Positions 1-64,000 of a stretch of DNA of 64,000 nucleotides are shown here, piece by piece (within the stretch, counting starts at the first letter, position 1; the number at the start of each line of letters is the position of its first letter). A model generated the notes under the pieces. The model saw only the letters and a program-made list of their open reading frames with translations, made no database searches and was not told where the DNA came from. Source of the DNA: Oscillospiraceae bacterium (GTDB lineage: Bacteria; Bacillota; Clostridia; Oscillospirales; Ruminococcaceae); contig JAQYLI010000031.1 of the NCBI GenBank assembly GCA_028720105.1, positions 41,691 to 105,690 on the forward strand, written 5' to 3'. Position numbers and translations under genes: made by a program.

Positions 1-1
1 G

Positions 2-349
2 TCCGATTTTCAAACGGGCATCTTCTGCCTTGCGGGAGCGGCGGCAAGCCTTATAGCGGCATATATCCTCCTTACCCTCAGAAAAAAGATATGCAGCGCA
101 AAAAGCCCAGTTTTCCGCTGTGTGATGTACTATACATCAATAATAATGCTGCTCCTCGACCCCGTTTATTTAAGCGTTCTCTGCGGCTTTTTCGGCGGCG
201 GAGATATGAACGGCATATCCCTGCTCATTCCCGAAGCGGCGGCAAGAATAATATTCGGCGTGCTGCTTGCAGTAAACGCATTTGTTTTCATCAAGGCTTT
301 ACTTCCCGAATATAAGGCTTCATTTGCGGATAATACAGATAACCAATAA
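2..349 (+). CDS. Membrane protein of unknown family, 3' part only
   Basis: The frame is open from the first bases of the window to a TAA, giving about 115 residues, so the true start lies upstream. Three hydrophobic stretches (roughly residues 3-25, 41-63 and 79-99 of the visible part) are separated by short charged loops such as RKKICSAKS, which is the pattern of a polytopic membrane protein. The tail is hydrophilic. I do not recognise a family and assign no function. The gene converges on the FAD oxidoreductase with 8 bases between the stop codons. A GTG-ATG pair at 122-127 is internal and should not be taken as its start. Confidence 0.6.
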   Translation, partial: SDFQTGIFCLAGAAASLIAAYILLTLRKKICSAKSPVFRCVMYYTSIIMLLLDPVYLSVLCGFFGGGDMNGISLLIPEAAARIIFGVLLAVNAFVFIKALLPEYKASFADNTDNQ

Positions 350-357
350 TGCTGAAT

Positions 358-1950
358 TTATTCCGGCTTAAACTCCCTCATGACCGCACAAGCCTGCCTT
401 ACGCCGTCCACCGCCGCAGACATAATTCCCCCCGCATATCCCGCACCCTCACCGCAGGGATACAACCCCTTAACCGATAAGCTGCACATATCCTCTCCTC
501 GTGGTATCCTCACAGGAGAGGATGTTCTTGTTTCGGGAGCCGTAAGCAAAGCACCCTTGTCCCCGAAGCAGGCCATTCTCTTTGAAAAAACGCCAAGTCC
601 GACCCTCATCATATCCGTAACAAAGGGCGGCAGAACATCGTCAAAATTGCAGGGAACAACTCCCCTTGCATAAGTCCCCGTAACCGAAGGAGAAACTATC
701 CCGCCCTTTCCCTCAAGAAATGCGCCCACCGTAGAAGCGGGAGCGGCATAATTCTTTCCCGCCAAAGTAAAAGCTGCCCTCTCTATTTTGCGTACAAAAT
801 CCACTCCGTCTAAAACTCCGCCCCCGAAATCCTCGGGAGAAACGCTGACCACCAGAGCCGCATTTGCATTTTCCCCGTCTCTCGCAAACTCGCTCATACC
901 GTTTGTGACCACCGAATTTTCCTCGCTCTGAGCAGGCACCACAGTTCCCCCGGGACACATACAGAAGGTGTAAACTCCCCTGCCATTTTTAGTGTAACTG
1001 AGCTGATATTCACCCACAGGCAAAGCAGGGTCGCCCGAATGAACGCCGTACAAACTCCTGTTAACGCTCTCCTGAGTATGCTCTATCCTCGCCCCAACCG
1101 CAAAGGGCTTGGGCTCCATAGCGATACCCTTTGAATACATCATCTCAAAGGTGTCTCTTGCGCTGTGACCAACCGCAAGAATAAGCGCGGAAACGGATAT
1201 TTCCTCCCCGTTCACCACCAAGCCGCATATATTACCGTTTCTGACAATAATATCCTCCACCCGGGAATTAAACCGAACCTCTCCACCCAGCTCGGTTATC
1301 CTCCTGCGGATATTTTTAACCACACCTCTCAGCCTGTCCGTACCGATATGAGGCTTTGCCTTTGTAAGTATCTCCTCGGGAGCGCCCATCTCCGCAAGCC
1401 TTGCCGAAACGAACCTGCAAAGAGGGTCTTTTATGCGAGTGGTAAGCTTTCCGTCGGAAAATGTGCCTGCACCGCCCTCTCCGAACTGTACATTCGTCTC
1501 GGGAGAAAAGCTGCCGCCGTTCCAGAACCCCGTAACCGCCTCAGCTCTGCTGTCAACATCTGCGCCCCGCTCAAAAACCACAGGACAATACCCCGCCTCC
1601 GCCAGCACAAGTGCCGCAAACATTCCCCCGGGTCCAAATCCCGCAACCGCAATTCTCCCGTCGGGTATTTTCTCGCCCGAAATAACAGGCTTAAACGGGG
1701 TAATGTCAACCAAAGCACAGTTATCCCGCCTGCCGCAAATTTTCTGTTCCTCCTCGGGACTTTCAAGCTCCGCCCAGACCGAAGAAACTGTCCGTATATC
1801 GTTTTGCTTACGTGCGTCAAGGGATATCTTGTGAATACCTGTCCTCACTGCAGATTTGCGGGAAATACCTGCTTTTTTCAATGCGGCGGCAATGATCTCC
1901 CCGTCACCCGTTCCCACAGGCAGGGAAACGCCTGAAATGATAATAGCCAT
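358..1950 (-). CDS. NAD(P)/FAD-dependent oxidoreductase (COG2509-type)
   Basis: A 530-residue flavoprotein. An N-terminal domain of about 95 residues precedes the dinucleotide-binding motif GFGPGGMFAAL (about 104-114), followed by an acidic residue pair (ER, about 127) as in FAD-binding Rossmann folds. Near the C terminus CGEGAGYAGGIMSA (about 497-510) is the second FAD-contact motif of this family, whose members are annotated as FAD-dependent dehydrogenases of unknown substrate. The start ATG has an AAGGAG site 5 bases upstream. It is transcribed divergently from the repeat lipoprotein. The flavin-binding role is seen in the sequence; the substrate cannot be inferred. Confidence 0.85.
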   Translation of the reverse strand: MAIIISGVSLPVGTGDGEIIAAALKKAGISRKSAVRTGIHKISLDARKQNDIRTVSSVWAELESPEEEQKICGRRDNCALVDITPFKPVISGEKIPDGRIAVAGFGPGGMFAALVLAEAGYCPVVFERGADVDSRAEAVTGFWNGGSFSPETNVQFGEGGAGTFSDGKLTTRIKDPLCRFVSARLAEMGAPEEILTKAKPHIGTDRLRGVVKNIRRRITELGGEVRFNSRVEDIIVRNGNICGLVVNGEEISVSALILAVGHSARDTFEMMYSKGIAMEPKPFAVGARIEHTQESVNRSLYGVHSGDPALPVGEYQLSYTKNGRGVYTFCMCPGGTVVPAQSEENSVVTNGMSEFARDGENANAALVVSVSPEDFGGGVLDGVDFVRKIERAAFTLAGKNYAAPASTVGAFLEGKGGIVSPSVTGTYARGVVPCNFDDVLPPFVTDMMRVGLGVFSKRMACFGDKGALLTAPETRTSSPVRIPRGEDMCSLSVKGLYPCGEGAGYAGGIMSAAVDGVRQACAVMREFKPE

Positions 1951-2049
1951 ATTACTCCTTAAAATTCACAATTATTTTACAATTTTCCTGTAATCTTTTT
2001 CCACTGAAATTTGTTTTATAAATATAGGGAAAAATTATTCGGGAATGGA

Positions 2050-3177
2050 ATGATGAATATGAAAAAGCTTATAATGATATTTTTGATCCTCCTCGCCCTC
2101 ACAGCCTGTGCAAAAACGGAAAACAAGCCGCCCGAGGAGACCGATATCATCACCGATACCGAACCCGCCATAATGACCGAGACCAACCTGACTTCCGAAA
2201 CAACGGAAACTGAAACGACCTCTATCCCATTCACACCTCTCACCGAAGAGACAGTGACATCGGAAACAGCCGTTCAGACCGAACCACCCATATTGGTAAC
2301 GGAGCCTGAACCCACCGCCACCAGTATCACCGAAGCCCCCTCCCCCATCAAGCTGTCCTTTCGCATAAAAATGACAGACAGTACAAGGGGCGAGCTGTGC
2401 GAGGACGCATTTTTCGGCAAAAAGGGCGATCCTGTAGATATAATAGTTCCTAAAGGAATGTACACAACCGACAGTGGCGAGATAGTCCTGACCCTCTCGG
2501 AAAACGCCGCCATAATGGAAACATATCCCTGTCAGATATCCTCACATGACATCGTAAATATTGAGCCTGTCTCCACAGACCGCTTCACCCTCACCGTAAC
2601 AAGCACCGCCGATACATACATCATCGGCACTCTGAACGAATATACAGCCTTCGGGGACAAGGGAGACCCCGTCCTCGTAAACGTCCCCTCGGGTGCAAAA
2701 TTCAAGGTTAGCAATATAATCGAGGTTGAACTTGACAGCACTGCCGAAATAACCGACCTTCTCCTTGAAACTCCCGACAACGAAAGCGAGCAGGGCAGCA
2801 AACAAATAAGCGGCGGTTATTCTCTTAGGATAATTACCGAACCCGAGCCTGCCGAAACCGAAGACAGCGAAATAATAGCCGAAAGCGAACCTGCAATATC
2901 ATCGTGGGAATTTGCAGAGACCTCCGTCACCGAAAAATACGCCGACTATACCTTCACCGCCCGAATGACAAATGCCACAGATGGTGTTCTCACACAGGAC
3001 ACCTTTTTCGGAAAAACGGGAGACAGATTTCAGATAGATGTTTCATCATCATACATTCCCACCTATTCTGAAAACACGGACGTAACCATAACCCTCTGGA
3101 GCGACGCCTACATCGGTATCACAAGCAGTATCATTATACCGGACACAGCCATATATTCCGTCGATATATACTACTAA
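2050..3177 (+). CDS. Lipoprotein with three tandem extracellular repeats
   Basis: I place the start in the ATGATGAATATG cluster so that the signal peptide begins properly (MKKLIMIFLILLALTAC, lipobox LTAC with the lipidated Cys at about residue 20); an in-frame ATG at 2011 would put extra sequence before the signal. A Thr/Glu/Pro-rich linker of about 80 residues follows. The rest contains three related units of about 60-75 residues, each with a pattern like FxxxMTxxxxGxLxxxxFFGKxGDP, at roughly residues 103-165, 178-240 and 295-365. Such Ser/Thr/Glu-rich tethers with repeats fit a cell-surface protein. Function unknown. Its TAA overlaps the stop of the convergent glycosylase gene. Confidence 0.75.
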   Translation: MMNMKKLIMIFLILLALTACAKTENKPPEETDIITDTEPAIMTETNLTSETTETETTSIPFTPLTEETVTSETAVQTEPPILVTEPEPTATSITEAPSPIKLSFRIKMTDSTRGELCEDAFFGKKGDPVDIIVPKGMYTTDSGEIVLTLSENAAIMETYPCQISSHDIVNIEPVSTDRFTLTVTSTADTYIIGTLNEYTAFGDKGDPVLVNVPSGAKFKVSNIIEVELDSTAEITDLLLETPDNESEQGSKQISGGYSLRIITEPEPAETEDSEIIAESEPAISSWEFAETSVTEKYADYTFTARMTNATDGVLTQDTFFGKTGDRFQIDVSSSYIPTYSENTDVTITLWSDAYIGITSSIIIPDTAIYSVDIYY

Positions 3178-4010
3178 ACCTCAGGACAAATAATATACTC
3201 TCCCGCCGTCCTGATGTAATGGAAAAGATACTGCTGGGCAATGCCCTCAACACCTTTCACACATTCGGGCAAGCCATTAGGATAAAACCTCTCGTTCACC
3301 CTCTTTATCCACACGTCAACAGGATAAGCGTCCGTCTTGTAAAATCCGAAAAGCAGCACGCACATCGCCACCTTGGGGCCAATTCCCTTAACTGTCATAA
3401 GAGCCTTCTTAGCCTCTTCCGTAGGCATATCCGCAATACTCTCAAGACTCAATTCACCGCTCGTAACACGCCTTACGCAGTCCTCAATATATTTCGCCCG
3501 AAAGCCTGCCCTTAGGGGCGCAAGCTCATCGGTAGTGACCCCCTTCATCTTCTCAAAATTTGGAAAACCGCCGTACATCTCACAAAGCCTGCCGATTATC
3601 CCCTTGATGCGGGGAATGTTGTTGTTCTGAGACAAAATGAAAGAAATAAGACATTCCTCCCCGTCCTGCTTTAAAAGCCTTACACCCTTGGCATATCTGC
3701 AAGCCTTTGATAATGTCTCGTCCTCGGAAAATCGCCGCTTCAGCTCGCCGTAATCCGTTCCCAGATCGAAATAATCAAACCATATATTCAAAAAATCCTC
3801 CTCGGAAACTCCGTGAAGAATGAATTTTCCGCTGTTATGCTCCGTCTCGGAAACAGTCAGCGGTATATTTTTAAAAAATCCCTTGTATGTGCGGTAATAA
3901 TCGGAGGGAACAGCCTCCCACCTGAAAGCCTGACCGCAGTCAAGAGTATCGTCCAAGGACATATTCTCCTCAAAGAGAATAATGCCCTCTTTTTTTACTT
4001 CGTAATCCAT
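3174..4010 (-). CDS. ogg: 8-oxoguanine DNA glycosylase (OGG1 family)
   Basis: A base-excision repair enzyme that removes oxidised guanine and nicks the strand. LDCGQAFRW (about residues 24-32) is the typical OGG N-terminal motif and SQNNNIPRI (about 127-135) matches the family's damaged-base loop. The helix-hairpin-helix GPD region is KGIGPKVAMCVLLFG with the catalytic Lys near 213, followed by PVDVWIKRV with the conserved Asp near 232. Length of about 278 is usual for bacterial OGG1-like proteins. I chose the ATG 8 bases after AAAAGGA rather than the GTG two codons earlier. The stop is TAG and shares bases with the TAA of the convergent lipoprotein gene, so host genes do use TAG here. Confidence 0.88.
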   Translation of the reverse strand: MDYEVKKEGIILFEENMSLDDTLDCGQAFRWEAVPSDYYRTYKGFFKNIPLTVSETEHNSGKFILHGVSEEDFLNIWFDYFDLGTDYGELKRRFSEDETLSKACRYAKGVRLLKQDGEECLISFILSQNNNIPRIKGIIGRLCEMYGGFPNFEKMKGVTTDELAPLRAGFRAKYIEDCVRRVTSGELSLESIADMPTEEAKKALMTVKGIGPKVAMCVLLFGFYKTDAYPVDVWIKRVNERFYPNGLPECVKGVEGIAQQYLFHYIRTAGEYIICPEV

Positions 4011-4031
4011 AGCCACATTCCTTTTATATCA

Positions 4032-4703
4032 TCAGATAATGTACGGCTCATCAAACACCGCCGCATATTTAGGCGGAACAAGCTTATTCTTATGAAGCTT
4101 ACCAAAGAACCACAGCTTGAAGCCCACCTCATTTTTCAGCTTGTCGAAATAAATATTAAGCCTGCTCATAGGAAGGCTGCCCGACCTGCCCATATCAAGG
4201 AACTCCACAATAGAACCTGGGGGCTCGTGGGTAAATATGTAATCCACCTTGTCACCCAAAGCGGATAATTTTTTCCTGCCCTCGTCAAGATGTTCCTCGT
4301 CGGGAAGCTCCTGCTCCCACCAGGTGTCATTTTCAATACGTGCGTCAATGTCCGAAGCCTGACCGCCCCCGAAAACGAAAGCCTTATTCCCGTCAATGTC
4401 AAATATTTCCCCTGATGAAAGCATAAACAGATTGCCGCAGATATGCCGCCCCCTGCCGCCAAAAAGCTCCTCCTCGGGATATTTTTCCAACAGGTCATAA
4501 TTGTCGTGGCTGCCTGCAAGAAAAAGGGTAGTGAACCGCTTTCCGCCTATCTTTTTAAGCACTGCCCTTTCCCGGTCCGAGCCGTCCCAAACAAATCCGA
4601 AATCGCCGCAGATAATAAGGAAGTCCCCTTTTTTAAGCTGCTTCACCGACTTGTGGGAAAACCTGCTGTAATCGCCGTGAGTATCACCCATAACGCAAAT
4701 CAT
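4032..4703 (-). CDS. Metallophosphoesterase of the calcineurin-like superfamily
   Basis: The metal-binding motifs of the superfamily appear in order: GDTHGD at the N terminus (residues 6-11), GDFG (about 33-36), the GN(H/D)-like AGSHDN (about 68-73) and THEPPG (about 158-163), with a final GKLH replacing the usual GHTH. The enzyme should bind two metals and cleave a phosphomonoester or diester; the substrate is not evident. I chose the ATG 8 bases after GCGAGG; an in-frame TTG two codons upstream lies too close to that site. It sits between nspC and ogg with gaps of 15 and 21 bases, so the three are probably co-transcribed. Confidence 0.82.
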   Translation of the reverse strand: MICVMGDTHGDYSRFSHKSVKQLKKGDFLIICGDFGFVWDGSDRERAVLKKIGGKRFTTLFLAGSHDNYDLLEKYPEEELFGGRGRHICGNLFMLSSGEIFDIDGNKAFVFGGGQASDIDARIENDTWWEQELPDEEHLDEGRKKLSALGDKVDYIFTHEPPGSIVEFLDMGRSGSLPMSRLNIYFDKLKNEVGFKLWFFGKLHKNKLVPPKYAAVFDEPYII

Positions 4704-4718
4704 ATCCAAAACCTCGCA

Positions 4719-5870
4719 TTACAATCTGCCCTTGAAATCCCCGTAGCCAAACTCACACTCAAGGATTACTCTGCCTTCGGTATCAATGCGGTAGATCGAG
4801 GGCAGCCCGATACCATTAAAGGTGTTGTTCTTGCACATAGTGTAAATAGCCATATCGCAGAACACAAGCCTATCGCCCACGGAAAGGGGCTTGTCAAAGG
4901 AGTATTCCCCGATGGAATCCCCCGCAAGACAGGTGGCAGCGCCGATAAAATAAGTATAAGGCTTTTCGCCACTCTCCCCCGCCCCGATTATCCTGGGACG
5001 ATAGGGCATTTCCAGAACATCGGGCATATGGCAGGCTGCAGAAGCGTCGATTATGGCGTGGGAATGGCCGCCGCTCTCATACACTTCAAGAACGGTCGCC
5101 ACAAGCCACCCTGCATTAAGAGCGCATGCCTCTCCCGGCTCAATGTAAACCTGAACGCCGTACTTGTCCTGCATATAGCTTATAACTCTCACAAGCCTGT
5201 CCACATCGTAATCATCTCTTGTCACGTGATGACCGCCGCCGAAATTCACCCATTTCATTTTCGGAAGATACTTACCGAATTTTGCTTCAAAATGGGGAAT
5301 AGTCCTCTCAAGAACATCGCTGTTCTGCTCACACATAGTATGAAAATGCAGTCCGCTCAGACTATCGAGCATTTCCTCCTCGAAGTCCTCCGCCTTTACG
5401 CCGAGACGGGAAATGCCTGCACAGGGGTCATATATGGCAGTCTCTATCTCCGAATATTCGGGATTTACCCTCATACCACATTCGATCTTCCTGCCATTTT
5501 CAGCCGCCTTGTCTAAGGCAGGTTTAAATCTTCTAAGCTGGGCAAAGCTGTTGAATACGATATGGCCGCAAATTTCGGTTATCTCCTCAAACTCCTCGGG
5601 ACGGTAGGCAGGAGAAAAAATGTGAACTTCCTTCCCCTTCATTTCCTCATACCCCAGCTTTGCCTCGTAAAGACCGCTTGCGGTAGTGCCGTCAAGATAC
5701 TGTGATAAAAGCGGATATGTGCTGTACATAGAAAATGCCTTCTGAGCAAGAAGCACCTTGCACCCCGTCCGCTCCGAAACGCTTCTGAGTATCTTCATAT
5801 TCTTCTCAAGCAGTCTTTCGTCCACCACATAGCAGGGCGTTTTAACTGAGCTGATATCAAAACCGGGCAT
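4719..5870 (-). CDS. nspC: Carboxynorspermidine decarboxylase
   Basis: A fold-type III PLP-dependent decarboxylase acting in the last step of norspermidine/spermidine synthesis by the carboxy(nor)spermidine route. The start ...TPCYVVDERLLEKNM and the PLP-lysine motif LLAQKAFSMY (Lys at about 43) are characteristic, as are FGGGHHVTRDDYD and PGEACALNAGW in the middle and the C-terminal CDMAIYTM. The 383-residue length is normal. The ATG used here follows AAAGGAC by about 10 bases; a start seven codons earlier lacks a site. The partner carboxyspermidine dehydrogenase gene is not in the window. First gene of the nspC-phosphoesterase-ogg group. Confidence 0.9.
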   Translation of the reverse strand: MPGFDISSVKTPCYVVDERLLEKNMKILRSVSERTGCKVLLAQKAFSMYSTYPLLSQYLDGTTASGLYEAKLGYEEMKGKEVHIFSPAYRPEEFEEITEICGHIVFNSFAQLRRFKPALDKAAENGRKIECGMRVNPEYSEIETAIYDPCAGISRLGVKAEDFEEEMLDSLSGLHFHTMCEQNSDVLERTIPHFEAKFGKYLPKMKWVNFGGGHHVTRDDYDVDRLVRVISYMQDKYGVQVYIEPGEACALNAGWLVATVLEVYESGGHSHAIIDASAACHMPDVLEMPYRPRIIGAGESGEKPYTYFIGAATCLAGDSIGEYSFDKPLSVGDRLVFCDMAIYTMCKNNTFNGIGLPSIYRIDTEGRVILECEFGYGDFKGRL

Positions 5871-5892
5871 AAGAAACCGTCCTTTCCACATT

Positions 5893-5949
5893 CAAAAATA
5901 CTGTCGGCAATGGGGCACCCGAAGGAACCCTCAAACAGTCCGACAGTAT
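5893..5949 (-). terminator. Hairpin terminator downstream of the DUF896 gene
   Basis: On the minus strand a 10-bp perfect stem (GATACTGTCGG type, arms at 5940-5949 and 5898-5907) is followed by ATTTTTG. It lies just past the DUF896 stop and before nspC, so it probably separates the tmcAL-DUF896 unit from the nspC unit. Confidence 0.7.
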
Positions 5950-5955
5950 CAAAAG

Positions 5956-6144
5956 TTATTGTTTGTTATCGTCCGTATCGTCAACAAACTCAATGTTGTC
6001 AAGCTGAGACTTGAGATTAGCCACAACGCCCCTGCGGAACTCAAAGCGAAGCTCGGTCTGCTCACGCTTCTCCTCATCGGTGAGACCCTGCTCACGGGAT
6101 TTTCTGGCAAGTTCGTTTATACGGTCTATCTTTTCCTTAGTCAT
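5956..6144 (-). CDS. DUF896 (YnzC/YlaC-like) small cytoplasmic protein
   Basis: A 62-residue protein beginning MTKEKIDRINELARK and continuing SREQGLTDEEKREQTELR, the hallmark of the Firmicute DUF896 family (YnzC in Bacillus, part of an SOS-associated operon there). The family forms a small helical hairpin whose role is unknown. The C-terminal part (NLKSQLDNIEFVDD) is also typical. The start lies inside the end of tmcAL, overlapping it by 8 bases, which suggests translational coupling. A longer frame upstream is Arg/Pro-rich and is the out-of-frame shadow of tmcAL, so I reject it. Confidence 0.85.
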   Translation of the reverse strand: MTKEKIDRINELARKSREQGLTDEEKREQTELRFEFRRGVVANLKSQLDNIEFVDDTDDNKQ

Positions 6145-7528
6145 TGCTCTCGTCCTCGGTCTTTTCCTCGGAGGGAGCCGCCTCGGAAGCATTTTCGGAA
6201 GCAGCCTTAGCCGCCTCTCTTTCGGCTCTCATCTTCTCGATCTCTTCAGGAGTACCGGACATAGCGGTAGTCTTCATATCCTCGGGAAGCTCGGAAACGA
6301 AGCCTTCGATCTTGTCAAAGGTCACCTTACCTGTAAAGTCCATACCGCTGGGACGGATATTTCTGGAGCCGAGAGTATAAATATCGCTGGAAAGGGTGGT
6401 CATACCCACTGCGCGCATAACATTCTTGTTCTGCTTTCCTGCTTCCACAAAATCCTTGAGAGAAGAGCTGAAAGGAATGGAAAGCTTGTCCTCAGGGAGG
6501 GAGCCTGCCATTTTAAGTATCTCTGCACCTCTGTCATTAAGCGCAAGAATACGTCCGAAAGTAGGAGGAACCTTGAGGTCGTCTGTTCTGATACCGAAAA
6601 GAGCGTTGAAAAGTATTCTCTTGATGCGGGACATAGGATAGCGCTTTACCTTTATCTTATCGAGGAGATCCTCAAGAGAGGTAGCCACTCTTGCAGCCTG
6701 GAATATTCTGTTCTCGAGGCCCTGACCCACATCGGGAGTCATAGCAAGCTCCTGAGGAGACATTGTTCTCAGGCGGTAAAGCAGAACTCTCTCAAAATTC
6801 TCGAACCAGCAGAGAAGCTCCTTGTCCTCATATTCTGCAACAGCATCGACAGTTTCCTTGGGAACAAATGCGGAGAAGTCCTCGCCGTCATCGATAAGCT
6901 GACGGATATAGCTTCCGCTGGCAATAGTGGAACTGTGGCTTTCTGAATCGTGCTCTGCGCCCTCGCGCTTGATGGTAAAGGGCTTTATTTTGTCAAGAAG
7001 TCCAAGTATTTTCAGAGACTTGATGTACTCAACTGCAAGAATATTGTTGGGAGAATTAAGAATATCGCCCACCAAAGGTCCGTACTTGTAGGACACAAGC
7101 TGCTGAACGGCGTCAGGGAAAGGAATACCCTGCTCCATCAAGGGCTTGAGATTTTCGGGAGTCGTTACCTCCTGCACCGCATTGGCGCACTGAGTGAGCT
7201 GTTCAACACTTCCGCACTCGCTGCCGAAAGAAATACCATCAACACATCTGAGTGCGCCCAGCAGCATAACGCCACAGCGTGCAAAAAGCTCAGCATTTGC
7301 AAGGCTGTACTGAACGGGCATTTCGATAACAAGGTCAACACCGTTCTTAACAGCGATCTCGGCTCTCTTGAACTTGTCCATAAGAGCAGGCTCGCCTCTC
7401 TGAACGTAGTTTCCGCTCATTATAGCAACAATGTGAGTTGCGCCGGTCTGCTTCTTTGTTTCCTCTATCTGATAGATATGCCCGTTGTGAAAGGGATTGT
7501 ATTCGCAGATAATTCCGTAAGTTTTCAT
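6137..7528 (-). CDS. tmcAL: tRNA(Met) cytidine acetate ligase TmcAL
   Basis: Catalyses ATP-dependent formation of N4-acetylcytidine at the wobble base of elongator tRNA-Met using acetate. The nucleotidyltransferase core starts MKTYGIICEYNPFHNGH with the HxGH-like element FHNGH, followed by MSGNYVQRGEPA and the RAEIAVKNGVDLVIEMP segment typical of the family (formerly YlbM). The body (MSRIKRILFNALF) is typical too. The C-terminal 35 residues are an acidic/Ala-rich tail (EAAPSEEKTEDESND) that looks unstructured. I start at the ATG preceded by AAAGGACGG; the frame extends further upstream but through AT-rich non-coding-like sequence. Confidence 0.9.
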   Translation of the reverse strand: MKTYGIICEYNPFHNGHIYQIEETKKQTGATHIVAIMSGNYVQRGEPALMDKFKRAEIAVKNGVDLVIEMPVQYSLANAELFARCGVMLLGALRCVDGISFGSECGSVEQLTQCANAVQEVTTPENLKPLMEQGIPFPDAVQQLVSYKYGPLVGDILNSPNNILAVEYIKSLKILGLLDKIKPFTIKREGAEHDSESHSSTIASGSYIRQLIDDGEDFSAFVPKETVDAVAEYEDKELLCWFENFERVLLYRLRTMSPQELAMTPDVGQGLENRIFQAARVATSLEDLLDKIKVKRYPMSRIKRILFNALFGIRTDDLKVPPTFGRILALNDRGAEILKMAGSLPEDKLSIPFSSSLKDFVEAGKQNKNVMRAVGMTTLSSDIYTLGSRNIRPSGMDFTGKVTFDKIEGFVSELPEDMKTTAMSGTPEEIEKMRAEREAAKAASENASEAAPSEEKTEDESND

Positions 7529-7717
7529 TATTCCGACCGTCCTTTGAAAGTAATTGGTAATAAACGGTAAACGCACATCATAACAACATTTACCCATAAT
7601 AATTTTTATTATATCACACATTAAAAATATTTGCAAGGGATATTTGAAAAAAATACTCAAAAAACATTTCGGCGTCTGCTCATTCACAAAAAATTTACAA
7701 CAAAATTTCAAAACCCC

Positions 7718-7746
7718 TTGCATTATGCAAAATAATGTGATATAAT
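7718..7746 (+). promoter_or_regulatory. Vegetative promoter of rpmE
   Basis: TTGCAT, exactly 17 bases, TATAAT. It lies 100 bases ahead of rpmE. The 318-base gap between tmcAL and rpmE is AT-rich and apart from this promoter I see nothing definite in it. Confidence 0.8.
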
Positions 7747-7846
7747 TTATATCCGTAAATGATTATGTAGCACTACTGTCCGAAGTAATGTGATGGGCTG
7801 CTATGTCGGTCATATTATTTTCAGATGAAAGTGAGGTGCTCTGACA

Positions 7847-8050
7847 ATGAGAGAGGGAATTCACCCCAATTACGTTGAAACAACCATCACCTGTGCTTGC
7901 GGCAACGTGATCAAGACCCGTTCCACCAAGGAGAATATCCGAGTTGAAATCTGCTCCAAGTGCCACCCCTTCTACACAGGCAAGCAGAAGCTCGTTGATA
8001 CAGGCGGACGTGTTGACCGTTTCAAGAAGCGTTTCGGTATGGACAAGTAA
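7847..8050 (+). CDS. rpmE: 50S ribosomal protein L31
   Basis: A 67-residue large-subunit protein. [20 protein letters not shown], the Cx[14 protein letters not shown] pattern and RFKKRFG are diagnostic of bL31. Cysteines at 16, 18, 37 and 40 (CAC...CSKC) indicate the zinc-binding (C+) form, which under zinc limitation is normally replaced by a C- paralogue; none is seen in this window. GTGAGG 17-12 bases upstream provides a weak ribosome site. It has its own promoter and terminator, so it is probably monocistronic. Confidence 0.97.
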
Positions 8051-8066
8051 TGTCAGAATTTATAAA

Positions 8067-8099
8067 TTGCCTGCGTAACTTAACGCAGGCAATTTTTTT
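8067..8099 (+). terminator. rpmE terminator
   Basis: TTGCCTGCGT / ACGCAGGCAA, a 10-bp perfect stem with a 6-base loop, followed by seven T residues. Confidence 0.92.
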
Positions 8100-8114
8100 A
8101 GAAAGGAGTACGCT

Positions 8115-8744
8115 GTGAACACTCCCGATTATCAAACGATAAAAGGCAGCGCCGAGGCTTCCTTTACCGAGAAAAAGTCCGAATTTATCGGCTATATCCG
8201 CCACGTTGAAACAGACGAGGAAGCGGTGGCTTTCATAAACGAGATACGCACATTGCACCGCAAGGCAACCCACAATGTCTACGCATACATTCTCCGAAAC
8301 GGCAGCGTTACCAGATACAGCGACGACGGCGAGCCCCAGGGAACCGCAGGCGTGCCCGTTTTTGAAGTCCTCCGCAAGGAAGGGCTGACCGATGTGTGCT
8401 GCGTTGTAACACGTTATTTCGGGGGCATACTGCTTGGGGGCGGCGGTCTTGTGAGAGCCTATTCCCACAGCGCAAAGATAGCCGTAGATGCCGCAGAGCG
8501 AATGATAATGCGCTCCTGCTATCCCTTTGAGATAACCGCAGATTATAACCTGTACGGAAAGCTCACGAATATCCTCCCCGAGTTTGAGGTAAAGATAACA
8601 GATACCCGGTTTGCGGATAATGTGACCATCTCCCTCCTCTGCCGCACAGCCCTTGCCGACGCCCTGACCGAAAAGCTCATAGATACGGCAAGCGGCAGGA
8701 TAACTGTGCATAAGGGTGCAGAATCCTTTGAGAACTTTGCATAA
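8115..8744 (+). CDS. yigZ: YigZ/IMPACT family protein
   Basis: A 209-residue member of the UPF0029/IMPACT family. The N-terminal domain carries KKSEFIGYIRHV, HNVYAYIL, SDDGEPQGTAG and VTRYFGGILLGGGGLVRAY, all characteristic; the C-terminal part (about 135-205) is the YigZ-specific second domain. The eukaryotic relative regulates translation through GCN1; the bacterial role is unsettled. Start is GTG, fixed by AAAGGAG 6 bases upstream. It follows the rpmE terminator by only 15 bases and so either has read-through expression or a promoter I cannot see. Confidence 0.9.
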   Translation: MNTPDYQTIKGSAEASFTEKKSEFIGYIRHVETDEEAVAFINEIRTLHRKATHNVYAYILRNGSVTRYSDDGEPQGTAGVPVFEVLRKEGLTDVCCVVTRYFGGILLGGGGLVRAYSHSAKIAVDAAERMIMRSCYPFEITADYNLYGKLTNILPEFEVKITDTRFADNVTISLLCRTALADALTEKLIDTASGRITVHKGAESFENFA

Positions 8745-8843
8745 TTTTGTGCATATCTACAAATATCATTTTCAAAAAAAGTTTTTTCGCCTTTTTTGAG
8801 TATATATATACAGATTCTGATTTTGGGGAAAGGGTTGATATGT

Positions 8844-9839
8844 ATGACTATTCGTGAAGAGCTTGAGATCATCGAGCTGGGCACTCTCTGTGAGGACGCC
8901 TGCACTTCAAAGCACACAGGCAGACGGGTGCGCCCAGAGCCGAAATGCCCTATCCGCACAGAATTTCAGCGTGACAGAGACCGTATTCTTCACTGCAATG
9001 CATTCCGAAGGCTAAAGCACAAAACTCAGGTGTTTCTCTCCCCCGTAGGCGATCACTACAGGACAAGGCTCACCCACTCTCTTGAGGTTTCCCAAATAGC
9101 AAGAACAATCTCACGAGCATTAAGACTAAATGAAGACCTCACCGAAGCCATCGCCTTAGGTCACGATTTGGGTCATACCCCCTTCGGACACGCAGGGGAA
9201 GCTATTCTCAACGAGATATGCTCCTTCGGCTTCAAGCATTATCTGCAAAGCGTGAGAGTTGTTGACTATATCGAGAAAAACGGTATGGGTCTGAACCTTA
9301 CTTATGAGGTGAAAAACGGAATCGCCTGCCACACAAACAGGACAGCCGTTACCAAGGAGGGCTGTGTTGTCCGCCTTGCCGACAAGATCGCATACATAAA
9401 TCACGATATCGACGATGCCCTCAGAGCAGGCGTTATCACCGAGGATATGCTTCCCGAAAATGCAGTAAGCGTTCTCGGTCGGTCAAAAAGCGAAAGAATA
9501 ACCACCCTTATAATGTCGGCGGTAAAAAGCGGCGTTGAAGAAATAAAGCTTGAGGATCATATCAAAGCCGCCGAGGACGAGCTGTATGCCTTTATGTTCG
9601 AGCACGTTTATCACAACAACGCCGCCAAGGACGAGGAAGTCAAGGCTAAAATGCTTGTGGAAAAGCTCTTCCGCTATTATTTCAAAAACCCCGACAAAAT
9701 GCCCGAGGAATATATTAACATTATGAACCGTTTCTCCAAGGAACGGGCTGTTTGCGACTATATTTCGGGTATGAGCGACGGCTATGCCATAAATCTTTAT
9801 AACGACCTTTTCGTGCCAAAATGTTGGCACATTCAGTAA
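8844..9839 (+). CDS. dgt: Deoxyguanosinetriphosphate triphosphohydrolase-like protein
   Basis: An HD-superfamily hydrolase that cleaves dNTPs to nucleoside and tripolyphosphate. HCNAFRRLKHKTQVF, RTRLTHSLEVSQIAR and GHDLGHTPFGHAGE carry the metal ligands (His of THS, HD of GHD) in the order and spacing of the dGTPase-like subfamily. 331 residues is a usual length for Firmicute members, which end soon after the HD core. The chosen ATG follows GGGGAAAGGG; an ORF extension upstream runs through poly-T intergenic DNA. It sits immediately before dnaG, a frequent arrangement in Clostridia. Confidence 0.92.
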   Translation: MTIREELEIIELGTLCEDACTSKHTGRRVRPEPKCPIRTEFQRDRDRILHCNAFRRLKHKTQVFLSPVGDHYRTRLTHSLEVSQIARTISRALRLNEDLTEAIALGHDLGHTPFGHAGEAILNEICSFGFKHYLQSVRVVDYIEKNGMGLNLTYEVKNGIACHTNRTAVTKEGCVVRLADKIAYINHDIDDALRAGVITEDMLPENAVSVLGRSKSERITTLIMSAVKSGVEEIKLEDHIKAAEDELYAFMFEHVYHNNAAKDEEVKAKMLVEKLFRYYFKNPDKMPEEYINIMNRFSKERAVCDYISGMSDGYAINLYNDLFVPKCWHIQ

Positions 9840-9875
9840 ATCCCTTTGGCATTTTCCCGAAAGGAGGCTTAAGCT

Positions 9876-11630
9876 ATGCCCCTGCCCGAGGATTTTATAA
9901 TGCAGCTAAAGCAGAATAATCCCATTGAATCGGTAATGAGCTCCTACGTGAGCCTGAAACGAAGCAGCAGGGATTATGTCTGTCTATGCCCCTTTCATTC
10001 GGAAAAGACACCCTCCTGTCATATCAGTGTAGGAAAACAGTTTTTCCATTGCTTCGGCTGCGGTGCGGGGGGCGATGTCATCACCTTTGTAATGAAAGCG
10101 GAAAATCTTGAATATATTGAAGCTGTGCGCTTTCTCGCCCAGAGAGCGGGAATGAGTATGCCCGAGGAAGCAAAAAACAATGACCTCAGCAAACTCAAAG
10201 CTCGTATACTTGAAATAAACCGTATGGCTGCCCGCTTTTTCCATCAGACTTTGATGAAGGACAGCAGAGGTGAAAAGGGCAGGCTGTACTTTAAATCCCG
10301 TCAGCTGACAGTACAGACCATTACCAAATACGGTCTGGGCTATGCTCCCGATGAATGGCGGTATCTCACCGACTATCTCAAGTCTCAGGGCTGCACCGAG
10401 GATGAAATTATTGCTGCAAATCTCGCAAGGCAAAGTCAGAAGGGCGGCGTTTACGACAGCTTCCGCGACAGAGTAATGTTCCCCATTATCGACCTTAGAG
10501 GAAATGTCATAGCATTCGGCGGAAGAATAATCGATGGGGAGGGTCCCAAGTATCTTAATTCCTCGGACACCCCTGTTTTCAAAAAAAGCCGAAATCTTTT
10601 CTCCTTAAATTTTGCCAAGCGGTCGGACGAGCGCAGGCTCATTCTCGCAGAGGGCTATATGGACGTTATCGCTGTCAACCAGGCAGGCTTTGAAAACGTG
10701 GTAGCCACTCTTGGAACGGCTCTCACCCCCGAGCAGGCAAGGATAATGTCCCAGTACGCCGATGAGGTAATAATCGCCTACGACTCGGACGGAGCGGGAC
10801 AGAACGCCACTCAGAGAGCCATAAATCTTCTGAGCGAGGCAGGAGTAAAGACTAAAATAATTAAGATGGAGGGCGCAAAGGACCCCGACGAATTTATCAA
10901 GAAATTCGGCGCGCTCCGTTTCAAACAGCTCCTTGACAACTCCGACGGAGCCATAAATTTCCGACTGTCAAAATGCGGGAACGACCTTGACCTTGACAGC
11001 GATACTGGACGGGTGGAATATCTGAAACGCTGTGTTGATGTACTTTCACAGATAGCCTCCCCCGTAGAGCGAAGCGTGTATATCTCGAAAATCGCAAAGG
11101 AGCAGAATGTTTCACGTGATGCTCTTGAGCTTCAGGTGAACTCGGTTATCCGCAAGAGGATAAACGCCGACAAAAAACAGACCTGGAACGAGATACGCAC
11201 CTTTTCCGAAAAGCGAAAGACCGACCCTGCGGCGGTGAATTTCCCGAAGGAATACAAGGCAGAGCAGGGAATTATTGCTTATCTCTGCGTTCACCCCGAG
11301 GAGCTTTCATTTGTGGAGCAAAACCTGTCCCCCGACAGCTTTATGACAGAATTCCACAAAAAGGTCTATGAAAAAATGCTGTCGGGTATGAAAGAATCGG
11401 CGGATTTTAACATATTATCGCTTCAAAGTGAATTTCCTGCCGATGAAATGGGCAAAATAACCGGGATATTATCGGAAGCCCAGACTCTTGAACTGAACAG
11501 AAATGCCGCCGAAGATTACATAAAGATACTTAATGAACGGCGTGAACGGGAGCAGTCGGCGGCTCCTCCCTCGGCGCTTTCCGATGACGATTTTCTTTCT
11601 CTTGCGAAAAAAATACGCAGCAGAAAATGA
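9876..11630 (+). CDS. dnaG: DNA primase
   Basis: Makes RNA primers for replication. The N-terminal CHC2 zinc finger is CPFH...CFGCG (Cys38, His41, Cys59, Cys62), followed by the primase core with GYAPDEW and [16 protein letters not shown], then the Toprim motif EGYMD and [12 protein letters not shown] (metal-binding acidic residues). The C-terminal part (about 430-584) is the helicase-interaction region. Start ATG has AAAGGAGG 9 bases upstream. Length is at the short end of the family. Forms the classical macromolecular-synthesis unit with rpoD, 34 bases downstream. Confidence 0.96.
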
Positions 11631-11664
11631 TCATAAATACCAACCGAAAGGACTGTATAAATAT

Positions 11665-12744
11665 ATGAATAATACCGATAAGGCTATGGAAACCCTGATG
11701 GAACAGGGTCGTGCTCACGGCAGACTGACTACCACCGAGATAAACGACGTGATGGAAAAGCTTGATCTGGACGTTGACCAGATCGACTCCTTTTATGACA
11801 GCTGCCAGAGCCTGAACATTGATATCATCGAGGACTTTGACGCTGAAAAGGAGCTTGCAATAGACGATATCTCCCTGCAGGACGATCTGGAGCTTGCTCT
11901 TTCCACCGAGGGCATCGCCATTGACGACCCCGTAAAGATCTATTTAAAGGAAATAGGACGAGTTCCTCTGCTCACTCCCGAGGAGGAGATACAGCTTGCG
12001 GAGCGTATGGCTGTAGGTGATGTGAAGGCTAAGCAGAGACTTGCCGAGGCTAACCTTCGTCTTGTAGTTTCCATCGCAAAGAGATATGTGGGCAGAGGTA
12101 TGCAGTTTTTGGATCTTATCCAGGAGGGAAACTTAGGTCTTATAAAGGCTGTTGAAAAATTCGACCATACAAAGGGCTTCAAGTTCTCCACATACGCTAC
12201 CTGGTGGATAAGACAGGCTATCACAAGAGCAATTGCCGATCAGGCGAGAACTATCCGAATCCCCGTTCATATGGTGGAGACCATCACAAAGGTAAAGAAG
12301 GCTTCAAGCCAGCTTCTTCACAAGAACGGTCACGACCCCTCTCCCGAGGAAATATCCGAGGAACTTGGTCTGCCTGTTGAAAGAGTGCGTGAGATAATGC
12401 GCATTGCTCAGGACCCCGTTTCTCTTGAAACACCCATCGGTGAGGAGGAGGACAGTCATCTTGGCGACTTTATCCCCGATGACGACGCTCCCGCACCTGC
12501 AGACGCAGCTTCGCTTATTCTTCTCAAGGAGAAGCTGGGAGAGGTGCTTTCCACCCTTACAGAGCGTGAGGAAAAAGTTCTCAGACTTCGTTTCGGTCTT
12601 GAGGACGGACGTTCCCGTACTCTTGAAGAGGTGGGCAAGGAATTTGACGTAACAAGAGAGCGTATCAGACAGATCGAAGCAAAGGCTCTCAGAAAGCTCC
12701 GTCACCCCAGCAGAAGCAAAAAGGTCAAGGATTTCCTTGACTGA
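11665..12744 (+). CDS. rpoD: RNA polymerase primary sigma factor (sigma-70/SigA)
   Basis: 359 residues. Region 1.1-like acidic N terminus (to about 95), region 1.2 [17 protein letters not shown], region 2 with [16 protein letters not shown] and the -10 recognition segment [16 protein letters not shown], region 3, and region 4.2 helix-turn-helix [19 protein letters not shown]. It should recognise the TTGACA/TATAAT promoters listed throughout this window. The ATG is preceded by AAAGGAC at about 13 bases; reading further upstream enters the end of dnaG. Confidence 0.97.
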
Positions 12745-12771
12745 TAACGCCGAAAGGAATGATAAAATCAG

Positions 12772-13194
12772 ATGTGTCTGACTCTCGAATCGGATTACGC
12801 TGTCAGGATAATCGGCTGTCTTGCCGCCGAAAATAAGCGTATCGACGCCAAAAACATATCCGAGCGCACAGGCGTCAGTCTGCGCTTTTCACTTAAAATT
12901 CTGCGAAAGCTTGTGTCTGCAGGTCTAGTGAGATCCTACAAGGGTATGCAGGGCGGCTACGAGCTGGCAAAGGCTCCCTCGGAAATAACTATGCTGAATG
13001 TCATTGAGTCGGTGGAGGGTGATTATTACCTTAACCGCTGTCACGAAGAGGATTTTGTATGCACCAGAGGTGCAAAGGGCTGCTGCTGCTACCAGAACGT
13101 GTTCAACGAGATAAGCGAGATGGTAAATAAAAAGCTTGCCTCCTGCACATTTCAGGATCTTCTGAATGACGATAAAAATTCCGCAGCAAAATAA
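12772..13194 (+). CDS. Rrf2 family transcriptional regulator with a cysteine cluster
   Basis: A 140-residue winged-helix regulator: LTLESDYAVRIIGCLA, the recognition helix region SERTGVSLRFSLKILRKLV, GLVRSYKGMQGGYELAK and the dimer helix are all typical. The segment CHEEDFVCTRGAKGCCCYQ has five cysteines spaced like the Fe-S ligand region of IscR/RirA/NsrR, so it may carry a cluster that senses iron, redox state or NO (inference). No Fe-S assembly genes are adjacent. It follows rpoD by 27 bases, with GAAAGGA before the start, and is closed by a terminator. Confidence 0.87.
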   Translation: MCLTLESDYAVRIIGCLAAENKRIDAKNISERTGVSLRFSLKILRKLVSAGLVRSYKGMQGGYELAKAPSEITMLNVIESVEGDYYLNRCHEEDFVCTRGAKGCCCYQNVFNEISEMVNKKLASCTFQDLLNDDKNSAAK

Positions 13195-13203
13195 TACTTA
13201 TAG

Positions 13204-13233
13204 TTCTCCCTGTCCCTGATGGGGAGAATTTTT
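13204..13233 (+). terminator. Terminator after the Rrf2 gene
   Basis: TTCTCCC / GGGAGAA stem with an 11-base loop followed by TTTTTAT. It ends the dnaG-rpoD-rrf2 unit. Confidence 0.75.
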
Positions 13234-13361
13234 ATATAGGCAATATCAACAAATTTAGCATCATAAGTTTGTATAACTTTTTTCTGATGTTTTTGAAAAA
13301 AACTGCGCTTCCCGATTGTTTATATATCAGAAGCGCTTTTAAGACAGGGGGAACCTACGTT

Positions 13362-13877
13362 ATGTATTCCGGCTCAAAAGGTACCTTTGACGACGGATAC
13401 ATCAGATATTTGCTTGACGCCTACTCGGAGCCGATAATAAGACTATGCTTCTCCTACGTCCGGAATATGCACGACGCAGAGGATATAGCGCAGGACACCT
13501 TCTGCGAGATCATCAAGCGAAAGCCCATTTTCACCGATGAAAATCACGAAAAGGCGTGGCTTATAAAAACTGCGGTCAACAAGTGCAAAAATCACCTTAA
13601 ATCGGGCTGGGTAAGCAAAACAAGCTCAATAGATGATAATTTGTCGTCCCCTGCTCTCGGGCAGGAGGACAGCGGTCTTGACGATACCTCCAGAGCTGTT
13701 TTTGACGCTGTTATGGAGCTTCCCGACAAATACAGAACGGTTATCCATATGTATTACTACACAGGGCTCAGTATCGCCGAAATAGCCGCCGCAAATGGGA
13801 TCAGCACCGCCTCCGCAGGCACAAGGCTTGCAAGGGGACGGGCGCTTTTAAAGAAAAAACTGGGAGATGATTTCTGA
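13362..13877 (+). CDS. ECF-type RNA polymerase sigma factor
   Basis: 171 residues with sigma region 2 (EPIIRLCFSYVRNMHDAEDIAQDTFCEI, about 20-50; quoted parts RNMHDAEDIAQDTF) and region 4 with the helix-turn-helix LSIAEIAAANGISTASAGTRL. ECF factors direct RNA polymerase to stress or envelope regulons. Start ATG follows AGGGGG by 8 bases. The stop overlaps the next start as TGATG, a strong sign of translational coupling with the downstream membrane protein, which I take to be its anti-sigma factor. Confidence 0.9.
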   Translation: MYSGSKGTFDDGYIRYLLDAYSEPIIRLCFSYVRNMHDAEDIAQDTFCEIIKRKPIFTDENHEKAWLIKTAVNKCKNHLKSGWVSKTSSIDDNLSSPALGQEDSGLDDTSRAVFDAVMELPDKYRTVIHMYYYTGLSIAEIAAANGISTASAGTRLARGRALLKKKLGDDF

Positions 13878-15097
13878 TGCCCGATTTTTCGGATAAATAC
13901 AAAAAAGCCCTTGAATATCAGGAAATATCTCCCGATTTCAAGGAATGGACAGCAAGACTTATGACAGAGCTTCGTGACAGCGAGGAGCTTATTCCCGAAA
14001 CTGACGAGGAAAACCTGCCTGTAGAAAAGCCCGTCAGCGTTTCGGAAAATGAGCTTATGACATCACGTAGGATAAAGCTTATCAAGGTAATATCCACCGC
14101 AGCGGCGGCGGCAGCCTGTCTTACGGTTGGCGTTGCGCTGAACAATGCAGGCATTTTTGACAAGGACTCCGACCCGTCGGTCATTGCAACTGACAGTATG
14201 GTTACAGAGGCTACAGACATCATCGAAGCCGACATCACCGCAGAAGAACGCGTTTCCGAAGCGGAACTTTCAACAACAGCGGCGGCAGTATCGGAATATG
14301 AGGATACAACGGCTTTTGAAGCAATTCATGAGACCGCTCCTCAAAGTATGACCGAGACTGTTACCGAAGCTTCCGCTGTGACCGAGACAAGCCAAGATAT
14401 AAAGCCTTCCGCAGCGTCATTTTCGGCTGAACCCGCATCTGCTCCTGTCGAGGAGCCTGCCGCAGAAGAATATGACGAAATCATTGAAGAATCGCCTGTT
14501 GAAGCCGCTCCTGCGGAAGGTGCCGGAATTGCTCCTTCCGCATATGACAGCGGTGAAAAGGACAACGATCTGCCGCTGGAAACGGTGCTTATCCTTGAGC
14601 CTTTTTCGGAAGAAGCGGAAATGGAAGAGGAAGCCGACATCGAGGAAGATGAGGAAATCGTTGAGGAAGTTCCGACAGATATCACATCTGCCGCAGATAT
14701 GTCCCGAGCAGCATCATTTTCGCCCAAAGAAGCAGTTTCGGAGTTTTCTGCGCAAAACTCCACAGCAGTGATAACTCCTGCATTTGAAGACATAAACTCA
14801 GAGGACGGCTCAGTGGTGACATACGAACCAAAGGAGGTCAGAAGTGTTACAAAGCTTTTAAACCTCAACAAGGAAATATCCGCTTATGCCGAGGAGGGAG
14901 AAGCGTCAATCGCCGCAGAAGCTCCCTCGGACAGCCGCTACATCATAGACTACGCAGGCAAACAGGGAAATGCTATGCGTATTTATATGGGCAGCAGATA
15001 TATCTGCTTTGCTTACGGCGGCTATTACTACACCTTTGAACTGACAGAAGAGGAGTACAATGAACTTGACGGCGTGCTGTTCGGGCTTATATCATAA
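13877..15097 (+). CDS. Putative membrane-anchored anti-sigma factor with long acidic linker
   Basis: 406 residues. The cytoplasmic N terminus (1-65) begins MPDFSDKYKKALEYQEISPD and resembles the short N-terminal regions of Clostridial ECF anti-sigma proteins; one membrane segment follows at about 68-90 (VISTAAAAAACLTVGVALNN). About 240 residues of Glu/Ala/Ser/Thr/Pro-rich low-complexity sequence then lead to a compact C-terminal domain (from about 340: NAMRIYMGSRYICFAYGGYY) that may be the extracellular sensor. Role as anti-sigma is inferred from the TGATG overlap with the sigma gene and the topology, not from a recognised domain. Confidence 0.7.
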   Translation: MPDFSDKYKKALEYQEISPDFKEWTARLMTELRDSEELIPETDEENLPVEKPVSVSENELMTSRRIKLIKVISTAAAAAACLTVGVALNNAGIFDKDSDPSVIATDSMVTEATDIIEADITAEERVSEAELSTTAAAVSEYEDTTAFEAIHETAPQSMTETVTEASAVTETSQDIKPSAASFSAEPASAPVEEPAAEEYDEIIEESPVEAAPAEGAGIAPSAYDSGEKDNDLPLETVLILEPFSEEAEMEEEADIEEDEEIVEEVPTDITSAADMSRAASFSPKEAVSEFSAQNSTAVITPAFEDINSEDGSVVTYEPKEVRSVTKLLNLNKEISAYAEEGEASIAAEAPSDSRYIIDYAGKQGNAMRIYMGSRYICFAYGGYYYTFELTEEEYNELDGVLFGLIS

Positions 15098-15110
15098 TAT
15101 GACTCCTCTC

Positions 15111-15192
15111 CCCTGCTGTGGGATATAACAGCAATTTATGTTCTGTTAAAAAATGCGCTCCCTGACCGTGGGATAATTTTATGTTCTGTTAA
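15111..15192 (+). repeat. Imperfect tandem direct repeat in intergenic DNA
   Basis: Two copies of a unit starting CCCTG and containing GTGGGATA and TTTATGTTCTGTTAA (second motif at 15135-15149 and 15178-15192). They lie between the anti-sigma gene and a terminator. Purpose unknown. Confidence 0.6.
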
Positions 15193-15240
15193 TAAAAATT
15201 CTCGTCCCGTCCTTTGAATGTGAGAGAATTGGTATCAAAC

Positions 15241-15276
15241 AGCCGCCCGTCCTGTGATAATGCAGGACGGGCGGCT
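15241..15276. terminator. Bidirectional hairpin between convergent genes
   Basis: A 14-bp perfect stem (AGCCGCCCGTCCTG and its complement) with an 8-base loop lies between the convergent anti-sigma and glmM genes. T-rich sequence follows on the plus strand (CATTTTATATT); the minus side is less T-rich. Confidence 0.75.
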
Positions 15277-15297
15277 CATTTTATATTCGCTTTTTTC

Positions 15298-16641
15298 TTA
15301 AAGAATAAATCCTTTTTCTCTGACGGCGCTTTCCACCATTGAGACATATTTTTCGCAAAGCTCCTTTGTCTGAGCCTCTGCCATAATTCTGAGGAGAGGT
15401 TCTGTTCCGCTGGGACGGACAAGCATTCTGCCGTTGCTTCCAAGTTCGGTTTCTGCTTGCTTTACAGCGGCAAGCACATCGGGGTCGCTTAATACAGCGT
15501 TCTTGTCGGTTACACGCACATTTTTAAGCAGCTGGGGGTAAATGGTAAGAGGAGCGCAAAGCTTTGCAAGGGTGCTTTTCTTGCTGCACATTACCTGCAT
15601 AAGCTTTATGGCTGTAATAATGCCATCTCCCGTGTTGGCGTACTTGCTGAAAATGATGTGTCCCGAGTTTTCTCCGCCAAGCTTGTAGCCCTTTTCGTTC
15701 ATACATTCGTAGACGTATTTATCTCCAACGGCGGTCTTTTCGTAGCCTATTCCAAGCTCGTCAAACGCCTTGTAAAGCCCGATATTGGACATTACGGTAG
15801 TTACGACAGTGTTATGCTCGAGAGTGCCTTTCTCCTTCATATAGCTGCCGTAGATGTAGAGAATTTTGTCTCCGTCAACCACATCGCCGTTTTCGTCCAC
15901 CGCAAGGCAGCGGTCAGCGTCTCCGTCAAAAGCAAAGCCTGCGTCAAGATGCTGCTCCTTTACAAGCCTTTGAAGTCCCTCGATATGGGTAGAGCCGCAG
16001 TTGGTGTTGATATTCAGACCGTCGGGGTCGTTGTTGATAACATAAGTCTTTGCTCCAAGCGCGTCAAAAACGCTTTTGGCAATGGTAAAAGCGGAGCCGT
16101 TTGCGCAGTCCAGACCGATACGCTTGCCCTTGAGGGAATATACCGCAAGGGATATCAGATATCCGATATAGCGGTTCCTGCCTGCGGAATAATCGCTGGC
16201 GCAGCCTATCTTATCCCTTTCCGCAAGGGGAATTTCGGGATATTCGCCGTCTATGTATTTTTCAATTTCAAGAATAACGCTTTCTTCAAGCTTTTCGCCC
16301 TTGTTGTTAAAAAGCTTTATTCCGTTGTCGTAATATGGATTGTGGCTGGCGGATATCATTATGCCGCAGTCAAAATCATCGGTGCGGACAACGTAGGAAA
16401 CGCAGGGGGTGGTTGTCACGTGCATAAGGCTCACGTCCGCTCCCGAGGCTGTCAGACCTGCTACAAGGGCATACTCAAACATATAAGAGCTTCTGCGTGT
16501 GTCCTTGCCGATGACTACCGAGCAGCGGTGATCTCTGCCGTAGTAATATCCGAGAAAACGTCCGATTTTAAAGGCGTGTTCTACGGTAAGGGTCTTGTTG
16601 GCTTCTCCGCGGAAGCCGTCTGTTCCGAAATATTTAGGCAT
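15298..16641 (-). CDS. glmM: Phosphoglucosamine mutase
   Basis: Interconverts glucosamine-6-phosphate and glucosamine-1-phosphate for UDP-GlcNAc and cell wall synthesis. PKYFGTDGFRGEAN opens the protein; the phosphoserine loop is GIMISASHNPYYDNG; the metal-binding loop is FDGDADRCLAVDE; the sugar-binding loop GGENSGH and the phosphate-binding RPSGTEPLLR near the C terminus complete the set. 447 residues is normal. I prefer the second of two ATGs because GGAG stands 7 bases before it and only 2 before the first. Convergent to the anti-sigma gene. Confidence 0.95.
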   Translation of the reverse strand: MPKYFGTDGFRGEANKTLTVEHAFKIGRFLGYYYGRDHRCSVVIGKDTRRSSYMFEYALVAGLTASGADVSLMHVTTTPCVSYVVRTDDFDCGIMISASHNPYYDNGIKLFNNKGEKLEESVILEIEKYIDGEYPEIPLAERDKIGCASDYSAGRNRYIGYLISLAVYSLKGKRIGLDCANGSAFTIAKSVFDALGAKTYVINNDPDGLNINTNCGSTHIEGLQRLVKEQHLDAGFAFDGDADRCLAVDENGDVVDGDKILYIYGSYMKEKGTLEHNTVVTTVMSNIGLYKAFDELGIGYEKTAVGDKYVYECMNEKGYKLGGENSGHIIFSKYANTGDGIITAIKLMQVMCSKKSTLAKLCAPLTIYPQLLKNVRVTDKNAVLSDPDVLAAVKQAETELGSNGRMLVRPSGTEPLLRIMAEAQTKELCEKYVSMVESAVREKGFIL

Positions 16642-16813
16642 TGTCATTCTCCGTTCAGATATATTTTTTATGGTATATTTTATGATTTATTTGATTTTAT
16701 GGTGAAAACACTCACAAGATTTATTTTATCATTTTATTCCTCTTTTGTCAACAAGAGGGCAGATAAAAAATATAACAATATGATTACAGAACTGCCACAA
16801 AACGGTACAGCGA

Positions 16814-16842
16814 TTGACAGAAAAATTCACCGGTGATATACT
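16814..16842 (+). promoter_or_regulatory. Promoter of the large lipoprotein gene
   Basis: TTGACA, 17 bases, TATACT, 32 bases before the start codon. Confidence 0.8.
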
Positions 16843-16873
16843 AATAATAAAGAAAATCACAGGGGGACTAAAA

Positions 16874-18679
16874 ATGAAAAAATTAACGCTTGCGCTTATC
16901 TGCCTTACGGTTCTTCTTTCCGCCTGCGGAACCGAGACAAAAGAACCCGAGGAGACGGATATACTCGATACAACGGCGGCAATGGAAACGACATCTGCCG
17001 TTTTCCAAACATCATCAGCAATTTCCGAAACAGAAACAGAACCGTCAAAGCCCGTTATAGTTGATGAGAGAGAAGCTGTCCCCGAGGGCTTTACAGCTGC
17101 CCTTGACCTTAATGATTTTGCGGACGAGGGATATTTATCGGGTGGATTTGCCGTTTCGGGCGGCGATGTCCTTCTTGTGGATTATACCAAGATCTATAAT
17201 GCGCCGGAAGATAGAAAACCTGACTATCTTTTGGGAATATCCATAAAGGAAAAGAAGCAGCTGTTCAGGATAGACGCACCCTCAGCCGATTGCAGCATAG
17301 AGCTTATACAAGGTTTATCGGACGGAAAAATATCTGCCTGCGCTTCGGTCTATAAAACAGGCGGCGAAAACATATCACTCATAGAGCTTGACAAGGACGG
17401 AACTTACAGGATAACCGAGGGAGCAGGCTCGGACGATATTGTTTATTCCTGGGGAGACAGAGCGGTTAAGGTTATTAACGGAAGCATTATAAACGCTCTT
17501 GACGGAAGCGTTCTCTGTCAGCGGTATGACGAGGAAAACGACCCCGATTTCGTAAATAGCAAGATATATCGTTTTTCTATGCCTTTGGATAATGACCGCT
17601 TTATTTATCAGATGATCGGTTATGAATGGTCGGAGGGCGTTGGGATTTATGATCTCAGCACAAACACCTCCATAAATTTGCCCGACAGCAGAGATACCGC
17701 TCCTTTAGGCGTGCATAACGGTATAGTCTATACCGTTGACAGCTTTGACGGTGTGGGGGAAAATATCTACATTTCAGACCCCGACACTCCGGAGAAAAAA
17801 CTATTCTGCAGTTCTCCATATAAACTTCAGATGAACGATATGCTTTATTATGAAATGCCCTCAAAGGGAGAGTTCCTTTTGGCAGTATATGAACCTTGGG
17901 TTGATCGAGGGGAAGAGGCAAGGCTGGCTATTCTCAGTCCAGATACGGGAGAGATCATGACCGAATACACGCTTCCCACTATCTCAAATTACTATCCTCC
18001 GTTTTTTACAGATAATTACATCTGCTTATTCGATTATACTGACGAGATCATCTACACCTTGCCTATGCCACGGGGAAAATTTACTGTTGAGGACAAGGGC
18101 GATACTACCGAGCTTTGCTACACATATCTTGGCAAGTCCGAAACGCTCAGAGCGAATTATAATTCCGTAACCTGGAACCCAAGCAAATATACAATTAAAG
18201 AGTTTAATGATGTGATGGGCTTTGACGGTGTTATCTATACGGAGACGGCGGCAGCGGGACATTGGTCGCATAACTTTTATCTTTCGGTCATTGACGGAAA
18301 GCCTGTTTGCATTGCGGAAAGCTTCGGAAGTAAAAGCGGCGAAAATGACAGTATTGCCGACATTGACGGAGACGGCATAAACGAGCTTATCTGCAACTGC
18401 GTTTACGGGGCTGACGGCGAACAGGAATGTTTAATTTATAAAATGACAGACGAGGGCATTATGAAGGCAAGCGGACACGACCTTATAGACAGCGAAATAA
18501 TTGAAAAGCAGACAATGTCAAATGCCATATCCTCGGTTTATCTTCCCGAAACGAATAAGATGCTTTGCGGATATGTTGAAAATGATGAATATGTAACTGC
18601 CGAATACGATATAGATATGTCTGCACTGAATTTCGAGCCTTTCGTATCGTCATTATTTGATTTACCTGCAGACGAATAA
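16874..18679 (+). CDS. Large lipoprotein with calcium-loop-like segment
   Basis: 601 residues. Signal peptide MKKLTLALICLTVLLSACG with lipobox LSAC, then a Thr/Glu/Ser-rich spacer (about 20-65) whose start PEETDI resembles that of the repeat lipoprotein at 2.05 kb. The body is a beta-rich, possibly propeller-like domain with recurring short strands. DIDGDGINELIC (about 495-506) is an Asp-rich loop like those of FG-GAP/VCBS or EF-hand calcium sites. AGGGGG lies 9 bases before the ATG. I do not recognise a named family; likely a surface protein. An internal ORF in another frame upstream is not used. Confidence 0.75.
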   Translation: MKKLTLALICLTVLLSACGTETKEPEETDILDTTAAMETTSAVFQTSSAISETETEPSKPVIVDEREAVPEGFTAALDLNDFADEGYLSGGFAVSGGDVLLVDYTKIYNAPEDRKPDYLLGISIKEKKQLFRIDAPSADCSIELIQGLSDGKISACASVYKTGGENISLIELDKDGTYRITEGAGSDDIVYSWGDRAVKVINGSIINALDGSVLCQRYDEENDPDFVNSKIYRFSMPLDNDRFIYQMIGYEWSEGVGIYDLSTNTSINLPDSRDTAPLGVHNGIVYTVDSFDGVGENIYISDPDTPEKKLFCSSPYKLQMNDMLYYEMPSKGEFLLAVYEPWVDRGEEARLAILSPDTGEIMTEYTLPTISNYYPPFFTDNYICLFDYTDEIIYTLPMPRGKFTVEDKGDTTELCYTYLGKSETLRANYNSVTWNPSKYTIKEFNDVMGFDGVIYTETAAAGHWSHNFYLSVIDGKPVCIAESFGSKSGENDSIADIDGDGINELICNCVYGADGEQECLIYKMTDEGIMKASGHDLIDSEIIEKQTMSNAISSVYLPETNKMLCGYVENDEYVTAEYDIDMSALNFEPFVSSLFDLPADE

Positions 18680-18738
18680 TTTTACGGTAACATTCATATA
18701 TTTGACTATATGTTTATATACAGAAAGGTCGGATATGA

Positions 18739-19479
18739 ATGCCCAATGTTTTTTTAAGCCCGTCCACACAGGAGTGGAATAAATATGCCACCAGCGGCAA
18801 CGAGGAGCAGTATATGAATATGCTTGCAGACCTTATGGAGCCGTATATGCTTTCTTCGGGAATTACATTCACCCGAAATGACCCTGCAAGAAACGTTAAC
18901 GGTGCTATCGAGGACTCCAACAGCGGCTGGTACGATGTTCATCTTGCACTGCACTCCAATGCAGGGGGAGGGCAGTATGCAGGAGTTTCACGTGGTATCG
19001 AGATATATTACTCGCCCTATTCCGATTACAGCCGCCGCCTTGCCACTATCATTGCAAACAATATGGAGGTCATTTACCCCATACCCTCAAAGGTGAGTAC
19101 CATTCCCACCACCTCTCTTGCGGAGGTCACAAGGACGAAAGCGGTGGCTGTGCTTGCGGAGCTTGGCTATCACGATAATTACGAGGACGAGGTTTGGCTT
19201 AAAGATAACCTTGAGCTTATTGCAAGGACTATGGTGCAGTCGCTCTGTGATTATTTCGGCATACCATTTATTGAGCCCTCCCCCATTCGTACAGGAACAG
19301 TTCGGACTGACGGCTCAAATCTTAACATAAGAAGCTATCCCTCAACGGATTCCTACATAGTGGGCAAGATACCCAACGGCGGTCAGGTGAATATCTACGG
19401 CGAAACGGATAACTGGTATGTGGTGAAATACAACGGTATCACAGGCTATGCGGCTATGGATTTTATTGAGGTGAACTGA
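18739..19479 (+). CDS. N-acetylmuramoyl-L-alanine amidase-like protein with SH3 domain
   Basis: 246 residues. The first 180 match the Amidase_3 fold (cleaves the MurNAc-L-Ala bond of peptidoglycan), with VHLALHSNAGGGQ holding a zinc-ligand His, the YYSPYSDYSRRLA segment, and AELGYHDNYEDEVWL with the catalytic Glu. The usual first motif GHGG is replaced by VFLSPSTQEWN, so one zinc ligand is missing or supplied differently. Residues about 185-245 form an SH3b wall-binding domain (NLNIRSYPSTDSYIVGKI). No signal peptide is seen, as in phage endolysins or proteins released by other means. AGAAAGG lies about 10 bases before the ATG. Confidence 0.85.
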   Translation: MPNVFLSPSTQEWNKYATSGNEEQYMNMLADLMEPYMLSSGITFTRNDPARNVNGAIEDSNSGWYDVHLALHSNAGGGQYAGVSRGIEIYYSPYSDYSRRLATIIANNMEVIYPIPSKVSTIPTTSLAEVTRTKAVAVLAELGYHDNYEDEVWLKDNLELIARTMVQSLCDYFGIPFIEPSPIRTGTVRTDGSNLNIRSYPSTDSYIVGKIPNGGQVNIYGETDNWYVVKYNGITGYAAMDFIEVN

Positions 19480-19486
19480 TTTTTTT

Positions 19487-19517
19487 AACAGCTCTCCCGG
19501 TTTTCGGGGGAGCTGTT
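19487..19517 (+). terminator. Terminator after the amidase gene
   Basis: AACAGCTCTCCCG pairs with CGGGGGAGCTGTT (one G-T pair) around a short T-loop, followed by TTTGTGTT. Positions start 7 bases after the stop. Confidence 0.75.
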
Positions 19518-19536
19518 TGTGTTAATAAAAATAATC

Positions 19537-19565
19537 TTGACTATACATCTTCAAAGCATTATAAT
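19537..19565 (+). promoter_or_regulatory. Promoter of queC
   Basis: TTGACT, 17 bases, TATAAT, 42 bases before the queC start. No preQ1 riboswitch can be recognised in the short leader. Confidence 0.85.
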
Positions 19566-19607
19566 ATACATAGAATGCAAACTCCCAAAAGAAAGGAACT
19601 GATAAAA

Positions 19608-20288
19608 ATGTCACAGGAAAAAGCACTTGTTTTGTCAAGCGGCGGAGTGGACAGCACCACCCTGCTTGCCCTTGCCTGCGAAAAATACGGACGTGAAAAC
19701 GTGGTCGCTTTGTCCATATATTACGGACAGAAGCATAAAAAAGAACTTGAGGCTGCGGATAAGACCGCAAAATATTATAATGTTGAACACATCGCCCTCG
19801 ACCTGTCAACTATCTTTAGATATTCCGACTGCTCTTTGCTTGCAGGCTCTTCGGCGGAAATTCCCCATGAAAGCTATGCAGAGCAGCTTGAAAAGACAGA
19901 CGGTGCGCCTGTTTCCACCTATGTGCCTTTCAGAAACGGACTGTTTCTCTCGGCGGCGGCAAGTGTTGCGCTTTCAAAGGGCTGCTCGGTGCTTATGTAC
20001 GGTGCCCACGCCGATGACGCTGCGGGAAATGCTTATCCCGACTGCTCCGAAGCCTTTGTGAACGCTATGAACAATGCGGTTTATGAGGGCAGCGGCGGAC
20101 AGCTAAAAATATCCGCTCCATTTGCAGGAATGAACAAGGCGGCTGTGGTTGCCGAGGGAAAACGTCTCGGTGTGCCTTATGAGCTTACCTGGAGCTGCTA
20201 CGAGGGCGGCGACGAGCCTTGCAGAGTATGCGGCACCTGCCGTGACAGACGTGCGGCTTTTCTGGCTAATGGAATTGATTTATACTAA
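19608..20288 (+). CDS. queC: 7-cyano-7-deazaguanine synthase
   Basis: Converts 7-carboxy-7-deazaguanine to preQ0 with ATP and ammonia, in queuosine precursor synthesis. The PP-loop motif SSGGVDSTTLL is near the N terminus, and the zinc site SCYEGGDEPCRVCGTCRDR is near the C terminus; YGAHADDAAGNAYPDC is the family's substrate loop. 226 residues is normal. The ATG follows AAAGGAA by about 9 bases; an upstream in-frame ATG would place that site inside the gene. No queD, queE or queF lie nearby, so the pathway genes are scattered. Confidence 0.95.
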   Translation: MSQEKALVLSSGGVDSTTLLALACEKYGRENVVALSIYYGQKHKKELEAADKTAKYYNVEHIALDLSTIFRYSDCSLLAGSSAEIPHESYAEQLEKTDGAPVSTYVPFRNGLFLSAAASVALSKGCSVLMYGAHADDAAGNAYPDCSEAFVNAMNNAVYEGSGGQLKISAPFAGMNKAAVVAEGKRLGVPYELTWSCYEGGDEPCRVCGTCRDRRAAFLANGIDLY

Positions 20289-20295
20289 AATAAAA

Positions 20296-20324
20296 AAAGC
20301 CTGCCGCAAACGTAAGGCAGGCTT
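20296..20324. terminator. Bidirectional terminator between queC and the monooxygenase-like gene
   Basis: AAAGCCTGCC / GGCAGGCTTT, a 10-bp stem with a 9-base loop between convergent genes. The minus strand has the better T tract (TTTTTTTATTTT). Confidence 0.85.
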
Positions 20325-20330
20325 TGCTTA

Positions 20331-20627
20331 TTATTTCGGCTCGTCTATATACCGTTCAACTCTGAGCCGAAGCTTGTATTTGTCTCTAAGCTCAGCTATC
20401 TTTTTCATCATCTCCGATTTATGATGAATGTCGATAGCAGACTGATTTTTCCAGCGGTCTATAAGAAGCACCGTTTCGGGGTCGCTCATAGGAAAAAAGT
20501 ATTCATATTTTTCATTGCCCTCTTGGGCTCTTACAGCGGCGGCAATACCGCTTGATTCCATTTCCTCCGCAAATTTGCGGGCGTTTGCGTTTTTGGCAGT
20601 GTAGTAAAGAATTAAGGTTTTTCTCAT
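20331..20627 (-). CDS. Antibiotic biosynthesis monooxygenase (ABM) domain protein
   Basis: 98 residues with a dimeric alpha-beta barrel pattern: an N-terminal strand RKTLILYYTAK, then a segment EKYEYFFPMSDPETVLLIDRW and the helix-loop NQSAIDIHHKSEMMKKIAEL. SDPETVLLIDRWKNQSA followed by HHKS is typical of putative quinol monooxygenases of the ABM family, small oxygenases or heme/quinone-related enzymes that often have no cofactor. Substrate unknown. AAAGGAG lies 9 bases before the ATG. It is the last gene of a three-gene minus operon. Confidence 0.8.
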   Translation of the reverse strand: MRKTLILYYTAKNANARKFAEEMESSGIAAAVRAQEGNEKYEYFFPMSDPETVLLIDRWKNQSAIDIHHKSEMMKKIAELRDKYKLRLRVERYIDEPK

Positions 20628-20641
20628 TTGAAAAAACTCCT

Positions 20642-20731
20642 TTAGATATTTGTCTTTCTTTTTCCGATATATCTTCCTGCAAATCCGAACGGTTCAAGAA
20701 GGGCAAAAGATTTTATGACGGCTTTATTCAT
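20642..20731 (-). CDS. Small protein of 29 residues
   Basis: A short frame MNKAVIKSFALLEPFGFAG... ending KRKTNI, with a strong AAAGGAGAC ribosome site 8 bases before the ATG. It fits exactly between the 121-residue unknown gene (10-base gap) and the ABM gene (14-base gap). The basic, partly hydrophobic sequence has no recognised relative. The ribosome site and the tight placement are the evidence for expression. Confidence 0.45.
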   Translation of the reverse strand: MNKAVIKSFALLEPFGFAGRYIGKRKTNI

Positions 20732-20741
20732 AATGTCTCCT

Positions 20742-21104
20742 TTACGTGTCGGGGTGGAGAACGTACATTGCGTACTCTTTTTCGACCCCTATGATATTCT
20801 CAAAATTCCTTTCGAGGACAGGCAGAGGACGGGTACAGTAATTCAGAAGCTGTAATGCATCGTTGACCTGTTCTGCATTTTTTGACATTACCGCAAATTC
20901 TTCAAGGAGAGTAAAGATATCGTCTTTATAGGAAATGTCCTGCTTGTAGTAGGGGTCAAGAAAATAATCAAGGCAGAACAAAAGACTGTCGGTCTCCGCA
21001 GAGTCCGAGCCGAAAAGCACCCTGCGAATTTCATTGATACCGTTTCTTACAATGTCCTTATGCTCTTTTGAATATGTGACTGTCTTAATATTCTGTGATG
21101 TCAT
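20742..21104 (-). CDS. Hypothetical protein of 120 residues
   Basis: A mostly helical soluble protein (MTSQNIKTVTYSKEHKD at the N terminus, DSLLFCLDYFLDPYYK in the middle). I do not recognise it. The ATG was chosen because GGAAGGTGAG stands 4-9 bases upstream; a GTG three codons earlier overlaps that site. It is first in a unit with the 29-residue protein and the ABM protein. Immunity-type or regulatory roles are possible but nothing visible supports one. Confidence 0.65.
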   Translation of the reverse strand: MTSQNIKTVTYSKEHKDIVRNGINEIRRVLFGSDSAETDSLLFCLDYFLDPYYKQDISYKDDIFTLLEEFAVMSKNAEQVNDALQLLNYCTRPLPVLERNFENIIGVEKEYAMYVLHPDT

Positions 21105-21165
21105 ACCTCTCACCTTCCTTTTTTATCATCATAACATAATCCGAGGGGTAAGTCAACAGATAGCG

Positions 21166-21200
21166 AAAAAGTCCCTCCCCGAAAAAAGGAAAGAGACTTT
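21166..21200 (-). terminator. Candidate terminator of the Q/P-rich protein operon
   Basis: On the minus strand AAAGTC...GACTTT with an inner TCC/GGA pairing is followed by TTCGC. Imperfect stem and short T tract, hence moderate confidence. It lies just past the last stop of the operon. Confidence 0.45.
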
Positions 21201-21212
21201 CATCTGTAAGTA

Positions 21213-21611
21213 TCACATCATAATGTAAATAAGCGCCGCAAGTATCACCCAGTCTGCGCCGCTTCTTGCGAGTATCACGATAAGTGCGATAAGAATGAGT
21301 TTTTCGTTATCAAGACCGTTTATCCCAAGAAGAGCAAGAGGATCTTTTCTTGACTGCTTGCTTTCATCGGGCAGAGTATTCGCGGCTCTCTGAGCGGTAT
21401 TTGTATTCTGAGATGTGTTCTGCACCGGAGCATTCGTGGGATATGCTCTGCTGTCGGGTGCAGGCTGAGTACGGGACGGCGCCATTCCCATTGCGCTGTA
21501 CCGCATATTTCCCGAGGGCGGACGCTGCTGCGATTGCTGTCCCGGGCGCTGAAGCAGTCCGCTGTTTCGGGGAGCATACCCGTATGGTATATTTTCAGCC
21601 AATTTGTCCAC
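21213..21611 (-). CDS. Gln/Pro/Ser-rich protein with C-terminal membrane anchor
   Basis: 132 residues. The first 85 are rich in Gln, Pro, Ser and Asn (for example LLQRPGQQSQQRPPSGN) and look disordered. A KDPLALLGINGLDNEKL segment precedes a hydrophobic end (LILIALIVILARSGADWVILAALIYIMM, in two short helices). The start is uncertain: the GTG used lies right after AAAGGGT, and a TTG three codons in has better spacing. Last of three small genes. Short C-terminal 'hydrophobic plus D/N' tails of this type occur in Clostridial proteins of unknown role. Function unknown. Confidence 0.6.
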   Translation of the reverse strand: MDKLAENIPYGYAPRNSGLLQRPGQQSQQRPPSGNMRYSAMGMAPSRTQPAPDSRAYPTNAPVQNTSQNTNTAQRAANTLPDESKQSRKDPLALLGINGLDNEKLILIALIVILARSGADWVILAALIYIMM

Positions 21612-21628
21612 ACCCTTTCCGATAAAAG

Positions 21629-22000
21629 TTACAGAAGCTTATCCAGATTTCCCAGCATACCGCTTTTTTTCAGCTCGGAAAAAACGGCATACATTTTCAG
21701 AAGTTTGACCGCCTTGTCTGCCTTTGCCTGCCGCTCCGAGCTGAGATATGGCTTTAGGGCAAGTATAAGTGCACGGTTTTTGTCGTCACTCCCTGCCGCC
21801 GAAACTGCGCCCATCAGACCCATAAGCATTGCGGGGTCAAATCCTCCCGAGCTTTCCTCGGAGGAGGAGTTCTGCGGAGACTGCCCCGTGTCCGAACCGT
21901 CCTCGGTCTCGCTTTTTAGCAGATCGGCAAGCTCCTTTATCTGCTGCAGGCTTTCGGGATCGCCGAGAACGGAGCCTAACATATCGTTCATATTGTCCAT
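21629..22000 (-). CDS. Hypothetical helical protein, middle gene of a three-gene unit
   Basis: 123 residues: MDNMNDMLGSVLGDPESLQQ, an acidic Ser-rich spacer (SEDGSDTGQSPQNSSSEESS-like), a Gly/Met-rich stretch (MLMGLMGAVSAAG) and a charged helical end (ALKPYLSSERQAKADKAVKL). The last part resembles short sequences repeated in Clostridial proteins of unknown function. GGGGAGGTG 6 bases before the ATG fixes the start; a GTG three codons earlier overlaps it. Co-directional with its neighbours at gaps of 17 and 25 bases. Confidence 0.65.
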   Translation of the reverse strand: MDNMNDMLGSVLGDPESLQQIKELADLLKSETEDGSDTGQSPQNSSSEESSGGFDPAMLMGLMGAVSAAGSDDKNRALILALKPYLSSERQAKADKAVKLLKMYAVFSELKKSGMLGNLDKLL

Positions 22001-22025
22001 AATCGGCACCTCCCCGAAAAGCGTA

Positions 22026-22277
22026 TTACTTGCCGCCTGTCAGTTTTTTGTAAAGAGCCTGTGCCTGAGGCGCGCTCATCATCTTTTCAAGCAGCTGGGG
22101 ATTAGACAGCACCTGATTGAATTTTCGCGCTTCCTCGGGCTTCATATTCTTCAGTGCATTGTCGAATTTGCCCTGCATAAGCTCCTGTCTCAGCTTTTCG
22201 GGGGGAATACCCAGCTTTCCGCTTACGGTTTTAAGCAGAGCGTCCACGTTCTGAGGGTTGGTTCCTTTGATATCCAT
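22026..22277 (-). CDS. Hypothetical 83-residue helical protein
   Basis: A small protein (MDIKGTNPQNVDALLKTV...) with recurring helical segments: KLGIPPEKLRQELMQGK, MKPEEARKFNQVLSNPQ, LLEKMMSAPQAQALYKKL. The PPEKLRQEL and NPQLLEKMMSAPQ patterns suggest small helix-hairpin repeats but I cannot name a family. First gene of the three-gene unit; GAAAGGCAGG precedes the ATG. Divergent from the yfcE-like gene, with 124 AT-rich bases between in which I see no clear promoter. Confidence 0.65.
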   Translation of the reverse strand: MDIKGTNPQNVDALLKTVSGKLGIPPEKLRQELMQGKFDNALKNMKPEEARKFNQVLSNPQLLEKMMSAPQAQALYKKLTGGK

Positions 22278-22401
22278 AAGTTATCCTGCCTTTCAAAAAT
22301 TGTTGTTCAGAATGTTTCTGAAATTTCTTTATATATTTATGATAAAATAAAGAAAAACAGAACGACCGCCTGATATCATAATATGCGTAAGGAGAATAAA
22401 T

Positions 22402-22881
22402 GTGAGAATTGTTGCAATGTCCGACTCCCACGGAGACAGCTATGCTCTGGAGAGAATTTTTGAAAAAACGGCAGAAACGGGAAATATCTTCGTTCATCTC
22501 GGAGACGGTGAACGGGAGCTTGATATGATGAGAATGAAATATCCTAACCTTGACATAAGGCACGTTGCAGGCAACTGCGACTACAGGTCGATGTCCCCCA
22601 ATATGGAGATAATTTTTGCGGGAGATGTGAAGATACTCTGCACTCACGGACATCTCCACGGGGTTAAATACGGGACCGAAACGCTTCGCTCCCTGGCAAG
22701 GGACAACGGCTGCAGGGCGGTGCTTTTCGGGCATACCCATTGCCGTTATGAGAGCCTTGAGGACGGAATATATATGCTAAATCCCGGAAGCTGCTCCTGT
22801 CCGAGAGATTATGAGGATCCCTCCTTCGGCTGGATAGATATTACCCCTGCGGGGATTATTACTAATATTGCTAATGTTTGA
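22402..22881 (+). CDS. YfcE/MJ0936-type metallophosphodiesterase
   Basis: 159 residues of the small calcineurin-like phosphodiesterases. Motifs in order: SDSHGD (7-12), HLGDGE (about 32-37), VAGNCD (about 54-59), THGH (about 80-83) and the final FGHTHCR (about 113-119), which supply the two-metal site. Family members hydrolyse phosphodiesters in vitro; the physiological substrate is unknown. The GTG start follows AAGGAG by 9 bases; an overlapping ATG is out of frame. Confidence 0.88.
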   Translation: MRIVAMSDSHGDSYALERIFEKTAETGNIFVHLGDGERELDMMRMKYPNLDIRHVAGNCDYRSMSPNMEIIFAGDVKILCTHGHLHGVKYGTETLRSLARDNGCRAVLFGHTHCRYESLEDGIYMLNPGSCSCPRDYEDPSFGWIDITPAGIITNIANV

Positions 22882-22920
22882 AACTGTTTTGCCGCAAAAT
22901 CCAAAATATGTAAATAATAT

Positions 22921-22957
22921 GCGGTCTGCTTGCGCTACGAAGCAGACCGCTTTTATT
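22921..22957. terminator. Bidirectional terminator
   Basis: GCGGTCTGCTT / AAGCAGACCGC, 11-bp perfect stem, 8-base loop, then TTTTATTAT on the plus strand. Shared by the yfcE-like and XRE genes, whose 3' ends face each other. Confidence 0.88.
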
Positions 22958-23408
22958 ATAATTCAAAAATAAGTCCTATTGCCATTACAGCTGTCAGAAT
23001 AAACGAAACCGCCATTCCCACAAACGAAAGTATCTTCATTTTCTTTGAGCCTATTCTCTCGGCATTTTTTACAGAGAAAAATGCCACGATAAATCCGAAC
23101 AACGGCGGAAAAGACAAATATGTGAGCAAAACCGAATTCATATATTCACGATTTTTTTCACTCGAGTCCACCTCGATTATTTTGACCTTGACCTCCCGTC
23201 CGCTTTCGTCTGCATCATCTTTCAGAAGATAATCGGCAGAACAGCTGAAAAGCTTGCTGAGTGCAATTATTTTTTCTGTCTCGGGATATGTGAGATCTGT
23301 CTCCCACTTTGACACAGACTGCCTTGATACGCTCAGTATCTCTGCAAGCTGCTCCTGGGTATAATTGTTCTCTTTTCTGAGTTTGGATATTTTTTCACCT
23401 ATGGTCAT
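22956..23408 (-). CDS. XRE family regulator with C-terminal membrane domain
   Basis: 150 residues. The N-terminal helix-turn-helix is unmistakable (MTIGEKISKLRKENN, YTQEQLAEILSVSRQSVSKW). A linker leads to two hydrophobic segments (about 94-114 and 123-148) separated by the basic KNAERIGSKKMK, so the DNA-binding domain is tethered to the membrane. Such regulators often sense envelope state or control a linked transporter; none is adjacent. GGAGGCG lies 7 bases before the ATG. Confidence 0.88.
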   Translation of the reverse strand: MTIGEKISKLRKENNYTQEQLAEILSVSRQSVSKWETDLTYPETEKIIALSKLFSCSADYLLKDDADESGREVKVKIIEVDSSEKNREYMNSVLLTYLSFPPLFGFIVAFFSVKNAERIGSKKMKILSFVGMAVSFILTAVMAIGLIFEL

Positions 23409-23534
23409 ATAAAACGCCTCCTGAATTTTTATTGTGTTTTCATTATAACATTTTCTCGGGAAATGGCTATAAATCGGGGCGTTCTTTTTGCAAACCACAG
23501 GTTGCACAGGGCTTTTGCAATGAAATTCAGCCTT

Positions 23535-23712
23535 ATACTAATTCTTAATCAACCCATAGACAAATCCTCGGCTAGAATAAGCCCATTCGTCATCCGGTTG
23601 CCTTATAAGGCAACGCTCCCTTGCCAGGCGGCAAGCCTGCCTGCGGTCGCTTTCCTAGACTGGACTTATTCTATCTGTCGGCTTTGTCTACAGAACGATT
23701 AAGAATTAGTAT
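23535..23712. repeat. MITE-like element with 16-bp perfect terminal inverted repeats
   Basis: The ends are ATACTAATTCTTAATC and its exact complement. Beyond the ends the two halves stay related (for example ATAGACAAATCC / GTAGACAAAGCC and TAGAATAAG in both), so the 178-bp unit can fold on itself almost entirely. The centre holds the 18-base palindrome GTTGCCTTATAAGGCAAC and a GGCAAGCCTGCC segment. It carries no credible gene. I find no clear target-site duplication. The flanking 23409-23534 and the few bases before pilO hold nothing else that I can recognise. Confidence 0.75.
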
Positions 23713-23720
23713 TATTTTAC

Positions 23721-24386
23721 TTATCTTTCCATTTTATCGGAAGGATTTGTGCTTTTTAAAAAGCAGTCGCTGTCATATGTATAAACAGTGAGAGAGATAT
23801 CCGTTCGTACCATTGAGCCGATAAGCCCCGAAGAATACGCGCCGTTCGGAGATATCTCCTTAAAGCTTACCGAGCGGACGGAAATGCCCTCAGTTTCGTT
23901 TAAGAAATCCACATATCTGAGAGAGCCGTTGAATGAACCCTCAAAGGAAAGCTCCACGTCAATGGGAACGATATAGCTTGAATAGTTAAAGGCATAGTCC
24001 TCCGCCTGCTTTTTGTCTGTGAAATTGTACGGGATAAGCGCTCCGCTTTCGCTGTCGCTCATATTAAGAGAAACGGGCGACAAGTTCATATTTAAAAGCC
24101 TGTCTGTAAGCATCTCGTCAATGGACTCATAGTCCCCTGCCCTGCAAAAGCCCGAGAAGGAAACGTTATACTCATTTTCCGCTCTTTCAAAGCTTTTCTT
24201 GGATTTATCATATTCCTCGCTGCGCGAGATGACCACGCTTGCTTCATCGGAGCATTTGTTAAGCTCGTGACGAAGCTCGGAAACCCTGTCCGCCAATGGG
24301 GAGATCAGCAGCAGATAGGACGCCGAGGCAGCCGCCAGCAGCGCTCCGAAATATATCAGCTTTTTGTCGCTCCCCGTTAATGCCAT
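23721..24386 (-). CDS. pilO: PilO-like type IV pilus assembly protein
   Basis: 221 residues: a short cytoplasmic start, one membrane helix (about 11-30, LIYFGALLAAASASYLLLIS), a coiled-coil-like stretch (RVSELRHELNKCSDEASVV) and a C-terminal beta-alpha domain containing SFNGSLRYVDFLN, which resembles the PilO ferredoxin-like fold. In type IV pili PilO pairs with PilN in the membrane alignment complex. Assignment rests on topology and on its position after pilM and pilN. GGAAAGGAATGG precedes the chosen ATG. Last gene of the operon. Confidence 0.75.
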   Translation of the reverse strand: MALTGSDKKLIYFGALLAAASASYLLLISPLADRVSELRHELNKCSDEASVVISRSEEYDKSKKSFERAENEYNVSFSGFCRAGDYESIDEMLTDRLLNMNLSPVSLNMSDSESGALIPYNFTDKKQAEDYAFNYSSYIVPIDVELSFEGSFNGSLRYVDFLNETEGISVRSVSFKEISPNGAYSSGLIGSMVRTDISLTVYTYDSDCFLKSTNPSDKMER

Positions 24387-24480
24387 ATTATGACCATTCC
24401 TTTCCTGAGAGTTTTGTTTTCCGGTCAGCATACCGAATGACAAAACTCAGCCCCCAAATCTTTTTTTCACACATTCCTCA

Positions 24481-25101
24481 TCAGCGGTTTTTGACCGACT
24501 CGTTTATATATCCGTAAAAGCTTGAATCATCGTAAACAGGCTGCCGCTTCATCACCGCTTCAACGGTATATGAGCCGTCTGTACTTTCGGAATATCCGCT
24601 GTATGTGACCTGGCTGAAAAGCTCCGTCGCTTTGAGCTTTCTCACATAATCGGGAATATTTCCCACATTACGGACTTTCAGAGTGAAAATTATCTCACCG
24701 CTGCTCTGGGTGCAGGAAATATCCGTAACGCTCATATCGGGTGACGAGCAGGATATCACCGTTTCTATCTCGTTTGTGCCGATAACGGGATATGACTCTC
24801 TTATAAGCTTAAAAAGAGACACCCTGTCGGTCTCGGTACGGAAGATATTTGCTCCCAGGGCATACTCTGCCGCTTCATTTGCCTCGTCCCGTCTCTCCTC
24901 GACGGCTGCACGCTGCAGCGCTATCTGTCGGGTCAGCGACATCTCCTGTATCTTCAGGGAAAGGGCAGAACCGATTATCAGCAGAGCAATTCCCAGAGCC
25001 GGGAAAAATGCGGCGGAAAATTCTCTCCTGCGCCGTTTCTTTTTCGGGTCCTCAAGATATTGTTTATATAAATTCAGTTCGTGACGTTTAAGCGATCTCA
25101 T
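24481..25101 (-). CDS. pilN: PilN-like type IV pilus assembly protein
   Basis: 206 residues. A basic cytoplasmic N terminus (KKKRRRREF, about 20-28) leads into one membrane helix (AAFFPALGIALLIIGSAL), a coiled coil of about 40 residues (QIALQRAAVEERRDEANEAA) and a C-terminal domain with DYVRKLKATELFSQVTYSGY, which matches the end of the PilN family (LxxxxxF..V). PilN and PilO form the inner-membrane alignment subcomplex that binds PilM. The gap of 94 bases to pilO is the largest within the operon. Confidence 0.78.
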   Translation of the reverse strand: MRSLKRHELNLYKQYLEDPKKKRRRREFSAAFFPALGIALLIIGSALSLKIQEMSLTRQIALQRAAVEERRDEANEAAEYALGANIFRTETDRVSLFKLIRESYPVIGTNEIETVISCSSPDMSVTDISCTQSSGEIIFTLKVRNVGNIPDYVRKLKATELFSQVTYSGYSESTDGSYTVEAVMKRQPVYDDSSFYGYINESVKNR

Positions 25102-25152
25102 AGTTTTGCTACCATCTTTCCTGCGACCTGTTCCTTTGGAAAAAGCCGCCTG

Positions 25153-26076
25153 TCATAATGAAATGAGATTTCCAAGACAGTAAATATAATCCGACATTGA
25201 CTCTGCGTCCTCGGCGGATATTCCGTTTCCTCTTCGGGTGATGCAGCCTACGGGTATGGACAGATCGGATATTTTCTGATTTGCAAAGGACGACTCTGCG
25301 GCGTGAAATACCTCGGCGTGGTCCTCTCCCAGACCGCAGAAGAAAATATCCCGAAGCTCCGTGCCGTATCTCTGCGCCTTATGAAACTGTATCATAGAGG
25401 AAACTGCACCGCATATTTCCTCGGCGTATTCCCGTGTGCCGCCTTCCGAAAAAAGGCGCACCCTGCTTGAAAAGCTGTATTTACCGTTTACAAAAAGAAG
25501 AAGCAGGAGAATATTGCCGTCGGCACAGGCGAGGATACAGGTCTTTCCCTCTGCCGCTCCTGTGAGCTTCATATAGCTGATACAGCAGTTCTGAGCGGTG
25601 TTTATGGACTTTATCCTGCATTTTATATCGGAGAAAAGCTCCACATAGCTTCCGATAAACTTCCGTCCTGCGGCATAGGCGATAACCGAGGCTCCCCCGT
25701 CCGCAAGTGCAGGCTCGTCCACAGCATAGTCGATAAGCAGTTCATCGGCATTTTCAACATCGGAAAACTCCCCGCTGATAATGCTCCGAAGATTTTTTCT
25801 GCTTGTGAGGGGTACGGTCAAAGGCTTCAGCAGAACGGCTCCCCCGTCTACTGTGAGCCGTATATTCTTTTTCGGGAGCATATTATGCTTCCAGGCGTCG
25901 GCAAGGGCTTTTTTCAAGGCTCTGTCATTGGTTATAACGCCGCCTATGATGGCATCACGCTCAATGGGAACGGTAATAAGCCGTCTTAAAATTATTGTGC
26001 CCTTTGAAAAGCTGCCCGTTGCGATACGTATTCCCACGGGAGAAAAATAAACCGATATATCCATTTTAACGCTCAT
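25153..26076 (-). CDS. pilM: PilM-like actin-fold type IV pilus protein
   Basis: 307 residues of an FtsA/actin-fold protein: an N-terminal strand pair (ISVYFSPVGIRIATGSF), LPKKNIRLTVDGGAVLLKPL and NLRSIISGEFSDVENADELL, as in PilM, then IKSINTAQNCCISYMKL and a second subdomain with IFFCGLGED. The first phosphate-binding loop is degenerate (YFSPVGIR in place of DIGSSSIK), so ATP binding may be weak. PilM is the cytoplasmic partner of PilN. The order pilM-pilN-pilO is conserved. Confidence 0.78.
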   Translation of the reverse strand: MSVKMDISVYFSPVGIRIATGSFSKGTIILRRLITVPIERDAIIGGVITNDRALKKALADAWKHNMLPKKNIRLTVDGGAVLLKPLTVPLTSRKNLRSIISGEFSDVENADELLIDYAVDEPALADGGASVIAYAAGRKFIGSYVELFSDIKCRIKSINTAQNCCISYMKLTGAAEGKTCILACADGNILLLLLFVNGKYSFSSRVRLFSEGGTREYAEEICGAVSSMIQFHKAQRYGTELRDIFFCGLGEDHAEVFHAAESSFANQKISDLSIPVGCITRRGNGISAEDAESMSDYIYCLGNLISL

Positions 26077-26088
26077 TCCTTTTTTAGG

Positions 26089-27270
26089 TCAGATTGTAAG
26101 ATAAAGCTCGTAAACGGGAAGCATTACCGCTGCGAATATCAGCAGCGTCAGAAACGCAGCCGAGCCGAATATTACACGCTCCGCAAATTCGGAAAGCTTC
26201 TTGACCGCCCGTTCGGATTCCTGTTCCAAAGCCTCAGCAGCCGCAGAAAGCATATCTCCCAGTCTGCCCGATTCCTCTCCTGCAAGGACGGCGGATCTTA
26301 GCCTGCCGTCAAAGCCATCTGCGCTTTCAAATGCCGCACGGACTGTGCTTCCGCGGCGTATAGCCTTTATGGCTTCGTCCACCTGATTTTCTATATATAT
26401 GCTGCCGATATCCTCTTTTGCGGCGGAGCAGGCGGATATCACCGACAGTCCACCGCTGTACAGAGCCGAAAATGTTCGGCAGAAGCGTGATGTGTATATC
26501 GCACGAAAGAGCCTGCCTGCTTTTTTCCTTGTAACAAGCTGTTTTGAAATATACATCTCAACCGATGGAATTGCAATGGTAAGCCTTATGACTGCCGACG
26601 CTCCTGCAATTATAAGCAGGGCGTACAGCCATTTGTCCCTCAGAAAACCGCTTATGCTCCACAGAAACGCAGTAAAGGGCGGAAGAGATTCTCCGCTGTA
26701 CATCTCGTTAAACACGGGCATTACAAATATCAGCGCCGCAAACAGCAGCAGCACAAGAAGCCCCAGAAGCGTCAAAGGGAATACAAGGCGGCTTTTAAAG
26801 TCATAACGGCTTTTTTCGTCCTTTTCGTAATGCTCTGCAAGCCGTATGCAGGCTTCGGGAACGGTGCCGCTTTCCTCGGCGGCGGCTATCATACGGCAGG
26901 CAGCCCGCGGAAAAGCTCCGCCTGTGTAGCTCATTGCATCCGACAATGGTGCGCCAAGCTTTATGCTTTGGAAAATACTCTTTACCGCAAGCTGCATATT
27001 ATCGCTCATTTCCTCTTTAAGCATTATGCCGAGGACGGTGGTGAGGGTAAGTCCTGCGGAAAGCATTGACCCTGTCTGACGGCAGAAATCTATAAGCTCC
27101 GCCGAGGTCAGCTGCTTTGATGAGTATTTTTCTTTTGCTTCCGAACAGCTTACAAGGAAAAGCTGTTCCTCTCTGAGAGACTCTCTCAGCTTGCTTTCAT
27201 CAGCGGCTTCACGCCTGCCGACGACAGCTCTGCCGTTTAATGCGGCAGCCTTGTATTTATAGGCAGGCAT
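26089..27270 (-). CDS. pilC: PilC-type inner membrane platform protein (GspF family)
   Basis: 393 residues. Two GspF domains are seen, at about 70-190 and 270-390. The first has FCRQTGSMLSAGLTL and AAEESGTVPEACIRLAEHYE, the second FCRTFSALYSGGLSVI and LAGEESGRLGDMLSAAAE; each ends in hydrophobic helices (LLGLLVLLLFAALIFVMPVF and IFGSAAFLTLLIFAAVMLPVY). PilC anchors the assembly ATPase. The chosen ATG follows AAAGGAG. First gene of the minus pil operon; it starts 12 bases before pilM. Confidence 0.88.
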   Translation of the reverse strand: MPAYKYKAAALNGRAVVGRREAADESKLRESLREEQLFLVSCSEAKEKYSSKQLTSAELIDFCRQTGSMLSAGLTLTTVLGIMLKEEMSDNMQLAVKSIFQSIKLGAPLSDAMSYTGGAFPRAACRMIAAAEESGTVPEACIRLAEHYEKDEKSRYDFKSRLVFPLTLLGLLVLLLFAALIFVMPVFNEMYSGESLPPFTAFLWSISGFLRDKWLYALLIIAGASAVIRLTIAIPSVEMYISKQLVTRKKAGRLFRAIYTSRFCRTFSALYSGGLSVISACSAAKEDIGSIYIENQVDEAIKAIRRGSTVRAAFESADGFDGRLRSAVLAGEESGRLGDMLSAAAEALEQESERAVKKLSEFAERVIFGSAAFLTLLIFAAVMLPVYELYLTI

Positions 27271-27340
27271 AAAAGCTCCTTTCCCACCGATGAATATATC
27301 CCGATATACGGCGATTTTTGTCAGAAATTTTCTGAATATA

Positions 27341-27369
27341 ATTTTACCACATTCCCCATAAATCGTCAA
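27341..27369 (-). promoter_or_regulatory. Promoter of the pilC-M-N-O operon
   Basis: Minus strand: TTGACG, 17 bases, TAAAAT, about 70 bases before the pilC start. Divergent from the pilB promoter. Confidence 0.7.
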
Positions 27370-27448
27370 TACCCTTGAATAAACTTCGGATTTTTTTACA
27401 CATTTCCGCAAAATATTTTGTTTTACTCATAAAATTTGTATCTGCATA

Positions 27449-27477
27449 TTGAAATTTATACAAAAATAAATTATAAT
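27449..27477 (+). promoter_or_regulatory. Promoter of pilB
   Basis: TTGAAA, 17 bases, TATAAT, 38 bases before the pilB start. Confidence 0.78.
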
Positions 27478-27515
27478 AAAACTATATCAAATTTTTCAAA
27501 AAGGGAGTGCCGTAA

Positions 27516-29201
27516 ATGAGCAAAATTATCCCCATAGGCGAGGTCCTCAAGGAGTACGGCTATATTACAGATGAACAGCTCTCTCAGGCTCTTGTAATAC
27601 AGAAAAAGGACGGCAAACGCCGTCTGGGAACAGTCCTGCTGGATATGGGCTTCGTTACCGAAGGGCAAATTCTTGACGCTATGGGAAAAAAGCTTGGCAG
27701 CAAGGTCATTGACCTTGACGCCACAAAGGTAAATCCCAAGGTAGTTGGCAAGCTGCCGAGACAGCTTGCGGAAAAATACTGCGCTCTCGTTATCGACACT
27801 GCGGGCGGCAGGCTTATTGTGGCTGTCAGCGACCCCTTAAATCTTTACGCCATCGAGGATATCCGTCAGATAACGGGCGCTCAGCTTGAGATAGTTCTTG
27901 CGGAGTCCGCTCAGATAAAAAGAGCTATTGACTACAATTACACTGACGTAAATGCCCGTTCTGCGGCTATGGCTGCCGACAAGCTCCCCGACTCTTCCTA
28001 CATTCCGCCCAAAGGTGTATTTGAGGATTTTGAGACCGACAGTGACGTTCCGGTTGTCAAGCTTATCAACAGTCTGCTTGTAAAGGCCTGCTCCTCGGGG
28101 GCAAGCGATGTTCACATTGAGCCCTTTGAAAAAAGCACCTCGGTTCGTATGAGAATTGACGGGGTTGTGCTTGACTATGTGGATATTTCCGCCGCAGTTC
28201 ACGCTGCGCTTATATCAAGGCTCAAAATTATGGCAAACCTTGACATTGCCGAAAAGCGGCTTCCTCAGGAGGGTCATTTCAAGACTGTTATCGAGGGGTA
28301 TATGATGAACGTAAGAGTCTCGGTGATACCTACGGTCTTCGGAGAAAAGGCTGCGCTGAGATTTCTATCAAACGAGGTAGTTTCCGACAGCAGCGGACGG
28401 TTCGGTATGTCCGATGAAAACAGCGAAAAATTTCTTGAAATGCTCCGCTCGCCCGGGGGCATAATTTACATTACGGGGCCTTCCGGCTCAGGCAAGACCA
28501 CCACTCTTTATATGGCTCTCGAGCATCTTGCTAAGCAGCAAGTGAACATTTCCACCATTGAGGACCCGGTGGAGAGGACTATCCCGAGAGTCAATCAGAT
28601 GCAGGTGAACAATCAAGCGGGGCTTACCTTTGAAAAGGGTCTGAGGGCGCTTCTGCGGCAAGACCCCGACATTATTATGCTGGGCGAGACACGTGACGAG
28701 GAGACTGCTCAGATATCCGTAAGGGCGGCGGTCTCGGGTCATCTGGTGCTGTCCACACTTCACACAAATGACGCTGTGACCTCAATTATAAGGCTTCGGG
28801 AAATGGGTATACCCGAGTATATGATATCCGCAACATTGGTTGGCGTTGTGGCTCAGCGGCTGGTGCGCAGGATATGCCCCAACTGCGGATATTACGACGC
28901 TCCCACCAAGAAGGAGCTTGCGGCGCTCGGCGGCAGAGAAGTTCTCAAAATTCGCAGGAGCCGCGGCTGCAGCCAGTGCAACAACTCGGGCTACAAGGGC
29001 AGGACTTCTATCCACGAAATTATAACGGTTGACAGCGAGATACGCCGTATGATAACCGACGGTTCCCCCAGAGAGGAGATCGAGGAGTACGCCATAAATG
29101 TTCAGGGTATGAAGCCCCTTAAAGAAAGCGCTGCCGAACTTGTAAGCATGGGCATTACATCGGTGGAGGAGCTATTGAGAGTAACTTATTCGGTTGACTG
29201 A
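27516..29201 (+). CDS. pilB: PilB-type pilus extension ATPase (GspE family)
   Basis: 561 residues. The N-terminal GspE_N domain (about 1-150, IPIGEVLKEYGYITDEQL) is followed by the secretion ATPase core: ASDVHIEPFEKSTSVRMRIDG, the Walker A GPSGSGKTTT (about 322-331), TIEDPVE (Asp box), RQDPDIIMLGETRDEETA (Walker B), SGHLVLSTLHTND (His box), and a zinc tetracysteine site CPNCGYY...CSQCNNSG. It powers pilin polymerisation at the membrane with PilC. GGGAG precedes the ATG. No pilin, prepilin peptidase or PilT retraction ATPase is found in the window. Confidence 0.92.
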   Translation: MSKIIPIGEVLKEYGYITDEQLSQALVIQKKDGKRRLGTVLLDMGFVTEGQILDAMGKKLGSKVIDLDATKVNPKVVGKLPRQLAEKYCALVIDTAGGRLIVAVSDPLNLYAIEDIRQITGAQLEIVLAESAQIKRAIDYNYTDVNARSAAMAADKLPDSSYIPPKGVFEDFETDSDVPVVKLINSLLVKACSSGASDVHIEPFEKSTSVRMRIDGVVLDYVDISAAVHAALISRLKIMANLDIAEKRLPQEGHFKTVIEGYMMNVRVSVIPTVFGEKAALRFLSNEVVSDSSGRFGMSDENSEKFLEMLRSPGGIIYITGPSGSGKTTTLYMALEHLAKQQVNISTIEDPVERTIPRVNQMQVNNQAGLTFEKGLRALLRQDPDIIMLGETRDEETAQISVRAAVSGHLVLSTLHTNDAVTSIIRLREMGIPEYMISATLVGVVAQRLVRRICPNCGYYDAPTKKELAALGGREVLKIRRSRGCSQCNNSGYKGRTSIHEIITVDSEIRRMITDGSPREEIEEYAINVQGMKPLKESAAELVSMGITSVEELLRVTYSVD

Positions 29202-29246
29202 TTATTCTTTACAAAATTTTTCGTCATTTGAAAGGACATACGAGAT

Positions 29247-30014
29247 ATGAAAAAAAACTGTGCTTATTACCGTTATCGCCGCAATTATTGCGATTATCGC
29301 CGCAGGGATCTTTATATTGCTGCCGAGGATACAAATCAAAGGCTTTGCGGAGGAATACATTTTCCCCTTTTGGGAGCTTACACCCCAAAACGGCGGATAT
29401 TTCGAGGATTACGGTGCTAAGATAAGCTCGGGGACGCAGGTGCAGAACCAGTTCTTCCGTCTGACGCTGCCCGAAGGCTACGTTTCCGATGATGACGGGA
29501 AATATTCAAACGGAGAGGGCGAATTTGCCGAAGTTTCGTCCGAGTCTCCCGAACTGCCCGACACCCTTGATACGATTGATCTGAGTGATTTTTTTATGTG
29601 AAGCTTCCTGAAAGGAATGACCTTTCCGAAGCGTACAGAGCGGTGGGCGCAGAAGGCGGCGATACGGTTTTCGGCTCCCTAAAGAGCGCTGTTCTCCTGA
29701 AAAAATCAAATTACAGCTTCTGGGATATTGACAAGGCTCTTGCTTTCTGCAAGCTTGCCGAATTGAGCGAAATATATTTCGTAAACGGAGAGGGAGAGGA
29801 AAATTTAGTTTATGAACGTGGAAACGTGAAGGGTATTGTTTCCATAAATGAGGTTCGGATTTACAAAAACGACGGGGAAAACTATGATACTTGTTACAGC
29901 GTATTATTTATGTTCTTTAATGAAAACGACCTCGACACGCCTTATTTTCTGAATATGACGGTACGCTCCCCCGAAAATGCTTTCGGCGTTTTAAACTCGG
30001 TTGAATTTAATTAA
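29247..30014 (+). pseudogene. Membrane-anchored protein gene with two homopolymer frameshifts
   Basis: GAAAGGAC lies about 9 bases before the ATG at 29247, but that frame (ATG-A8) becomes Cys/Tyr/Arg-rich nonsense. With seven A instead of eight it would read MKKTVLITVIAAIIAIIAAG, a proper membrane anchor, and the frame 29260-29601 continues it. That frame stops after a T7 run (IDLSDFF); with eight T it would run straight into 29598-30014 (YVKLPERNDLSEAYRAV). Together they make one protein of about 255 residues, with an N-terminal membrane helix and an extracytoplasmic domain. Either a sequencing error, a pseudogene, or a gene dependent on slippage. Family unknown. It follows pilB by 45 bases. 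Confidence 0.7.
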
Positions 30015-30020
30015 ACAGCA

Positions 30021-30069
30021 AAGCCTGTTCCACCCCGTAAAAACGGAATGGAACAGGCTTGAATTTTTT
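30021..30069 (+). terminator. Terminator after the frameshifted gene
   Basis: AAGCCTGTTCCA / TGGAACAGGCTT, 12-bp stem, extended inside by CCGT/ACGG, followed by GAATTTTTTG. Confidence 0.88.
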
Positions 30070-30091
30070 GTTCTGTTTTTTAAAAAAAGAC

Positions 30092-30120
30092 TTGACAAAT
30101 CAGAATATTTGTGCTATAAT
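30092..30120 (+). promoter_or_regulatory. Consensus promoter pointing antisense to the Nudix gene
   Basis: TTGACA, 17 bases, TATAAT: a perfect vegetative promoter on the plus strand. The next plus-strand gene is rapZ, more than 3 kb away; the Nudix gene begins (3' end) 26 bases downstream on the other strand. It would produce an antisense or orphan transcript. Confidence 0.8.
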
Positions 30121-30146
30121 ATATTTGTAAGAAACATTTATTCGGG

Positions 30147-30662
30147 TTAAATTTCCGTTTCACGAGGATACATTGCCCTGTTTCTGTTGTAAACGTGGGA
30201 AATAAATTCGCCGCTGTCGGTCATTGCCTTTATTTCGGCGGGTGTGCTGAGTCTGAAATCGCAGGTCTCCCCCTCCTGCAGTCTGATATCCTTTTCCGAA
30301 AAGTCCCCTCGGAAAAGATAGAAAAGGTGAATGGTATTGCCGCCGAATTTCCCCCGTCTAACTATCTCACCCCGATACTCAAGGTCATTCATTTCGGCGA
30401 AAAGTCCCGTTTCCTCATAAAGCTCCCTGACTGCGGCTTCAAGGGGTGTTTCTCCGGATATCACAGAACCGCCCGTGGTCTCCCACATTCCGCCGAAATT
30501 CTTTTCCGGGCTGCGCTTGGTGATAAGTATTTTTCCATCAAGGTTTATTGGCAGGATATTTGCCACAATATGGAATTTGCCGTCTGGAAGCGGCTTTCCC
30601 CTTTCGTGTATCTCTCCCAAAGGCTCTCTGCGTTCATTGTAGAGGTCAAAATATTCGGGCAT
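30147..30662 (-). CDS. Nudix hydrolase
   Basis: 171 residues. The Nudix box is GGSVISGETPLEAAVRELYE followed by ETGL (about 64-87), with all catalytic Glu residues. EYFDLYNERREPLGEIHERG at the N terminus resembles IPP-isomerase-like Nudix proteins of Firmicutes that hydrolyse nucleoside diphosphate derivatives. Substrate not evident. AAGGAG lies 10 bases before the ATG. Last gene of a five-gene minus operon; the gap to the upstream phosphotransferase is 5 bases. Confidence 0.9.
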   Translation of the reverse strand: MPEYFDLYNERREPLGEIHERGKPLPDGKFHIVANILPINLDGKILITKRSPEKNFGGMWETTGGSVISGETPLEAAVRELYEETGLFAEMNDLEYRGEIVRRGKFGGNTIHLFYLFRGDFSEKDIRLQEGETCDFRLSTPAEIKAMTDSGEFISHVYNRNRAMYPRETEI

Positions 30663-30667
30663 TGATC

Positions 30668-31657
30668 TCAGCTCCTTAAATTTTTTTCAAGGTGTTTTGT
30701 AAGCATTTCTGCATTTTTTTCAAACCATCTGAGCAGGGCGGTGGAAAATTCTGCTTGTCTGAGATATATAACGCTGTTTCGGGCATCAGAGGCGTAATAC
30801 TGCGCATAATAATCGCATACTGCAAGCTGATAATAAAACAGTCTCACCGACATTTTTATATCATACTCGTTAAGCTTAGTAAAAGAAAGATAATGAAAAA
30901 AATAATACGTCAGCCCTTCGGGGGATATTTCGCCTCGTGCGCACTCGGGTGCGGCATAGACATAGGAACGGACTATTTCCCATACGGCGGGGTGAATGCA
31001 GGCTGTTGTCCAGTCGATTACGGCGTTTATCTTATTCTCGGAGCATATGAGCTGGCTGATGAAATAATCGCCGTGAGTGGGTGTCAGAGTGAGCCTGTGA
31101 AGGTCAAAGGTGAAGCTTGGAAACCGCTTTATCAGCCCGATACGGTATCTAAGTTCCTCAGCTGTTTTTTCATCGCAGCGTTCTTCGGCGGTGAGGAGGG
31201 TGTTTTCATAGGAGTGAAGGGCGTTTTTGGGGGTCATATATCTGAAAAAGTCCTCGCCGATACCCGGTTTCAGTCCGCTGTATTTTTTCAAAGCGGTGTG
31301 AATTTTTCCCAGCGTTTCCGCTGAGTCAAGAAGTATTGAGGTTGGGGCGGCGTTCCAATCTAAAACCGTTCCCGCAATGTATTCCTGAACGTGGAAGAGC
31401 CGCCCTTTTTCATCGATGCTGATATATTTACCGTTTTTGTTCTTTACAAAGCGGCAGACGCTTATCCCCTTATTCAGCAGATATTCGCAGAGGGCAGGCT
31501 CGGCGCAGGGGTCGTTCATCTCGCTTATTGACGGAAATTTTACCACGAATTTTCCCTCTTCGCAGTCTGCGAAAAAGGTTTCGGAGCCTGCACCGTTGGC
31601 TGAGCGTTCAAAACCTGTCACATTAAGACCGTACATTTTTTTCAGAAGCTTATCCAT
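30668..31657 (-). CDS. Aminoglycoside/choline kinase-like phosphotransferase
   Basis: 329 residues of the APH/CotS fold. An N-terminal lobe (VKFPSISEMNDPCAEPALCEYL) with HVQEYIAG at the hinge, then the catalytic loop THGDYFISQLIC (HGD conserved; the usual Asn is Gln) and the metal-binding IDWTTACIHPAVWEIVR, which replaces the IDF(D/E) form. It may phosphorylate a small molecule or sugar, or act in spore coat as CotS relatives do; the substrate is unknown. The ATG sits inside the end of the upstream gene (8-base ATGGATAA overlap); a TTG four codons earlier is too close to the GGAG site. Confidence 0.82.
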   Translation of the reverse strand: MDKLLKKMYGLNVTGFERSANGAGSETFFADCEEGKFVVKFPSISEMNDPCAEPALCEYLLNKGISVCRFVKNKNGKYISIDEKGRLFHVQEYIAGTVLDWNAAPTSILLDSAETLGKIHTALKKYSGLKPGIGEDFFRYMTPKNALHSYENTLLTAEERCDEKTAEELRYRIGLIKRFPSFTFDLHRLTLTPTHGDYFISQLICSENKINAVIDWTTACIHPAVWEIVRSYVYAAPECARGEISPEGLTYYFFHYLSFTKLNEYDIKMSVRLFYYQLAVCDYYAQYYASDARNSVIYLRQAEFSTALLRWFEKNAEMLTKHLEKNLRS

Positions 31658-31949
31658 ACCTTTTTTCAAGCTCCTCTATTGTTGGCTGCACCTTTTCAAG
31701 GCTGCATTTCGTTCCATCGGGTGTTCGGGTTATGAAACGATGTGTGAAAAGCTCCCTGCGGAGGGTGGCAGGGTCATTGAAGCTGTGCCACCTGTTAAGA
31801 AGCTCGTTTATTTCCTTTTCAGTATATATCTTGTCCGCCTCTATCTTCTTCGACAGATACATAAGCGCATATAGCTTCATCTTACGCTTGGCGGGATAGG
31901 CGGTCAGAACGCCGTTTTCATCAAGAAATGTTTTTAGTATTTCTGTCAT
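31650..31949 (-). CDS. DUF2087 domain protein
   Basis: 99 residues. FLDENGVLTAYPAKRKMKLY, YLSKKIEADKIYTEKEINELL and HSFNDPATLRRELFTHRFI are the pattern of DUF2087, a small winged-helix-like domain usually fused to, or next to, transcriptional regulators. The Arg-Glu-rich DPATLRREL is the most conserved element. It may be regulatory, but this is family inference. It overlaps the kinase gene by 8 bases and lies 3 bases from the GNAT gene, so is clearly in an operon. Confidence 0.85.
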   Translation of the reverse strand: MTEILKTFLDENGVLTAYPAKRKMKLYALMYLSKKIEADKIYTEKEINELLNRWHSFNDPATLRRELFTHRFITRTPDGTKCSLEKVQPTIEELEKRYG

Positions 31950-31952
31950 TTC

Positions 31953-32687
31953 TCATTCACCCTTTTCTGTCACAAGCTCTGTCCATGCAGGGATAAAGCC
32001 TGCCTTTACTGCTGTTTTCTGTGATGCGATATGGGAGACGGAGGTGCCGTAAAAGGGCAGCTTGCCAAGCTCAAGTACCTTATTTTTTAAAAGGGTCACA
32101 AGCTCGGCTCCTATGCCCTTTCCGCGATGGTCGGGCAGGACGTTTATGCCTATCTGATACATATAGGGGCTGTCGGCGCTGGCTCCTGCCATTCCTATGA
32201 TATTGCCGTCTTTTACGGCGGCTATGCCTAAGACATCGGGGGTGTCCTCGCAGAAGGCATAGGCTTCGTCAAAGCGGTCGTCATCACGAAACTGCTCTAT
32301 TTCATTTTGGGTATAGCAGACTGCTTCAAAATCACAGGGTGCGGGGGGCGTTATTTCCTCGGAAATGTAGAAGGGGTGGAGCTGCTTTATTTTATTGCCG
32401 TATTGTCTGACAAGGCTTTCAAGCTCAATGACCGTCTGTGCCTCCATAAACCAGGCGCCGTCCCACTTGCCGTATTTTTCACGGCAATGGGAAATTATAT
32501 CCTCCCTGCCTGTGAAGAGAAGCTTTCCGTTTACGGCGCATATTTTTAGAAAGCACTCGCTTTTTTCCTGAAATTTTCTTCGTCCCTCAAGGGGTGTAAA
32601 AATTGTGAAAATGTTTTCTCTGCTCAACACCTCCTCGGGGGTGCAGCAATAATCTCTTGAAAGCTGATAATGAAGCGTTTTGTTCAT
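31953..32687 (-). CDS. GNAT acetyltransferase with an N-terminal extension
   Basis: 244 residues. The first 110 (HYQLSRDYCCTPEEVLSREN...) form a separate domain; the C-terminal 130 are a GNAT/FR47 fold with the acetyl-CoA signature LPDHRGKGIGAELVTLL and the later NVLPDHRG-to-ASQKTAVKAGFIP segment. Acetyl-CoA-dependent N-acetylation of an unknown substrate. GGAG 8 bases upstream fixes the ATG. Second gene of the minus operon. Confidence 0.85.
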   Translation of the reverse strand: MNKTLHYQLSRDYCCTPEEVLSRENIFTIFTPLEGRRKFQEKSECFLKICAVNGKLLFTGREDIISHCREKYGKWDGAWFMEAQTVIELESLVRQYGNKIKQLHPFYISEEITPPAPCDFEAVCYTQNEIEQFRDDDRFDEAYAFCEDTPDVLGIAAVKDGNIIGMAGASADSPYMYQIGINVLPDHRGKGIGAELVTLLKNKVLELGKLPFYGTSVSHIASQKTAVKAGFIPAWTELVTEKGE

Positions 32688-32726
32688 ATGAATGTCTCCT
32701 TTCATTTTGGTAAGTCGGTTTGTTTT

Positions 32727-33233
32727 TCAGCCGATGTATTTTTCCATCAGGAAAAAATCTCCCTTGCGCCATTTGACTTTTCCCGTTTCCTTGAAGCCCA
32801 GCTTTTCGTAAAGGCGGAGCGCATAGGGATTTTCGGTGAAAACGTCAAGACGGATAACTTTTATCCCCTGTTTATGAAGCTGCTCCTCTATATGTAAAAC
32901 GGTTTTGGCGGCTATTCCCCTGTGCTGAAATTCGGGGCTGACGCATAGGCGGTGAATGACTGCAAAGGGCTCATTCGGGTACTGCCATCTGCCGTTTTTA
33001 TATTCGTCGTCGCAGAGTTGGTTAAGGGTGTAGATAACGGCTATTTTGCCCCCGTCTGTTCCCACATAAAGCTCGCCGCAGGATATATCCGCAGAAAAGT
33101 CCTCGGGGGTGGGGTAAAGCTCGTCCCACTGATGTATGCCGTTTTTTTCCATTTCAAGTATGGCAAAGCTTACGAGTCCGATTATTTCGGGCAGGTCGCT
33201 CATTTCGGCTGGGCGGTATTTGATTTTGTTCAT
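32727..33233 (-). CDS. GNAT family N-acetyltransferase
   Basis: 168 residues, a complete GNAT domain: RPAEMSDLPEIIGLV at the N terminus, VIHRLCVSPEFQHRGIAAKT (motif A, acetyl-CoA pyrophosphate loop QHRGIA) and NPYALRLYEKLGFKETGKV (motif B). This arrangement, with a Trp-rich NGIHQWDELYPTPEDF, is common in Clostridial acetyltransferases of unknown target. GCAGGTG lies 8 bases before the ATG. First gene of the minus operon, reading from the promoter just upstream. Confidence 0.88.
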   Translation of the reverse strand: MNKIKYRPAEMSDLPEIIGLVSFAILEMEKNGIHQWDELYPTPEDFSADISCGELYVGTDGGKIAVIYTLNQLCDDEYKNGRWQYPNEPFAVIHRLCVSPEFQHRGIAAKTVLHIEEQLHKQGIKVIRLDVFTENPYALRLYEKLGFKETGKVKWRKGDFFLMEKYIG

Positions 33234-33264
33234 TGTGTTCACCTGCTCTTTAACTAATGCGATT

Positions 33265-33293
33265 AGTATAACACATTTTTCGAGAGTTGTCAA
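33265..33293 (-). promoter_or_regulatory. Promoter of the GNAT-GNAT-DUF2087-kinase-Nudix operon
   Basis: Minus strand: TTGACA, 17 bases, TATACT, 32 bases before the first start codon. Confidence 0.85.
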
Positions 33294-33330
33294 GTAGCCG
33301 TCTGTTATTCTAACAGCTTCAAAATGGGTA

Positions 33331-33359
33331 TTGAAAAAAATGTGTGTTTGTGGTAATAT
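33331..33359 (+). promoter_or_regulatory. Promoter of rapZ
   Basis: TTGAAA, 17 bases, TAATAT, 42 bases before the rapZ start. Confidence 0.65.
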
Positions 33360-33400
33360 ATATACAGAAGTGCTTGCTATATGCGGATAGGAGAATGGTT

Positions 33401-34267
33401 ATGAAATTTCTTATTGTTACGGGGCTGTCGGGTTCGGGCAAATCGGGGGCTGTGAACGCTCTTGAGGACATCGGTTATTACTGCATTGACAATATCCCTC
33501 CCCAGCTTATACCCAAATTTGCGGACATCTGCTTACAGTCTAACGGGCAAATGGACAAGGTGGCGATAGTTACCGATATCCGCGGCGGAGATATGTTCTA
33601 TCAGCTGGACGGCGGACTTGAGTATCTGAGACATTCGGGTCCCGATGTAAAGATACTTTTCCTTGACGCTTCGGACGATGTTCTCATAAAGCGCTACAAG
33701 GAGACAAGACGCAGGCACCCTCTGGACGAGCAGTGTCACGGAAGTCTGCTGAGTGCCATTACAAAGGAGAGGGCGGTGCTGTCTTCCATTCGTGAGGCGG
33801 CGGATTATTACATTGACACAACAGATATGTCTATGGCTCAGCTGAGAGATACGGTGACAGACCTGTTTATGGACAATCCCGACGACAGAATGGCTGTGAA
33901 GGTAATGTCCTTCGGCTTTAAGTATGGTATGTGCAGAGAGGCGGACTTAGTGCTTGATGTGAGATGTCTCCCCAATCCCTACTATATCCCCGAGCTGAAA
34001 AAGCACACGGGGCTTGAAAGCTGTGTGAGGGACTATGTTATGAGCTTTGAGCAGTCAAGGGAGCTTGAGAAAAAGCTTTTTGACCTGGTTGATTTCCTGC
34101 TGCCCCTGTACAGGCAGGAGGGCAAGACCTCTCTTGTTATCGCTTTCGGCTGCACGGGCGGCAAGCACAGGAGCGTTACCTTTGCGGAAAATATGCATAC
34201 TTATCTTGAGGAAAAGGGTGTGAGGACGAGAGTTACGCACAGGGATATTGAGGTTGGGAAACTGTAA
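33401..34267 (+). CDS. rapZ: RNase adapter/nucleotide-binding protein RapZ (YvcJ family)
   Basis: 288 residues. The Walker A loop is VTGLSGSGKSGAVNALED (about 6-23), the Walker-B-like VAIVTDIRGGDMF (about 56-68), and the C-terminal domain carries FGFKYGMCREADLVLDVR and FGCTGGKHRSVTFAE, the family's most conserved strings. In E. coli RapZ controls GlmS through small RNAs; in Firmicutes (YvcJ) it binds nucleotides and influences competence. AGGAGA lies 6 bases before the ATG. In Firmicutes it usually sits next to yvcK and whiA; here whiA is 1.7 kb away and yvcK is missing. Confidence 0.95.
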   Translation: MKFLIVTGLSGSGKSGAVNALEDIGYYCIDNIPPQLIPKFADICLQSNGQMDKVAIVTDIRGGDMFYQLDGGLEYLRHSGPDVKILFLDASDDVLIKRYKETRRRHPLDEQCHGSLLSAITKERAVLSSIREAADYYIDTTDMSMAQLRDTVTDLFMDNPDDRMAVKVMSFGFKYGMCREADLVLDVRCLPNPYYIPELKKHTGLESCVRDYVMSFEQSRELEKKLFDLVDFLLPLYRQEGKTSLVIAFGCTGGKHRSVTFAENMHTYLEEKGVRTRVTHRDIEVGKL

Positions 34268-34365
34268 TCAGGCTGTGCCTGCAGCCGCTCGTTCTTTAGT
34301 TTATTTGGACATCATACGGACGACTCGGTAACGTTAGAAATATTTTTGTACATTCCAAAAGTCTT

Positions 34366-34446
34366 GTAGAAAACGTGTTTCCCGTCCCACCATATACGCA
34401 TTTGCGAAAATAGGACGGAAGACATATCCTCTACAATAGTTTTTAT
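34366..34446 (+). terminator. Long interrupted hairpin downstream of rapZ
   Basis: TTGTAGA / TCTACAA (34366-34372 and 34432-34438) with an inner CCGTCC / GGACGG pairing (34384-34389 and 34415-34420), followed by TAGTTTTTAT. It may terminate the rapZ transcript or be a larger folded RNA. The rest of the 260-base gap holds a TATAAT (34488-34493) without a convincing -35 partner. Confidence 0.5.
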
Positions 34447-34527
34447 ATCCGCCTTTTATTTTTTCAAGAAAAGCCTTCCGACATTTTTATAATATTCAAG
34501 AATAATCGCAACTAAGGAGCGATGGAA

Positions 34528-34944
34528 ATGGACGAACTGACAATAAAATACAACGAGCTTACTGCCGAGGAATTTATTTTGCTGTGGGAAACGGTCTGGG
34601 GAGAGGGTCCTTCTTATGAGCAGACCGAGCTTGCTTTGCGGCACACTTTATTCAGAGTTTCCGTATATGACAAGGGCAAGGTGGTGGCTATGGCAAGAAT
34701 GTTAGGCGATATGGGGCTTGATTATTACATCAAGGACGTTGTTGTAAGACCCGAATATCAGAAAAGAGGTATCGGGAGACTGCTTATCAACGAGCTTTTG
34801 AAATTTATCAGGGAAAACGGCGTCAGAGGTACCGATATTTTTGTGGAGCTTTGCGCTGTGCCCGATAAGGTGCCTTTTTATGAGAAATTCGGGTTTGATG
34901 CTAATGATGGGAAACGGCTTAAAATGATGTGTCGGGTGGAGTGA
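34528..34944 (+). CDS. GNAT family N-acetyltransferase
   Basis: 138 residues. Core motif A is IKDVVVRPEYQKRGIGRLLINEL (QKRGIG pyrophosphate loop) and motif B VPFYEKFGFDAND, both typical. The short size and the VRVSVYDKGKVVAMARML-like centre (SVYDKGKVVAMARMLGD) fit the single-domain GNATs used for small-molecule or protein acetylation. Two in-frame ATGs compete; the second has GGAG 8 bases upstream, so I use it. Function otherwise unknown. Confidence 0.88.
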   Translation: MDELTIKYNELTAEEFILLWETVWGEGPSYEQTELALRHTLFRVSVYDKGKVVAMARMLGDMGLDYYIKDVVVRPEYQKRGIGRLLINELLKFIRENGVRGTDIFVELCAVPDKVPFYEKFGFDANDGKRLKMMCRVE

Positions 34945-35011
34945 GGTCGGTTTTCCGGTGGGGTGCAGAATATTGACAGAACGATAAACCGTATATTATG
35001 GAGATGAATAA

Positions 35012-35341
35012 ATGGCAAAACACGAATTTGGAATTATGGAAACTGCTCCCAAAAAAGAAAAAAGATACGATAAATACGAACCTCAGAAATATAACTGCAT
35101 TGCTGTTGATGACGTGCATTTAGAAAATATTGTTACAAGCTTTGATGATATAGACTTCTTTTGGCACACTCCCGATGTTCCGGGCAAGGGAATTGCCTAT
35201 TGCGGAATTACGCTTATTCCGCCCTCGTCAATGGAGGCTTTCATTTCTGTTATAGAAAATATTTCTGAATTATCCGAACTTAAAGCCCTTTTGCAAAAGG
35301 CTTATTCCGAAAATAAATGGGTGATCCATTTCGGTATATAA
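35012..35341 (+). CDS. Hypothetical protein of 109 residues
   Basis: MAKHEFGIMETAPKKEKRYD at the N terminus, then CIAVDDVHLENIV, FFWHTPDVPGKGIAYCG and ITLIPPSSMEAFISVIE. The sequence looks like a small soluble alpha/beta protein of the kind found in Clostridial immunity or accessory gene sets, but no motif names a function. GGAG lies 8 bases before the ATG. It is co-directional with the next unknown gene, 79 bases away. Confidence 0.65.
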   Translation: MAKHEFGIMETAPKKEKRYDKYEPQKYNCIAVDDVHLENIVTSFDDIDFFWHTPDVPGKGIAYCGITLIPPSSMEAFISVIENISELSELKALLQKAYSENKWVIHFGI

Positions 35342-35420
35342 CTATTTGGGGAAATTAAAAGTATATTTATTAAGGTGTGATTTGCGTGAATTATACAAAC
35401 CGCAGTGGGAGGAATAAGTT

Positions 35421-35891
35421 TTGTATCTTCTGAATTATGATTTTTATGACCTGCACGCACTTATTACTTTTTTTCGGAGTAATACTGCAGGATTTTCTCA
35501 CTATAAATCATCAATAGAGCAGATCGTTCAGTATATCAAAGCTCCTGTTGTAAGTGGTATTGAGCCTAATACTATCAGAAAAATTCTCCGTCCATATTTT
35601 GATGATAATGATAACGCTCTGTCCTGGGTTTTGGTAAATAATGCATACCCAGCAAACATTTCCATAATAAAAACGGAAGCATATTACTTAATTCTGTCAT
35701 CTGTTTTTGAGGAAATGTTAATTTTTTACAGCGATGAGCAAAGGCTGTATCTGCTGTGTGACGCTTCCCACAACATTCCGGTGATATTAGCCGATGTAAA
35801 AAAGCCTGTAAAAGCTATCAAAGAAATGGTCAGGGATTACAGAAAGAAGTACAATAAATATTTCCTTGTTAATGAATTAAAAAGCATTTAG
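35421..35891 (+). CDS. Hypothetical protein of 156 residues
   Basis: Start is TTG, supported by GGGAGG 8 bases upstream (LLNYDFYDLHALITFFRSN follows). A central AYPANISIIKTEAYYLILSS and the end DVKKPVKAIKEMVRDYRKKY make a small mixed-fold protein, function unknown. The stop is TAG, which matters because it shows the host normally terminates at TAG. It lies 54 bases before whiA and may be the remains of an insertion between rapZ and whiA. Confidence 0.62.
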   Translation: MYLLNYDFYDLHALITFFRSNTAGFSHYKSSIEQIVQYIKAPVVSGIEPNTIRKILRPYFDDNDNALSWVLVNNAYPANISIIKTEAYYLILSSVFEEMLIFYSDEQRLYLLCDASHNIPVILADVKKPVKAIKEMVRDYRKKYNKYFLVNELKSI

Positions 35892-35945
35892 TTTTTCGGT
35901 TTATAGAAAAGTTTAAATAATGTTATTTTATAAGGTGTGATAAAA

Positions 35946-36884
35946 TTGTCATTTTCACAAAATGTTAAAGAGGAGCTTTGCTCGGTAATTACCGACAGAG
36001 ACAGAGAATATGCCTGCCTGTACGGTATGCTTTTGTTCTGCCGTCATTTCGGGGCGGACGAAATTCTCTTTCAGACGGAAAACAAGCTGGCGGCGGATAT
36101 GTTCAGAAAGCTTTCCGACAAGGTCATCGGGCGGAAGGATATGATATCCGTTTCGGAAACTCCCAAAAAGAACGGCTCCGTTCTTTATAGCCTGTCCGTT
36201 TCCGAGGAGAGCGACAGGGAGGAAATAATCTTCCGCTACCGCATTTCAAGCCGAAGCCTTATTCACCGCATTCAGAACGATGTTATCCACAACAACAACG
36301 TTTTTGCTTTTCTGGCAGGGGCTTTCCTGTCCTGCGGCAGTATGACTGAGCCTATCAAGGAATATCACCTTGAATTTGCGGTTCCCTTTGAGGAGCTTTG
36401 CACCGACCTGCGTGACCTTATCGAGAGCCTGGGGATAAAGGCGAAATATGTGGAGCGCAAGGGCGTTTATGTGCTGTATTTCAAGGGCAGCGAGGATATT
36501 GAGGATATGCTCACTCTTATGGGTGCGACGCACGCTTCAATTGAGCTTATGAATGTGAAAATCCTCAAGGACGTGCGGAACAAGGCTAACCGCATTGCCA
36601 ACTGTGACGCTGCCAACATTGAGCGGACTCTCAAGGCTTCGGAAAAGCAGATAGAGGACATTGAATACATTATGAACACCGACGGGCTGGAGAGCCTGTC
36701 TCCAGAGCTTCGGAATATGGCGGAGCTTAGACTTGAAAATCCCGATGTTTCGCTGAAAGAGCTTGGGGAAATGCTTGACAAGCCTGTGGGACGGTCGGGG
36801 GCTAATCACCGTCTGAAAAAGCTTATGGAGATAGCCGAGGCTATCAGGGACAGGCGGGAGAGAAGTAAGAAAGAGCAGTTATAA
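35946..36884 (+). CDS. whiA: DNA-binding protein WhiA
   Basis: 312 residues. An N-terminal LAGLIDADG-like domain (MSFSQNVKEELCSVITDR, then CLYGMLLFCRHFG) and the C-terminal sporulation-regulator helix-turn-helix (MAELRLENPDVSLKELGEML, SGANHRLKKLMEIA) are as in the family. In Firmicutes WhiA affects division and chromosome segregation. I choose TTG as start: AAGGTG is 8 bases upstream, and other WhiA proteins begin with MSFS. A GTG three codons earlier overlaps that site. Confidence 0.95.
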   Translation: MSFSQNVKEELCSVITDRDREYACLYGMLLFCRHFGADEILFQTENKLAADMFRKLSDKVIGRKDMISVSETPKKNGSVLYSLSVSEESDREEIIFRYRISSRSLIHRIQNDVIHNNNVFAFLAGAFLSCGSMTEPIKEYHLEFAVPFEELCTDLRDLIESLGIKAKYVERKGVYVLYFKGSEDIEDMLTLMGATHASIELMNVKILKDVRNKANRIANCDAANIERTLKASEKQIEDIEYIMNTDGLESLSPELRNMAELRLENPDVSLKELGEMLDKPVGRSGANHRLKKLMEIAEAIRDRRERSKKEQL

Positions 36885-36909
36885 GACCTGACATAGAAGG
36901 GGTATTTTT

Positions 36910-37614
36910 ATGACAAAAAGAGCAAATGCTATATTATTCGTTTTATTCGCTTTTCTTTTTACTGCGCTATTTTCGGCTCCCGTTTATGCAAATTCGGCTG
37001 CGCCGCCTTCGTTCACTATTGTTGTTCTGAATGCTCCCGATGATATTGAAATCTATCTTGGGAACAGTTCCAAAAAAGCTTACAAGGAATTTTCACTTTC
37101 GGATACGCTTTTCAGATTTTATGAGGGTCAGCCATACACTTATATTACAATTGAAGCTGAGGGCAGGAAAACAACAGTTGAACTGCCTGAAGAAATTGTT
37201 TCAGGGTATGATAATTATGCTGTCCTTGATTACAAAACTATGGAGCTTTCCGCAGGTCAGCCTTGGTGGAGAGCACCTTTGCTCATTTTTTTAAGAGTCA
37301 GCTTCACGCTTATTATTGAGGGTATTATTTTTCTGCTTTTCCGATTCAGAGCCAAAAGGGATATTGCCGTATTTCTGACTGTAAATATTGTAACTCAGGC
37401 AGCTCTCAACATTATTATTTTAACCGAAACCAATACCGCTTTTCTTATGGTTGAGCTGATTTTTCTTGAAATACTCATTTTCATTATCGAATCTGTCGCT
37501 TACTGTTTATTGTTTACCGAGCGAACAAAGGTCGAGCGTGTTATTTTCGCATTCGGCGCAAATTTTGCAAGCCTTATTATCGGAGGAATGGCACTTTTCC
37601 TTCTTCCGTTCTGA
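36910..37614 (+). CDS. Signal-bearing membrane protein of unknown family
   Basis: 234 residues. A signal-like start (NAILFVLFAFLFTALFSAPVYA, with cleavage likely after AYA/VYA) leads to an extracytoplasmic domain of about 90 residues (IVVLNAPDDIEIYLGNSSKK) and then four membrane helices (about 127-147, 155-176, 180-200, 207-230). The N-terminal NSAAPP motif is shared with Clostridial membrane proteins I cannot name. It lies between whiA and dnaE with no ties to either. GAAGGGG precedes the ATG. Confidence 0.7.
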   Translation: MTKRANAILFVLFAFLFTALFSAPVYANSAAPPSFTIVVLNAPDDIEIYLGNSSKKAYKEFSLSDTLFRFYEGQPYTYITIEAEGRKTTVELPEEIVSGYDNYAVLDYKTMELSAGQPWWRAPLLIFLRVSFTLIIEGIIFLLFRFRAKRDIAVFLTVNIVTQAALNIIILTETNTAFLMVELIFLEILIFIIESVAYCLLFTERTKVERVIFAFGANFASLIIGGMALFLLPF

Positions 37615-37649
37615 TATGACGAGAAAGCTTTTCTGAAAGGAAAATTTGT

Positions 37650-40600
37650 ATGTTTATAAATCTTCACGTTCACAGCGAATACAGTCTGCTTGACGGTGCC
37701 TGTCGGATAAAGGATATGGTGAGCAGGGCTAAGGATATGGGGCAGACTGCTCTTGCGGTGACAGATCACGGAAATATGTATGCGGCGGTGGAGTTTTACA
37801 ATGAGTGCCTTGCTCGGGGGGTAAAGCCTATTATCGGCTGTGAGGTGTATGTGGCTCCACGAAGCCGTTTTGACAAGAATGCGGGGGCTATGTACCGCCC
37901 ATATCACCTTATTCTGCTTTGCAGAAATGAGGTGGGGTATAAAAATCTTATCAAGATGGTTTCACTTGGGTTTACGGAGGGTTTTTACAGCAAGCCGAGA
38001 GTTGACCTTGAGCTTTTAAAGGAGCATTCGGAGGGGCTTATTTGTCTTTCGGGGTGTGTGGCAGGTGAAATTCCACGAAAGATCGCTTCGGGGGATTATT
38101 CCGAGGCAAAGGAAGCTGCGCTTTTATACAATGAAATTTTCGGGCAGGGTAATTTTTACATTGAGGTGCAGAACCACAAAATTCCCGAGGAGGCAAAGGT
38201 GCTTCCGGGACTTCTGAGGCTTTCTGCGGAGACGGGTATTCCACTTGCTGCCACAAATGACGCTCACTATGTGCGGAGAGAGGACGCCAGAACTCAGAGG
38301 ATCCTTCTTGCAATTCAGACAAACACGACTGTGAATGAGGAAATTCCCATTGCCTTTCCAAACGACGAGTTTTATCTCAAGAGCGAGGAGGAAATGAGGG
38401 AGCTTTTTAGAGGTGTTCCTTCGGCGGTGGATAATACGGCGATCATTGCGGACAAGTGCGATTTTAAAATGGAATTCGGTGTCCTAAAGCTTCCTCGTTT
38501 TGACTTATCCCCCGAACAGAAAAAGAGGTTCGGAGAGGATAATGTTACATTTTTTACCAATATGTGCCGATATGGTTTGAAGAAACGGTACGGTAATGAG
38601 CCGTCAGAAGAAGTTAAGGAACGGCTTGAGTATGAGCTGAGCGTTATCACTAAGATGGGGTACACCGATTATTACCTTATTGTGTGGGATTTTATTGCTT
38701 ATGCAAAGAGCAGGGACATTCCCGTGGGTCCCGGACGTGGCTCGGGTGCAGGCTCACTGGCGGCTTACTGCATTGGCATTACGGACATTGACCCTATCCG
38801 CTACAAGCTACTTTTTGAGAGATTTTTAAATCCCGAGAGAGTTTCAATGCCCGATTTTGATATCGACTTCTGCTATGAGCGGCGGCAGGAGGTAATTGAC
38901 TACGTTATAAGGCGTTACGGGCAGGACAGGGTGGCGCAGATAGTTACATTCGGCACTATGGCGGCTAAGGCGGCGGTTCGTGATGTGGCAAGGGTACTGG
39001 ATATGCCTTACAGTGTGGGCGATACGGTGTCAAAGCTTATTCCCCAATCACTTCATATGACACTTGATAAGGCGCTTGAGGTCTCTCCCGAGCTGAAACA
39101 GCTTTATGACACCGATATCAAGGCTCACGAGGTTATTGAGACGGCAAAGGCTATTGAGGGTATGCCGCGAAACACCTCAACTCACGCTGCGGGTGTTGTT
39201 ATCTGTGACGCTCCTGTCAGTGATTATGTGCCGCTGATGTGCAGAGATGATGTTACTGCAACGCAGTATACTATGACCGCTTTGGAGCAGGTTGGGCTTC
39301 TTAAAATGGATTTTCTGGGACTAAGAAATCTGACCATTATCCACGACTGCGAAAAAGAGGTGCAGAAAAAACATCCCGATTTTTCGGTGAAAAGCATTGA
39401 CTATTCGGACAGGGCTGCCTTTGAAATGCTGTCTAATGGAGATACGATGGGCGTTTTTCAGTTTGAGAGCGAGGGCATAACTCAGCTTCTTGTGAAGATG
39501 AAGCCCGCTTCTATTGAGGATCTTACGGCGGCAGTTTCTTTGTATCGTCCGGGTCCTATGGACAGCATTCCCAAATATCTTCACAACAGGGCCCACCCCG
39601 AGAGCATTACCTATCCTCACCCGATTTTAAAGGATATTCTTGATGTTACAAACGGCTGTATCGTTTATCAGGAGCAGGTAATGGAGATATGCCGCAAAAT
39701 GGCGGGTTATTCCTACGGCAGAGCCGACCTCGTCCGCCGAGCAATGGCTAAGAAAAAGCACGATGTTATGGAAAAGGAGCGGGAGGTCTTTGTGGCAGGC
39801 TCGGTGAAAAACGGCGTTCCCGAGGAGGTGGCAAACGGCGTTTTTGACGAGATGGCAGGCTTTGCTTCATATGCGTTCAACAAGTCACATGCTGCGGCTT
39901 ATTCGGTTGTAGCGTTTCAGACTGCGTATCTTCGGTGTCATTTTCCCGTTCAGTATATGGCGGCACTTATGACTGCATTTACCGAATATACGGGTAAGCT
40001 GATGGAATACATCTCCTACTGCGAGAAAAACCGTATTCCCATTCTCCGCCCCGACATCAACGAGAGCGGAATGGGCTTCACTCCCCTGCCCGACGGCAAT
40101 GGCATACGCTTTTCTCTTCTTGCGGCGAAAAATCTGGGCAGAGGTGTGATCTCGGGGATAATTGCCGAGAGGAAGAAAAATGGGAAGTTTAAAAATCTCA
40201 CCGACCTTATCAGGCGAATGAACGGCAAGGAATTTTCAAGGCGATGCGCTGAGAGCCTTATCAAATGCGGTGCGCTGGACGGATTTTCACTTAATCGCAG
40301 GCAGATGATGGAAAATTACGAGCTTATTGCAGGCGAGGCGGCGGATATTTCACGAAATTCCATTGAGGGTCAGCTTGATTTCTTCGGCTTTTCCGATGGT
40401 ACAGCAGTTCTCTGCGACGCTGAGAGCAGGATAGCTCCTGCAGAGGAATATCCTTATGACGAGCTGCTTGAAATGGAGAAGGATATTCTTGGAATATATA
40501 TTTCGGGGCACCCTTTGAAAAATATGCGGCTTATTGCAAGGGCTTTGCGGCTGCCCGATATTTCGGGAATTTTGCAGATGAAAGAGGGAGAAAAGATAGC

Positions 40601-41090
40601 TTTTGTGTGTCAGGTCTCCTCGGTAAAGCAGCACGCTGCAAAAACGGGAGCGCAGATGGCGTTTGCGGTGTTTGAGGATATGAGCGCAGAGGCGGAGGCG
40701 GTGATATTCCCACAGGTTTATGCCGCATCTTCTGCACTTTTGCAAAAGGGGAAACGGCTATACATCGAGGGAAAGACCTCTCTTAACAGGGACGGTGAAA
40801 TAAATATTTTAGCGGACAGGATAATTCCCGAAAGTGTTTTTTCGGAAAAGGTATGCAAGGGCGCAAAGCTTTTTATAAGATGCAAAAGTACTGACAGGGA
40901 TATTATTGACAGGTGTACAGAGCTGTTAAGAAACCACCCCGGCGGCTCCCCTGTTATGTTCAGATTTACGGACATAAACAGAACGATAGCACACAAGGAA
41001 GTACGCTCCTGTGAGGTCACGCCCTCACTTTTTGAAGAACTTTTTAAGATAACGGGAGACGAAAATACAGCAATAGCCGCTCAGTTTTAA
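37650..41090 (+). CDS. dnaE: DNA polymerase III alpha subunit (DnaE type)
   Basis: 1146 residues. The PHP domain opens the protein (LHVHSEYSLLDGACRIKDM); the palm carries PVGPGRGSGAGSLAAYC and the catalytic PDFDIDFCYERRQEV; the fingers MAKKKHDVMEKEREVF and FNKSHAAAYSVVAFQTAYL; near 1000-1080 an OB fold (ISSVKQHAAKTGAQMAF-like, VSSVKQHAAKTG). No exonuclease domain is present, as in all DnaE. In Clostridia DnaE is usually the second replicase beside PolC. GAAAGGA lies before the ATG. Confidence 0.96.
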   Translation: MFINLHVHSEYSLLDGACRIKDMVSRAKDMGQTALAVTDHGNMYAAVEFYNECLARGVKPIIGCEVYVAPRSRFDKNAGAMYRPYHLILLCRNEVGYKNLIKMVSLGFTEGFYSKPRVDLELLKEHSEGLICLSGCVAGEIPRKIASGDYSEAKEAALLYNEIFGQGNFYIEVQNHKIPEEAKVLPGLLRLSAETGIPLAATNDAHYVRREDARTQRILLAIQTNTTVNEEIPIAFPNDEFYLKSEEEMRELFRGVPSAVDNTAIIADKCDFKMEFGVLKLPRFDLSPEQKKRFGEDNVTFFTNMCRYGLKKRYGNEPSEEVKERLEYELSVITKMGYTDYYLIVWDFIAYAKSRDIPVGPGRGSGAGSLAAYCIGITDIDPIRYKLLFERFLNPERVSMPDFDIDFCYERRQEVIDYVIRRYGQDRVAQIVTFGTMAAKAAVRDVARVLDMPYSVGDTVSKLIPQSLHMTLDKALEVSPELKQLYDTDIKAHEVIETAKAIEGMPRNTSTHAAGVVICDAPVSDYVPLMCRDDVTATQYTMTALEQVGLLKMDFLGLRNLTIIHDCEKEVQKKHPDFSVKSIDYSDRAAFEMLSNGDTMGVFQFESEGITQLLVKMKPASIEDLTAAVSLYRPGPMDSIPKYLHNRAHPESITYPHPILKDILDVTNGCIVYQEQVMEICRKMAGYSYGRADLVRRAMAKKKHDVMEKEREVFVAGSVKNGVPEEVANGVFDEMAGFASYAFNKSHAAAYSVVAFQTAYLRCHFPVQYMAALMTAFTEYTGKLMEYISYCEKNRIPILRPDINESGMGFTPLPDGNGIRFSLLAAKNLGRGVISGIIAERKKNGKFKNLTDLIRRMNGKEFSRRCAESLIKCGALDGFSLNRRQMMENYELIAGEAADISRNSIEGQLDFFGFSDGTAVLCDAESRIAPAEEYPYDELLEMEKDILGIYISGHPLKNMRLIARALRLPDISGILQMKEGEKIAFVCQVSSVKQHAAKTGAQMAFAVFEDMSAEAEAVIFPQVYAASSALLQKGKRLYIEGKTSLNRDGEINILADRIIPESVFSEKVCKGAKLFIRCKSTDRDIIDRCTELLRNHPGGSPVMFRFTDINRTIAHKEVRSCEVTPSLFEELFKITGDENTAIAAQF

Positions 41091-41106
41091 TTGAGCGGCT
41101 ATTGCT
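41069..41106. terminator. Bidirectional terminator of dnaE and pnp
   Basis: AGCAATAGCCGCTCA and its complement form a 15-bp perfect stem. The dnaE stop codon lies in the loop/stem, so the last codons of dnaE are part of the hairpin. TTTATTTTAT follows on plus. Confidence 0.85.
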
Positions 41107-41122
41107 ATGTTTATTTTATATT

Positions 41123-43258
41123 TTACTGATTTGCGCTGTTCTTCTTTGCTTCGAGGTCTGCGAGAGCGTCCTTGCGGGAGAGGTTAATTCTGCCCTGATT
41201 GTCGATCTCCATAACCTTTACAACTATCTCGTCGCCGACGGAAACGATGTCCTCAACTTTTTCAACTCTCTGCTTGTCGAGCTTGGAGATGTGAACAAGT
41301 CCGTCCTTGCCGGGAGCGATCTCTACGAATGCGCCGAAGTTCATAAGTCTTACAACCTTGCCTCTGTAGATAGCACCTATCTCGGGATCGTTGGCAATGG
41401 TATTAACGATCTGGAGAGCCTTTCGTGCATTGTTGATATCTACGCCGCTGATGAATACATTGCCCTCGTCATTGATGTCGATCTTGACCTGGCAGTCAGC
41501 GGATATCTTCTGAATAACCTTGCCGCCCTGACCGATAACTTCTCTGATCTTATCAACGGGAACCTTGGTCTGAAGCATTTTGGGAGCGTACTTGCCCACC
41601 TCTGCACGAGGCTCGGGAATTGCCTTGAGCATTACTTCATCAAGGATATAATCTCTTGCCTTGTGAGTCTTTGCAAATGCTTCCTTGATAATATCATAGG
41701 TAAGTCCGTCAACCTTGATATCCACCTGAATTGCGGTGATACCCTTCTTTGTGCCGCCTACCTTGAAGTCCATATCGCCGAAGAAGTCTTCAAGGCCCTG
41801 GATATCTACCATTGTCTGGAAGCTTCCGTCGTCTCTTGTGATAAGTCCGCAGGAAATACCTGCAACGGGTGCCTTGATGGGCACGCCTGCGTCCATAAGT
41901 GCAAGTGTGGAGCCGCAGATGGAGCCCTGAGATGTGGAGCCGTTGGAGGAAAGAACCTCGGATACAAGTCTCAGCGCATAGGGGAACTCCTCAACAGAGG
42001 GGATAACAGGTTCAAGAGCTCTCTCGGCAAGTGCACCGTGACCGATCTCACGTCTGCCGGGACCTCTGGAGGGCTTTGTCTCGCCAACGGAGTAGGAGGG
42101 GAAGTTGTAGTGGTGCATATATCTCTTGGAGTCTTCCTCGTCAAGGCCGTCGATCTTCTGAGCGTCGCTTACAGGACCGAGAGTTGCAACTGTAAGAACC
42201 TGAGTCTGACCTCTTGTAAAGAGACCTGAGCCGTGAACTCTGGGAAGAACGCCTACTTCTGCTGCTAAGGGACGAATATCGTCAAGTCCTCTGCCATCTA
42301 CGCGCTTGCCCTCATAGAGCCAGTTTCTTACGATTTTCTTCTGAAGCTTGTAGATGCACTCGTCTATCATTGCGGTCTTTTCGGGATAATGCTCGTCAAA
42401 CTTTGCGTGAATGTCGTCCTTGATAGGATTGAGCATTTCCTCGCGCTTGTTCTTGTCATCGGTATCGAGAGCAACCTTTACACGATCGGCTGCAAATTCT
42501 TCGATTGCGTCGAACATATCGTGGTCAACTTCCATAGACTCAAACTCAAACTTCTTCTTGCCGATCTGAGAACGGATATCGTTAATGAAGGCAACTATCT
42601 TCTTGATCTCCTCGTGACCCTTGATGATGGCATCTAGCATTGTGTCGTCATCTACTTCGTTTGCGCCTGCCTCGATCATTACTACCTTGTCCATTGTACC
42701 TGCAACTGTAAGGTTAAGGTCATTTCTAGCTCTCTGCTCAAGAGTGGGGTTAAGAATGATCTCGCCGTCAACTAGTCCTACGCTGATACCGCCGATAGGA
42801 CCGTTCCAGGGGATATCGGAAATGGAGATGGCAACGGAGGTTGCTATCATTCCCACGATTTCGGGGGAATTGTCGGGATCAACTGCAAGGACGGTCATTA
42901 CAACGGAAACGTCGTTTCTCATATCCTTGGGGAAAAGAGGACGGATAGGACGGTCGACCACACGGGAAGTGAGTATAGCCTTTTCGGAGGGCTTGCCCTC
43001 TCTCTTCATAAAGGAGCCGGGAATTCTTCCTACGGAATAAAGTCTCTCCTCATAGTCAACGGAGAGGGGGAAGAAGTCAATGCCCTCTCTTGGCTTAACG
43101 CTGGCTGTAACATTTGCCATTACTACGGTCTCGCCGTATTTTACCCAACAGGAGCCGTTGGAAAGCTCGCAGGTCTTGCCTGTTTCAACAGTAAGCTCTC
43201 TACCTGCATACATAGTTTTAAAAACTCTGTAATTGTCAAAGGTTTTCATCTGATTCAT
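41123..43258 (-). CDS. pnp: Polyribonucleotide nucleotidyltransferase
   Basis: 711 residues; 3'-5' phosphorolytic exoribonuclease of the degradosome-like complex. Two RNase PH domains (first ELTVETGKTCELSNGS, second FTRGQTQVLTVATLGP and SSNGSTSQGSICGSTLALMDAG), then a KH domain (DKIREVIGQGGKVIQKI, GxxG loop IGQGGK) and an S1 domain (IYRGKVVRLMNFGAFVEI) at the C terminus. GGAGG lies 8 bases before the ATG. It follows rpsO across a leaky-looking terminator, the conserved order in Firmicutes. Confidence 0.97.
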   Translation of the reverse strand: MNQMKTFDNYRVFKTMYAGRELTVETGKTCELSNGSCWVKYGETVVMANVTASVKPREGIDFFPLSVDYEERLYSVGRIPGSFMKREGKPSEKAILTSRVVDRPIRPLFPKDMRNDVSVVMTVLAVDPDNSPEIVGMIATSVAISISDIPWNGPIGGISVGLVDGEIILNPTLEQRARNDLNLTVAGTMDKVVMIEAGANEVDDDTMLDAIIKGHEEIKKIVAFINDIRSQIGKKKFEFESMEVDHDMFDAIEEFAADRVKVALDTDDKNKREEMLNPIKDDIHAKFDEHYPEKTAMIDECIYKLQKKIVRNWLYEGKRVDGRGLDDIRPLAAEVGVLPRVHGSGLFTRGQTQVLTVATLGPVSDAQKIDGLDEEDSKRYMHHYNFPSYSVGETKPSRGPGRREIGHGALAERALEPVIPSVEEFPYALRLVSEVLSSNGSTSQGSICGSTLALMDAGVPIKAPVAGISCGLITRDDGSFQTMVDIQGLEDFFGDMDFKVGGTKKGITAIQVDIKVDGLTYDIIKEAFAKTHKARDYILDEVMLKAIPEPRAEVGKYAPKMLQTKVPVDKIREVIGQGGKVIQKISADCQVKIDINDEGNVFISGVDINNARKALQIVNTIANDPEIGAIYRGKVVRLMNFGAFVEIAPGKDGLVHISKLDKQRVEKVEDIVSVGDEIVVKVMEIDNQGRINLSRKDALADLEAKKNSANQ

Positions 43259-43382
43259 CTGTTATACCTCCATAAATTTGTGCTAAGGCGGTATGTATAG
43301 CAATAAATCCGATCTACAAGCCGAAGCTTATACACCCGATTTAATGCTAAACGACCGCCTTTTTTAATTACTCAAAACGCCA

Positions 43383-43420
43383 AAAGGCAGCGCAGGAACA
43401 ATGCCCCTGCAGTCTGCCTT
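43383..43420 (-). terminator. rpsO-pnp intergenic hairpin
   Basis: Minus strand AAGGCAG...CTGCCTT with an inner GCAGG/CCTGC pairing, followed by TTTTGGCGTTTTG. The short T run suggests partial read-through into pnp. Confidence 0.6.
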
Positions 43421-43436
43421 GAGGATTTTTGAAAGA

Positions 43437-43703
43437 TTACTTACGAAGACCCAGCTTCTCGATGATTGCACGGTATCTGTTGATATCCTTCTTCTGAAGA
43501 TATGCAAGCAGATTACGTCTGTGACCTACCATTTTAAGAAGACCTCTTCTGGAGTGGTGGTCATTGTGGTGATTCTTGAGATGAGCGTTGAGATCGTTAA
43601 TTCTCTTAGTGAGGATAGCGATCTGAACCTCGGGAGAACCTGTGTCGTTCTCGCTGAGCTTGTTTGCTTCGATAATAGCGTTCTTTTCTTCCTTGAGCAT
43701 CAT
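43437..43703 (-). CDS. rpsO: 30S ribosomal protein S15
   Basis: 88 residues with the uS15 signatures [18 protein letters not shown] and [22 protein letters not shown]. It binds the 16S central domain early in assembly and in several bacteria represses its own mRNA by binding the leader. AAAGAGGTG precedes the ATG. The leader is about 120 nt long and can fold (see separate entry). Its promoter lies upstream. Confidence 0.97.
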
Positions 43704-43826
43704 AATAAATACACCTCTTTAAAATATTCCCCTCGCCGGGCATACGGCAGGTATTTTCCCTAACGGGCTTTACCCGTAAGCTTAGTCAAGGGGTAGTTAT
43801 GCTGCGCAGTTTTTTGAATGCGCAAC
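43704..43826 (-). promoter_or_regulatory. rpsO leader, possible S15 autoregulatory structure
   Basis: The transcript from the promoter upstream has a leader of about 120 nt. It holds GTTGCGCATT/ACTGCGCAGC pairing near the 5' end, ACGGG-TAAAG-CCCGT in the middle and CCGTATGCCCGGC near the ribosome site. S15 mRNA leaders in several phyla bind S15, and their structures differ between groups, so this is a position-based inference. Confidence 0.4.
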
Positions 43827-43832
43827 AATGTT

Positions 43833-43861
43833 ATTATATCACATATTTTTCTTTTTGTAAA
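43833..43861 (-). promoter_or_regulatory. Promoter of rpsO
   Basis: Minus strand: TTTACA, 17 bases, TATAAT. Confidence 0.82.
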
Positions 43862-43907
43862 GGGTTTTTTTGAAATTTTTTATTCAAATCGGAGATTTTT
43901 CAAATAA

Positions 43908-44792
43908 TCAGGAAATAGTTTTGCCCTTTTTTTTCTTTTTGGCGCTTTTTCCCTCAATTGGAGCTTCTTCTCCGCCCTTGTCGGTGAATACGGATTCATC
44001 TTCATCAAGGGGCTTTAAGTAATCATACTCAGGGTTATCCTTGCCCTGCTCTGCATAATACGGGTCAATGACATATTTCTGAATAAGGGGGTAGGAATTA
44101 AAAATTATCACAAATCCCAGAAAGCTTATTGCCCATACGGGTATCAGAACCAGCGAAACGGGACTTACAAGAAAGCAGATTGCAATAAATCCTGCTGTGA
44201 GAAGAACTATAAGCAGGGTTATAATGTTCTTTTTCAGACCGATACAGGTAAGAAAAAAGGAATTTCTGATTATATTTTTAAATGAAAGGTCAGTTGCCAC
44301 GATCATCGGCATTGCATAGAAATTCATCATAAGCACTGTAAGAGCAAAACTTACGGATATAACGCACAGAACCGTATATATCGTGCCGCTTCCTCCCGAA
44401 GCCTCAGCCGCCTTTCCCATTGCGGGATAGACATTCATTGCGCAGATGAGAGAAATTCCGAAAAGCGCATCAATAAGACCTGCAGGCAAAGATTTTTTCC
44501 AGTTCTGGGAAAATCCTTTCCAGAATTCGTGCCAGATAAATGTATCTTTATCAAGGTAATATGTTCTTAACACCTTGGTCATTCCCGCGATTGCAGGACC
44601 GATGGTCACGATAGGGATACAAAACAGAAATGTCAGCATACTAAGCTTCAGCATTTTCCAAAGTCTGCCGAAATACATTTCACAGAACCGAAAAAAAGGC
44701 TTTTTACGAGGGGCGTTTTTGGATATTCCTGAGCCTGCTTTTTCATAATCGGCTCCAAAGCCTAAAAATGACAAACTAAAACTTCCTTTCAT
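43908..44792 (-). CDS. YesL family (DUF624) membrane protein
   Basis: 294 residues. After about 50 residues the DUF624 pattern begins: SMLTFLFCIPIVTIGPAIAG, MTKVLRTYYLDKDTFIWHEF and FWKGFSQNWKKSL, followed by several membrane helices (about 108-130, 145-170, 190-235). The Lys-rich tail KSAKKKKKGK is cytoplasmic. YesL proteins are often near sugar-uptake genes; none are here. The start is uncertain: AAAGGAAG lies after this ATG, so a TTG six codons on (44774) is equally plausible. Confidence 0.8.
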   Translation of the reverse strand: MKGSFSLSFLGFGADYEKAGSGISKNAPRKKPFFRFCEMYFGRLWKMLKLSMLTFLFCIPIVTIGPAIAGMTKVLRTYYLDKDTFIWHEFWKGFSQNWKKSLPAGLIDALFGISLICAMNVYPAMGKAAEASGGSGTIYTVLCVISVSFALTVLMMNFYAMPMIVATDLSFKNIIRNSFFLTCIGLKKNIITLLIVLLTAGFIAICFLVSPVSLVLIPVWAISFLGFVIIFNSYPLIQKYVIDPYYAEQGKDNPEYDYLKPLDEDESVFTDKGGEEAPIEGKSAKKKKKGKTIS

Positions 44793-44800
44793 TTTCGCCG

Positions 44801-45418
44801 TTAAGGCATATTCCCCGCAATGACAGCCATAATACCGTCAATAAACGCCGCCCCTACGGCAAGAAGCGTAATAACGCCGAATTTCATCAAGTAAAGTCTG
44901 AGACAGTCTGTGCCGTCTCCCCCGCCGCTTAATTTTCCGAAGGCTTTTTCGGATATGAGACGGGACATTCTGATATTTTCTCTTGCGGCAAATATCACCG
45001 CCGCCGTACTCACTGCCTCAAAGGGCAGCACGTTCAGAGCCTTGGAAAGATCGACAGATGTCAGTCCCGAACGGAATATCTCAGCAGACAAAAAGCCTGC
45101 GCCCATTCCCTTGAACAGGCAGAGCAGATATCCGCAGAAAGTGCCGGCAGAAGATGTGCCTGCGAAAAAACACGCGGCAACATAGATCATAACCGCCGCA
45201 AGACTTCCCACAAAGCTGTCTGCAAAGCTGCTTCCGATCCTGATCTCAAAAAAGGTTTCCGAGTTTATCACCGAACAGGCACCGATAAATACGCCTGCGG
45301 CGGAGATCGCCGTCAGAAGCAGATATATCCGCTTTGCGGGAGAAAGTCCGCTCCGCTGAGCAGGGCGGCTCACCCGTTTTACTCTGTAGCTTTTCCTTTT
45401 CTGAACATTTACGGTCAT
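44801..45418 (-). CDS. SpoIIM-like integral membrane protein
   Basis: 205 residues with a basic N terminus (KRKSYRVKRVSRPAQRSG) and about five membrane segments. The arrangement AAVMIYVAACFFAGTSSAGTF, YLLCLFKGMGAGFLSAEIF and the central FEAVSTAAVIFAAR resembles the stage II sporulation protein M family, which acts with SpoIID and SpoIIP in engulfment. The match is by pattern only and I would not exclude a general membrane family. It precedes the YesL gene by 8 bases, so the two may be co-expressed. Confidence 0.5.
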   Translation of the reverse strand: MTVNVQKRKSYRVKRVSRPAQRSGLSPAKRIYLLLTAISAAGVFIGACSVINSETFFEIRIGSSFADSFVGSLAAVMIYVAACFFAGTSSAGTFCGYLLCLFKGMGAGFLSAEIFRSGLTSVDLSKALNVLPFEAVSTAAVIFAARENIRMSRLISEKAFGKLSGGGDGTDCLRLYLMKFGVITLLAVGAAFIDGIMAVIAGNMP

Positions 45419-45481
45419 ATTATCATTCGTCCTTTGATTTTATTTTATAATATCTTATGCGGACGAAATGAAAAACATTCT

Positions 45482-46279
45482 TTATTTTGAAAGCTCGTAG
45501 GCTCTCTTGGTGCATCTCTCGCAGCAGTCCATTACCACATCGGTAAGCTTGCCCTCATACAGACCGTCAAGACCTGCAAGGGTGGTTCCTCCGGGAGAGG
45601 ACACCATTTTTATAAGCTCGTCAACGGTCTTGCCCGAATCGGTGAGCATTTTAGCAGAGCCGATAAGGGATTTTGCAAAAAGCTCAAGAGCGGTATTTCC
45701 GTCAATTCCCACGCTTTCTGCGTACTGAACAAAGCCCTTGGCATACAGATAGATGAACGCTGGAGAGCTGCCGTTTATGGCGATTATCTCCTTCATCTTG
45801 TCCATAGGAACGACCTTTGCGATACCGCCTGTGGAGAAGATATCCATTACCACTCCAAATTCCTCATCAGAGGTGAATTTTCCTTTTGCAAGGGCTGTTG
45901 CTCCCTCTCCGAGAAGAAATGGGGTGTTGGGCATTACAATGACCGCGCGGACATTTTCTATGGTCATTTTTGCAATGTATTCCTCGGTAATTCCTGCGGC
46001 GATGGAGACGATAACGTTATCCTCGGTGACAAAGGGAGCAAGCTTCGGGAGAACGGTATCAAACATCTGAGGCTTTATGGCAAGAAATACATACTTACAC
46101 TTTTCGCATACCTCTCCTTCGGAAGAAGCCGCATTCACTCCTGACTTTTCAAGCTCGGAAAGCTTTGCCTTGTCGGGATCGTATGCCCATATTTCCGCAT
46201 TGTCTACATATTGAGAAAGTATACCCCGGATTATGGCTCCGCCCATATTGCCGGTGCCGATGAAACCAATCTTTAACAT
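45482..46279 (-). CDS. proC: Pyrroline-5-carboxylate reductase
   Basis: 265 residues; last step of proline synthesis, NAD(P)H-dependent. The Rossmann motif is GFIGTGNMGGAIIRGIL at the N terminus; VFLAIKPQMFDTVL, VSIAAGITEEYIAKM and MPNTPFLLGEGATAL follow; the C-terminal helical domain has SSPGGTTLAGLDGLYEG, the signature of the family. Length is normal. It stands 80 bases after folT and 64 before the SpoIIM-like gene; GAAAGGAA precedes the ATG. Confidence 0.95.
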   Translation of the reverse strand: MLKIGFIGTGNMGGAIIRGILSQYVDNAEIWAYDPDKAKLSELEKSGVNAASSEGEVCEKCKYVFLAIKPQMFDTVLPKLAPFVTEDNVIVSIAAGITEEYIAKMTIENVRAVIVMPNTPFLLGEGATALAKGKFTSDEEFGVVMDIFSTGGIAKVVPMDKMKEIIAINGSSPAFIYLYAKGFVQYAESVGIDGNTALELFAKSLIGSAKMLTDSGKTVDELIKMVSSPGGTTLAGLDGLYEGKLTDVVMDCCERCTKRAYELSK

Positions 46280-46359
46280 TTAAATATTCATTTCCTTTCA
46301 AATAGAGTTTTGTGCTTCACAACAAAACCCGAATATGAAAATCTTTGATCTTCATACAA

Positions 46360-47004
46360 TTACCTTTCGGAAAGATTTCTGTCATTCCTGCTGTACTGCG
46401 CTCTCACCTTTGTATATGCCGCCTGTGCCACAGGTATGACCGCCGCAAGCAGGACAAAATCCACGGGGAACTGCGCCAGATTTTTTACAACTCTGGGAGT
46501 TATCCAAACCGCAAATGCGTTTCTCATATCCTCGGTGGCACCGAAAAGAGTGAAGCCCGGATTTACGTAGAGAGTGTACAGGAAATAGGAATTAAGACAG
46601 ATATTGCAGATGAAAATAACGCAAAATCTCGCAAGAGCTACTCTCAGCAGATCGCTCCACTGAGGCTTTATCGTCTGCTTATAGAGGAAAATGCCGTAAA
46701 GGATGCCCGAAAGAATGACAACCATTGCAAGCTCGATGCTGTAGCCACGGGCGGATTTGTTGTCGATAAGAAAGCCTATGATATCAAGGGCAAAGGTGGA
46801 CATTCCGCAGACAACGGGTCCGTACAGCAGACCTATAAGACTGATAGGGATACAGGTGAACACGATGCGAAGATCTGGCGTTACCTGAATGGCAAGGGAA
46901 CGTATTGCAATTGCCATTGCAAGCAGCATTCCTGTGGTGGCGAGTGTCCTGAGATTTTTCAGAGATTTTGCCGAGTCGATAAATAAATTAAAAAAGCTTT
47001 TCAT
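46360..47004 (-). CDS. folT: Folate-family ECF transporter substrate-binding subunit
   Basis: 214 residues with about six membrane helices. TTGMLLAMAIAIRSLAIQVT and RIVFTCIPISLIGLLYGPVV are the family's first two helices, and GILYGIFLYKQ and VVKNLAQFPVDFVLL later ones. The S component captures folate and works with a shared energising module (EcfA1/A2/T), not found here. GGAGG lies 7 bases before the ATG. Expression is under the tetrahydrofolate riboswitch just upstream, which is independent support for folate. Confidence 0.92.
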   Translation of the reverse strand: MKSFFNLFIDSAKSLKNLRTLATTGMLLAMAIAIRSLAIQVTPDLRIVFTCIPISLIGLLYGPVVCGMSTFALDIIGFLIDNKSARGYSIELAMVVILSGILYGIFLYKQTIKPQWSDLLRVALARFCVIFICNICLNSYFLYTLYVNPGFTLFGATEDMRNAFAVWITPRVVKNLAQFPVDFVLLAAVIPVAQAAYTKVRAQYSRNDRNLSER

Positions 47005-47019
47005 TATATGACCTCCTTA

Positions 47020-47087
47020 AAATAATGCAAAAACAACTTGCCAACTGCATTATTTAAAGAGAATGAAAAGCCTCTTTTTATAATGCA
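47020..47087 (-). promoter_or_regulatory. Expression platform of the THF riboswitch: mutually exclusive hairpins
   Basis: In the RNA, element 1 (TGCATTA, overlapping the 3' strand of aptamer stem P1), element 2 (AAATAATGCA) and element 3 (TGCATTATTT) occur in order. Element 2 can pair with 1, around an AAAGAG/CTCTTT hairpin, or with 3, a 10-bp stem that ends 2 bases before the AAGGAGG ribosome site. Formation of P1 would free element 2 to pair with 3 and so hide or block folT expression (inference). Confidence 0.65.
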
Positions 47088-47203
47088 TTCAGCGGGATGC
47101 GGAGACTGTACCGCAGCTTTGAAAAACTCCAAAACATTTCGTTCCCGACGCAACTCCCCGTCGTCGGGACACTTAATACGCACAGCCGCCTACTCTGTAA
47201 TGC
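47085..47203 (-). promoter_or_regulatory. Tetrahydrofolate (THF) riboswitch aptamer
   Basis: On the minus strand the conserved segments occur in order: AGAGTAG, GCGTATTAAGTG, a perfect TCCCGACG/CGTCGGGA stem enclosing ACGGGGAGTTG, then AACGAA, GCTGCGGT and CCGCATCCCG. P1 is GCATT-A-CAG pairing with CTGAATGC; P2 includes GGCTGT/ACAGTC. This matches the Firmicute folT THF riboswitch consensus. It starts 10 bases after the pfkA stop. Confidence 0.9.
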
Positions 47204-47213
47204 GGATGATTTT

Positions 47214-48179
47214 TTAGAATGTGATCTCGTTGCAGACCTTGTAAAGCTCAGTGTCAAAAGGCTTTTTCATAGCAAGAGCCTCCTGAATGTCAACGTCGAT
47301 GATCTTGTTGTCTTTCATACCCACAACTCTGTTGGTAACTCCTCTGTCGATAAGCTCAACAGCGTGATATCCCATCTGGCTTGCGGCAACTCTGTCGCGA
47401 AGAGTGGGCATACCGCCTCTCTGAACGTGACCCAGAACGGTAAGTCTGGTCTCAATGCCTGTAAGCTCCTTGATCTGCTTTGTAATGCCTTCGGAATTTT
47501 CTACTCCCTCGGCAACTACAACGATGAAATGCTCCTTCTGAGCCTCGTGAGCCTTGATGATCTTATCTGCGATAGCATTTATATCATAAGGCATTTCGGG
47601 TGTTACACAAGCGATTGCGCCCGAAGCGATAGCAACATTAAGAGCTATCCAGCCTGCGTGTCTGCCCATTACCTCAACAACAGAGCATCTGTCGTGGGAC
47701 TGGCTGGTATCTCTCAGCTTGTCGATCATCTCAAGAGCGGTATTCATTGCTGTATCATAGCCGATTGTATACTCAGTACACTGGATATCATTGTCAATAG
47801 TTCCGGGTAGACCTATGCAGCGGATACCGCCGATCCTCGAAAGGTCTGCAGCTCCTCTGAATGAGCCGTCGCCGCCAATAACAACGAGACCCTCCATATT
47901 AAGCTCTCTGCACTTCTCGGCAGCCTTCTTAACGTATTCCTCCTGCATAAATTCCTTACATCTTGCGGTGTAGAGAATAGTTCCTCCGCGCTGGATAATG
48001 TCGGAAACGTCACGACAGCTGAGTTCCTCGCACTCGCCGTTAAGAAGTCCGTTATATCCTCTCTGAATACCGATAACACGGTATCCCTTTCTGATTGCGG
48101 CTCTTGTAACGGCTCTGACAGCCGCATTCATTCCCGGAGCGTCGCCTCCGCTTGTTAAAACGCCAATAGCCTTCTGCAT
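47214..48179 (-). CDS. pfkA: ATP-dependent 6-phosphofructokinase
   Basis: 321 residues. GVLTSGGDAPGMNAAVRAV (ATP loop), IGGDGSFRGA, PGTIDND with the catalytic Asp (GLPGTIDNDIQ) and IGYDTAMNTALEMID are diagnostic of group I PFK; VVEVMGRHAGWIAL and HVQRGGMPT complete the fructose-6-phosphate site. In glycolysis it works with pyk, 1.6 kb further on but here separated by three genes. The promoter is strong; its transcript may run into the folT riboswitch because no terminator is seen. Confidence 0.96.
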   Translation of the reverse strand: MQKAIGVLTSGGDAPGMNAAVRAVTRAAIRKGYRVIGIQRGYNGLLNGECEELSCRDVSDIIQRGGTILYTARCKEFMQEEYVKKAAEKCRELNMEGLVVIGGDGSFRGAADLSRIGGIRCIGLPGTIDNDIQCTEYTIGYDTAMNTALEMIDKLRDTSQSHDRCSVVEVMGRHAGWIALNVAIASGAIACVTPEMPYDINAIADKIIKAHEAQKEHFIVVVAEGVENSEGITKQIKELTGIETRLTVLGHVQRGGMPTLRDRVAASQMGYHAVELIDRGVTNRVVGMKDNKIIDVDIQEALAMKKPFDTELYKVCNEITF

Positions 48180-48254
48180 AATTCTTTCCTCCGATATTCT
48201 TTCTCGGGCTGACCCGATGATCTCCGTTGTAAACAGCTGAACGCTTACCCTTTT

Positions 48255-48283
48255 ATTTTACACTCATCTGCAAAATTTGTCAA
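48255..48283 (-). promoter_or_regulatory. Promoter of pfkA
   Basis: Minus strand: TTGACA, 17 bases, TAAAAT, about 75 bases before the start. Confidence 0.75.
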
Positions 48284-48392
48284 GAGGATTTGTATATTTT
48301 CTATAAAAATTAACATTATTTAGAAATCTGTCGGATAAGCACAATATCTGGTGTTCCTTGAATAATGACATCAACACACCATTGAACTCTTT

Positions 48393-48620
48393 TTATTTTC
48401 TGCACATTTGCAGAATTTTATCCGCCGAAGAAAAGTTCTCCATTCCCACTCTTGTGGGCTCTATGGATATTCCTCTCAAATCAAGCTCGCTCAGCAGATT
48501 TATAAGTGCATAGGAGTCCAGCAGTCCGCTTTCCATAAGCTCGGTATCGGCAAAAATGCTTTCCTCGCCGCAGATCTCACGCAGAAGCGCAAGAAGCTCT
48601 TCCATTGAAAGACTTTCCAT
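48393..48620 (-). CDS. Acyl carrier protein-like (DltC type), orphan
   Basis: 75 residues, all helical. ADTELMESGLLDSYALINLL carries the phosphopantetheine attachment Ser in the DSY motif, and the length and ending (VGMENFSSADKILQMC) resemble DltC, the D-alanyl carrier protein. In DltC the motif is usually DSF. No dltA, dltB or dltD lies in the window, so it may serve another ligase or be redundant. It is 5 bases after the zinc-ribbon gene and at the end of the pyk group. Confidence 0.65.
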   Translation of the reverse strand: MESLSMEELLALLREICGEESIFADTELMESGLLDSYALINLLSELDLRGISIEPTRVGMENFSSADKILQMCRK

Positions 48621-48625
48621 ATCCT

Positions 48626-48958
48626 TTATATCTCATTCAGAAGATTTCCAAGAAGCTCAACCAACCCTGCAAAACCGCCTGAAAGCATTTCGGCGATCAC
48701 ATTTATTATAATGAAAAATATGATAAGGGTAAGACACCCCTTGCCCTTTTTCTTTGCCTCGGGTGAGGAATTGGAACTTGTCTGACGGTAGCTTTGATAT
48801 GAGCTGTTTTCCGAAAAAGTCTGCTTTTCGTGGGTGTGACCCTTTATCTGAGAGCAGTCAATGGAATAATCTGTGTTGTCATCGTAAACTGCGCTGCCGC
48901 AGTATGAGCAGAAATCATCGTCCTTGCTGAGACGGTGACAGTTAGGGCAAAGCTTCAT
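48626..48958 (-). CDS. Zinc-ribbon membrane protein
   Basis: 110 residues. MKLCPNCHRLSKDDDFCSYCGSA is a two-CxxC zinc ribbon (Cys 4, 7, 17, 20). A polar linker with many Ser, Thr and Gln follows, then KKKGKGCLTLIIFFIIINVI, one membrane helix near the C terminus. Such zinc-ribbon-plus-TM proteins are common in Clostridia and of unknown role. GGGGAAT-type site precedes the ATG. Confidence 0.7.
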   Translation of the reverse strand: MKLCPNCHRLSKDDDFCSYCGSAVYDDNTDYSIDCSQIKGHTHEKQTFSENSSYQSYRQTSSNSSPEAKKKGKGCLTLIIFFIIINVIAEMLSGGFAGLVELLGNLLNEI

Positions 48959-49011
48959 TATGTATTCCCCCTATGTACATTGCTGTGAGGAAGGTCCCCA
49001 CAGCAAATATT

Positions 49012-49800
49012 TTATTCTCCCGTGTACTCTACTATTCTTACAGACTCCATCTGAACCTGAGTGAGAGGCTTGTCATTTTCGTCGGTCTCCACCTGTCCCA
49101 TTGCTCTTACAACGTCCATACCCTCGAAAACCTGTCCGAAAACAGTGTAGCTTCCGTCAAGGAAAGGTGTGCCGCCCTTTTCCTTATACATTTCCTGAAC
49201 GTTCTTGGGGTGTGAGAAGCCTGCCTCCTCAAAGGTCTGGTAATAATAAACCGAACCGTCCTCAAGATATGTTCCTCCAAGATCAAATTCGCCGGGGTCG
49301 GTATTTACGATATAAAACTGGCTGCCGTTTGTTGCTGTGGAGCCTGAGTTTGCATATGCAACCGCTCCGCTGAAATGATAAAGTCCCTCGGGTATGCCGC
49401 CGTCGAATTTATCGCCCCAGATAGACTTGCCGCCTGTTCCCGTTCCCGTAGGGTCGCCGCCCTGGTTCATAAAGTGAGGAATGATACGGTGGAAGATAAG
49501 CTCGTCGTAATAGTTCATCTCCGCAAGACCCACAAAGTTCTCAACGCCCTTCTGAGCCTGCTCGGGGAACAGCTTTATTTTTATCTCACCGAAATCCTTT
49601 ACGGTAATGACCGCTATTTTCTCGCCTACTTCGGGCATATCAAAATTGTAGAGAGGTCCTTCTTCGGGATTTGCGGCAGTTGTCTGCTCGCTTTCGGTAT
49701 TACTTTCCGACGAAGTGTTCTCGGTGGTGCCTCCGCAGGCGCAGAGCATAAGGGCAGATACCGCAAGAGCGGCAAGCTTCTTTATATTTCTTATTTTCAT
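49012..49800 (-). CDS. Cyclophilin-type peptidyl-prolyl isomerase lipoprotein
   Basis: 262 residues. Signal peptide with lipobox LCAC (about residues 19-22), a Thr/Ser/Glu spacer, then the cyclophilin fold: KDFGEIKIKLFPEQA, FHRIIPHFMNQGGDPTGTG (active-site Arg, Phe, Gln) and GAVAYANSGSTATNGSQFYI, VFGQVFEGMDVV. It isomerises prolines in exported proteins. AAAGGAG precedes the ATG. It lies 20 bases after pyk and precedes the zinc-ribbon gene. Confidence 0.92.
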   Translation of the reverse strand: MKIRNIKKLAALAVSALMLCACGGTTENTSSESNTESEQTTAANPEEGPLYNFDMPEVGEKIAVITVKDFGEIKIKLFPEQAQKGVENFVGLAEMNYYDELIFHRIIPHFMNQGGDPTGTGTGGKSIWGDKFDGGIPEGLYHFSGAVAYANSGSTATNGSQFYIVNTDPGEFDLGGTYLEDGSVYYYQTFEEAGFSHPKNVQEMYKEKGGTPFLDGSYTVFGQVFEGMDVVRAMGQVETDENDKPLTQVQMESVRIVEYTGE

Positions 49801-49820
49801 TTAATTTTCTCCTTTCAAAA

Positions 49821-51263
49821 TTATATATGTGTTCCCGAGTCCTTGCCAACAACCGTTACCTTGAGCATATTGGTGTTGCCCGAAACGCCGAGAGGTATTC
49901 CTGCGGTGATAACGGTAACGTCGCCCTTTTCAAGAAGTCCGTGGCTCACAGCTGCGTCGATCGCTCCGTCAAGAAGCTCGTCAGTGCTGGATTTTTCGTC
50001 CATCATAAGGGGAGTAACGCCCCAGGACAAATTCATCTGACGGCAGACTATCTCGCTGGGAGTGCAGCCGATTATTGGACAGGCAGGACGGAATTTAGAG
50101 AGCATTTTCGCAGTTCCGCCCGTTTTGGTAACGGTAACGATAGCCTTTGCTCCCAGATCGTGGGCAGTGGTGCAGGCTGCGTGAGAAATGGCGTTGGTGA
50201 TATCCTTGCCCTTGTCCTCCGCACGTACTCTGAGGCGGTTAACGTAGTTGATATCGTTCTCGGTGGTCTCGGCAATAAGCGCCATTGTGCGGACAGCTTC
50301 AACGGGGTGCTTGCCTGCGGCAGTCTCTCCGCTGAGCATAATTGCCGATGTTCCGTCATAGATCGCGTTCGCCACGTCGGTTATCTCTGCACGGGTAGGA
50401 CGGATATGGGTTATCATAGACTCAAGCATCTGAGTCGCTGTGATGACCTGCTTGCCTGCGTTATAGCCCCTTCTGATAAGATCCTTCTGGATAGCAGGTA
50501 TCTGCTCAAAGGGTATCTCAACGCCCATATCGCCTCTTGCCACCATAATTCCGTCGGCTACCTCGAGTATCTCGTCTATGTTCTTAACTCCGTCCATATT
50601 CTCGATCTTTGCGATTATCCTCGGAGTACTCCAGCCAAGGCTTTTGATGAACTTTTTCAGATATGCCACATCTGCGGCAGTTCTTACAAATGAAGCGGCG
50701 ATAAAGTCAAAGCCTATCTTTGCACCGAATTCAAGGTCGCTCATATCCCTTTCGGAAAGGTAGGGCATAGAAAGCTCCACTCCGGGTACGTTTATGCCCT
50801 TGTTATCGGATATCTCGCCGCCGTGAACTACAACGGTGTGTATCTCGTTTCCGCTGACGCTTTCAACTTTAAGCTCCACGGCACCATCGTTTATGAGTAT
50901 CGCCGTGCCCTGCTTAACATCATCGGGCAGACCCTTGAAGCTGATGGAGGCAATTTCCTTGTCACACACTCTTTCCTCGGTGGTGAGTATAAATTTGTCT
51001 CCATCACAGAGGGTAACGGGAGTCTTGTCCGCAAATTTCCCAAGACGTATCTCGGGACCTTTTGTATCGAGAAGAGCAGCAATGGGAAGCCCAAGCTCCT
51101 CTCTTATGCGGCAGAGCTGTTCATAGCGCTTTTCGTGAGTGGCATAATCACCGTGGGAAAAATTAAATCTGGCAACATTCATTCCCGAAAGCATCATATC
51201 TCTGAGAATGTCATCATTGTCGGTAGCAGGACCCATAGTGCACACTATCTTTGTTTTTCTCAT
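49821..51263 (-). CDS. pyk: Pyruvate kinase
   Basis: 480 residues; phosphoenolpyruvate + ADP to pyruvate + ATP. MRKTKIVCTMGPATDN opens; LDTKGPEIRLG, then the catalytic KIENMDGVKNIDEIL, VARGDMGVEIP, and TATQMLESM. The C-terminal 130 residues form the regulatory domain. It lacks the extra PEP-utiliser-like domain of Bacillus Pyk (about 585 residues), like many Clostridial enzymes. Upstream 54 bases contain a weak hairpin (GCGGC/GCCGC) that may be the mgtE terminator. Confidence 0.96.
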   Translation of the reverse strand: MRKTKIVCTMGPATDNDDILRDMMLSGMNVARFNFSHGDYATHEKRYEQLCRIREELGLPIAALLDTKGPEIRLGKFADKTPVTLCDGDKFILTTEERVCDKEIASISFKGLPDDVKQGTAILINDGAVELKVESVSGNEIHTVVVHGGEISDNKGINVPGVELSMPYLSERDMSDLEFGAKIGFDFIAASFVRTAADVAYLKKFIKSLGWSTPRIIAKIENMDGVKNIDEILEVADGIMVARGDMGVEIPFEQIPAIQKDLIRRGYNAGKQVITATQMLESMITHIRPTRAEITDVANAIYDGTSAIMLSGETAAGKHPVEAVRTMALIAETTENDINYVNRLRVRAEDKGKDITNAISHAACTTAHDLGAKAIVTVTKTGGTAKMLSKFRPACPIIGCTPSEIVCRQMNLSWGVTPLMMDEKSSTDELLDGAIDAAVSHGLLEKGDVTVITAGIPLGVSGNTNMLKVTVVGKDSGTHI

Positions 51264-51317
51264 AAAATCTCTCCAATCAAAGCGGCTTTCCGGGCCGCAA
51301 TATATATCATTCCCCGT

Positions 51318-52676
51318 TTATGCGGGAAAATCAAGAACGTGCAGGGCAATTGTAAAATACAGAAGTGTTGAGCAGCTGTCCACAAGGGTGCTGAGCAGAG
51401 GGGCGGACATAATTGCAGGGTCAATGTGTATTTTCTTTGCAAGCATAGGGAGCATACAGCCTAAAAGCTTTGAAAGAATGACCGTTCCCACAAGAGTGAC
51501 CGACACCACTGCGGCGATCTTCACATCGTGATAGAAAAGGACTATCCTGCCGAAATTCACCGCCGAAAGTATCACGCTGCATATGATGGCAATGCGGAAT
51601 TCCTTGAAAACCACCTTGAAGAAATCCTTCAGGCGGATCTCGTCCATTGCCATACCCTGAATTACCATTGTGGAGGACTGGGAGCCGCAGTTACCACCCG
51701 TACCCGTAAGCATTGGCATAAAGGATACCAGCAGCGGTATGGCTGCGATCTGAGCCTCGAAATGGTTCGTGATAGCGCCTGTGAGCGTTGCAGAGAGCAT
51801 AAGCACCAGAAGCCATACTATTCTGCTTCGGGCGTGCTTCCAGACGCTTGTTTTGAAATAGCCGTCCTCGCTGGGCATAACGGCGCTCATCATAGCCATA
51901 TCCTCAGCGTTTTCCTCTCTGATGACGTCCATAACGTCGTCGAATGTGATGATACCCACAATGCGGTTTTCTTTGTCAACAACGGGGATAGCCGCAAGAC
52001 CGTGCTTAGCAAAGAGATTTGCTACCGCCTCCTGGTCGTCGTGGGTGTAAACGCTTACCACTGTGGAATCCATAATATCCTCGATAACTGCGTCCTCATC
52101 TGCCACCACAAGGTCGAGAAGAGAAACACGTCCCACAAGGCGGCGGTTATCTGTGACATAACAGGTATAAACCGTCTCCTTCACAACTCCGACGCTGCGG
52201 ATACGCTCAAAGGCTTCCCTGACGGAATCCTCCTTTCGGAAGTAGACAAACTCCGTTGTCATAATGCTTCCCGCGCTGTCCTCGGGGTAATTGAGCAGCT
52301 CGTTTATCTGCTTACGCTTGTCGGGGTCGGTGGCTTTCAGTATTCGTGATACCACATTAGCGGGCATTTCCTCAATGATATCGACCGTATCGTCAAGGAA
52401 AAGCTCGTCAAGGACAGCACGAAGCTCTCGGTCGGAGATGGCGTTTATCAGCACCATCTGCAGGTCGCTGTCCATATAGGTGAACGCTTCCGCAGCAAGT
52501 TCCTTTGGGAGCACGCGGAAAATAAGGGTAAATTCCTTTTCACCGAATTCGTCCTGTTCTTCGATAAGCTCGCTGAGCAGCTGAGCGATATCCGCAGGCA
52601 TCATTTCCTGGAGCGCAGTTTTAAGCTGCACAAATGCTCTGTGCTTTACAAGCACAGCAGCTTCATATTTTTCCAT
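51318..52676 (-). CDS. mgtE: Magnesium transporter MgtE
   Basis: 452 residues. The N-terminal MgtE_N domain (about 1-120), two CBS domains (about 135-260: VSVYTHDDQEAVANLFA, IVGIITFDDVMDVI) and five membrane helices (about 285-450) with the family's pore signature PLLVSFMPMLTGTGGNCGSQSS. The cytoplasmic domains act as Mg2+ sensors that gate the channel. AGGAGG lies 8 bases before the ATG and can be hidden by a hairpin in the long leader. Confidence 0.95.
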   Translation of the reverse strand: MEKYEAAVLVKHRAFVQLKTALQEMMPADIAQLLSELIEEQDEFGEKEFTLIFRVLPKELAAEAFTYMDSDLQMVLINAISDRELRAVLDELFLDDTVDIIEEMPANVVSRILKATDPDKRKQINELLNYPEDSAGSIMTTEFVYFRKEDSVREAFERIRSVGVVKETVYTCYVTDNRRLVGRVSLLDLVVADEDAVIEDIMDSTVVSVYTHDDQEAVANLFAKHGLAAIPVVDKENRIVGIITFDDVMDVIREENAEDMAMMSAVMPSEDGYFKTSVWKHARSRIVWLLVLMLSATLTGAITNHFEAQIAAIPLLVSFMPMLTGTGGNCGSQSSTMVIQGMAMDEIRLKDFFKVVFKEFRIAIICSVILSAVNFGRIVLFYHDVKIAAVVSVTLVGTVILSKLLGCMLPMLAKKIHIDPAIMSAPLLSTLVDSCSTLLYFTIALHVLDFPA

Positions 52677-52890
52677 TTTAAAGACCTCCTTTTTTATTAT
52701 AAAACAGGAGGCACGATACCGCTTTACTCTGTCTGCGTCCGAAAAATTACAGCGCAGCCCGTATCAGACTGTGAGGCACAAAAAACGCAGACAGAGCGCC
52801 TTCGTGGTATCACGCCGCTGTTACTTCCGCTTTCCATACTCTCACTTCCTTTTTCGGGATTTGCGGCACAGTAATACAATAGCCGCATTT
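52677..52890 (-). promoter_or_regulatory. Structured leader of mgtE, candidate ion- or metabolite-responsive RNA
   Basis: The leader is about 213 nt. In the RNA there is a UGCGGC/GCCGCA hairpin near the 5' end, then a long stem with CTCTGTCTGCG / CGCAGACAGAG (52786-52796 and 52727-52737) enclosed by GATACC/GGTATC (52806-52811 and 52715-52720), and finally CCTCCT facing AGGAGG (52706-52711 and 52685-52690), which would hide the ribosome site. I cannot match it to the M-box or another known class. Confidence 0.6.
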
Positions 52891-52896
52891 AAATTT

Positions 52897-52925
52897 ATTA
52901 TACAATATTTTGTCATTTATGTCAA
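52897..52925 (-). promoter_or_regulatory. Promoter of mgtE
   Basis: Minus strand: TTGACA, 17 bases, TATAAT. A perfect consensus, which fixes the start of the long leader. Confidence 0.9.
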
Positions 52926-53071
52926 TCACAGTGAAAAAATTTTTGCGTGAGATTAACGTATTTTTTACGGGAGAAAAAATCATTCTGCCAAACACGCAAA
53001 AAACAGTCTCAGCCGAATGAAATATTATGTTATGCTCTTAATCTTTTATTGTATCAAACCTGTTAATACCG

Positions 53072-53254
53072 ATGAATTATATATCCAAAATAAATAGCGA
53101 CATTCGGGCGGCACCGGAGCAGAAAGCACGCACAACTTACGACAATATCCTGCGCTTTGCCGACGACCCGGATGTCAGAGATCCTATCAAATTTCTCAGG
53201 CAGAGGGAGATCGTGCATTTTCAGAGATTCGGCGATACCAAACGTACAAAGTGA
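53072..53254 (+). pseudogene. cotJC: CotJC (manganese-catalase-like spore coat) fragment, left of the element
   Basis: APEQKARTTYDNILRFADD and FLRQREIVHFQRFGD match the last third of CotJC/manganese catalases (xEQKAR..Y, REREVVHFQRFGEAL). The first 120 or so residues expected for the family are absent upstream: only 146 bases separate the fragment from the mgtE promoter and they do not encode them. The native reading ends at the GGCGA at 53231-53235, where the element begins; DTKRTK after it is element DNA. It is the left half of the split gene, already 5'-truncated. Confidence 0.75.
53228..53235 (+). other. Left attachment site core (attL)
   Basis: TTCGGCGA in the CotJC codons for Phe-Gly-Glu, the counterpart of TTTGGCGA at the right end. 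The shared GGCGA is the likely crossover region. Just inside, CCAAACGTACA is the attP arm. Confidence 0.7.
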
Positions 53255-53387
53255 AGTAAGTATGAAGGGGTTAATGGTGGTTAAATTTTTTCGTTTCTTG
53301 AATTATCCATATCCAATAATATGAATACTTGAAGAAATGAAACAGGGACAGCACATCAATGCCGCCCCTATTACGATTTTACAATTA

Positions 53388-53942
53388 TCAAACTCCCCGT
53401 TCCCGTATCAGCTTATCCAGAGTGGGACGAGATATCCCTAACTGCTTTGCAAGCTCCGTCTTGTTTATCTCCCTGCGGAGATACAGAGCATACAGCCCGT
53501 CAAACATATCCGATGAAAAAGGCTTGCGCCCTTTATACTTGCCGTTACGCTTTGCAATGGCTATGCCCTCTCTCTGACGTTCAAGGAGATTTGTCCGCTC
53601 AAATTCATTTATTGCAGCTATCATAGTGAGCATAAGCTTTCCCGTGGGCGTTGATGTGTCGATGTTCTCCTTGTTGCTCACGAGTGCTATGCCTTTGCTG
53701 TGGAGCGTTTCAACGATATCAAGCAAATCCTTTGTACTTCTTGCAAGACGGGAAAAATCGTGGATATAGACGGTATCACCTTCACGAGCAAAATCAAGCA
53801 TTTGCTTTAGCTGTGGACGGTTGGTGTCCTTTGCGGATATCTTTTCGGTAAACCATTTTTCAATGCCGAACTTCTCAAGGGCTTCTATCTGTCGGGCTTC
53901 ATTCTGTTCAATGGTCGATACTCTTACATAAGCTATTTTCAT
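53388..53942 (-). CDS. Serine recombinase of the resolvase/invertase family
   Basis: 184 residues. AYVRVSTIEQNEARQIEAL has the catalytic Ser (about 9); YIHDFSRLARSTKDLLDIV and LTMIAAINEFERTNLLERQ follow, then the C-terminal helix-turn-helix REINKTELAKQLGISRPTL, as in Pin/Tn3-type enzymes. It should cut at sites within a few hundred bases, likely the TTTACA-rich region upstream. GGAGGG precedes the ATG. It probably resolves or inverts DNA rather than integrating the element. Confidence 0.9.
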   Translation of the reverse strand: MKIAYVRVSTIEQNEARQIEALEKFGIEKWFTEKISAKDTNRPQLKQMLDFAREGDTVYIHDFSRLARSTKDLLDIVETLHSKGIALVSNKENIDTSTPTGKLMLTMIAAINEFERTNLLERQREGIAIAKRNGKYKGRKPFSSDMFDGLYALYLRREINKTELAKQLGISRPTLDKLIRERGV

Positions 53943-53961
53943 ATCATTGCCCTCCTATGGC

Positions 53962-54080
53962 TGTAAATTTGGGGTGTACCCTATTTTGCTATATTGCAGT
54001 TATCGAAAATACTGTAAAATAAAGGCGGTTTTACACATTGTTTTACACTATGTAAACAGGCTCAGACTCTATATTTACAG
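53962..54080. repeat. Cluster of TGTAAA/TTTACA repeats next to the recombinase gene
   Basis: TGTAAA or its complement occurs about six times in 120 bases (53962, 54013, 54029, 54041, 54051 and 54074), partly as inverted pairs such as TGTAAAA...TTTTACA. This is the layout expected of a res-type recombination site or of operator repeats for a serine recombinase. Confidence 0.5.
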
Positions 54081-54148
54081 TTATGGGTATTTAGCAACCG
54101 CCCATCTCTGAGCGGTCACTATATACATTAACATTCGGGTGAATGGAA

Positions 54149-54580
54149 TTATAGAATGAACTCAAACGGCTCTATCCTTGCCGAAAGATTCAACAGCTTG
54201 TTTGTGTCGAGGTTAAGTCGCTTACACAGACAGGAGATATCCGAATCCTCACCTCTGGCGAACTTCTCAAGATCTGCCACAACATTTTCATCTTGCCACT
54301 CTCCACCGATACAAGGGAACATCGACAGGAAAAGAAATGTATCGCAAAAATCTGTGTAGCCGTTCTCATATGGTATGATGATGTAGAGGAATAACACTTC
54401 ATCGGGAAAATCCAGAGACTCTTTCAGAAGCTCCTTACAAAGATTCTGTCTCATTCTGATGGGGAGAGAAAGCCACTCAACGGAAAGCGAGATAAACGAG
54501 GGCTTAATGTGAATATCCGCTATATTATAAGATAGGGGCTTTACTGTGAAATTTGCTGAATTACGTTTCTTATTGCTCAT
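54149..54580 (-). CDS. Hypothetical protein of 143 residues
   Basis: A soluble acidic protein (SNKKRNSANFTVKPLSYN..., GGEWQDENVVADLEKFARG, LCKRLNLDTNKLLNLSARIE). No family recognised. I use the ATG 9 bases after AAAGGA; an ATG six codons earlier overlaps the stop of the upstream gene (TAATG) and would put that site inside the gene. It lies in the left, non-recoded part of the element. Confidence 0.6.
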   Translation of the reverse strand: MSNKKRNSANFTVKPLSYNIADIHIKPSFISLSVEWLSLPIRMRQNLCKELLKESLDFPDEVLFLYIIIPYENGYTDFCDTFLFLSMFPCIGGEWQDENVVADLEKFARGEDSDISCLCKRLNLDTNKLLNLSARIEPFEFIL

Positions 54581-54597
54581 AATCAAAAATCCTTTCA

Positions 54598-54795
54598 TTA
54601 GTCAAATTTGCCGAATACCATACACAAGCCCAAAGGCACGAAAAGCAACGCCGCCGTTATATCATAAACGCCGTTATCCTTGCTTGCAATTGCGGACAGT
54701 ATGCCCAGCGCAACGAACATAATGCCGCATAACTTCTGCTTGACGGTATCGGGCAGGCGGTCGAAAAGTCGGACGATATTTCTATATATGTACAT
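54598..54795 (-). CDS. Small two-helix membrane protein
   Basis: 65 residues: a basic, amphipathic start (YIYRNIVRLFDRLPDTVKQK), then two hydrophobic helices (about 22-38 and 46-61). Its stop overlaps the downstream gene's first ATG. Function unknown; small hydrophobic proteins of this size are frequent in phages (holin-like or superinfection functions), but nothing specific points to one. Confidence 0.6.
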   Translation of the reverse strand: MYIYRNIVRLFDRLPDTVKQKLCGIMFVALGILSAIASKDNGVYDITAALLFVPLGLCMVFGKFD

Positions 54796-54815
54796 CTTGA
54801 AGTCTCCTTGTGTTC

Positions 54816-55013
54816 TTACACTCTCAGCCCGTTTTCCTTGATGATACGGGCAAAGAGCATTTTGTTGACGGTCTTGCTGTGGACGGGTATGCTGATACTT
54901 GACTTGCCGTTGCTGTAAATGGAGTGTCCACCCTTGCCGGGTCTCAGAAATGAAAATCCATTGGCGGCAAGAATGGCAACGGCTTCACGAGTTGCAAATT
55001 CCTTTTTACGCAT
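54816..55013 (-). CDS. hicA: HicA-like type II toxin, no HicB partner seen
   Basis: 65 residues. FLRPGKGGHSIYSNGKSSIS and IPVHSKTVNKMLFARIIKEN match the double-stranded-RNA-binding-like HicA fold; the conserved His in GGHSIY is the catalytic residue. HicA cleaves mRNA during translation and is normally neutralised by HicB encoded next to it. No HicB frame is seen on either side. GGAGG lies 5 bases before the ATG. The upstream extension is non-coding. Confidence 0.78.
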   Translation of the reverse strand: MRKKEFATREAVAILAANGFSFLRPGKGGHSIYSNGKSSISIPVHSKTVNKMLFARIIKENGLRV

Positions 55014-55033
55014 AGTTACCTCCGAAAATCTTC

Positions 55034-55063
55034 TTGACATTCGGGGCGGTTGCGGTGTATAAT
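55034..55063 (+). promoter_or_regulatory. Plus-strand promoter upstream of and opposed to hicA
   Basis: TTGACA, 18 bases, TATAAT, directed away from hicA. No plus-strand gene follows it; the transcript would contain a CCCCT...AGGGG hairpin at 55094-55121. Confidence 0.55.
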
Positions 55064-55131
55064 AGCAGTAGCCGCCCCTTGTGTCAGTTGTTGCCCCTCT
55101 GCAAGTTGCGGTTGCAAAGGGGACTTGAAAC

Positions 55132-55419
55132 TTACTTGACTGTAAGGCGTTCGTATGTTGAAGCCTTAACAAACACGTTGTAAATGTCGGGGCGGTTTTC
55201 CTGCAATGCCTTGCTGTCAATGCGGTTTGCGGTAACTAATATTATTGGTGGAATATATTCTTTGCGGCACTTGTAACAGCAGCTCAGGACAACATCAAGC
55301 GATCGGAGCAATGTATCGCTCCCGAAAATATCAACAGAGAATACCACCAGAGAACAGATGGTTAATTTTATTGGTGGAGAAATCCGTGTATATAGCTTTA
55401 TAATAGCGAACACCGTCAT
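55132..55419 (-). CDS. Doubtful small membrane protein
   Basis: Reads as about 95 residues with two hydrophobic stretches and a Cys-rich centre (LSCCYKCRKEY), ending VFVKASTYERLTVK. If the TAG at 55482-55484 is read as sense, it can be extended upstream to about 55569. Another frame at 55331-55561 is equally open. I cannot decide which, if either, is translated, and list it as the least certain gene of the element. Confidence 0.3.
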   Translation of the reverse strand: MTVFAIIKLYTRISPPIKLTICSLVVFSVDIFGSDTLLRSLDVVLSCCYKCRKEYIPPIILVTANRIDSKALQENRPDIYNVFVKASTYERLTVK

Positions 55420-55881
55420 AATAATAGCGGCTGTAAAGAGTGGAGTATCTCGGTAGAGCTTGGATAGTAATCTCGGTGTTTGCTATATTAGCGTTATCTT
55501 CTTTTTTCGGTGAGGACAATAATCCGTAGTGAAATCTATCACTACTCCAGATAGTCCCCACCTCAAAAAAATGGATTATGTCACCTTTATAACTCCTTTA
55601 TACAAGGGATAAGTCCGAAAGCGGCGTAGTTAAGCCATATTTTTTCAGTTTTGGCACTTTTATATTTTAGGAAAACGAGTCAGTTTTTTAACGAAATACG
55701 CCAAAAGTGCAGTAAATACAAGGCTTTTAGCATTGTTACTATTGGCGGTGCGAAAAGTGGTAATACATAAACTAAGGGAGCGGCGACAATTATATGTCAT
55801 AATTCCTTTATCTTCCTGCAAAATTGGTACATTCCCAGAATCATATTCCACCGTTATAATAAAAAAACCGCCCAGAAAAAC

Positions 55882-55910
55882 TTGACAGGACGGCAAAAAT
55901 ATGCTATAAT
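55882..55910 (+). promoter_or_regulatory. Consensus promoter in the element's non-coding region
   Basis: TTGACA, 17 bases, TATAAT. The next credible start on plus is at 56498, so a leader of about 580 nt or a separate small RNA would result. Confidence 0.8.
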
Positions 55911-56287
55911 TATATTATAGGAAAGTGAAGTGCATATAACTATACAAAAGTATATCAGATTCTAAAAGAGATATATTGTTTATCTGGTAAATTGTTTGTG
56001 AACTTTATTTGCTTTATCTTGGGGGTAAATCTATTTCGGGAGGATATGCCAATGTAATATTTTTAAATGTGCGGTCAGGTGTTTCAGTTGCCGATACGAT
56101 ACCAACATTATATTATTCATTTCGTTGGTGGGAATTATCCAGCGTGGGAAATGATACCACCCGAATATAATATTGTGCGGACAGTAATACTAATACTCAG
56201 ATCGTGGCTGTATGTACAACAGAACTTTGTGTATCTCATATGAGCCATTTTTGCAGTATTTTCCTACATAAACGGGGGATTTTGTGA

Positions 56288-56388
56288 GGTCGGAATTTGG
56301 CGAGTTGGAAAAATGCCCGTTTTGTTAGGTGTACAAAGGGTTTTTGCACGATTTTGAGGAAATTTTCAAGGTCGAAATTTGGCGAGTT
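56288..56388 (+). repeat. Two iteron-like direct repeats upstream of the recoded winged-helix gene
   Basis: GGTCGGAATTTGGCGAGTT (56288-56306) and GGTCGAAATTTGGCGAGTT (56370-56388) differ at one base. A shorter double TTTGGGATA occurs at about 56411-56428. Such repeats often bind the replication initiator or repressor encoded next to them. Confidence 0.55.
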
Positions 56389-56497
56389 ACCATTTATTGT
56401 CAATATTGACTTTGGGATACTTTGGGATATGGTATCTTTGAAACAAGACTTGACGTTAATCGGTAATCACAATAACAAGAAACAGGAGGAAATCACA

Positions 56498-57358
56498 ATG
56501 GGAAAATTATAGGCAATCGACACGGAAACAGGAGAGATGGTCGAAGTATCTAAAATTATCACTATGGAACAGATGGAAGTCATAGAATAGAAAAACTACC
56601 AAAATATAGCAGTTGAATGTTGCCGTGCTATTCATCATAACCGACATTTCATAATGTACTTCTTTGGCGAGAATTTTGATTTAACAGATTTGAAGCCCCA
56701 AACCGCCGCAAGACTTATGTACCTTGCGACTTGGCTTGAATACGATAGTGAATATTTAATGGTGGGTAATAACAAAATGTCAAGGGAACAAATGGAAGAT
56801 ATTATGCATTTGAAGCCTACAACATTTAAAGCCTTTCTTAAAGAGGTCACAGATTTGGGCTATCTAATCAAAGATGATAATTCATACCGACTTAATAAGA
56901 AGATTTTTCACAAGGGGAAACATCGACACAAAAAATCTCTTGTTGATACCAGATATGTAAGAGTATATATCAAATATATACGGTCATTATACGAAATGAC
57001 TCCGCAGACAAAACACTCGAATCTTGGGTATATCTTTCAGCTCATTCCCTATATCAATATTGAATACAACATTATCTGTCATAATCCACTTGAGAAAGAC
57101 TTGGACTTGATAGAGCCTATGACTGTCAGGGAACTTTGCGAAGCGATCGGATATGATTAGTCTCACGCTTCAAGGTTGTTGGATATATACGATAATATCA
57201 CCTTTGAAGCAGACGGACAAAAATATTACTTTTGCGGATATGCTTGCAGGAATAGAAGATAGAAAGATGCTGACTTGCGAATATATGTGAATCCCTTGAT
57301 ATTTTTCGCAGGAAGTGATGAACATCAGGTTGATGTTCTGAAATTGATGTTCGTATAA
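56498..57358 (+). CDS. Winged-helix replication/regulator-like protein with four in-frame TAG codons
   Basis: AGGAGG precedes the ATG by 8 bases. Read with TAG as Gln it gives 286 residues: TAGs at codons 5, 31, 221 and 255 (56510, 56588, 57158 and 57260), ending at TAA. The first two would otherwise stop it after 4 and 30 codons. FNDLKPQTAARLMYLATWLE-like LKPQTAARLMYLATWLEYDS, MSREQMEDIMHLKPTTFKAF and LGYLIKDDNSYRLNKKIFHK form a winged helix, as in phage/plasmid RepL-like proteins, and the end RIYVNPLIFFAGSDEH resembles their C-terminal motif. The exact role is inferred. Confidence 0.8.
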
Positions 57359-57372
57359 TGGAGGATATGACT

Positions 57373-57711
57373 ATGGATTTATTTGATATTTATGCTGATT
57401 ATCGGAGCGGTAACAAGTCTGCTTTCGACAGGATTTTTACAGATAGGGTCGAGGGTTTAGGGTGCGAGAATTATTACAGCACACTTGAAATCAATATATA
57501 GAAACTTAACAATCTGGTGAATGAACTTCATCGTAAGAAATGCAAGTCAGTTAATAGAAATTCATATAGTGGGGATTTTGATGATCTAAAAAAAGACCTT
57601 GCCTTAATTTTGTTCCAGATTTTCAATGATAAGAATTTCACAGCTCACAGCGAATAGGAACTTTATGAGAAGATTAAGGATAACATACTTGACTGTATCA
57701 AGACAAAGTAA
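57373..57711 (+). CDS. Small phage-like protein with two in-frame TAG codons
   Basis: GGAGG lies 8 bases before the ATG, 14 bases after the previous TAA. With TAG as Gln (codons 43 and 95; 57499 and 57655) it has 112 residues and ends at TAA. MDLFDIYADYRSGNKSAFDR resembles the start of some phage sigma-like or regulatory proteins, but the rest (NNLVNELHRKKCKSVNRN, ALILFQIFNDKNF) does not settle a family. Between TAGs there is no other stop. Confidence 0.75.
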
Positions 57712-57741
57712 TCCGTTTCCGACAAATAGAAAAAATTTGGT

Positions 57742-57791
57742 GTGCCCGTAAACCGCTTCATTGCGTTGCTTGCGGACACGCTATTTTTTTT
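57742..57791 (+). terminator. Terminator between the recoded genes and the first HTH gene
   Basis: GTGCCCG / CGGACAC stem (one mismatch) with an inner CGC/GCG, followed by eight T residues. Confidence 0.65.
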
Positions 57792-57825
57792 GCAATTTTA
57801 CTATAATGGAAGGGAGTGAAACAGT

Positions 57826-58035
57826 ATGGATTCATCACTTAAATATCAGGTAACTGAGTTTCTGAATTGTAGCGGAATGACAAAATCACAGTTTGCTAAG
57901 AATGTTAATATGTGTTGTACAACAATATGTGAATGGCTTAACGGCAACAGGAAACTCAGCCAAAAGGCGCAGCTCCGAATTAAAGTGTTTTTTTCGGAAT
58001 ATGTTGAAAAAATATGCAAAATAATCAATACTTGA
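57826..58035 (+). CDS. Small XRE-like helix-turn-helix protein 1
   Basis: 69 residues: MDSSLKYQVTEFLNCSGMTK, SQFAKNVNMCCTTICEWLNG and LSQKAQLRIKVFFSEYVEK. SQFAKNVNMCCTTICEWL fits a Cro/XRE helix-turn-helix. It has the same length as, and about one third identity with, the next gene, so they are duplicated paralogues. GGAAGGGAG precedes the ATG; stop is TGA. Likely an operator-binding regulator of the element. Confidence 0.75.
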   Translation: MDSSLKYQVTEFLNCSGMTKSQFAKNVNMCCTTICEWLNGNRKLSQKAQLRIKVFFSEYVEKICKIINT

Positions 58036-58126
58036 GAAAGGTGGGGTTGGTATGTTTTATGAGATACAAAGATATCATATGAGAAACTGAAAAACAATGA
58101 TGGGAAAAACGAAAAATAATTTCAAT

Positions 58127-58172
58127 GTCCGTAATCGACGTAGGCAAGCGGTTTGCGGACTCGATTTTTTTT
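58127..58172 (+). terminator. Terminator between the two HTH genes
   Basis: GTCCG / CGGAC stem with an inner GCAA/TTGC, then eight T residues. Its layout repeats that of the terminator before the first HTH gene. Confidence 0.65.
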
Positions 58173-58211
58173 GATGCAATTTTTGTATATTGGAAGGGAG
58201 GTATATTCAGT

Positions 58212-58421
58212 ATGAACACTATTTTAAAAAACAAAATCAATACATTCTTGAAGCATAGCAAAATGTCACAGGCTCAGTTTGCCAAATGTGCAGACATTGG
58301 AGTGGTCACACTTAATCTATGGCTTAATGACAAGAGAGTTATCAGCTCAAAGATGGAAAAGCGTATGGAAGATTTTATGCTTGATTATGCGGCGAAAATA
58401 ACAGAAATAGCAAACAGTTAA
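58212..58421 (+). CDS. Small XRE-like helix-turn-helix protein 2
   Basis: 69 residues (MNTILKNKINTFLKHSKMSQ, AQFAKCADIGVVTLNLWLND, DYAAKITEIANS). Paralogue of the preceding HTH protein, with the same length, the same QFAK and WLN positions and a similar promoter-terminator region in front, so a unit of about 385 bases appears duplicated. GGAAGGGAGG precedes the ATG; stop is TAA. Confidence 0.75.
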   Translation: MNTILKNKINTFLKHSKMSQAQFAKCADIGVVTLNLWLNDKRVISSKMEKRMEDFMLDYAAKITEIANS

Positions 58422-58590
58422 GAAAGGAGGGCTTCATCTTGTTCATAATCACAGAAACACAGACAGCAATTTTAATGCGGACGGGGCGGCGATAGGATTC
58501 GGGCGGTTAAGCTGTCGGTCAGTACAAAATGAGTAAATCGCAGTTATTCAGCCCAACAAAAAGAAAATATATGACAAGCTGAAAAACAAT

Positions 58591-59025
58591 ATGATTAAAA
58601 AAACAAAAAACAATATAACAGCACAAGACTTGAATTGTCGGAAAAATCGTTATATCAAAAATCTTGAAGGCGAGATATGGAAATCGTTGGAAGATTATCC
58701 GAATTACATAATATCTAATATGGGAAGAGTGTTCTCAATAGAGAAAAAACGAGTGTTGAAACCATATGTATGCCCAGATAAACAGAATCCGAAAAAGGTG
58801 CTTTATCCCACCTTGAAGTTGAAAAACAGATGGGGCAAATTTGATAATGTATTTCTCCATAAGGTGGTTGCCATCGCTTTTGTAGAGAATACTGAAAACA
58901 AGCCGCAAATTCACCATAAGGACAAGAATCCATTGAATTAGCGAGCTGACAATTTGATGTTCGTAACGGCGGCAGAACATCAAGCAATACATAAAAACGA
59001 TAAGAAAGGAAGTAATGAAAAATGA
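58591..59025 (+). CDS. HNH homing-type endonuclease read through one TAG
   Basis: 144 residues with TAG as Gln at codon 117 (58939-58941). NUMOD4-like start (EIWKSLEDYPNYIISNMGRV) and the HNH motif IHHKDKNPLN-Q-RADNLMFVT. The read-through restores the family's usual LNNRxDNLxWVT pattern, with Q at the second N position. It ends at TGA (59023), overlapping the next start as ATGA. With a normal stop the HNH core would be cut in half. Confidence 0.85.
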
Positions 59026-59294
59026 TTTTAGGAGAACTTATTGATGTACTATATTGTATGGATATTAAGATTATGCAACTTGGAAAAAGCGGAGAGCCTG
59101 CTCCGATATACGAGGGCAAGAGCAGTTTTTTCAGAATGAATGACTATGAAGCGAATCTTTCTGTTATGTGGGTAGCTCCACACAGATATTTATGCGGCGG
59201 CTTATTTATAATGGTCGAAGAGCCTCAGAAATCCACCATAAACACCGAAAGTATTCCACCCGAACAAGAGGAGCTTAACTATGACGTTACTTGA
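59022..59294 (+). CDS. Hypothetical phage protein of 90 residues
   Basis: MILGELIDVLYCMDIKIMQL, a central GGLFIMVEEPQ and an acidic end (PPEQEELNYDVT). No TAG within; stop is TGA. Its first codon overlaps the stop of the HNH gene. AAAGGAAG lies about 12 bases upstream. No family recognised; the small size and overlaps are phage-like. Confidence 0.65.
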   Translation: MILGELIDVLYCMDIKIMQLGKSGEPAPIYEGKSSFFRMNDYEANLSVMWVAPHRYLCGGLFIMVEEPQKSTINTESIPPEQEELNYDVT

Positions 59295-59508
59295 TCTGAG
59301 TCTTGAGCTACAGGATTATTGCCGTCTCGTTGTTATGGAAAAAAAGGATAATAAAGCCGATTATAAAAAAGTGTATGACGGACTGAACATTGACTTGAAA
59401 TTGGATTATTTCTTTTACAAGGTTCTTAGCATTAAGCCGCAGAAAGATACAGTAACCGTGGTGGCAAAAAAGCGGTCGATGTTCGAGGCAATTCTTGATT
59501 ATGACTGA
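59281..59508 (+). CDS. Hypothetical phage protein of 75 residues
   Basis: MTLLDLSLELQDYCRLVVME, VYDGLNIDLKLDYFFYKVL and VAKKRSMFEAILDYD. It overlaps the previous gene by 14 bases with GAGGAG 8 bases before the ATG, so the two are translated together. Stop TGA, no TAG within. Unknown function. A terminator-like hairpin follows. Confidence 0.65.
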   Translation: MTLLDLSLELQDYCRLVVMEKKDNKADYKKVYDGLNIDLKLDYFFYKVLSIKPQKDTVTVVAKKRSMFEAILDYD

Positions 59509-59510
59509 TA

Positions 59511-59537
59511 AAAGCCCCACTCGGAATGAGCGGGGCA
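59511..59537 (-). terminator. Terminator of the zinc-ribbon gene (minus)
   Basis: GCCCCACTC / GAGCGGGGC stem with a short loop; the minus-strand side is followed by TTTTATC. It may also serve the plus-strand gene before it. Confidence 0.65.
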
Positions 59538-59542
59538 ACATA

Positions 59543-59869
59543 TCAATCAAATACAATAGCTCTCAGAAGCTCCTCTGTTGTAACATCTCTTTCCATCCAA
59601 TAAGGAAGCTTTGACTCGGTGGAGGGAAGATACTCTTCACGAATTATCTGAGGCTCAAGGGGAATGTATCTTTCATCTTGAGGTTGCGTTGAGCCACATC
59701 TTTCACAGGATAATTTTACATTGTCCTTGAGTACAACAAAATCGTGTGATATGGTTTGAAATTTATCCGTATCTACAAGATGATCTTCTCCACATTCACA
59801 ACAACGGAGAGACACACAGTAAGGCGGTTCGTGAGCTAAAAGTGAGCTACATAAATCAAACATAAACAC
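59543..59869 (-). CDS. Zinc-ribbon protein on the opposite strand
   Basis: 108 residues. CVSLRCCECGEDHLV and SCERCGSTQPQDERY give a two-CxxC zinc ribbon (Cys 24, 27, 55 and 58). The rest is acidic. It is the only minus gene in the right half and has its own consensus promoter. No TAG inside; stop is TGA. Possibly a regulatory or anti-host protein (inference). Confidence 0.7.
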   Translation of the reverse strand: MFMFDLCSSLLAHEPPYCVSLRCCECGEDHLVDTDKFQTISHDFVVLKDNVKLSCERCGSTQPQDERYIPLEPQIIREEYLPSTESKLPYWMERDVTTEELLRAIVFD

Positions 59870-59898
59870 ACCCCCAAAAACAGATTTATTCTATTCAT

Positions 59899-59927
59899 AT
59901 TATACCACTAAACATAATATAAGTCAA
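59899..59927 (-). promoter_or_regulatory. Promoter of the zinc-ribbon gene
   Basis: Minus strand: TTGACT, 17 bases, TATAAT, 30 bases before its start codon. Confidence 0.82.
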
Positions 59928-59948
59928 TACATTAGAAAGGAAATCTTT

Positions 59949-61550
59949 ATGGCAGAAAACGAATTAAAAGTAATGGTTACGGCAGAGCTTGATCAGCCAA
60001 AATCCGTAACACAAATCAACAATGATATTCTGAAAATCGAATCACAAATCAAAAGAATCAAATTGCAAGCATAGCTTGATGGGAATGTTAGTGCTGAAAT
60101 CCAACAGCAAATCACAGCACTCAACAGACAAAAAAGAAATCTGTACATCGACTTAAAGCTCCGCAAGAATGATTTGAAAAGGCAGTATAAGCAGGCTATA
60201 GCACAGGTACAGACACAGACACAGCCTTTGAATGTCTCGGTAAGTACAGCAAATGCCCAGAAACAGATGGTGGGATTTTCCAATACTATCAAGGCTACAA
60301 AGAGTGAGACGGAAACACTTGGCGGCGCATTGCAAGCCGCTCTTAGGAATACGGGCTTGGTGGTATCATCACAAACAGCCTTACAGCTTGTGAGAAAAGC
60401 AGCGCAGGAAGCAACAGAAGCGGTCAAAGAGTATGACAAGTATGCTACAAATCTTTCCATCATCACAAACGGCACAAGAGCGGACTCTGATAATATCATA
60501 GCTGACTTATCGGAAAAGAGCTTTGAATTTAAGGTCGATATCTCAGAGCTTGAAAACGCTTATGAAACGTTGCTCAGAACAGGAAAAGCCGCAGGAGAGC
60601 TTGACGATTATCTGAAAAGCACGGTATTTCTGTCAAAGATAGGTTTTGAAGATATGGAAACGTCCGCTTCTAACCTTGTGACGATCGGCAATGCTTTCAA
60701 ATTACAGTCGGACGAAATCGAAAATGTGGTATCGAGCTTAGTTGCTCTTGATACGGCTTCAAATACCGTTGCAGGAAAGCTGTCAACGGCAATGGGTAAG
60801 ACCGCTCAGAACGCCCAGCTTGCAGGACTCAGTATTGATGAACTCGGTGCTATTATCTCGGGTCTGAGAGATACAACGGGTAAAACTGAGGACGCTATTG
60901 CTACATCAATAAATGGTATTCTGACAAGGCTTTATACAAGCCTTGATGCTCCCACCTTTGACAATGGCAATGGTAATACCGACCCTAACAAAGCCGCTTT
61001 CGATGAACTCTATGCAAAGTGGAATCACGATGTCGAGATGAACAGGGTTACACAGGAAGAGTATATCAATTGGCTTGACGGAGCATATAAGCAGTATTTC
61101 TCCGACCTTACCAAATATCAGGAAGAATATAACAAGTATGAAGCAGAGGTCTACAATGCCCGTAAAGACAGGGAGCAAGACCTTTTTGACAAAAAGATTG
61201 AGAATTACAAGAAACTCTCCGATAACGCTCTTGAAAAATATGTTGACGGTGACGGAAACGAGCTGACAGTAAATGCAAGTTTTGATTATGCACGTTCTCA
61301 GATAAACGGGGCTATTGCGGAGACTCAGAGCCGTATCAATGAACTGTCACTGAAAACAGGGTTTGAGGACGAAATCGAAAATCTGAAATCAGACCTTGAG
61401 GGGCTGTATGATACTCTGGACGATATCAATAAAAAGGAAATCGAGTCTCAAAAAGATTATATCGACAGGCTCAAGGACGAGTATTCCGATTTGATGGACG
61501 AGCGTATCTCGGAACAGAAAAATCTTGCTGACAATATCAATGAAGCCTAA
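59949..61550 (+). CDS. Phage tail tape-measure protein with one in-frame TAG
   Basis: 533 residues when the TAG at codon 42 (60072) is read as Gln (IKLQ-to-LQAQLDGNVS). AAAGGAA precedes the ATG. The N terminus is helical and coiled, then the TP901-type tape-measure core (YATNLSIITNGTRADSDNII, AGELDDYLKSTVFLSK) and VAGKLSTAMGKTAQNAQLAG, GLSIDELGAIISGLRD, then a long coiled coil (about 350-533). It ends at TAA. Much shorter than usual tape measures, without the C-terminal lytic domain, so truncated or from a short-tailed element. Confidence 0.85.
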
Positions 61551-61674
61551 GGAACTTTTGTGTAAATGGATAAGCTACTATATTAAAAAAGATTTGGAGC
61601 AGGACGATAACGCCTCCAACAATGTGCAGAATATGAACAGTTGCAAGAATAAGGTGGAACAAAATGAAATGTAA
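61540..61674 (+). CDS. Small basic protein of 44 residues in overlapping frames
   Basis: MKPKELLCKWISYYIKKDLE continuing to KNKVEQNEM. It overlaps the end of the tape-measure gene by 11 bases and the start of the next gene by 11 bases, in another frame, which is typical of compact phage operons. No good ribosome site is seen. Function unknown. Confidence 0.35.
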   Translation: MKPKELLCKWISYYIKKDLEQDDNASNNVQNMNSCKNKVEQNEM

Positions 61675-62080
61675 AAATTTGAATGAACTATTCAGATAGA
61701 TTGAAACTGACATTCAAGAAACAATGACAAAAGAAGTTGTAAACGAGGTCAAAGATGAATTGGTAAATGCTGTTTATATCTCGGTTTACGATGCTTATTC
61801 CCCGGTACAATATGAGAGACGATATGATAACGGCGGTCTTGGGTCAAGACAATATATGTGTATGGAAGAAACTCAGAATGGATTTTTCGTCAGAGACTTT
61901 GCTCCTCTGGATAACGGCAGAATTGATTATCATCTTGATGATATTGTTGTGAACGGGTTCGACCATATGCCGTTTCCCCGAAATTTTTATTAGGATTGTG
62001 TGGAGACGTTGGAAACAACGAGAGATCACATCGAGGCTTTGAAGCGTGGACTGAAAAAGAGAGGATACAAGGTGAAATAA
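61664..62080 (+). CDS. Small phage protein with two in-frame TAG codons
   Basis: AAGGTGG precedes the ATG. With TAG as Gln (codons 12 and 110; 61697 and 61991) it has 138 residues and ends at TAA: NELFR-Q-IETDIQETMTKE, AYSPVQYERRYDNGGLGS, PFPRNFY-Q-DCVETLETTR, KRGLKKRGYKVK. YxPxxYxRRxxxxGL resembles small phage head-closure/HK97-gp10-like proteins (weak). If the TAGs were stops only a fragment from 61724 to 61993 would be made, without a site for initiation. Confidence 0.78.
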
Positions 62081-62145
62081 TCTGGTTATTGGTTATAAGG
62101 AAAGTTGTCCTACTCATATAATTTGACGGATAAGGAGTTGTTATT

Positions 62146-62253
62146 ATGGAAGATTTTGAATGTATTGAAAAGTGCGAAGATGATGTATCAGTAAATGAAA
62201 TAGAAAATATTGAGAATGAATTGTTTAAGATTTTTGCAAAGTATTTCGCATAA
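62146..62253 (+). CDS. Small acidic protein of 35 residues
   Basis: MEDFECIEKCEDDVSVNEIE ending LFKIFAKYFA. AAGGAG lies 8 bases before the ATG, which is the main evidence. Ends with TAA. No family. Confidence 0.45.
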   Translation: MEDFECIEKCEDDVSVNEIENIENELFKIFAKYFA

Positions 62254-62272
62254 AAATAATGAAAATGAATAT

Positions 62273-62301
62273 TTGACATTTTAGGCTGATGGTGTTATAC
62301 T
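62273..62301 (+). promoter_or_regulatory. Promoter of the integrase gene
   Basis: TTGACA, 17 bases, TATACT, 49 bases before the TTG start. Confidence 0.82.
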
Positions 62302-62350
62302 GAAAATAACCACCATTAGCCTTCTTTGTATTAAGAAGGGTTGATGTAAT

Positions 62351-63847
62351 TTGAAAATTGCGATATATGCAAGAAAATCTGTGTATCGTGAAGATTCTAT
62401 ATCAATTGAATCACAAATCGAGATGTGCAGATATGAAGCAAGAGGAGAGGAGGCAGTAATATATCAGGACAATGGATTCAGCGGAAAGAATACCGACAGA
62501 CCAGACTTTCAGCGTATGATGTCCGATATAAGAGCTAACAAGATAAGCAAGGTCATTGTTTATAGGCTTGACAGGATAAGCCGTTCTATTCTGGACTTTT
62601 CCGAGATGATGGACGAGTTTCAGAAACACAAGGTCGATTTTATATCCGCAACAGAACGCTTTGACACTTCAAGCCCGATGGGACGGGCAATGCTGAATAT
62701 CTGCATTGTATTCGCACAGCTTGAGCGTGAAACTATACAACAGCGTGTTGCAGATGCTTATGACAGCAGAAGCAGACGAGGTTTTTATATGGGCGGTAAA
62801 ATTCCTTACGGCTTCACCAAAAAGCCTACTGTTATTGATGGGATAAAAACATCTATGTATGAAGTCAATCCTGTTGAAGCAAATGACATAAAAAGGATAT
62901 TTAAACTGTATTCAAAGCCATCCGCTACTTTGGGAGATGTTGTCAGGGAGATAACAAAGGACAGTTGTGTCAATAACCGTGGTAAGAATTGGAATACAGT
63001 ACGGATATCAGAGCTTATGAGAAATCCCGTTTATGTAATGGCTGATGTCAACGTTTATATGTTCTTCAAACAGCAGGGAGCAAATCTCTGTAATCCGATA
63101 GAGGATTTTGACGGTATGCACGGCTGTTATCTGTTTTCTGGTGAAAACACTAACCGTAAAACGTGGGATTTGGAAGGTCAGAATGTTGTAATTGCTCCGC
63201 ATAACGGCTTTATTCCCTCTGATATATGGCTCACTTGCCGTAAGAAACTTCTTGGAAATCACCAGATCAAGACTTGCAAGGCAAAGAACAGTTGGCTTGC
63301 AGGAAAGGTGAAATGCGGTTGTTGCGGTTACGCTATGACTATTAAGAAATCCAAAACAAAAGCAGGACGGTATTTCGTTTGTTCAGGAAGAGCTAACAAG
63401 ATTTGCGATACTCCAATGCCTACAATATATGCAGATGAATTTGAAAAGCTGATTGAAGGCAGGATAACGGATAAATTGACAAATATTGTCATTAAGCCTA
63501 AAGCGGAAGGTGTCAGCAATAACGAGATAATCAAACTGAGAGCGGATATTCTGAATATTGAAAACAGCATTGACACTCTCATTGATAAGCTCACAGAAGC
63601 TGACAGCACTACTGCTTCATACATAAACCAGAAAATCAAGAAACTTGACTCCGAAAAAACAGAGCTATTACAGCAGATAAGCAGGCTTGAAGAAGCGGAA
63701 AGCAAGCTCCCCGATTTTAAAGCCTTGACAAACGTTATGAGCGTGTGGGATAAGCTGTCATTTGATGATAAAAGGGACGTTGTACAGCTTATTATTGACA
63801 GGATAACGGTGTTTCCAGATAGGGTGGAAATAGTGTGGAAATTCTGA
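62351..63847 (+). CDS. Large serine integrase
   Basis: 498 residues. The catalytic domain is AIYARKSVYREDSISIESQ (Ser about 10) with VIVYRLDRISRSILDFSEMM and LERETIQQRVADAYDSRS; the recombinase domain (GKIPYGFTKKPT, MRNPVYVMADVNVYM) and zinc ribbon (VKCGCCGYAMTIKKS, FVCSGRANKICDTP) follow, then a coiled coil (about 395-450). It integrates and excises the element. Start is TTG. It contains no TAG and lies right at the element's edge, so it can be made by a host that reads TAG as stop. Confidence 0.95.
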   Translation: MKIAIYARKSVYREDSISIESQIEMCRYEARGEEAVIYQDNGFSGKNTDRPDFQRMMSDIRANKISKVIVYRLDRISRSILDFSEMMDEFQKHKVDFISATERFDTSSPMGRAMLNICIVFAQLERETIQQRVADAYDSRSRRGFYMGGKIPYGFTKKPTVIDGIKTSMYEVNPVEANDIKRIFKLYSKPSATLGDVVREITKDSCVNNRGKNWNTVRISELMRNPVYVMADVNVYMFFKQQGANLCNPIEDFDGMHGCYLFSGENTNRKTWDLEGQNVVIAPHNGFIPSDIWLTCRKKLLGNHQIKTCKAKNSWLAGKVKCGCCGYAMTIKKSKTKAGRYFVCSGRANKICDTPMPTIYADEFEKLIEGRITDKLTNIVIKPKAEGVSNNEIIKLRADILNIENSIDTLIDKLTEADSTTASYINQKIKKLDSEKTELLQQISRLEEAESKLPDFKALTNVMSVWDKLSFDDKRDVVQLIIDRITVFPDRVEIVWKF

Positions 63848-63864
63848 TGCTTATTGATGTACGC

Positions 63865-63872
63865 TTTGGCGA
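63865..63872 (+). other. Right attachment site core (attR)
   Basis: TTTGGCGA, counterpart of TTCGGCGA at the left end. Inside it, TGTACGCTTTGG is the second attP arm, complementary to the left arm CCAAACGTACA. Confidence 0.7.
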
Positions 63873-63945
63873 AGCGCTCCGCATAACTCAGGATAATCTC
63901 CACTCCAGAAACTTCTACGCCTTTAACCCCGAATTTGATAAATAA
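63865..63945 (+). pseudogene. cotJC: CotJC C-terminal fragment, right of the element
   Basis: FGEALRITQDNLHSRNFYAF and NPEFDK, ending at TAA, continue the left fragment in frame (HFQR | FGEAL). The joined stretch is about 80 codons and matches the last part of CotJC, which seals the case that the element sits inside this gene. Confidence 0.75.
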
Positions 63946-63956
63946 ATTTATTTAAA

Positions 63957-64000
63957 TAAAGCTCGCCTTTCCTGTTTTGTTCAGCGAAAGGCGAGCTTTA
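63957..64000 (+). terminator. Terminator after the cotJC fragment
   Basis: TAAAGCTCGCCTTTC / GAAAGGCGAGCTTTA stem with a loop of about 14 bases; any T tract lies beyond the window. Confidence 0.75.

Follow-up and report, generated by a model that had tools for sequence, protein, structure and literature searches.

The stretch of DNA analysed here (the window, 64,000 nucleotides) contains five phage-type genes that stay open only if ten in-frame TAG codons are read through, which raises the question of whether these codons are decoded, and by what, or whether the genes are decaying. The explanation that we tentatively prefer, at a little short of an even chance, is that a phage-like element lies in cotJC and that the TAGs of its rightward phage genes are read as sense codons through a tRNA that the element itself does not supply.

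A phage-like element in cotJC

The element is about 10.6 kb long (53236..63872, no strand assigned, ends placed to within 5 bases) and interrupts what is likely the spore-coat gene cotJC, in a contig whose host is likely a clostridial bacterium. Its limits are the two halves of an undivided site found on another contig of the same assembly (C1), and a related locus, L043, is syntenic with it. The left flank (53121..53235, + strand) consists of internal cotJC sequence and closes with the crossover core TTCGGCGA; its 115 bp are identical to those at the end of C1, which there runs directly into the 3' part of cotJC, and its protein matches part of the L043 CotJC at 95% of amino acids. The right flank (63868..64000, + strand) begins with the crossover core TTTGGCGA, continues with the C-terminal codons of cotJC to the contig end, and matches C1 except for one mismatch at 63901. 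Given this mismatch, the undivided, element-free junction perhaps comes from a strain free of the element; no circular form of the element was seen. The frame that is split encodes a CotJC-like protein, which puts the element inside a sporulation gene. Its product, presumably CotJC, matches a manganese catalase family in NCBIfam below the cut-off, and the gene is apparently also broken upstream, at about codon 137.

What is new here is an element that occupies cotJC and has a gene for a serine recombinase close to either end. The left one encodes a small recombinase of the resolvase type (53388..53942, − strand; 184 aa, 88% amino acid identity to L043) and the right one a large recombinase, the integrase (62351..63847, + strand; 498 aa), with Resolvase, Recombinase and Zn ribbon domains. 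The best NCBIfam matches of both are the fdxN element recombinase XisF and CcrB-type large serine recombinases, yet all are under the curated cut-offs. Integrase relatives occur in 94 of 396 family genomes at E <= 1e-60, and all eight that were fetched, the eight best further relatives, adjoin the 3' part of cotJC; on this sequence comparison, a cotJC-linked integrase may be common.

The content is otherwise prophage-like, with a tape measure, an HNH endonuclease and a phrog_9501 protein beside the integrase. On the left, three small genes (54149..55013, − strand; 149, 65 and 65 aa) match L043 at 32% over 47 aa, 60% and 63%, and a likely phage-gene remnant (55135..55260, − strand; a 42-aa match at 60% to a further locus, L068) seems reduced to its last codons. 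The five TAG-bearing genes all lie on the + strand: g1 (56498..57358; 286 codons, phrog_9501), g2 (57358..57711; 117 codons), a NUMOD4-HNH endonuclease gene (58591..59025; Pfam HNH_3 1.6e-8, NUMOD4 5.2e-8), a shortened tape-measure gene (59949..61550; 533 codons, PF10145 3.6e-19) and g5 (61664..62080; PF27376 in the database column). Among them are two small HTH-like genes (57826-58035 and 58212-58421, + strand) and three small ORFs (59022-59294, +; 59281-59508, +; 59543-59869, −), of which the first and third have relatives, while none was found for the second in the element comparison; neither these five nor the small genes on the left contain a TAG. For g1 there are weak HTH matches and 41 database relatives, the best at 67%. 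Fold searches against the PDB with a structure model of its relative P0006 (pLDDT 82.9) and with the g5 relative P0047 returned nothing at E <= 0.001.

TAG as the only internal stop

The earlier note had described ten TAGs as the sole interruptions of these genes, and this proved correct in both position and kind. All ten are in frame: codons 5, 31, 221 and 255 of g1 (56510, 56588, 57158 and 57260), 48 and 100 of g2 (57499 and 57655), 117 of the HNH gene (58939), 42 of the tape-measure gene (60072), and 12 and 110 of g5 (61697 and 61991), with no TAA or TGA within the 1,218 codons. The ten other element genes (1,372 codons), both recombinase genes included, have no internal stop; that all ten TAGs should fall in five genes and none in the other ten has a probability of 5e-4, for a split chosen after looking. 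TAA and TGA remain terminators, as code 15 would have it, and TAG ends none of the 15 element genes, a weak count since host ORFs end in TAG in only 2 of 41 cases. In an all-against-all comparison, whose stop tally is inflated by antisense frames, the coding-strand stops among the matches listed were the TAGs and two others, TGA at 57817 and TAG at 53957, which both precede gene starts and lie outside genes. Coding density, computed from mechanical ORFs rather than by Prodigal, does not discriminate: it is 71.4% under code 11 and 81.4% with TAG read, a gain matched with TAA read (88.5%) or TGA read (82.2%).

Homology supports the frames, through 41 database proteins for g1, 58 for g5, DNA relatives for the HNH and tape-measure genes, and for g2 one near-identical database protein and one distant DNA relative (L071). 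Internal stops appeared in genome searches only in the window copies, every other match found being readable in the standard code; these searches showed no related element in which TAA or TGA breaks the same frames, a result that would have spoken against recoding. Viral contigs gave no relative of g1 alone, the tape measure, g2 or the g2 DNA word, and distant relatives for two alignments (6 loci each). Phage records gave distant g1 relatives in 21 records and no relative of the tape measure or of the element DNA, and a tape-measure search across the 11 genomes of the genus of G387 matched G387 only.

The strongest competing explanation, possible but in our view on the unlikely side, is that this is a derelict prophage undergoing ordinary, recent decay, with ten nonsense mutations that are all TAG by luck and a window that was picked for its look. 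The argument that random decay would give all three stops holds up in that decay fits poorly: under single-mutation opportunity, the all-TAG outcome has a probability of 3e-5 to 1.4e-4. No frameshift was met in the five TAG-bearing frames, and invariant columns are retained (43/44 in g1 and 28/28 in g5, judged against 18 and 16 other sequences, respectively); neither gene has a private deletion, and g1 has a single private inserted column. The C part of the tape measure, compared with the related locus L149 over 183 codons, gives dN 0.014, dS 0.575 and dN/dS 0.024. Free drift within that dN would be expected to bring about 2.5 nonsense changes to the five genes (P for 10 or more, 3e-4), fewer than are present. 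The N part (290 codons against L149, dN 0.123, dN/dS 0.104) would allow about 22 and does not bind, so the bound on drift is that of the C part only.

Other features of the locus suit decay. The tape-measure gene, which matches L043 at 73% and 70% and G387 / L149 at 82% and 95%, lacks 2,517 bases (839 codons) present in L043, as well as its C-terminal part, and the element is therefore partly derelict; the left-hand gene seems to be down to a stub. Frameshifts occur in relatives too, for L149 in the tape measure and for L043 in the recombinase, the latter in a contig with a coverage of 1.8, so perhaps through errors.

The residue at TAG and the source of a decoder

Glutamine had been said to fit each TAG, and this was not borne out. 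When the read-through proteins were aligned with their homologues, the nearest relatives had Gln at two of eight TAGs, codons 5 and 255 of g1 (relative P0006), and other residues elsewhere: Lys and Arg at the remaining g1 sites, Tyr and Ser in g5, Asn in the HNH gene and Lys in the tape measure. Across wider columns, g5 codon 110 faces Ser in 54 of 58 rows (the others being 2 Ala and 2 gaps), HNH codon 117 faces Asn in each of the 8 loci compared (from 5 distinct places), and g1 codon 221 faces Arg, Val or Lys in 31 of 41 rows. Gln is conserved in the nearest relatives at 31/44 Gln codons versus 2/8 TAGs (Fisher p 0.04), and real Gln codons have a mean column score of +2.25 bits in favour of Gln versus −0.24 for the TAGs. 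The best single amino acid at the TAGs is Lys, followed by Gln and Arg, and none scores like a sense codon. Such mixed residues count in favour of decay, as does the fact that six of the eight nearest residues have a codon one base from TAG, although such codons were seen in DNA only as AAG (L149) and TCG (L043).

An established code 15 (TAG = Gln), as in crAss-like phages and inherited from a recoded phage ancestor, is very unlikely: the Gln column tests fail, the other matches found are standard-code, and the tape-measure gene has 31 CAG/CAA codons against one TAG. In its favour, besides the two Gln residues of P0006, is P0105, a protein from a 4,117-bp contig whose sequence agrees with that of g2 at 110 of 112 residues, with Gln at each of the two TAG sites; that Gln may be circular, a product of gene-calling under code 15. 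The lack of Gln at homologous columns is not decisive if the TAGs are recent. P0078, another g5 allele, from a 1,059-bp contig and with two changes besides the start, stops at residue 109, just before the second TAG. Judged from these alignments, a reading of TAG as Gln is not established; the inserted residue would be polar, with Gln allowed but unproven.

No tRNA with a CTA anticodon was found in the window (ARAGORN), in 53000-64000 at E <= 1 (Rfam), or, in the whole-genome search that the earlier note had proposed, among the 28 tRNAs of the incomplete genome. These absences suit decay, but a tRNA missing from the genome list proves little, because genes for Ala, Asn, Cys, Glu, Ile and Trp tRNAs are missing from it as well. 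A pattern search of 20 genus genomes gave 21 places in 17 of them, none CTA on scanning; they were Arg(TCT), His, Leu(CAG) and neighbours, or no tRNA. Pyrrolysine was rejected: TIGR02367 (PylS) exceeded its cut-off in 0 of the 20 genus genomes, the host's own included, and its weak matches (16/20) also occurred in 13 of 14 control genomes. Host-wide recoding was likewise rejected, since scanning 446.6 kb of host DNA by codon usage gave no TAG excess (7 of 122 in-frame stop candidates at the 0.15 threshold); the scan, with a sensitivity of 0.66 at 0.15 and 0.30 at 0.3, requires host codon usage and 30 open codons to either side, and misses the element's own ten TAGs.

These searches bear on a host-level tolerance of amber codons, in which a suppressor tRNA, pyrrolysine or leaky UAG termination would pass any TAG. 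The rarity of TAG as a host terminator, the mixed residues, which suit tolerance over one fixed meaning, and the gaps in the tRNA list speak for it. With no TAG excess in the host, no PylS above cut-off and no CTA tRNA by pattern, we consider it very unlikely.

What stands of the earlier note is the TAG-only interruption of conserved phage-type frames and the poor fit of random decay; its claim that Gln fits each TAG does not. For decoding from outside the element we count the all-TAG pattern and its confinement to five genes, the retained invariant columns, the drift bound from the tape-measure C part, the near-identity of g2 and P0105, the end of P0078 and the lack of a host TAG excess. Against it stand the two TAGs in place of a near-invariant Ser and a conserved Asn, columns unlike Gln or any single residue, the missing CTA tRNA, the standard-code relatives and the partly derelict element. 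On balance, these data suggest that the five genes are translated past UAG, or were until recently, and that the decoder acts in trans. In the sequence of events that we propose, a standard-code host would use the recombinases to excise the element and rejoin cotJC; excision would be independent of the decoder, because the recombinase genes have no TAG. The amber codons would be decoded or tolerated for the element's genes, the decoding tRNA being supplied from outside, for example by a TAG-recoding phage sharing the cell. A more specific version, to which we give little credence, is an amber-locked satellite, with phage genes silent in a standard-code host until a TAG-recoding helper phage brings a suppressor tRNA; if so, the genetic code itself would be the sensor of the helper.

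Relation to known elements and recoded phages

If UAG is decoded, amber codons persist in conserved genes of a mobile element that lies in a standard-code chromosome and brings no code-changing tRNA of its own, which would mean that one element can borrow another's genetic code. It would also offer a way to test the onset of recoding, with few recent TAGs, several ancestral residues and Gln not yet fixed.

A small, integrated recoded element in a standard-code host had been called much less described than recoded gut phages. Integrated recoded prophages are in print, as predictions: of 10,742 prophages from the pig gut, 38 use alternative codes, with TAG not separately listed in the portion of the source consulted (PMC12454387). 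Like the TAG-recoded (code 15) phages and prophages of the gut, as presented in parts of PMC8241571, PMC12454387 and PMC10879173, the element has only TAG in frame and TAA or TGA as terminators; unlike them, it is a 10.6-kb remnant without a suppressor tRNA, its TAG residue is not clearly Gln, and the other matches found are standard-code. As phage-like DNA inside a sporulation gene, with serine recombinase genes and here an element-free junction in the same assembly, it resembles skin (sigK), SP-beta (spsM), vfbin (spoVFB), gin (gerE) and yin (yabG), elements treated in sections of PMC10747680 and PMC5595907. The nearest precedent seen, a prophage of C. difficile, lies beside a cotJC homologue, and the relevant part of PMC11222575 does not describe it as splitting the gene. 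In contrast to the known sporulation-gene-intervening elements, the one reported here, known from its sequence alone, has cotJC as its target and genes interrupted by TAG.

Site and relatives of the element

The 10.6-kb element spans positions 53236 to about 63872 of the window, which forms the final 64 kb of contig C31 in a 2.31-Mb genome (51 contigs, 86% complete). The host is probably a clostridium, since those relatives of the element's genes that bear a name belong to Ruminococcus sp. and Oscillospiraceae bacterium. Both flanks are parts of one gene, which we take to be cotJC; its NCBIfam name is 'manganese catalase', below the cut-off. An undivided site lies on contig C1 of the same assembly: its first 115 bases are identical to window 53121-53235, and its continuation matches 63868-64000 with a single mismatch, at 63901. 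At the left end the crossover core reads TTCGGCGA, at the right end TTTGGCGA. The sample thus contained cells without the element or with the element excised, and the mismatch leans towards an element-free site that would have come from another strain. Contig C1 also carries a second, different large serine recombinase, directly downstream of cotJC and convergent with it (locus L065, 4903-6459). A second apparent break occurs in cotJC near codon 137 (window 53081-53236; contig C8, 2-379; contig C1, 6714-6530, minus strand), with the N part adjoining a GAPDH-like gene on C8 and the later part an mgtE-like gene in the window (gene names by eye), so that a rejoined cotJC may still be without its first half.

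Transcribed leftward are the gene of a small serine recombinase, three further small genes and what is probably a gene stub; the rightward set comprises g1 (56498-57358), g2 (57358-57711), two HTH-like genes, an HNH endonuclease (58591-59025), small genes (one leftward), a shortened tape measure (59949-61550), g5 (61664-62080) and a large serine recombinase, which adjoins the right crossover. Between the two sets lie about 1.2 kb with no recognised genes (55260-56490). The shared genes stand in the same order, with the same left site, in Ruminococcus sp. SIG547 (L043; contig coverage 1.8), where the small recombinase is 88% identical and the large one 83% over most of its length. Two parts of the tape measure reach 73% and 70% there, whereas g1, HNH and g5 stand at 53-55%. 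At the right end of L043 (17841-17995) the recombinase is followed by the crossover core and then, by eye, by sequence resembling the left interior of the element itself, which may mark the junction of a circle or a second copy. Relatives of the large recombinase (E <= 1e-60) occur in 94 of 396 family genomes; the 3' part of cotJC lies directly behind the recombinase in all eight loci fetched, the best eight after the window and genome G024, and likewise in G024 itself (L071). Genome G395 has a recombinase of 84% identity (contig C140, 2050-3549) flanked by the 3' part of cotJC on one side and, at a short distance, by host-like genes on the other, and this element seems to have been cut down to little beyond its integrase.

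TAG codons and ordinary decay

All ten in-frame TAGs described in the earlier note are present (56510, 56588, 57158, 57260, 57499, 57655, 58939, 60072, 61697 and 61991), and they are the sole interruptions of the five genes, which contain no internal TAA or TGA; the remaining ten element genes have no internal stops. We tentatively favour the reading that a phage remnant has lodged within a sporulation gene and that UAG in its rightward genes is probably read as sense when some condition provides a decoder in trans. The main rival, which we consider less likely, is ordinary decay with an improbable all-TAG record: under a model of single-base mutational opportunity in the five genes' actual codons, TAG accounts for 35-41% of nonsense changes, and ten of ten has a probability of 3e-5 to 1.4e-4.

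Among the matches to g1, g5, HNH and the tape measure in the genomes searched, internal stops were confined to the window's copies, and the sign of decay named in the earlier note, the same frames broken by TAA or TGA in relatives, was not seen. These overlapping samples gave nine matches for g5 and 11 for the tape measure (each in 8 of 396 genomes), five for HNH (5 of 297 genomes) and, for g1, three by alignment (3 of 357 genomes) and one in 100 by sequence. The database protein P0097, which is 62% identical to g5 and comes from a contig of 578 bp, stops at residue 109, just ahead of the window's second g5 TAG (61991), either at the contig end or at a shared stop.

The argument in the earlier note against random decay finds support. 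Decay fits poorly with the TAG-only count and with conservation, as g1 keeps 43 of 44 invariant columns (other 18 sequences as reference) and g5 28 of 28 (other 16), comparable to their relatives (0.88 to 1.0), in a set from which sequences more than 90% alike, the 14 g1 relatives at the greatest distance and five rows of g5 had been removed. Neither gene has deletions of its own, and a single inserted column is found, in g1. Moreover, the tape-measure C part differs from locus L149 (genome G387) by a dN of 0.014 and a dS of 0.575 (183 codons); had the gene drifted freely over the whole time compatible with that dN, some 2.5 nonsense changes, whatever the stop codon, would be expected across the five genes, and at least ten would have a probability of 3e-4. 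However, the N part (dN 0.123, dS 1.18; 290 codons) would permit about 22, so the drift bound is valid only if the C part has shared the history of the window all along. The difference in dS between the two parts hints that the tape measure may be a mosaic, and g1, g2 and g5 could have been free of constraint for longer than it was.

The proposed residue and the possible decoder

The earlier note held that glutamine fits each TAG; neither column scores nor nearest-relative residues support this. Across 1,041 scored columns of g1, g5, HNH and the tape measure, the columns of 45 true glutamine codons have a mean glutamine log-odds of +2.25, against -0.24 for the eight scorable TAG columns, lower than all 5,000 resamples of eight glutamine codons; lysine is the best other residue there (+0.40). 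The nearest relative has glutamine at 31 of 44 glutamine codons but at 2 of 8 TAGs (p 0.04), and individual columns favour serine at 61991 in g5 (54 of 58 rows) and asparagine at 58939 in HNH (all eight loci compared, from five distinct places). Glutamine would still be compatible with these columns if the TAGs were young, since codons for various residues, each altered at one base, would in that case act as missense changes to glutamine. The database protein P0105 equals g2 at 110 of 112 residues, with glutamine at both TAGs, and could be either independent support or a product of gene calling under code 15, in which TAG is read as glutamine.

No tRNA was found in the 64-kb window, nor any Rfam match over 53000-64000. 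The genome-wide check proposed earlier gave no tRNA with a CTA anticodon among 28 in this incomplete genome, which is without six isotypes; the pattern matched at 21 places across 20 genomes of this genus, none of them a CTA tRNA, and no PylS in these genomes exceeded the cut-off. In the host genes sampled, TAG is not over-represented. Together with the negative decoder search, this ties tolerance, within this sample, to the element or a helper rather than to the host's own genes.

The literature searched, as titles, abstracts and passages, yielded neither an element splitting cotJC nor a sporulation-gene element with TAG-interrupted genes. A C. difficile prophage is mentioned beside a cotJC homologue (PMC11222575), elements within sporulation genes are well known (PMC10747680), and integrated recoded prophages are reported as predictions, with alternative codes in 38 of 10,742 pig-gut prophages (PMC12454387).
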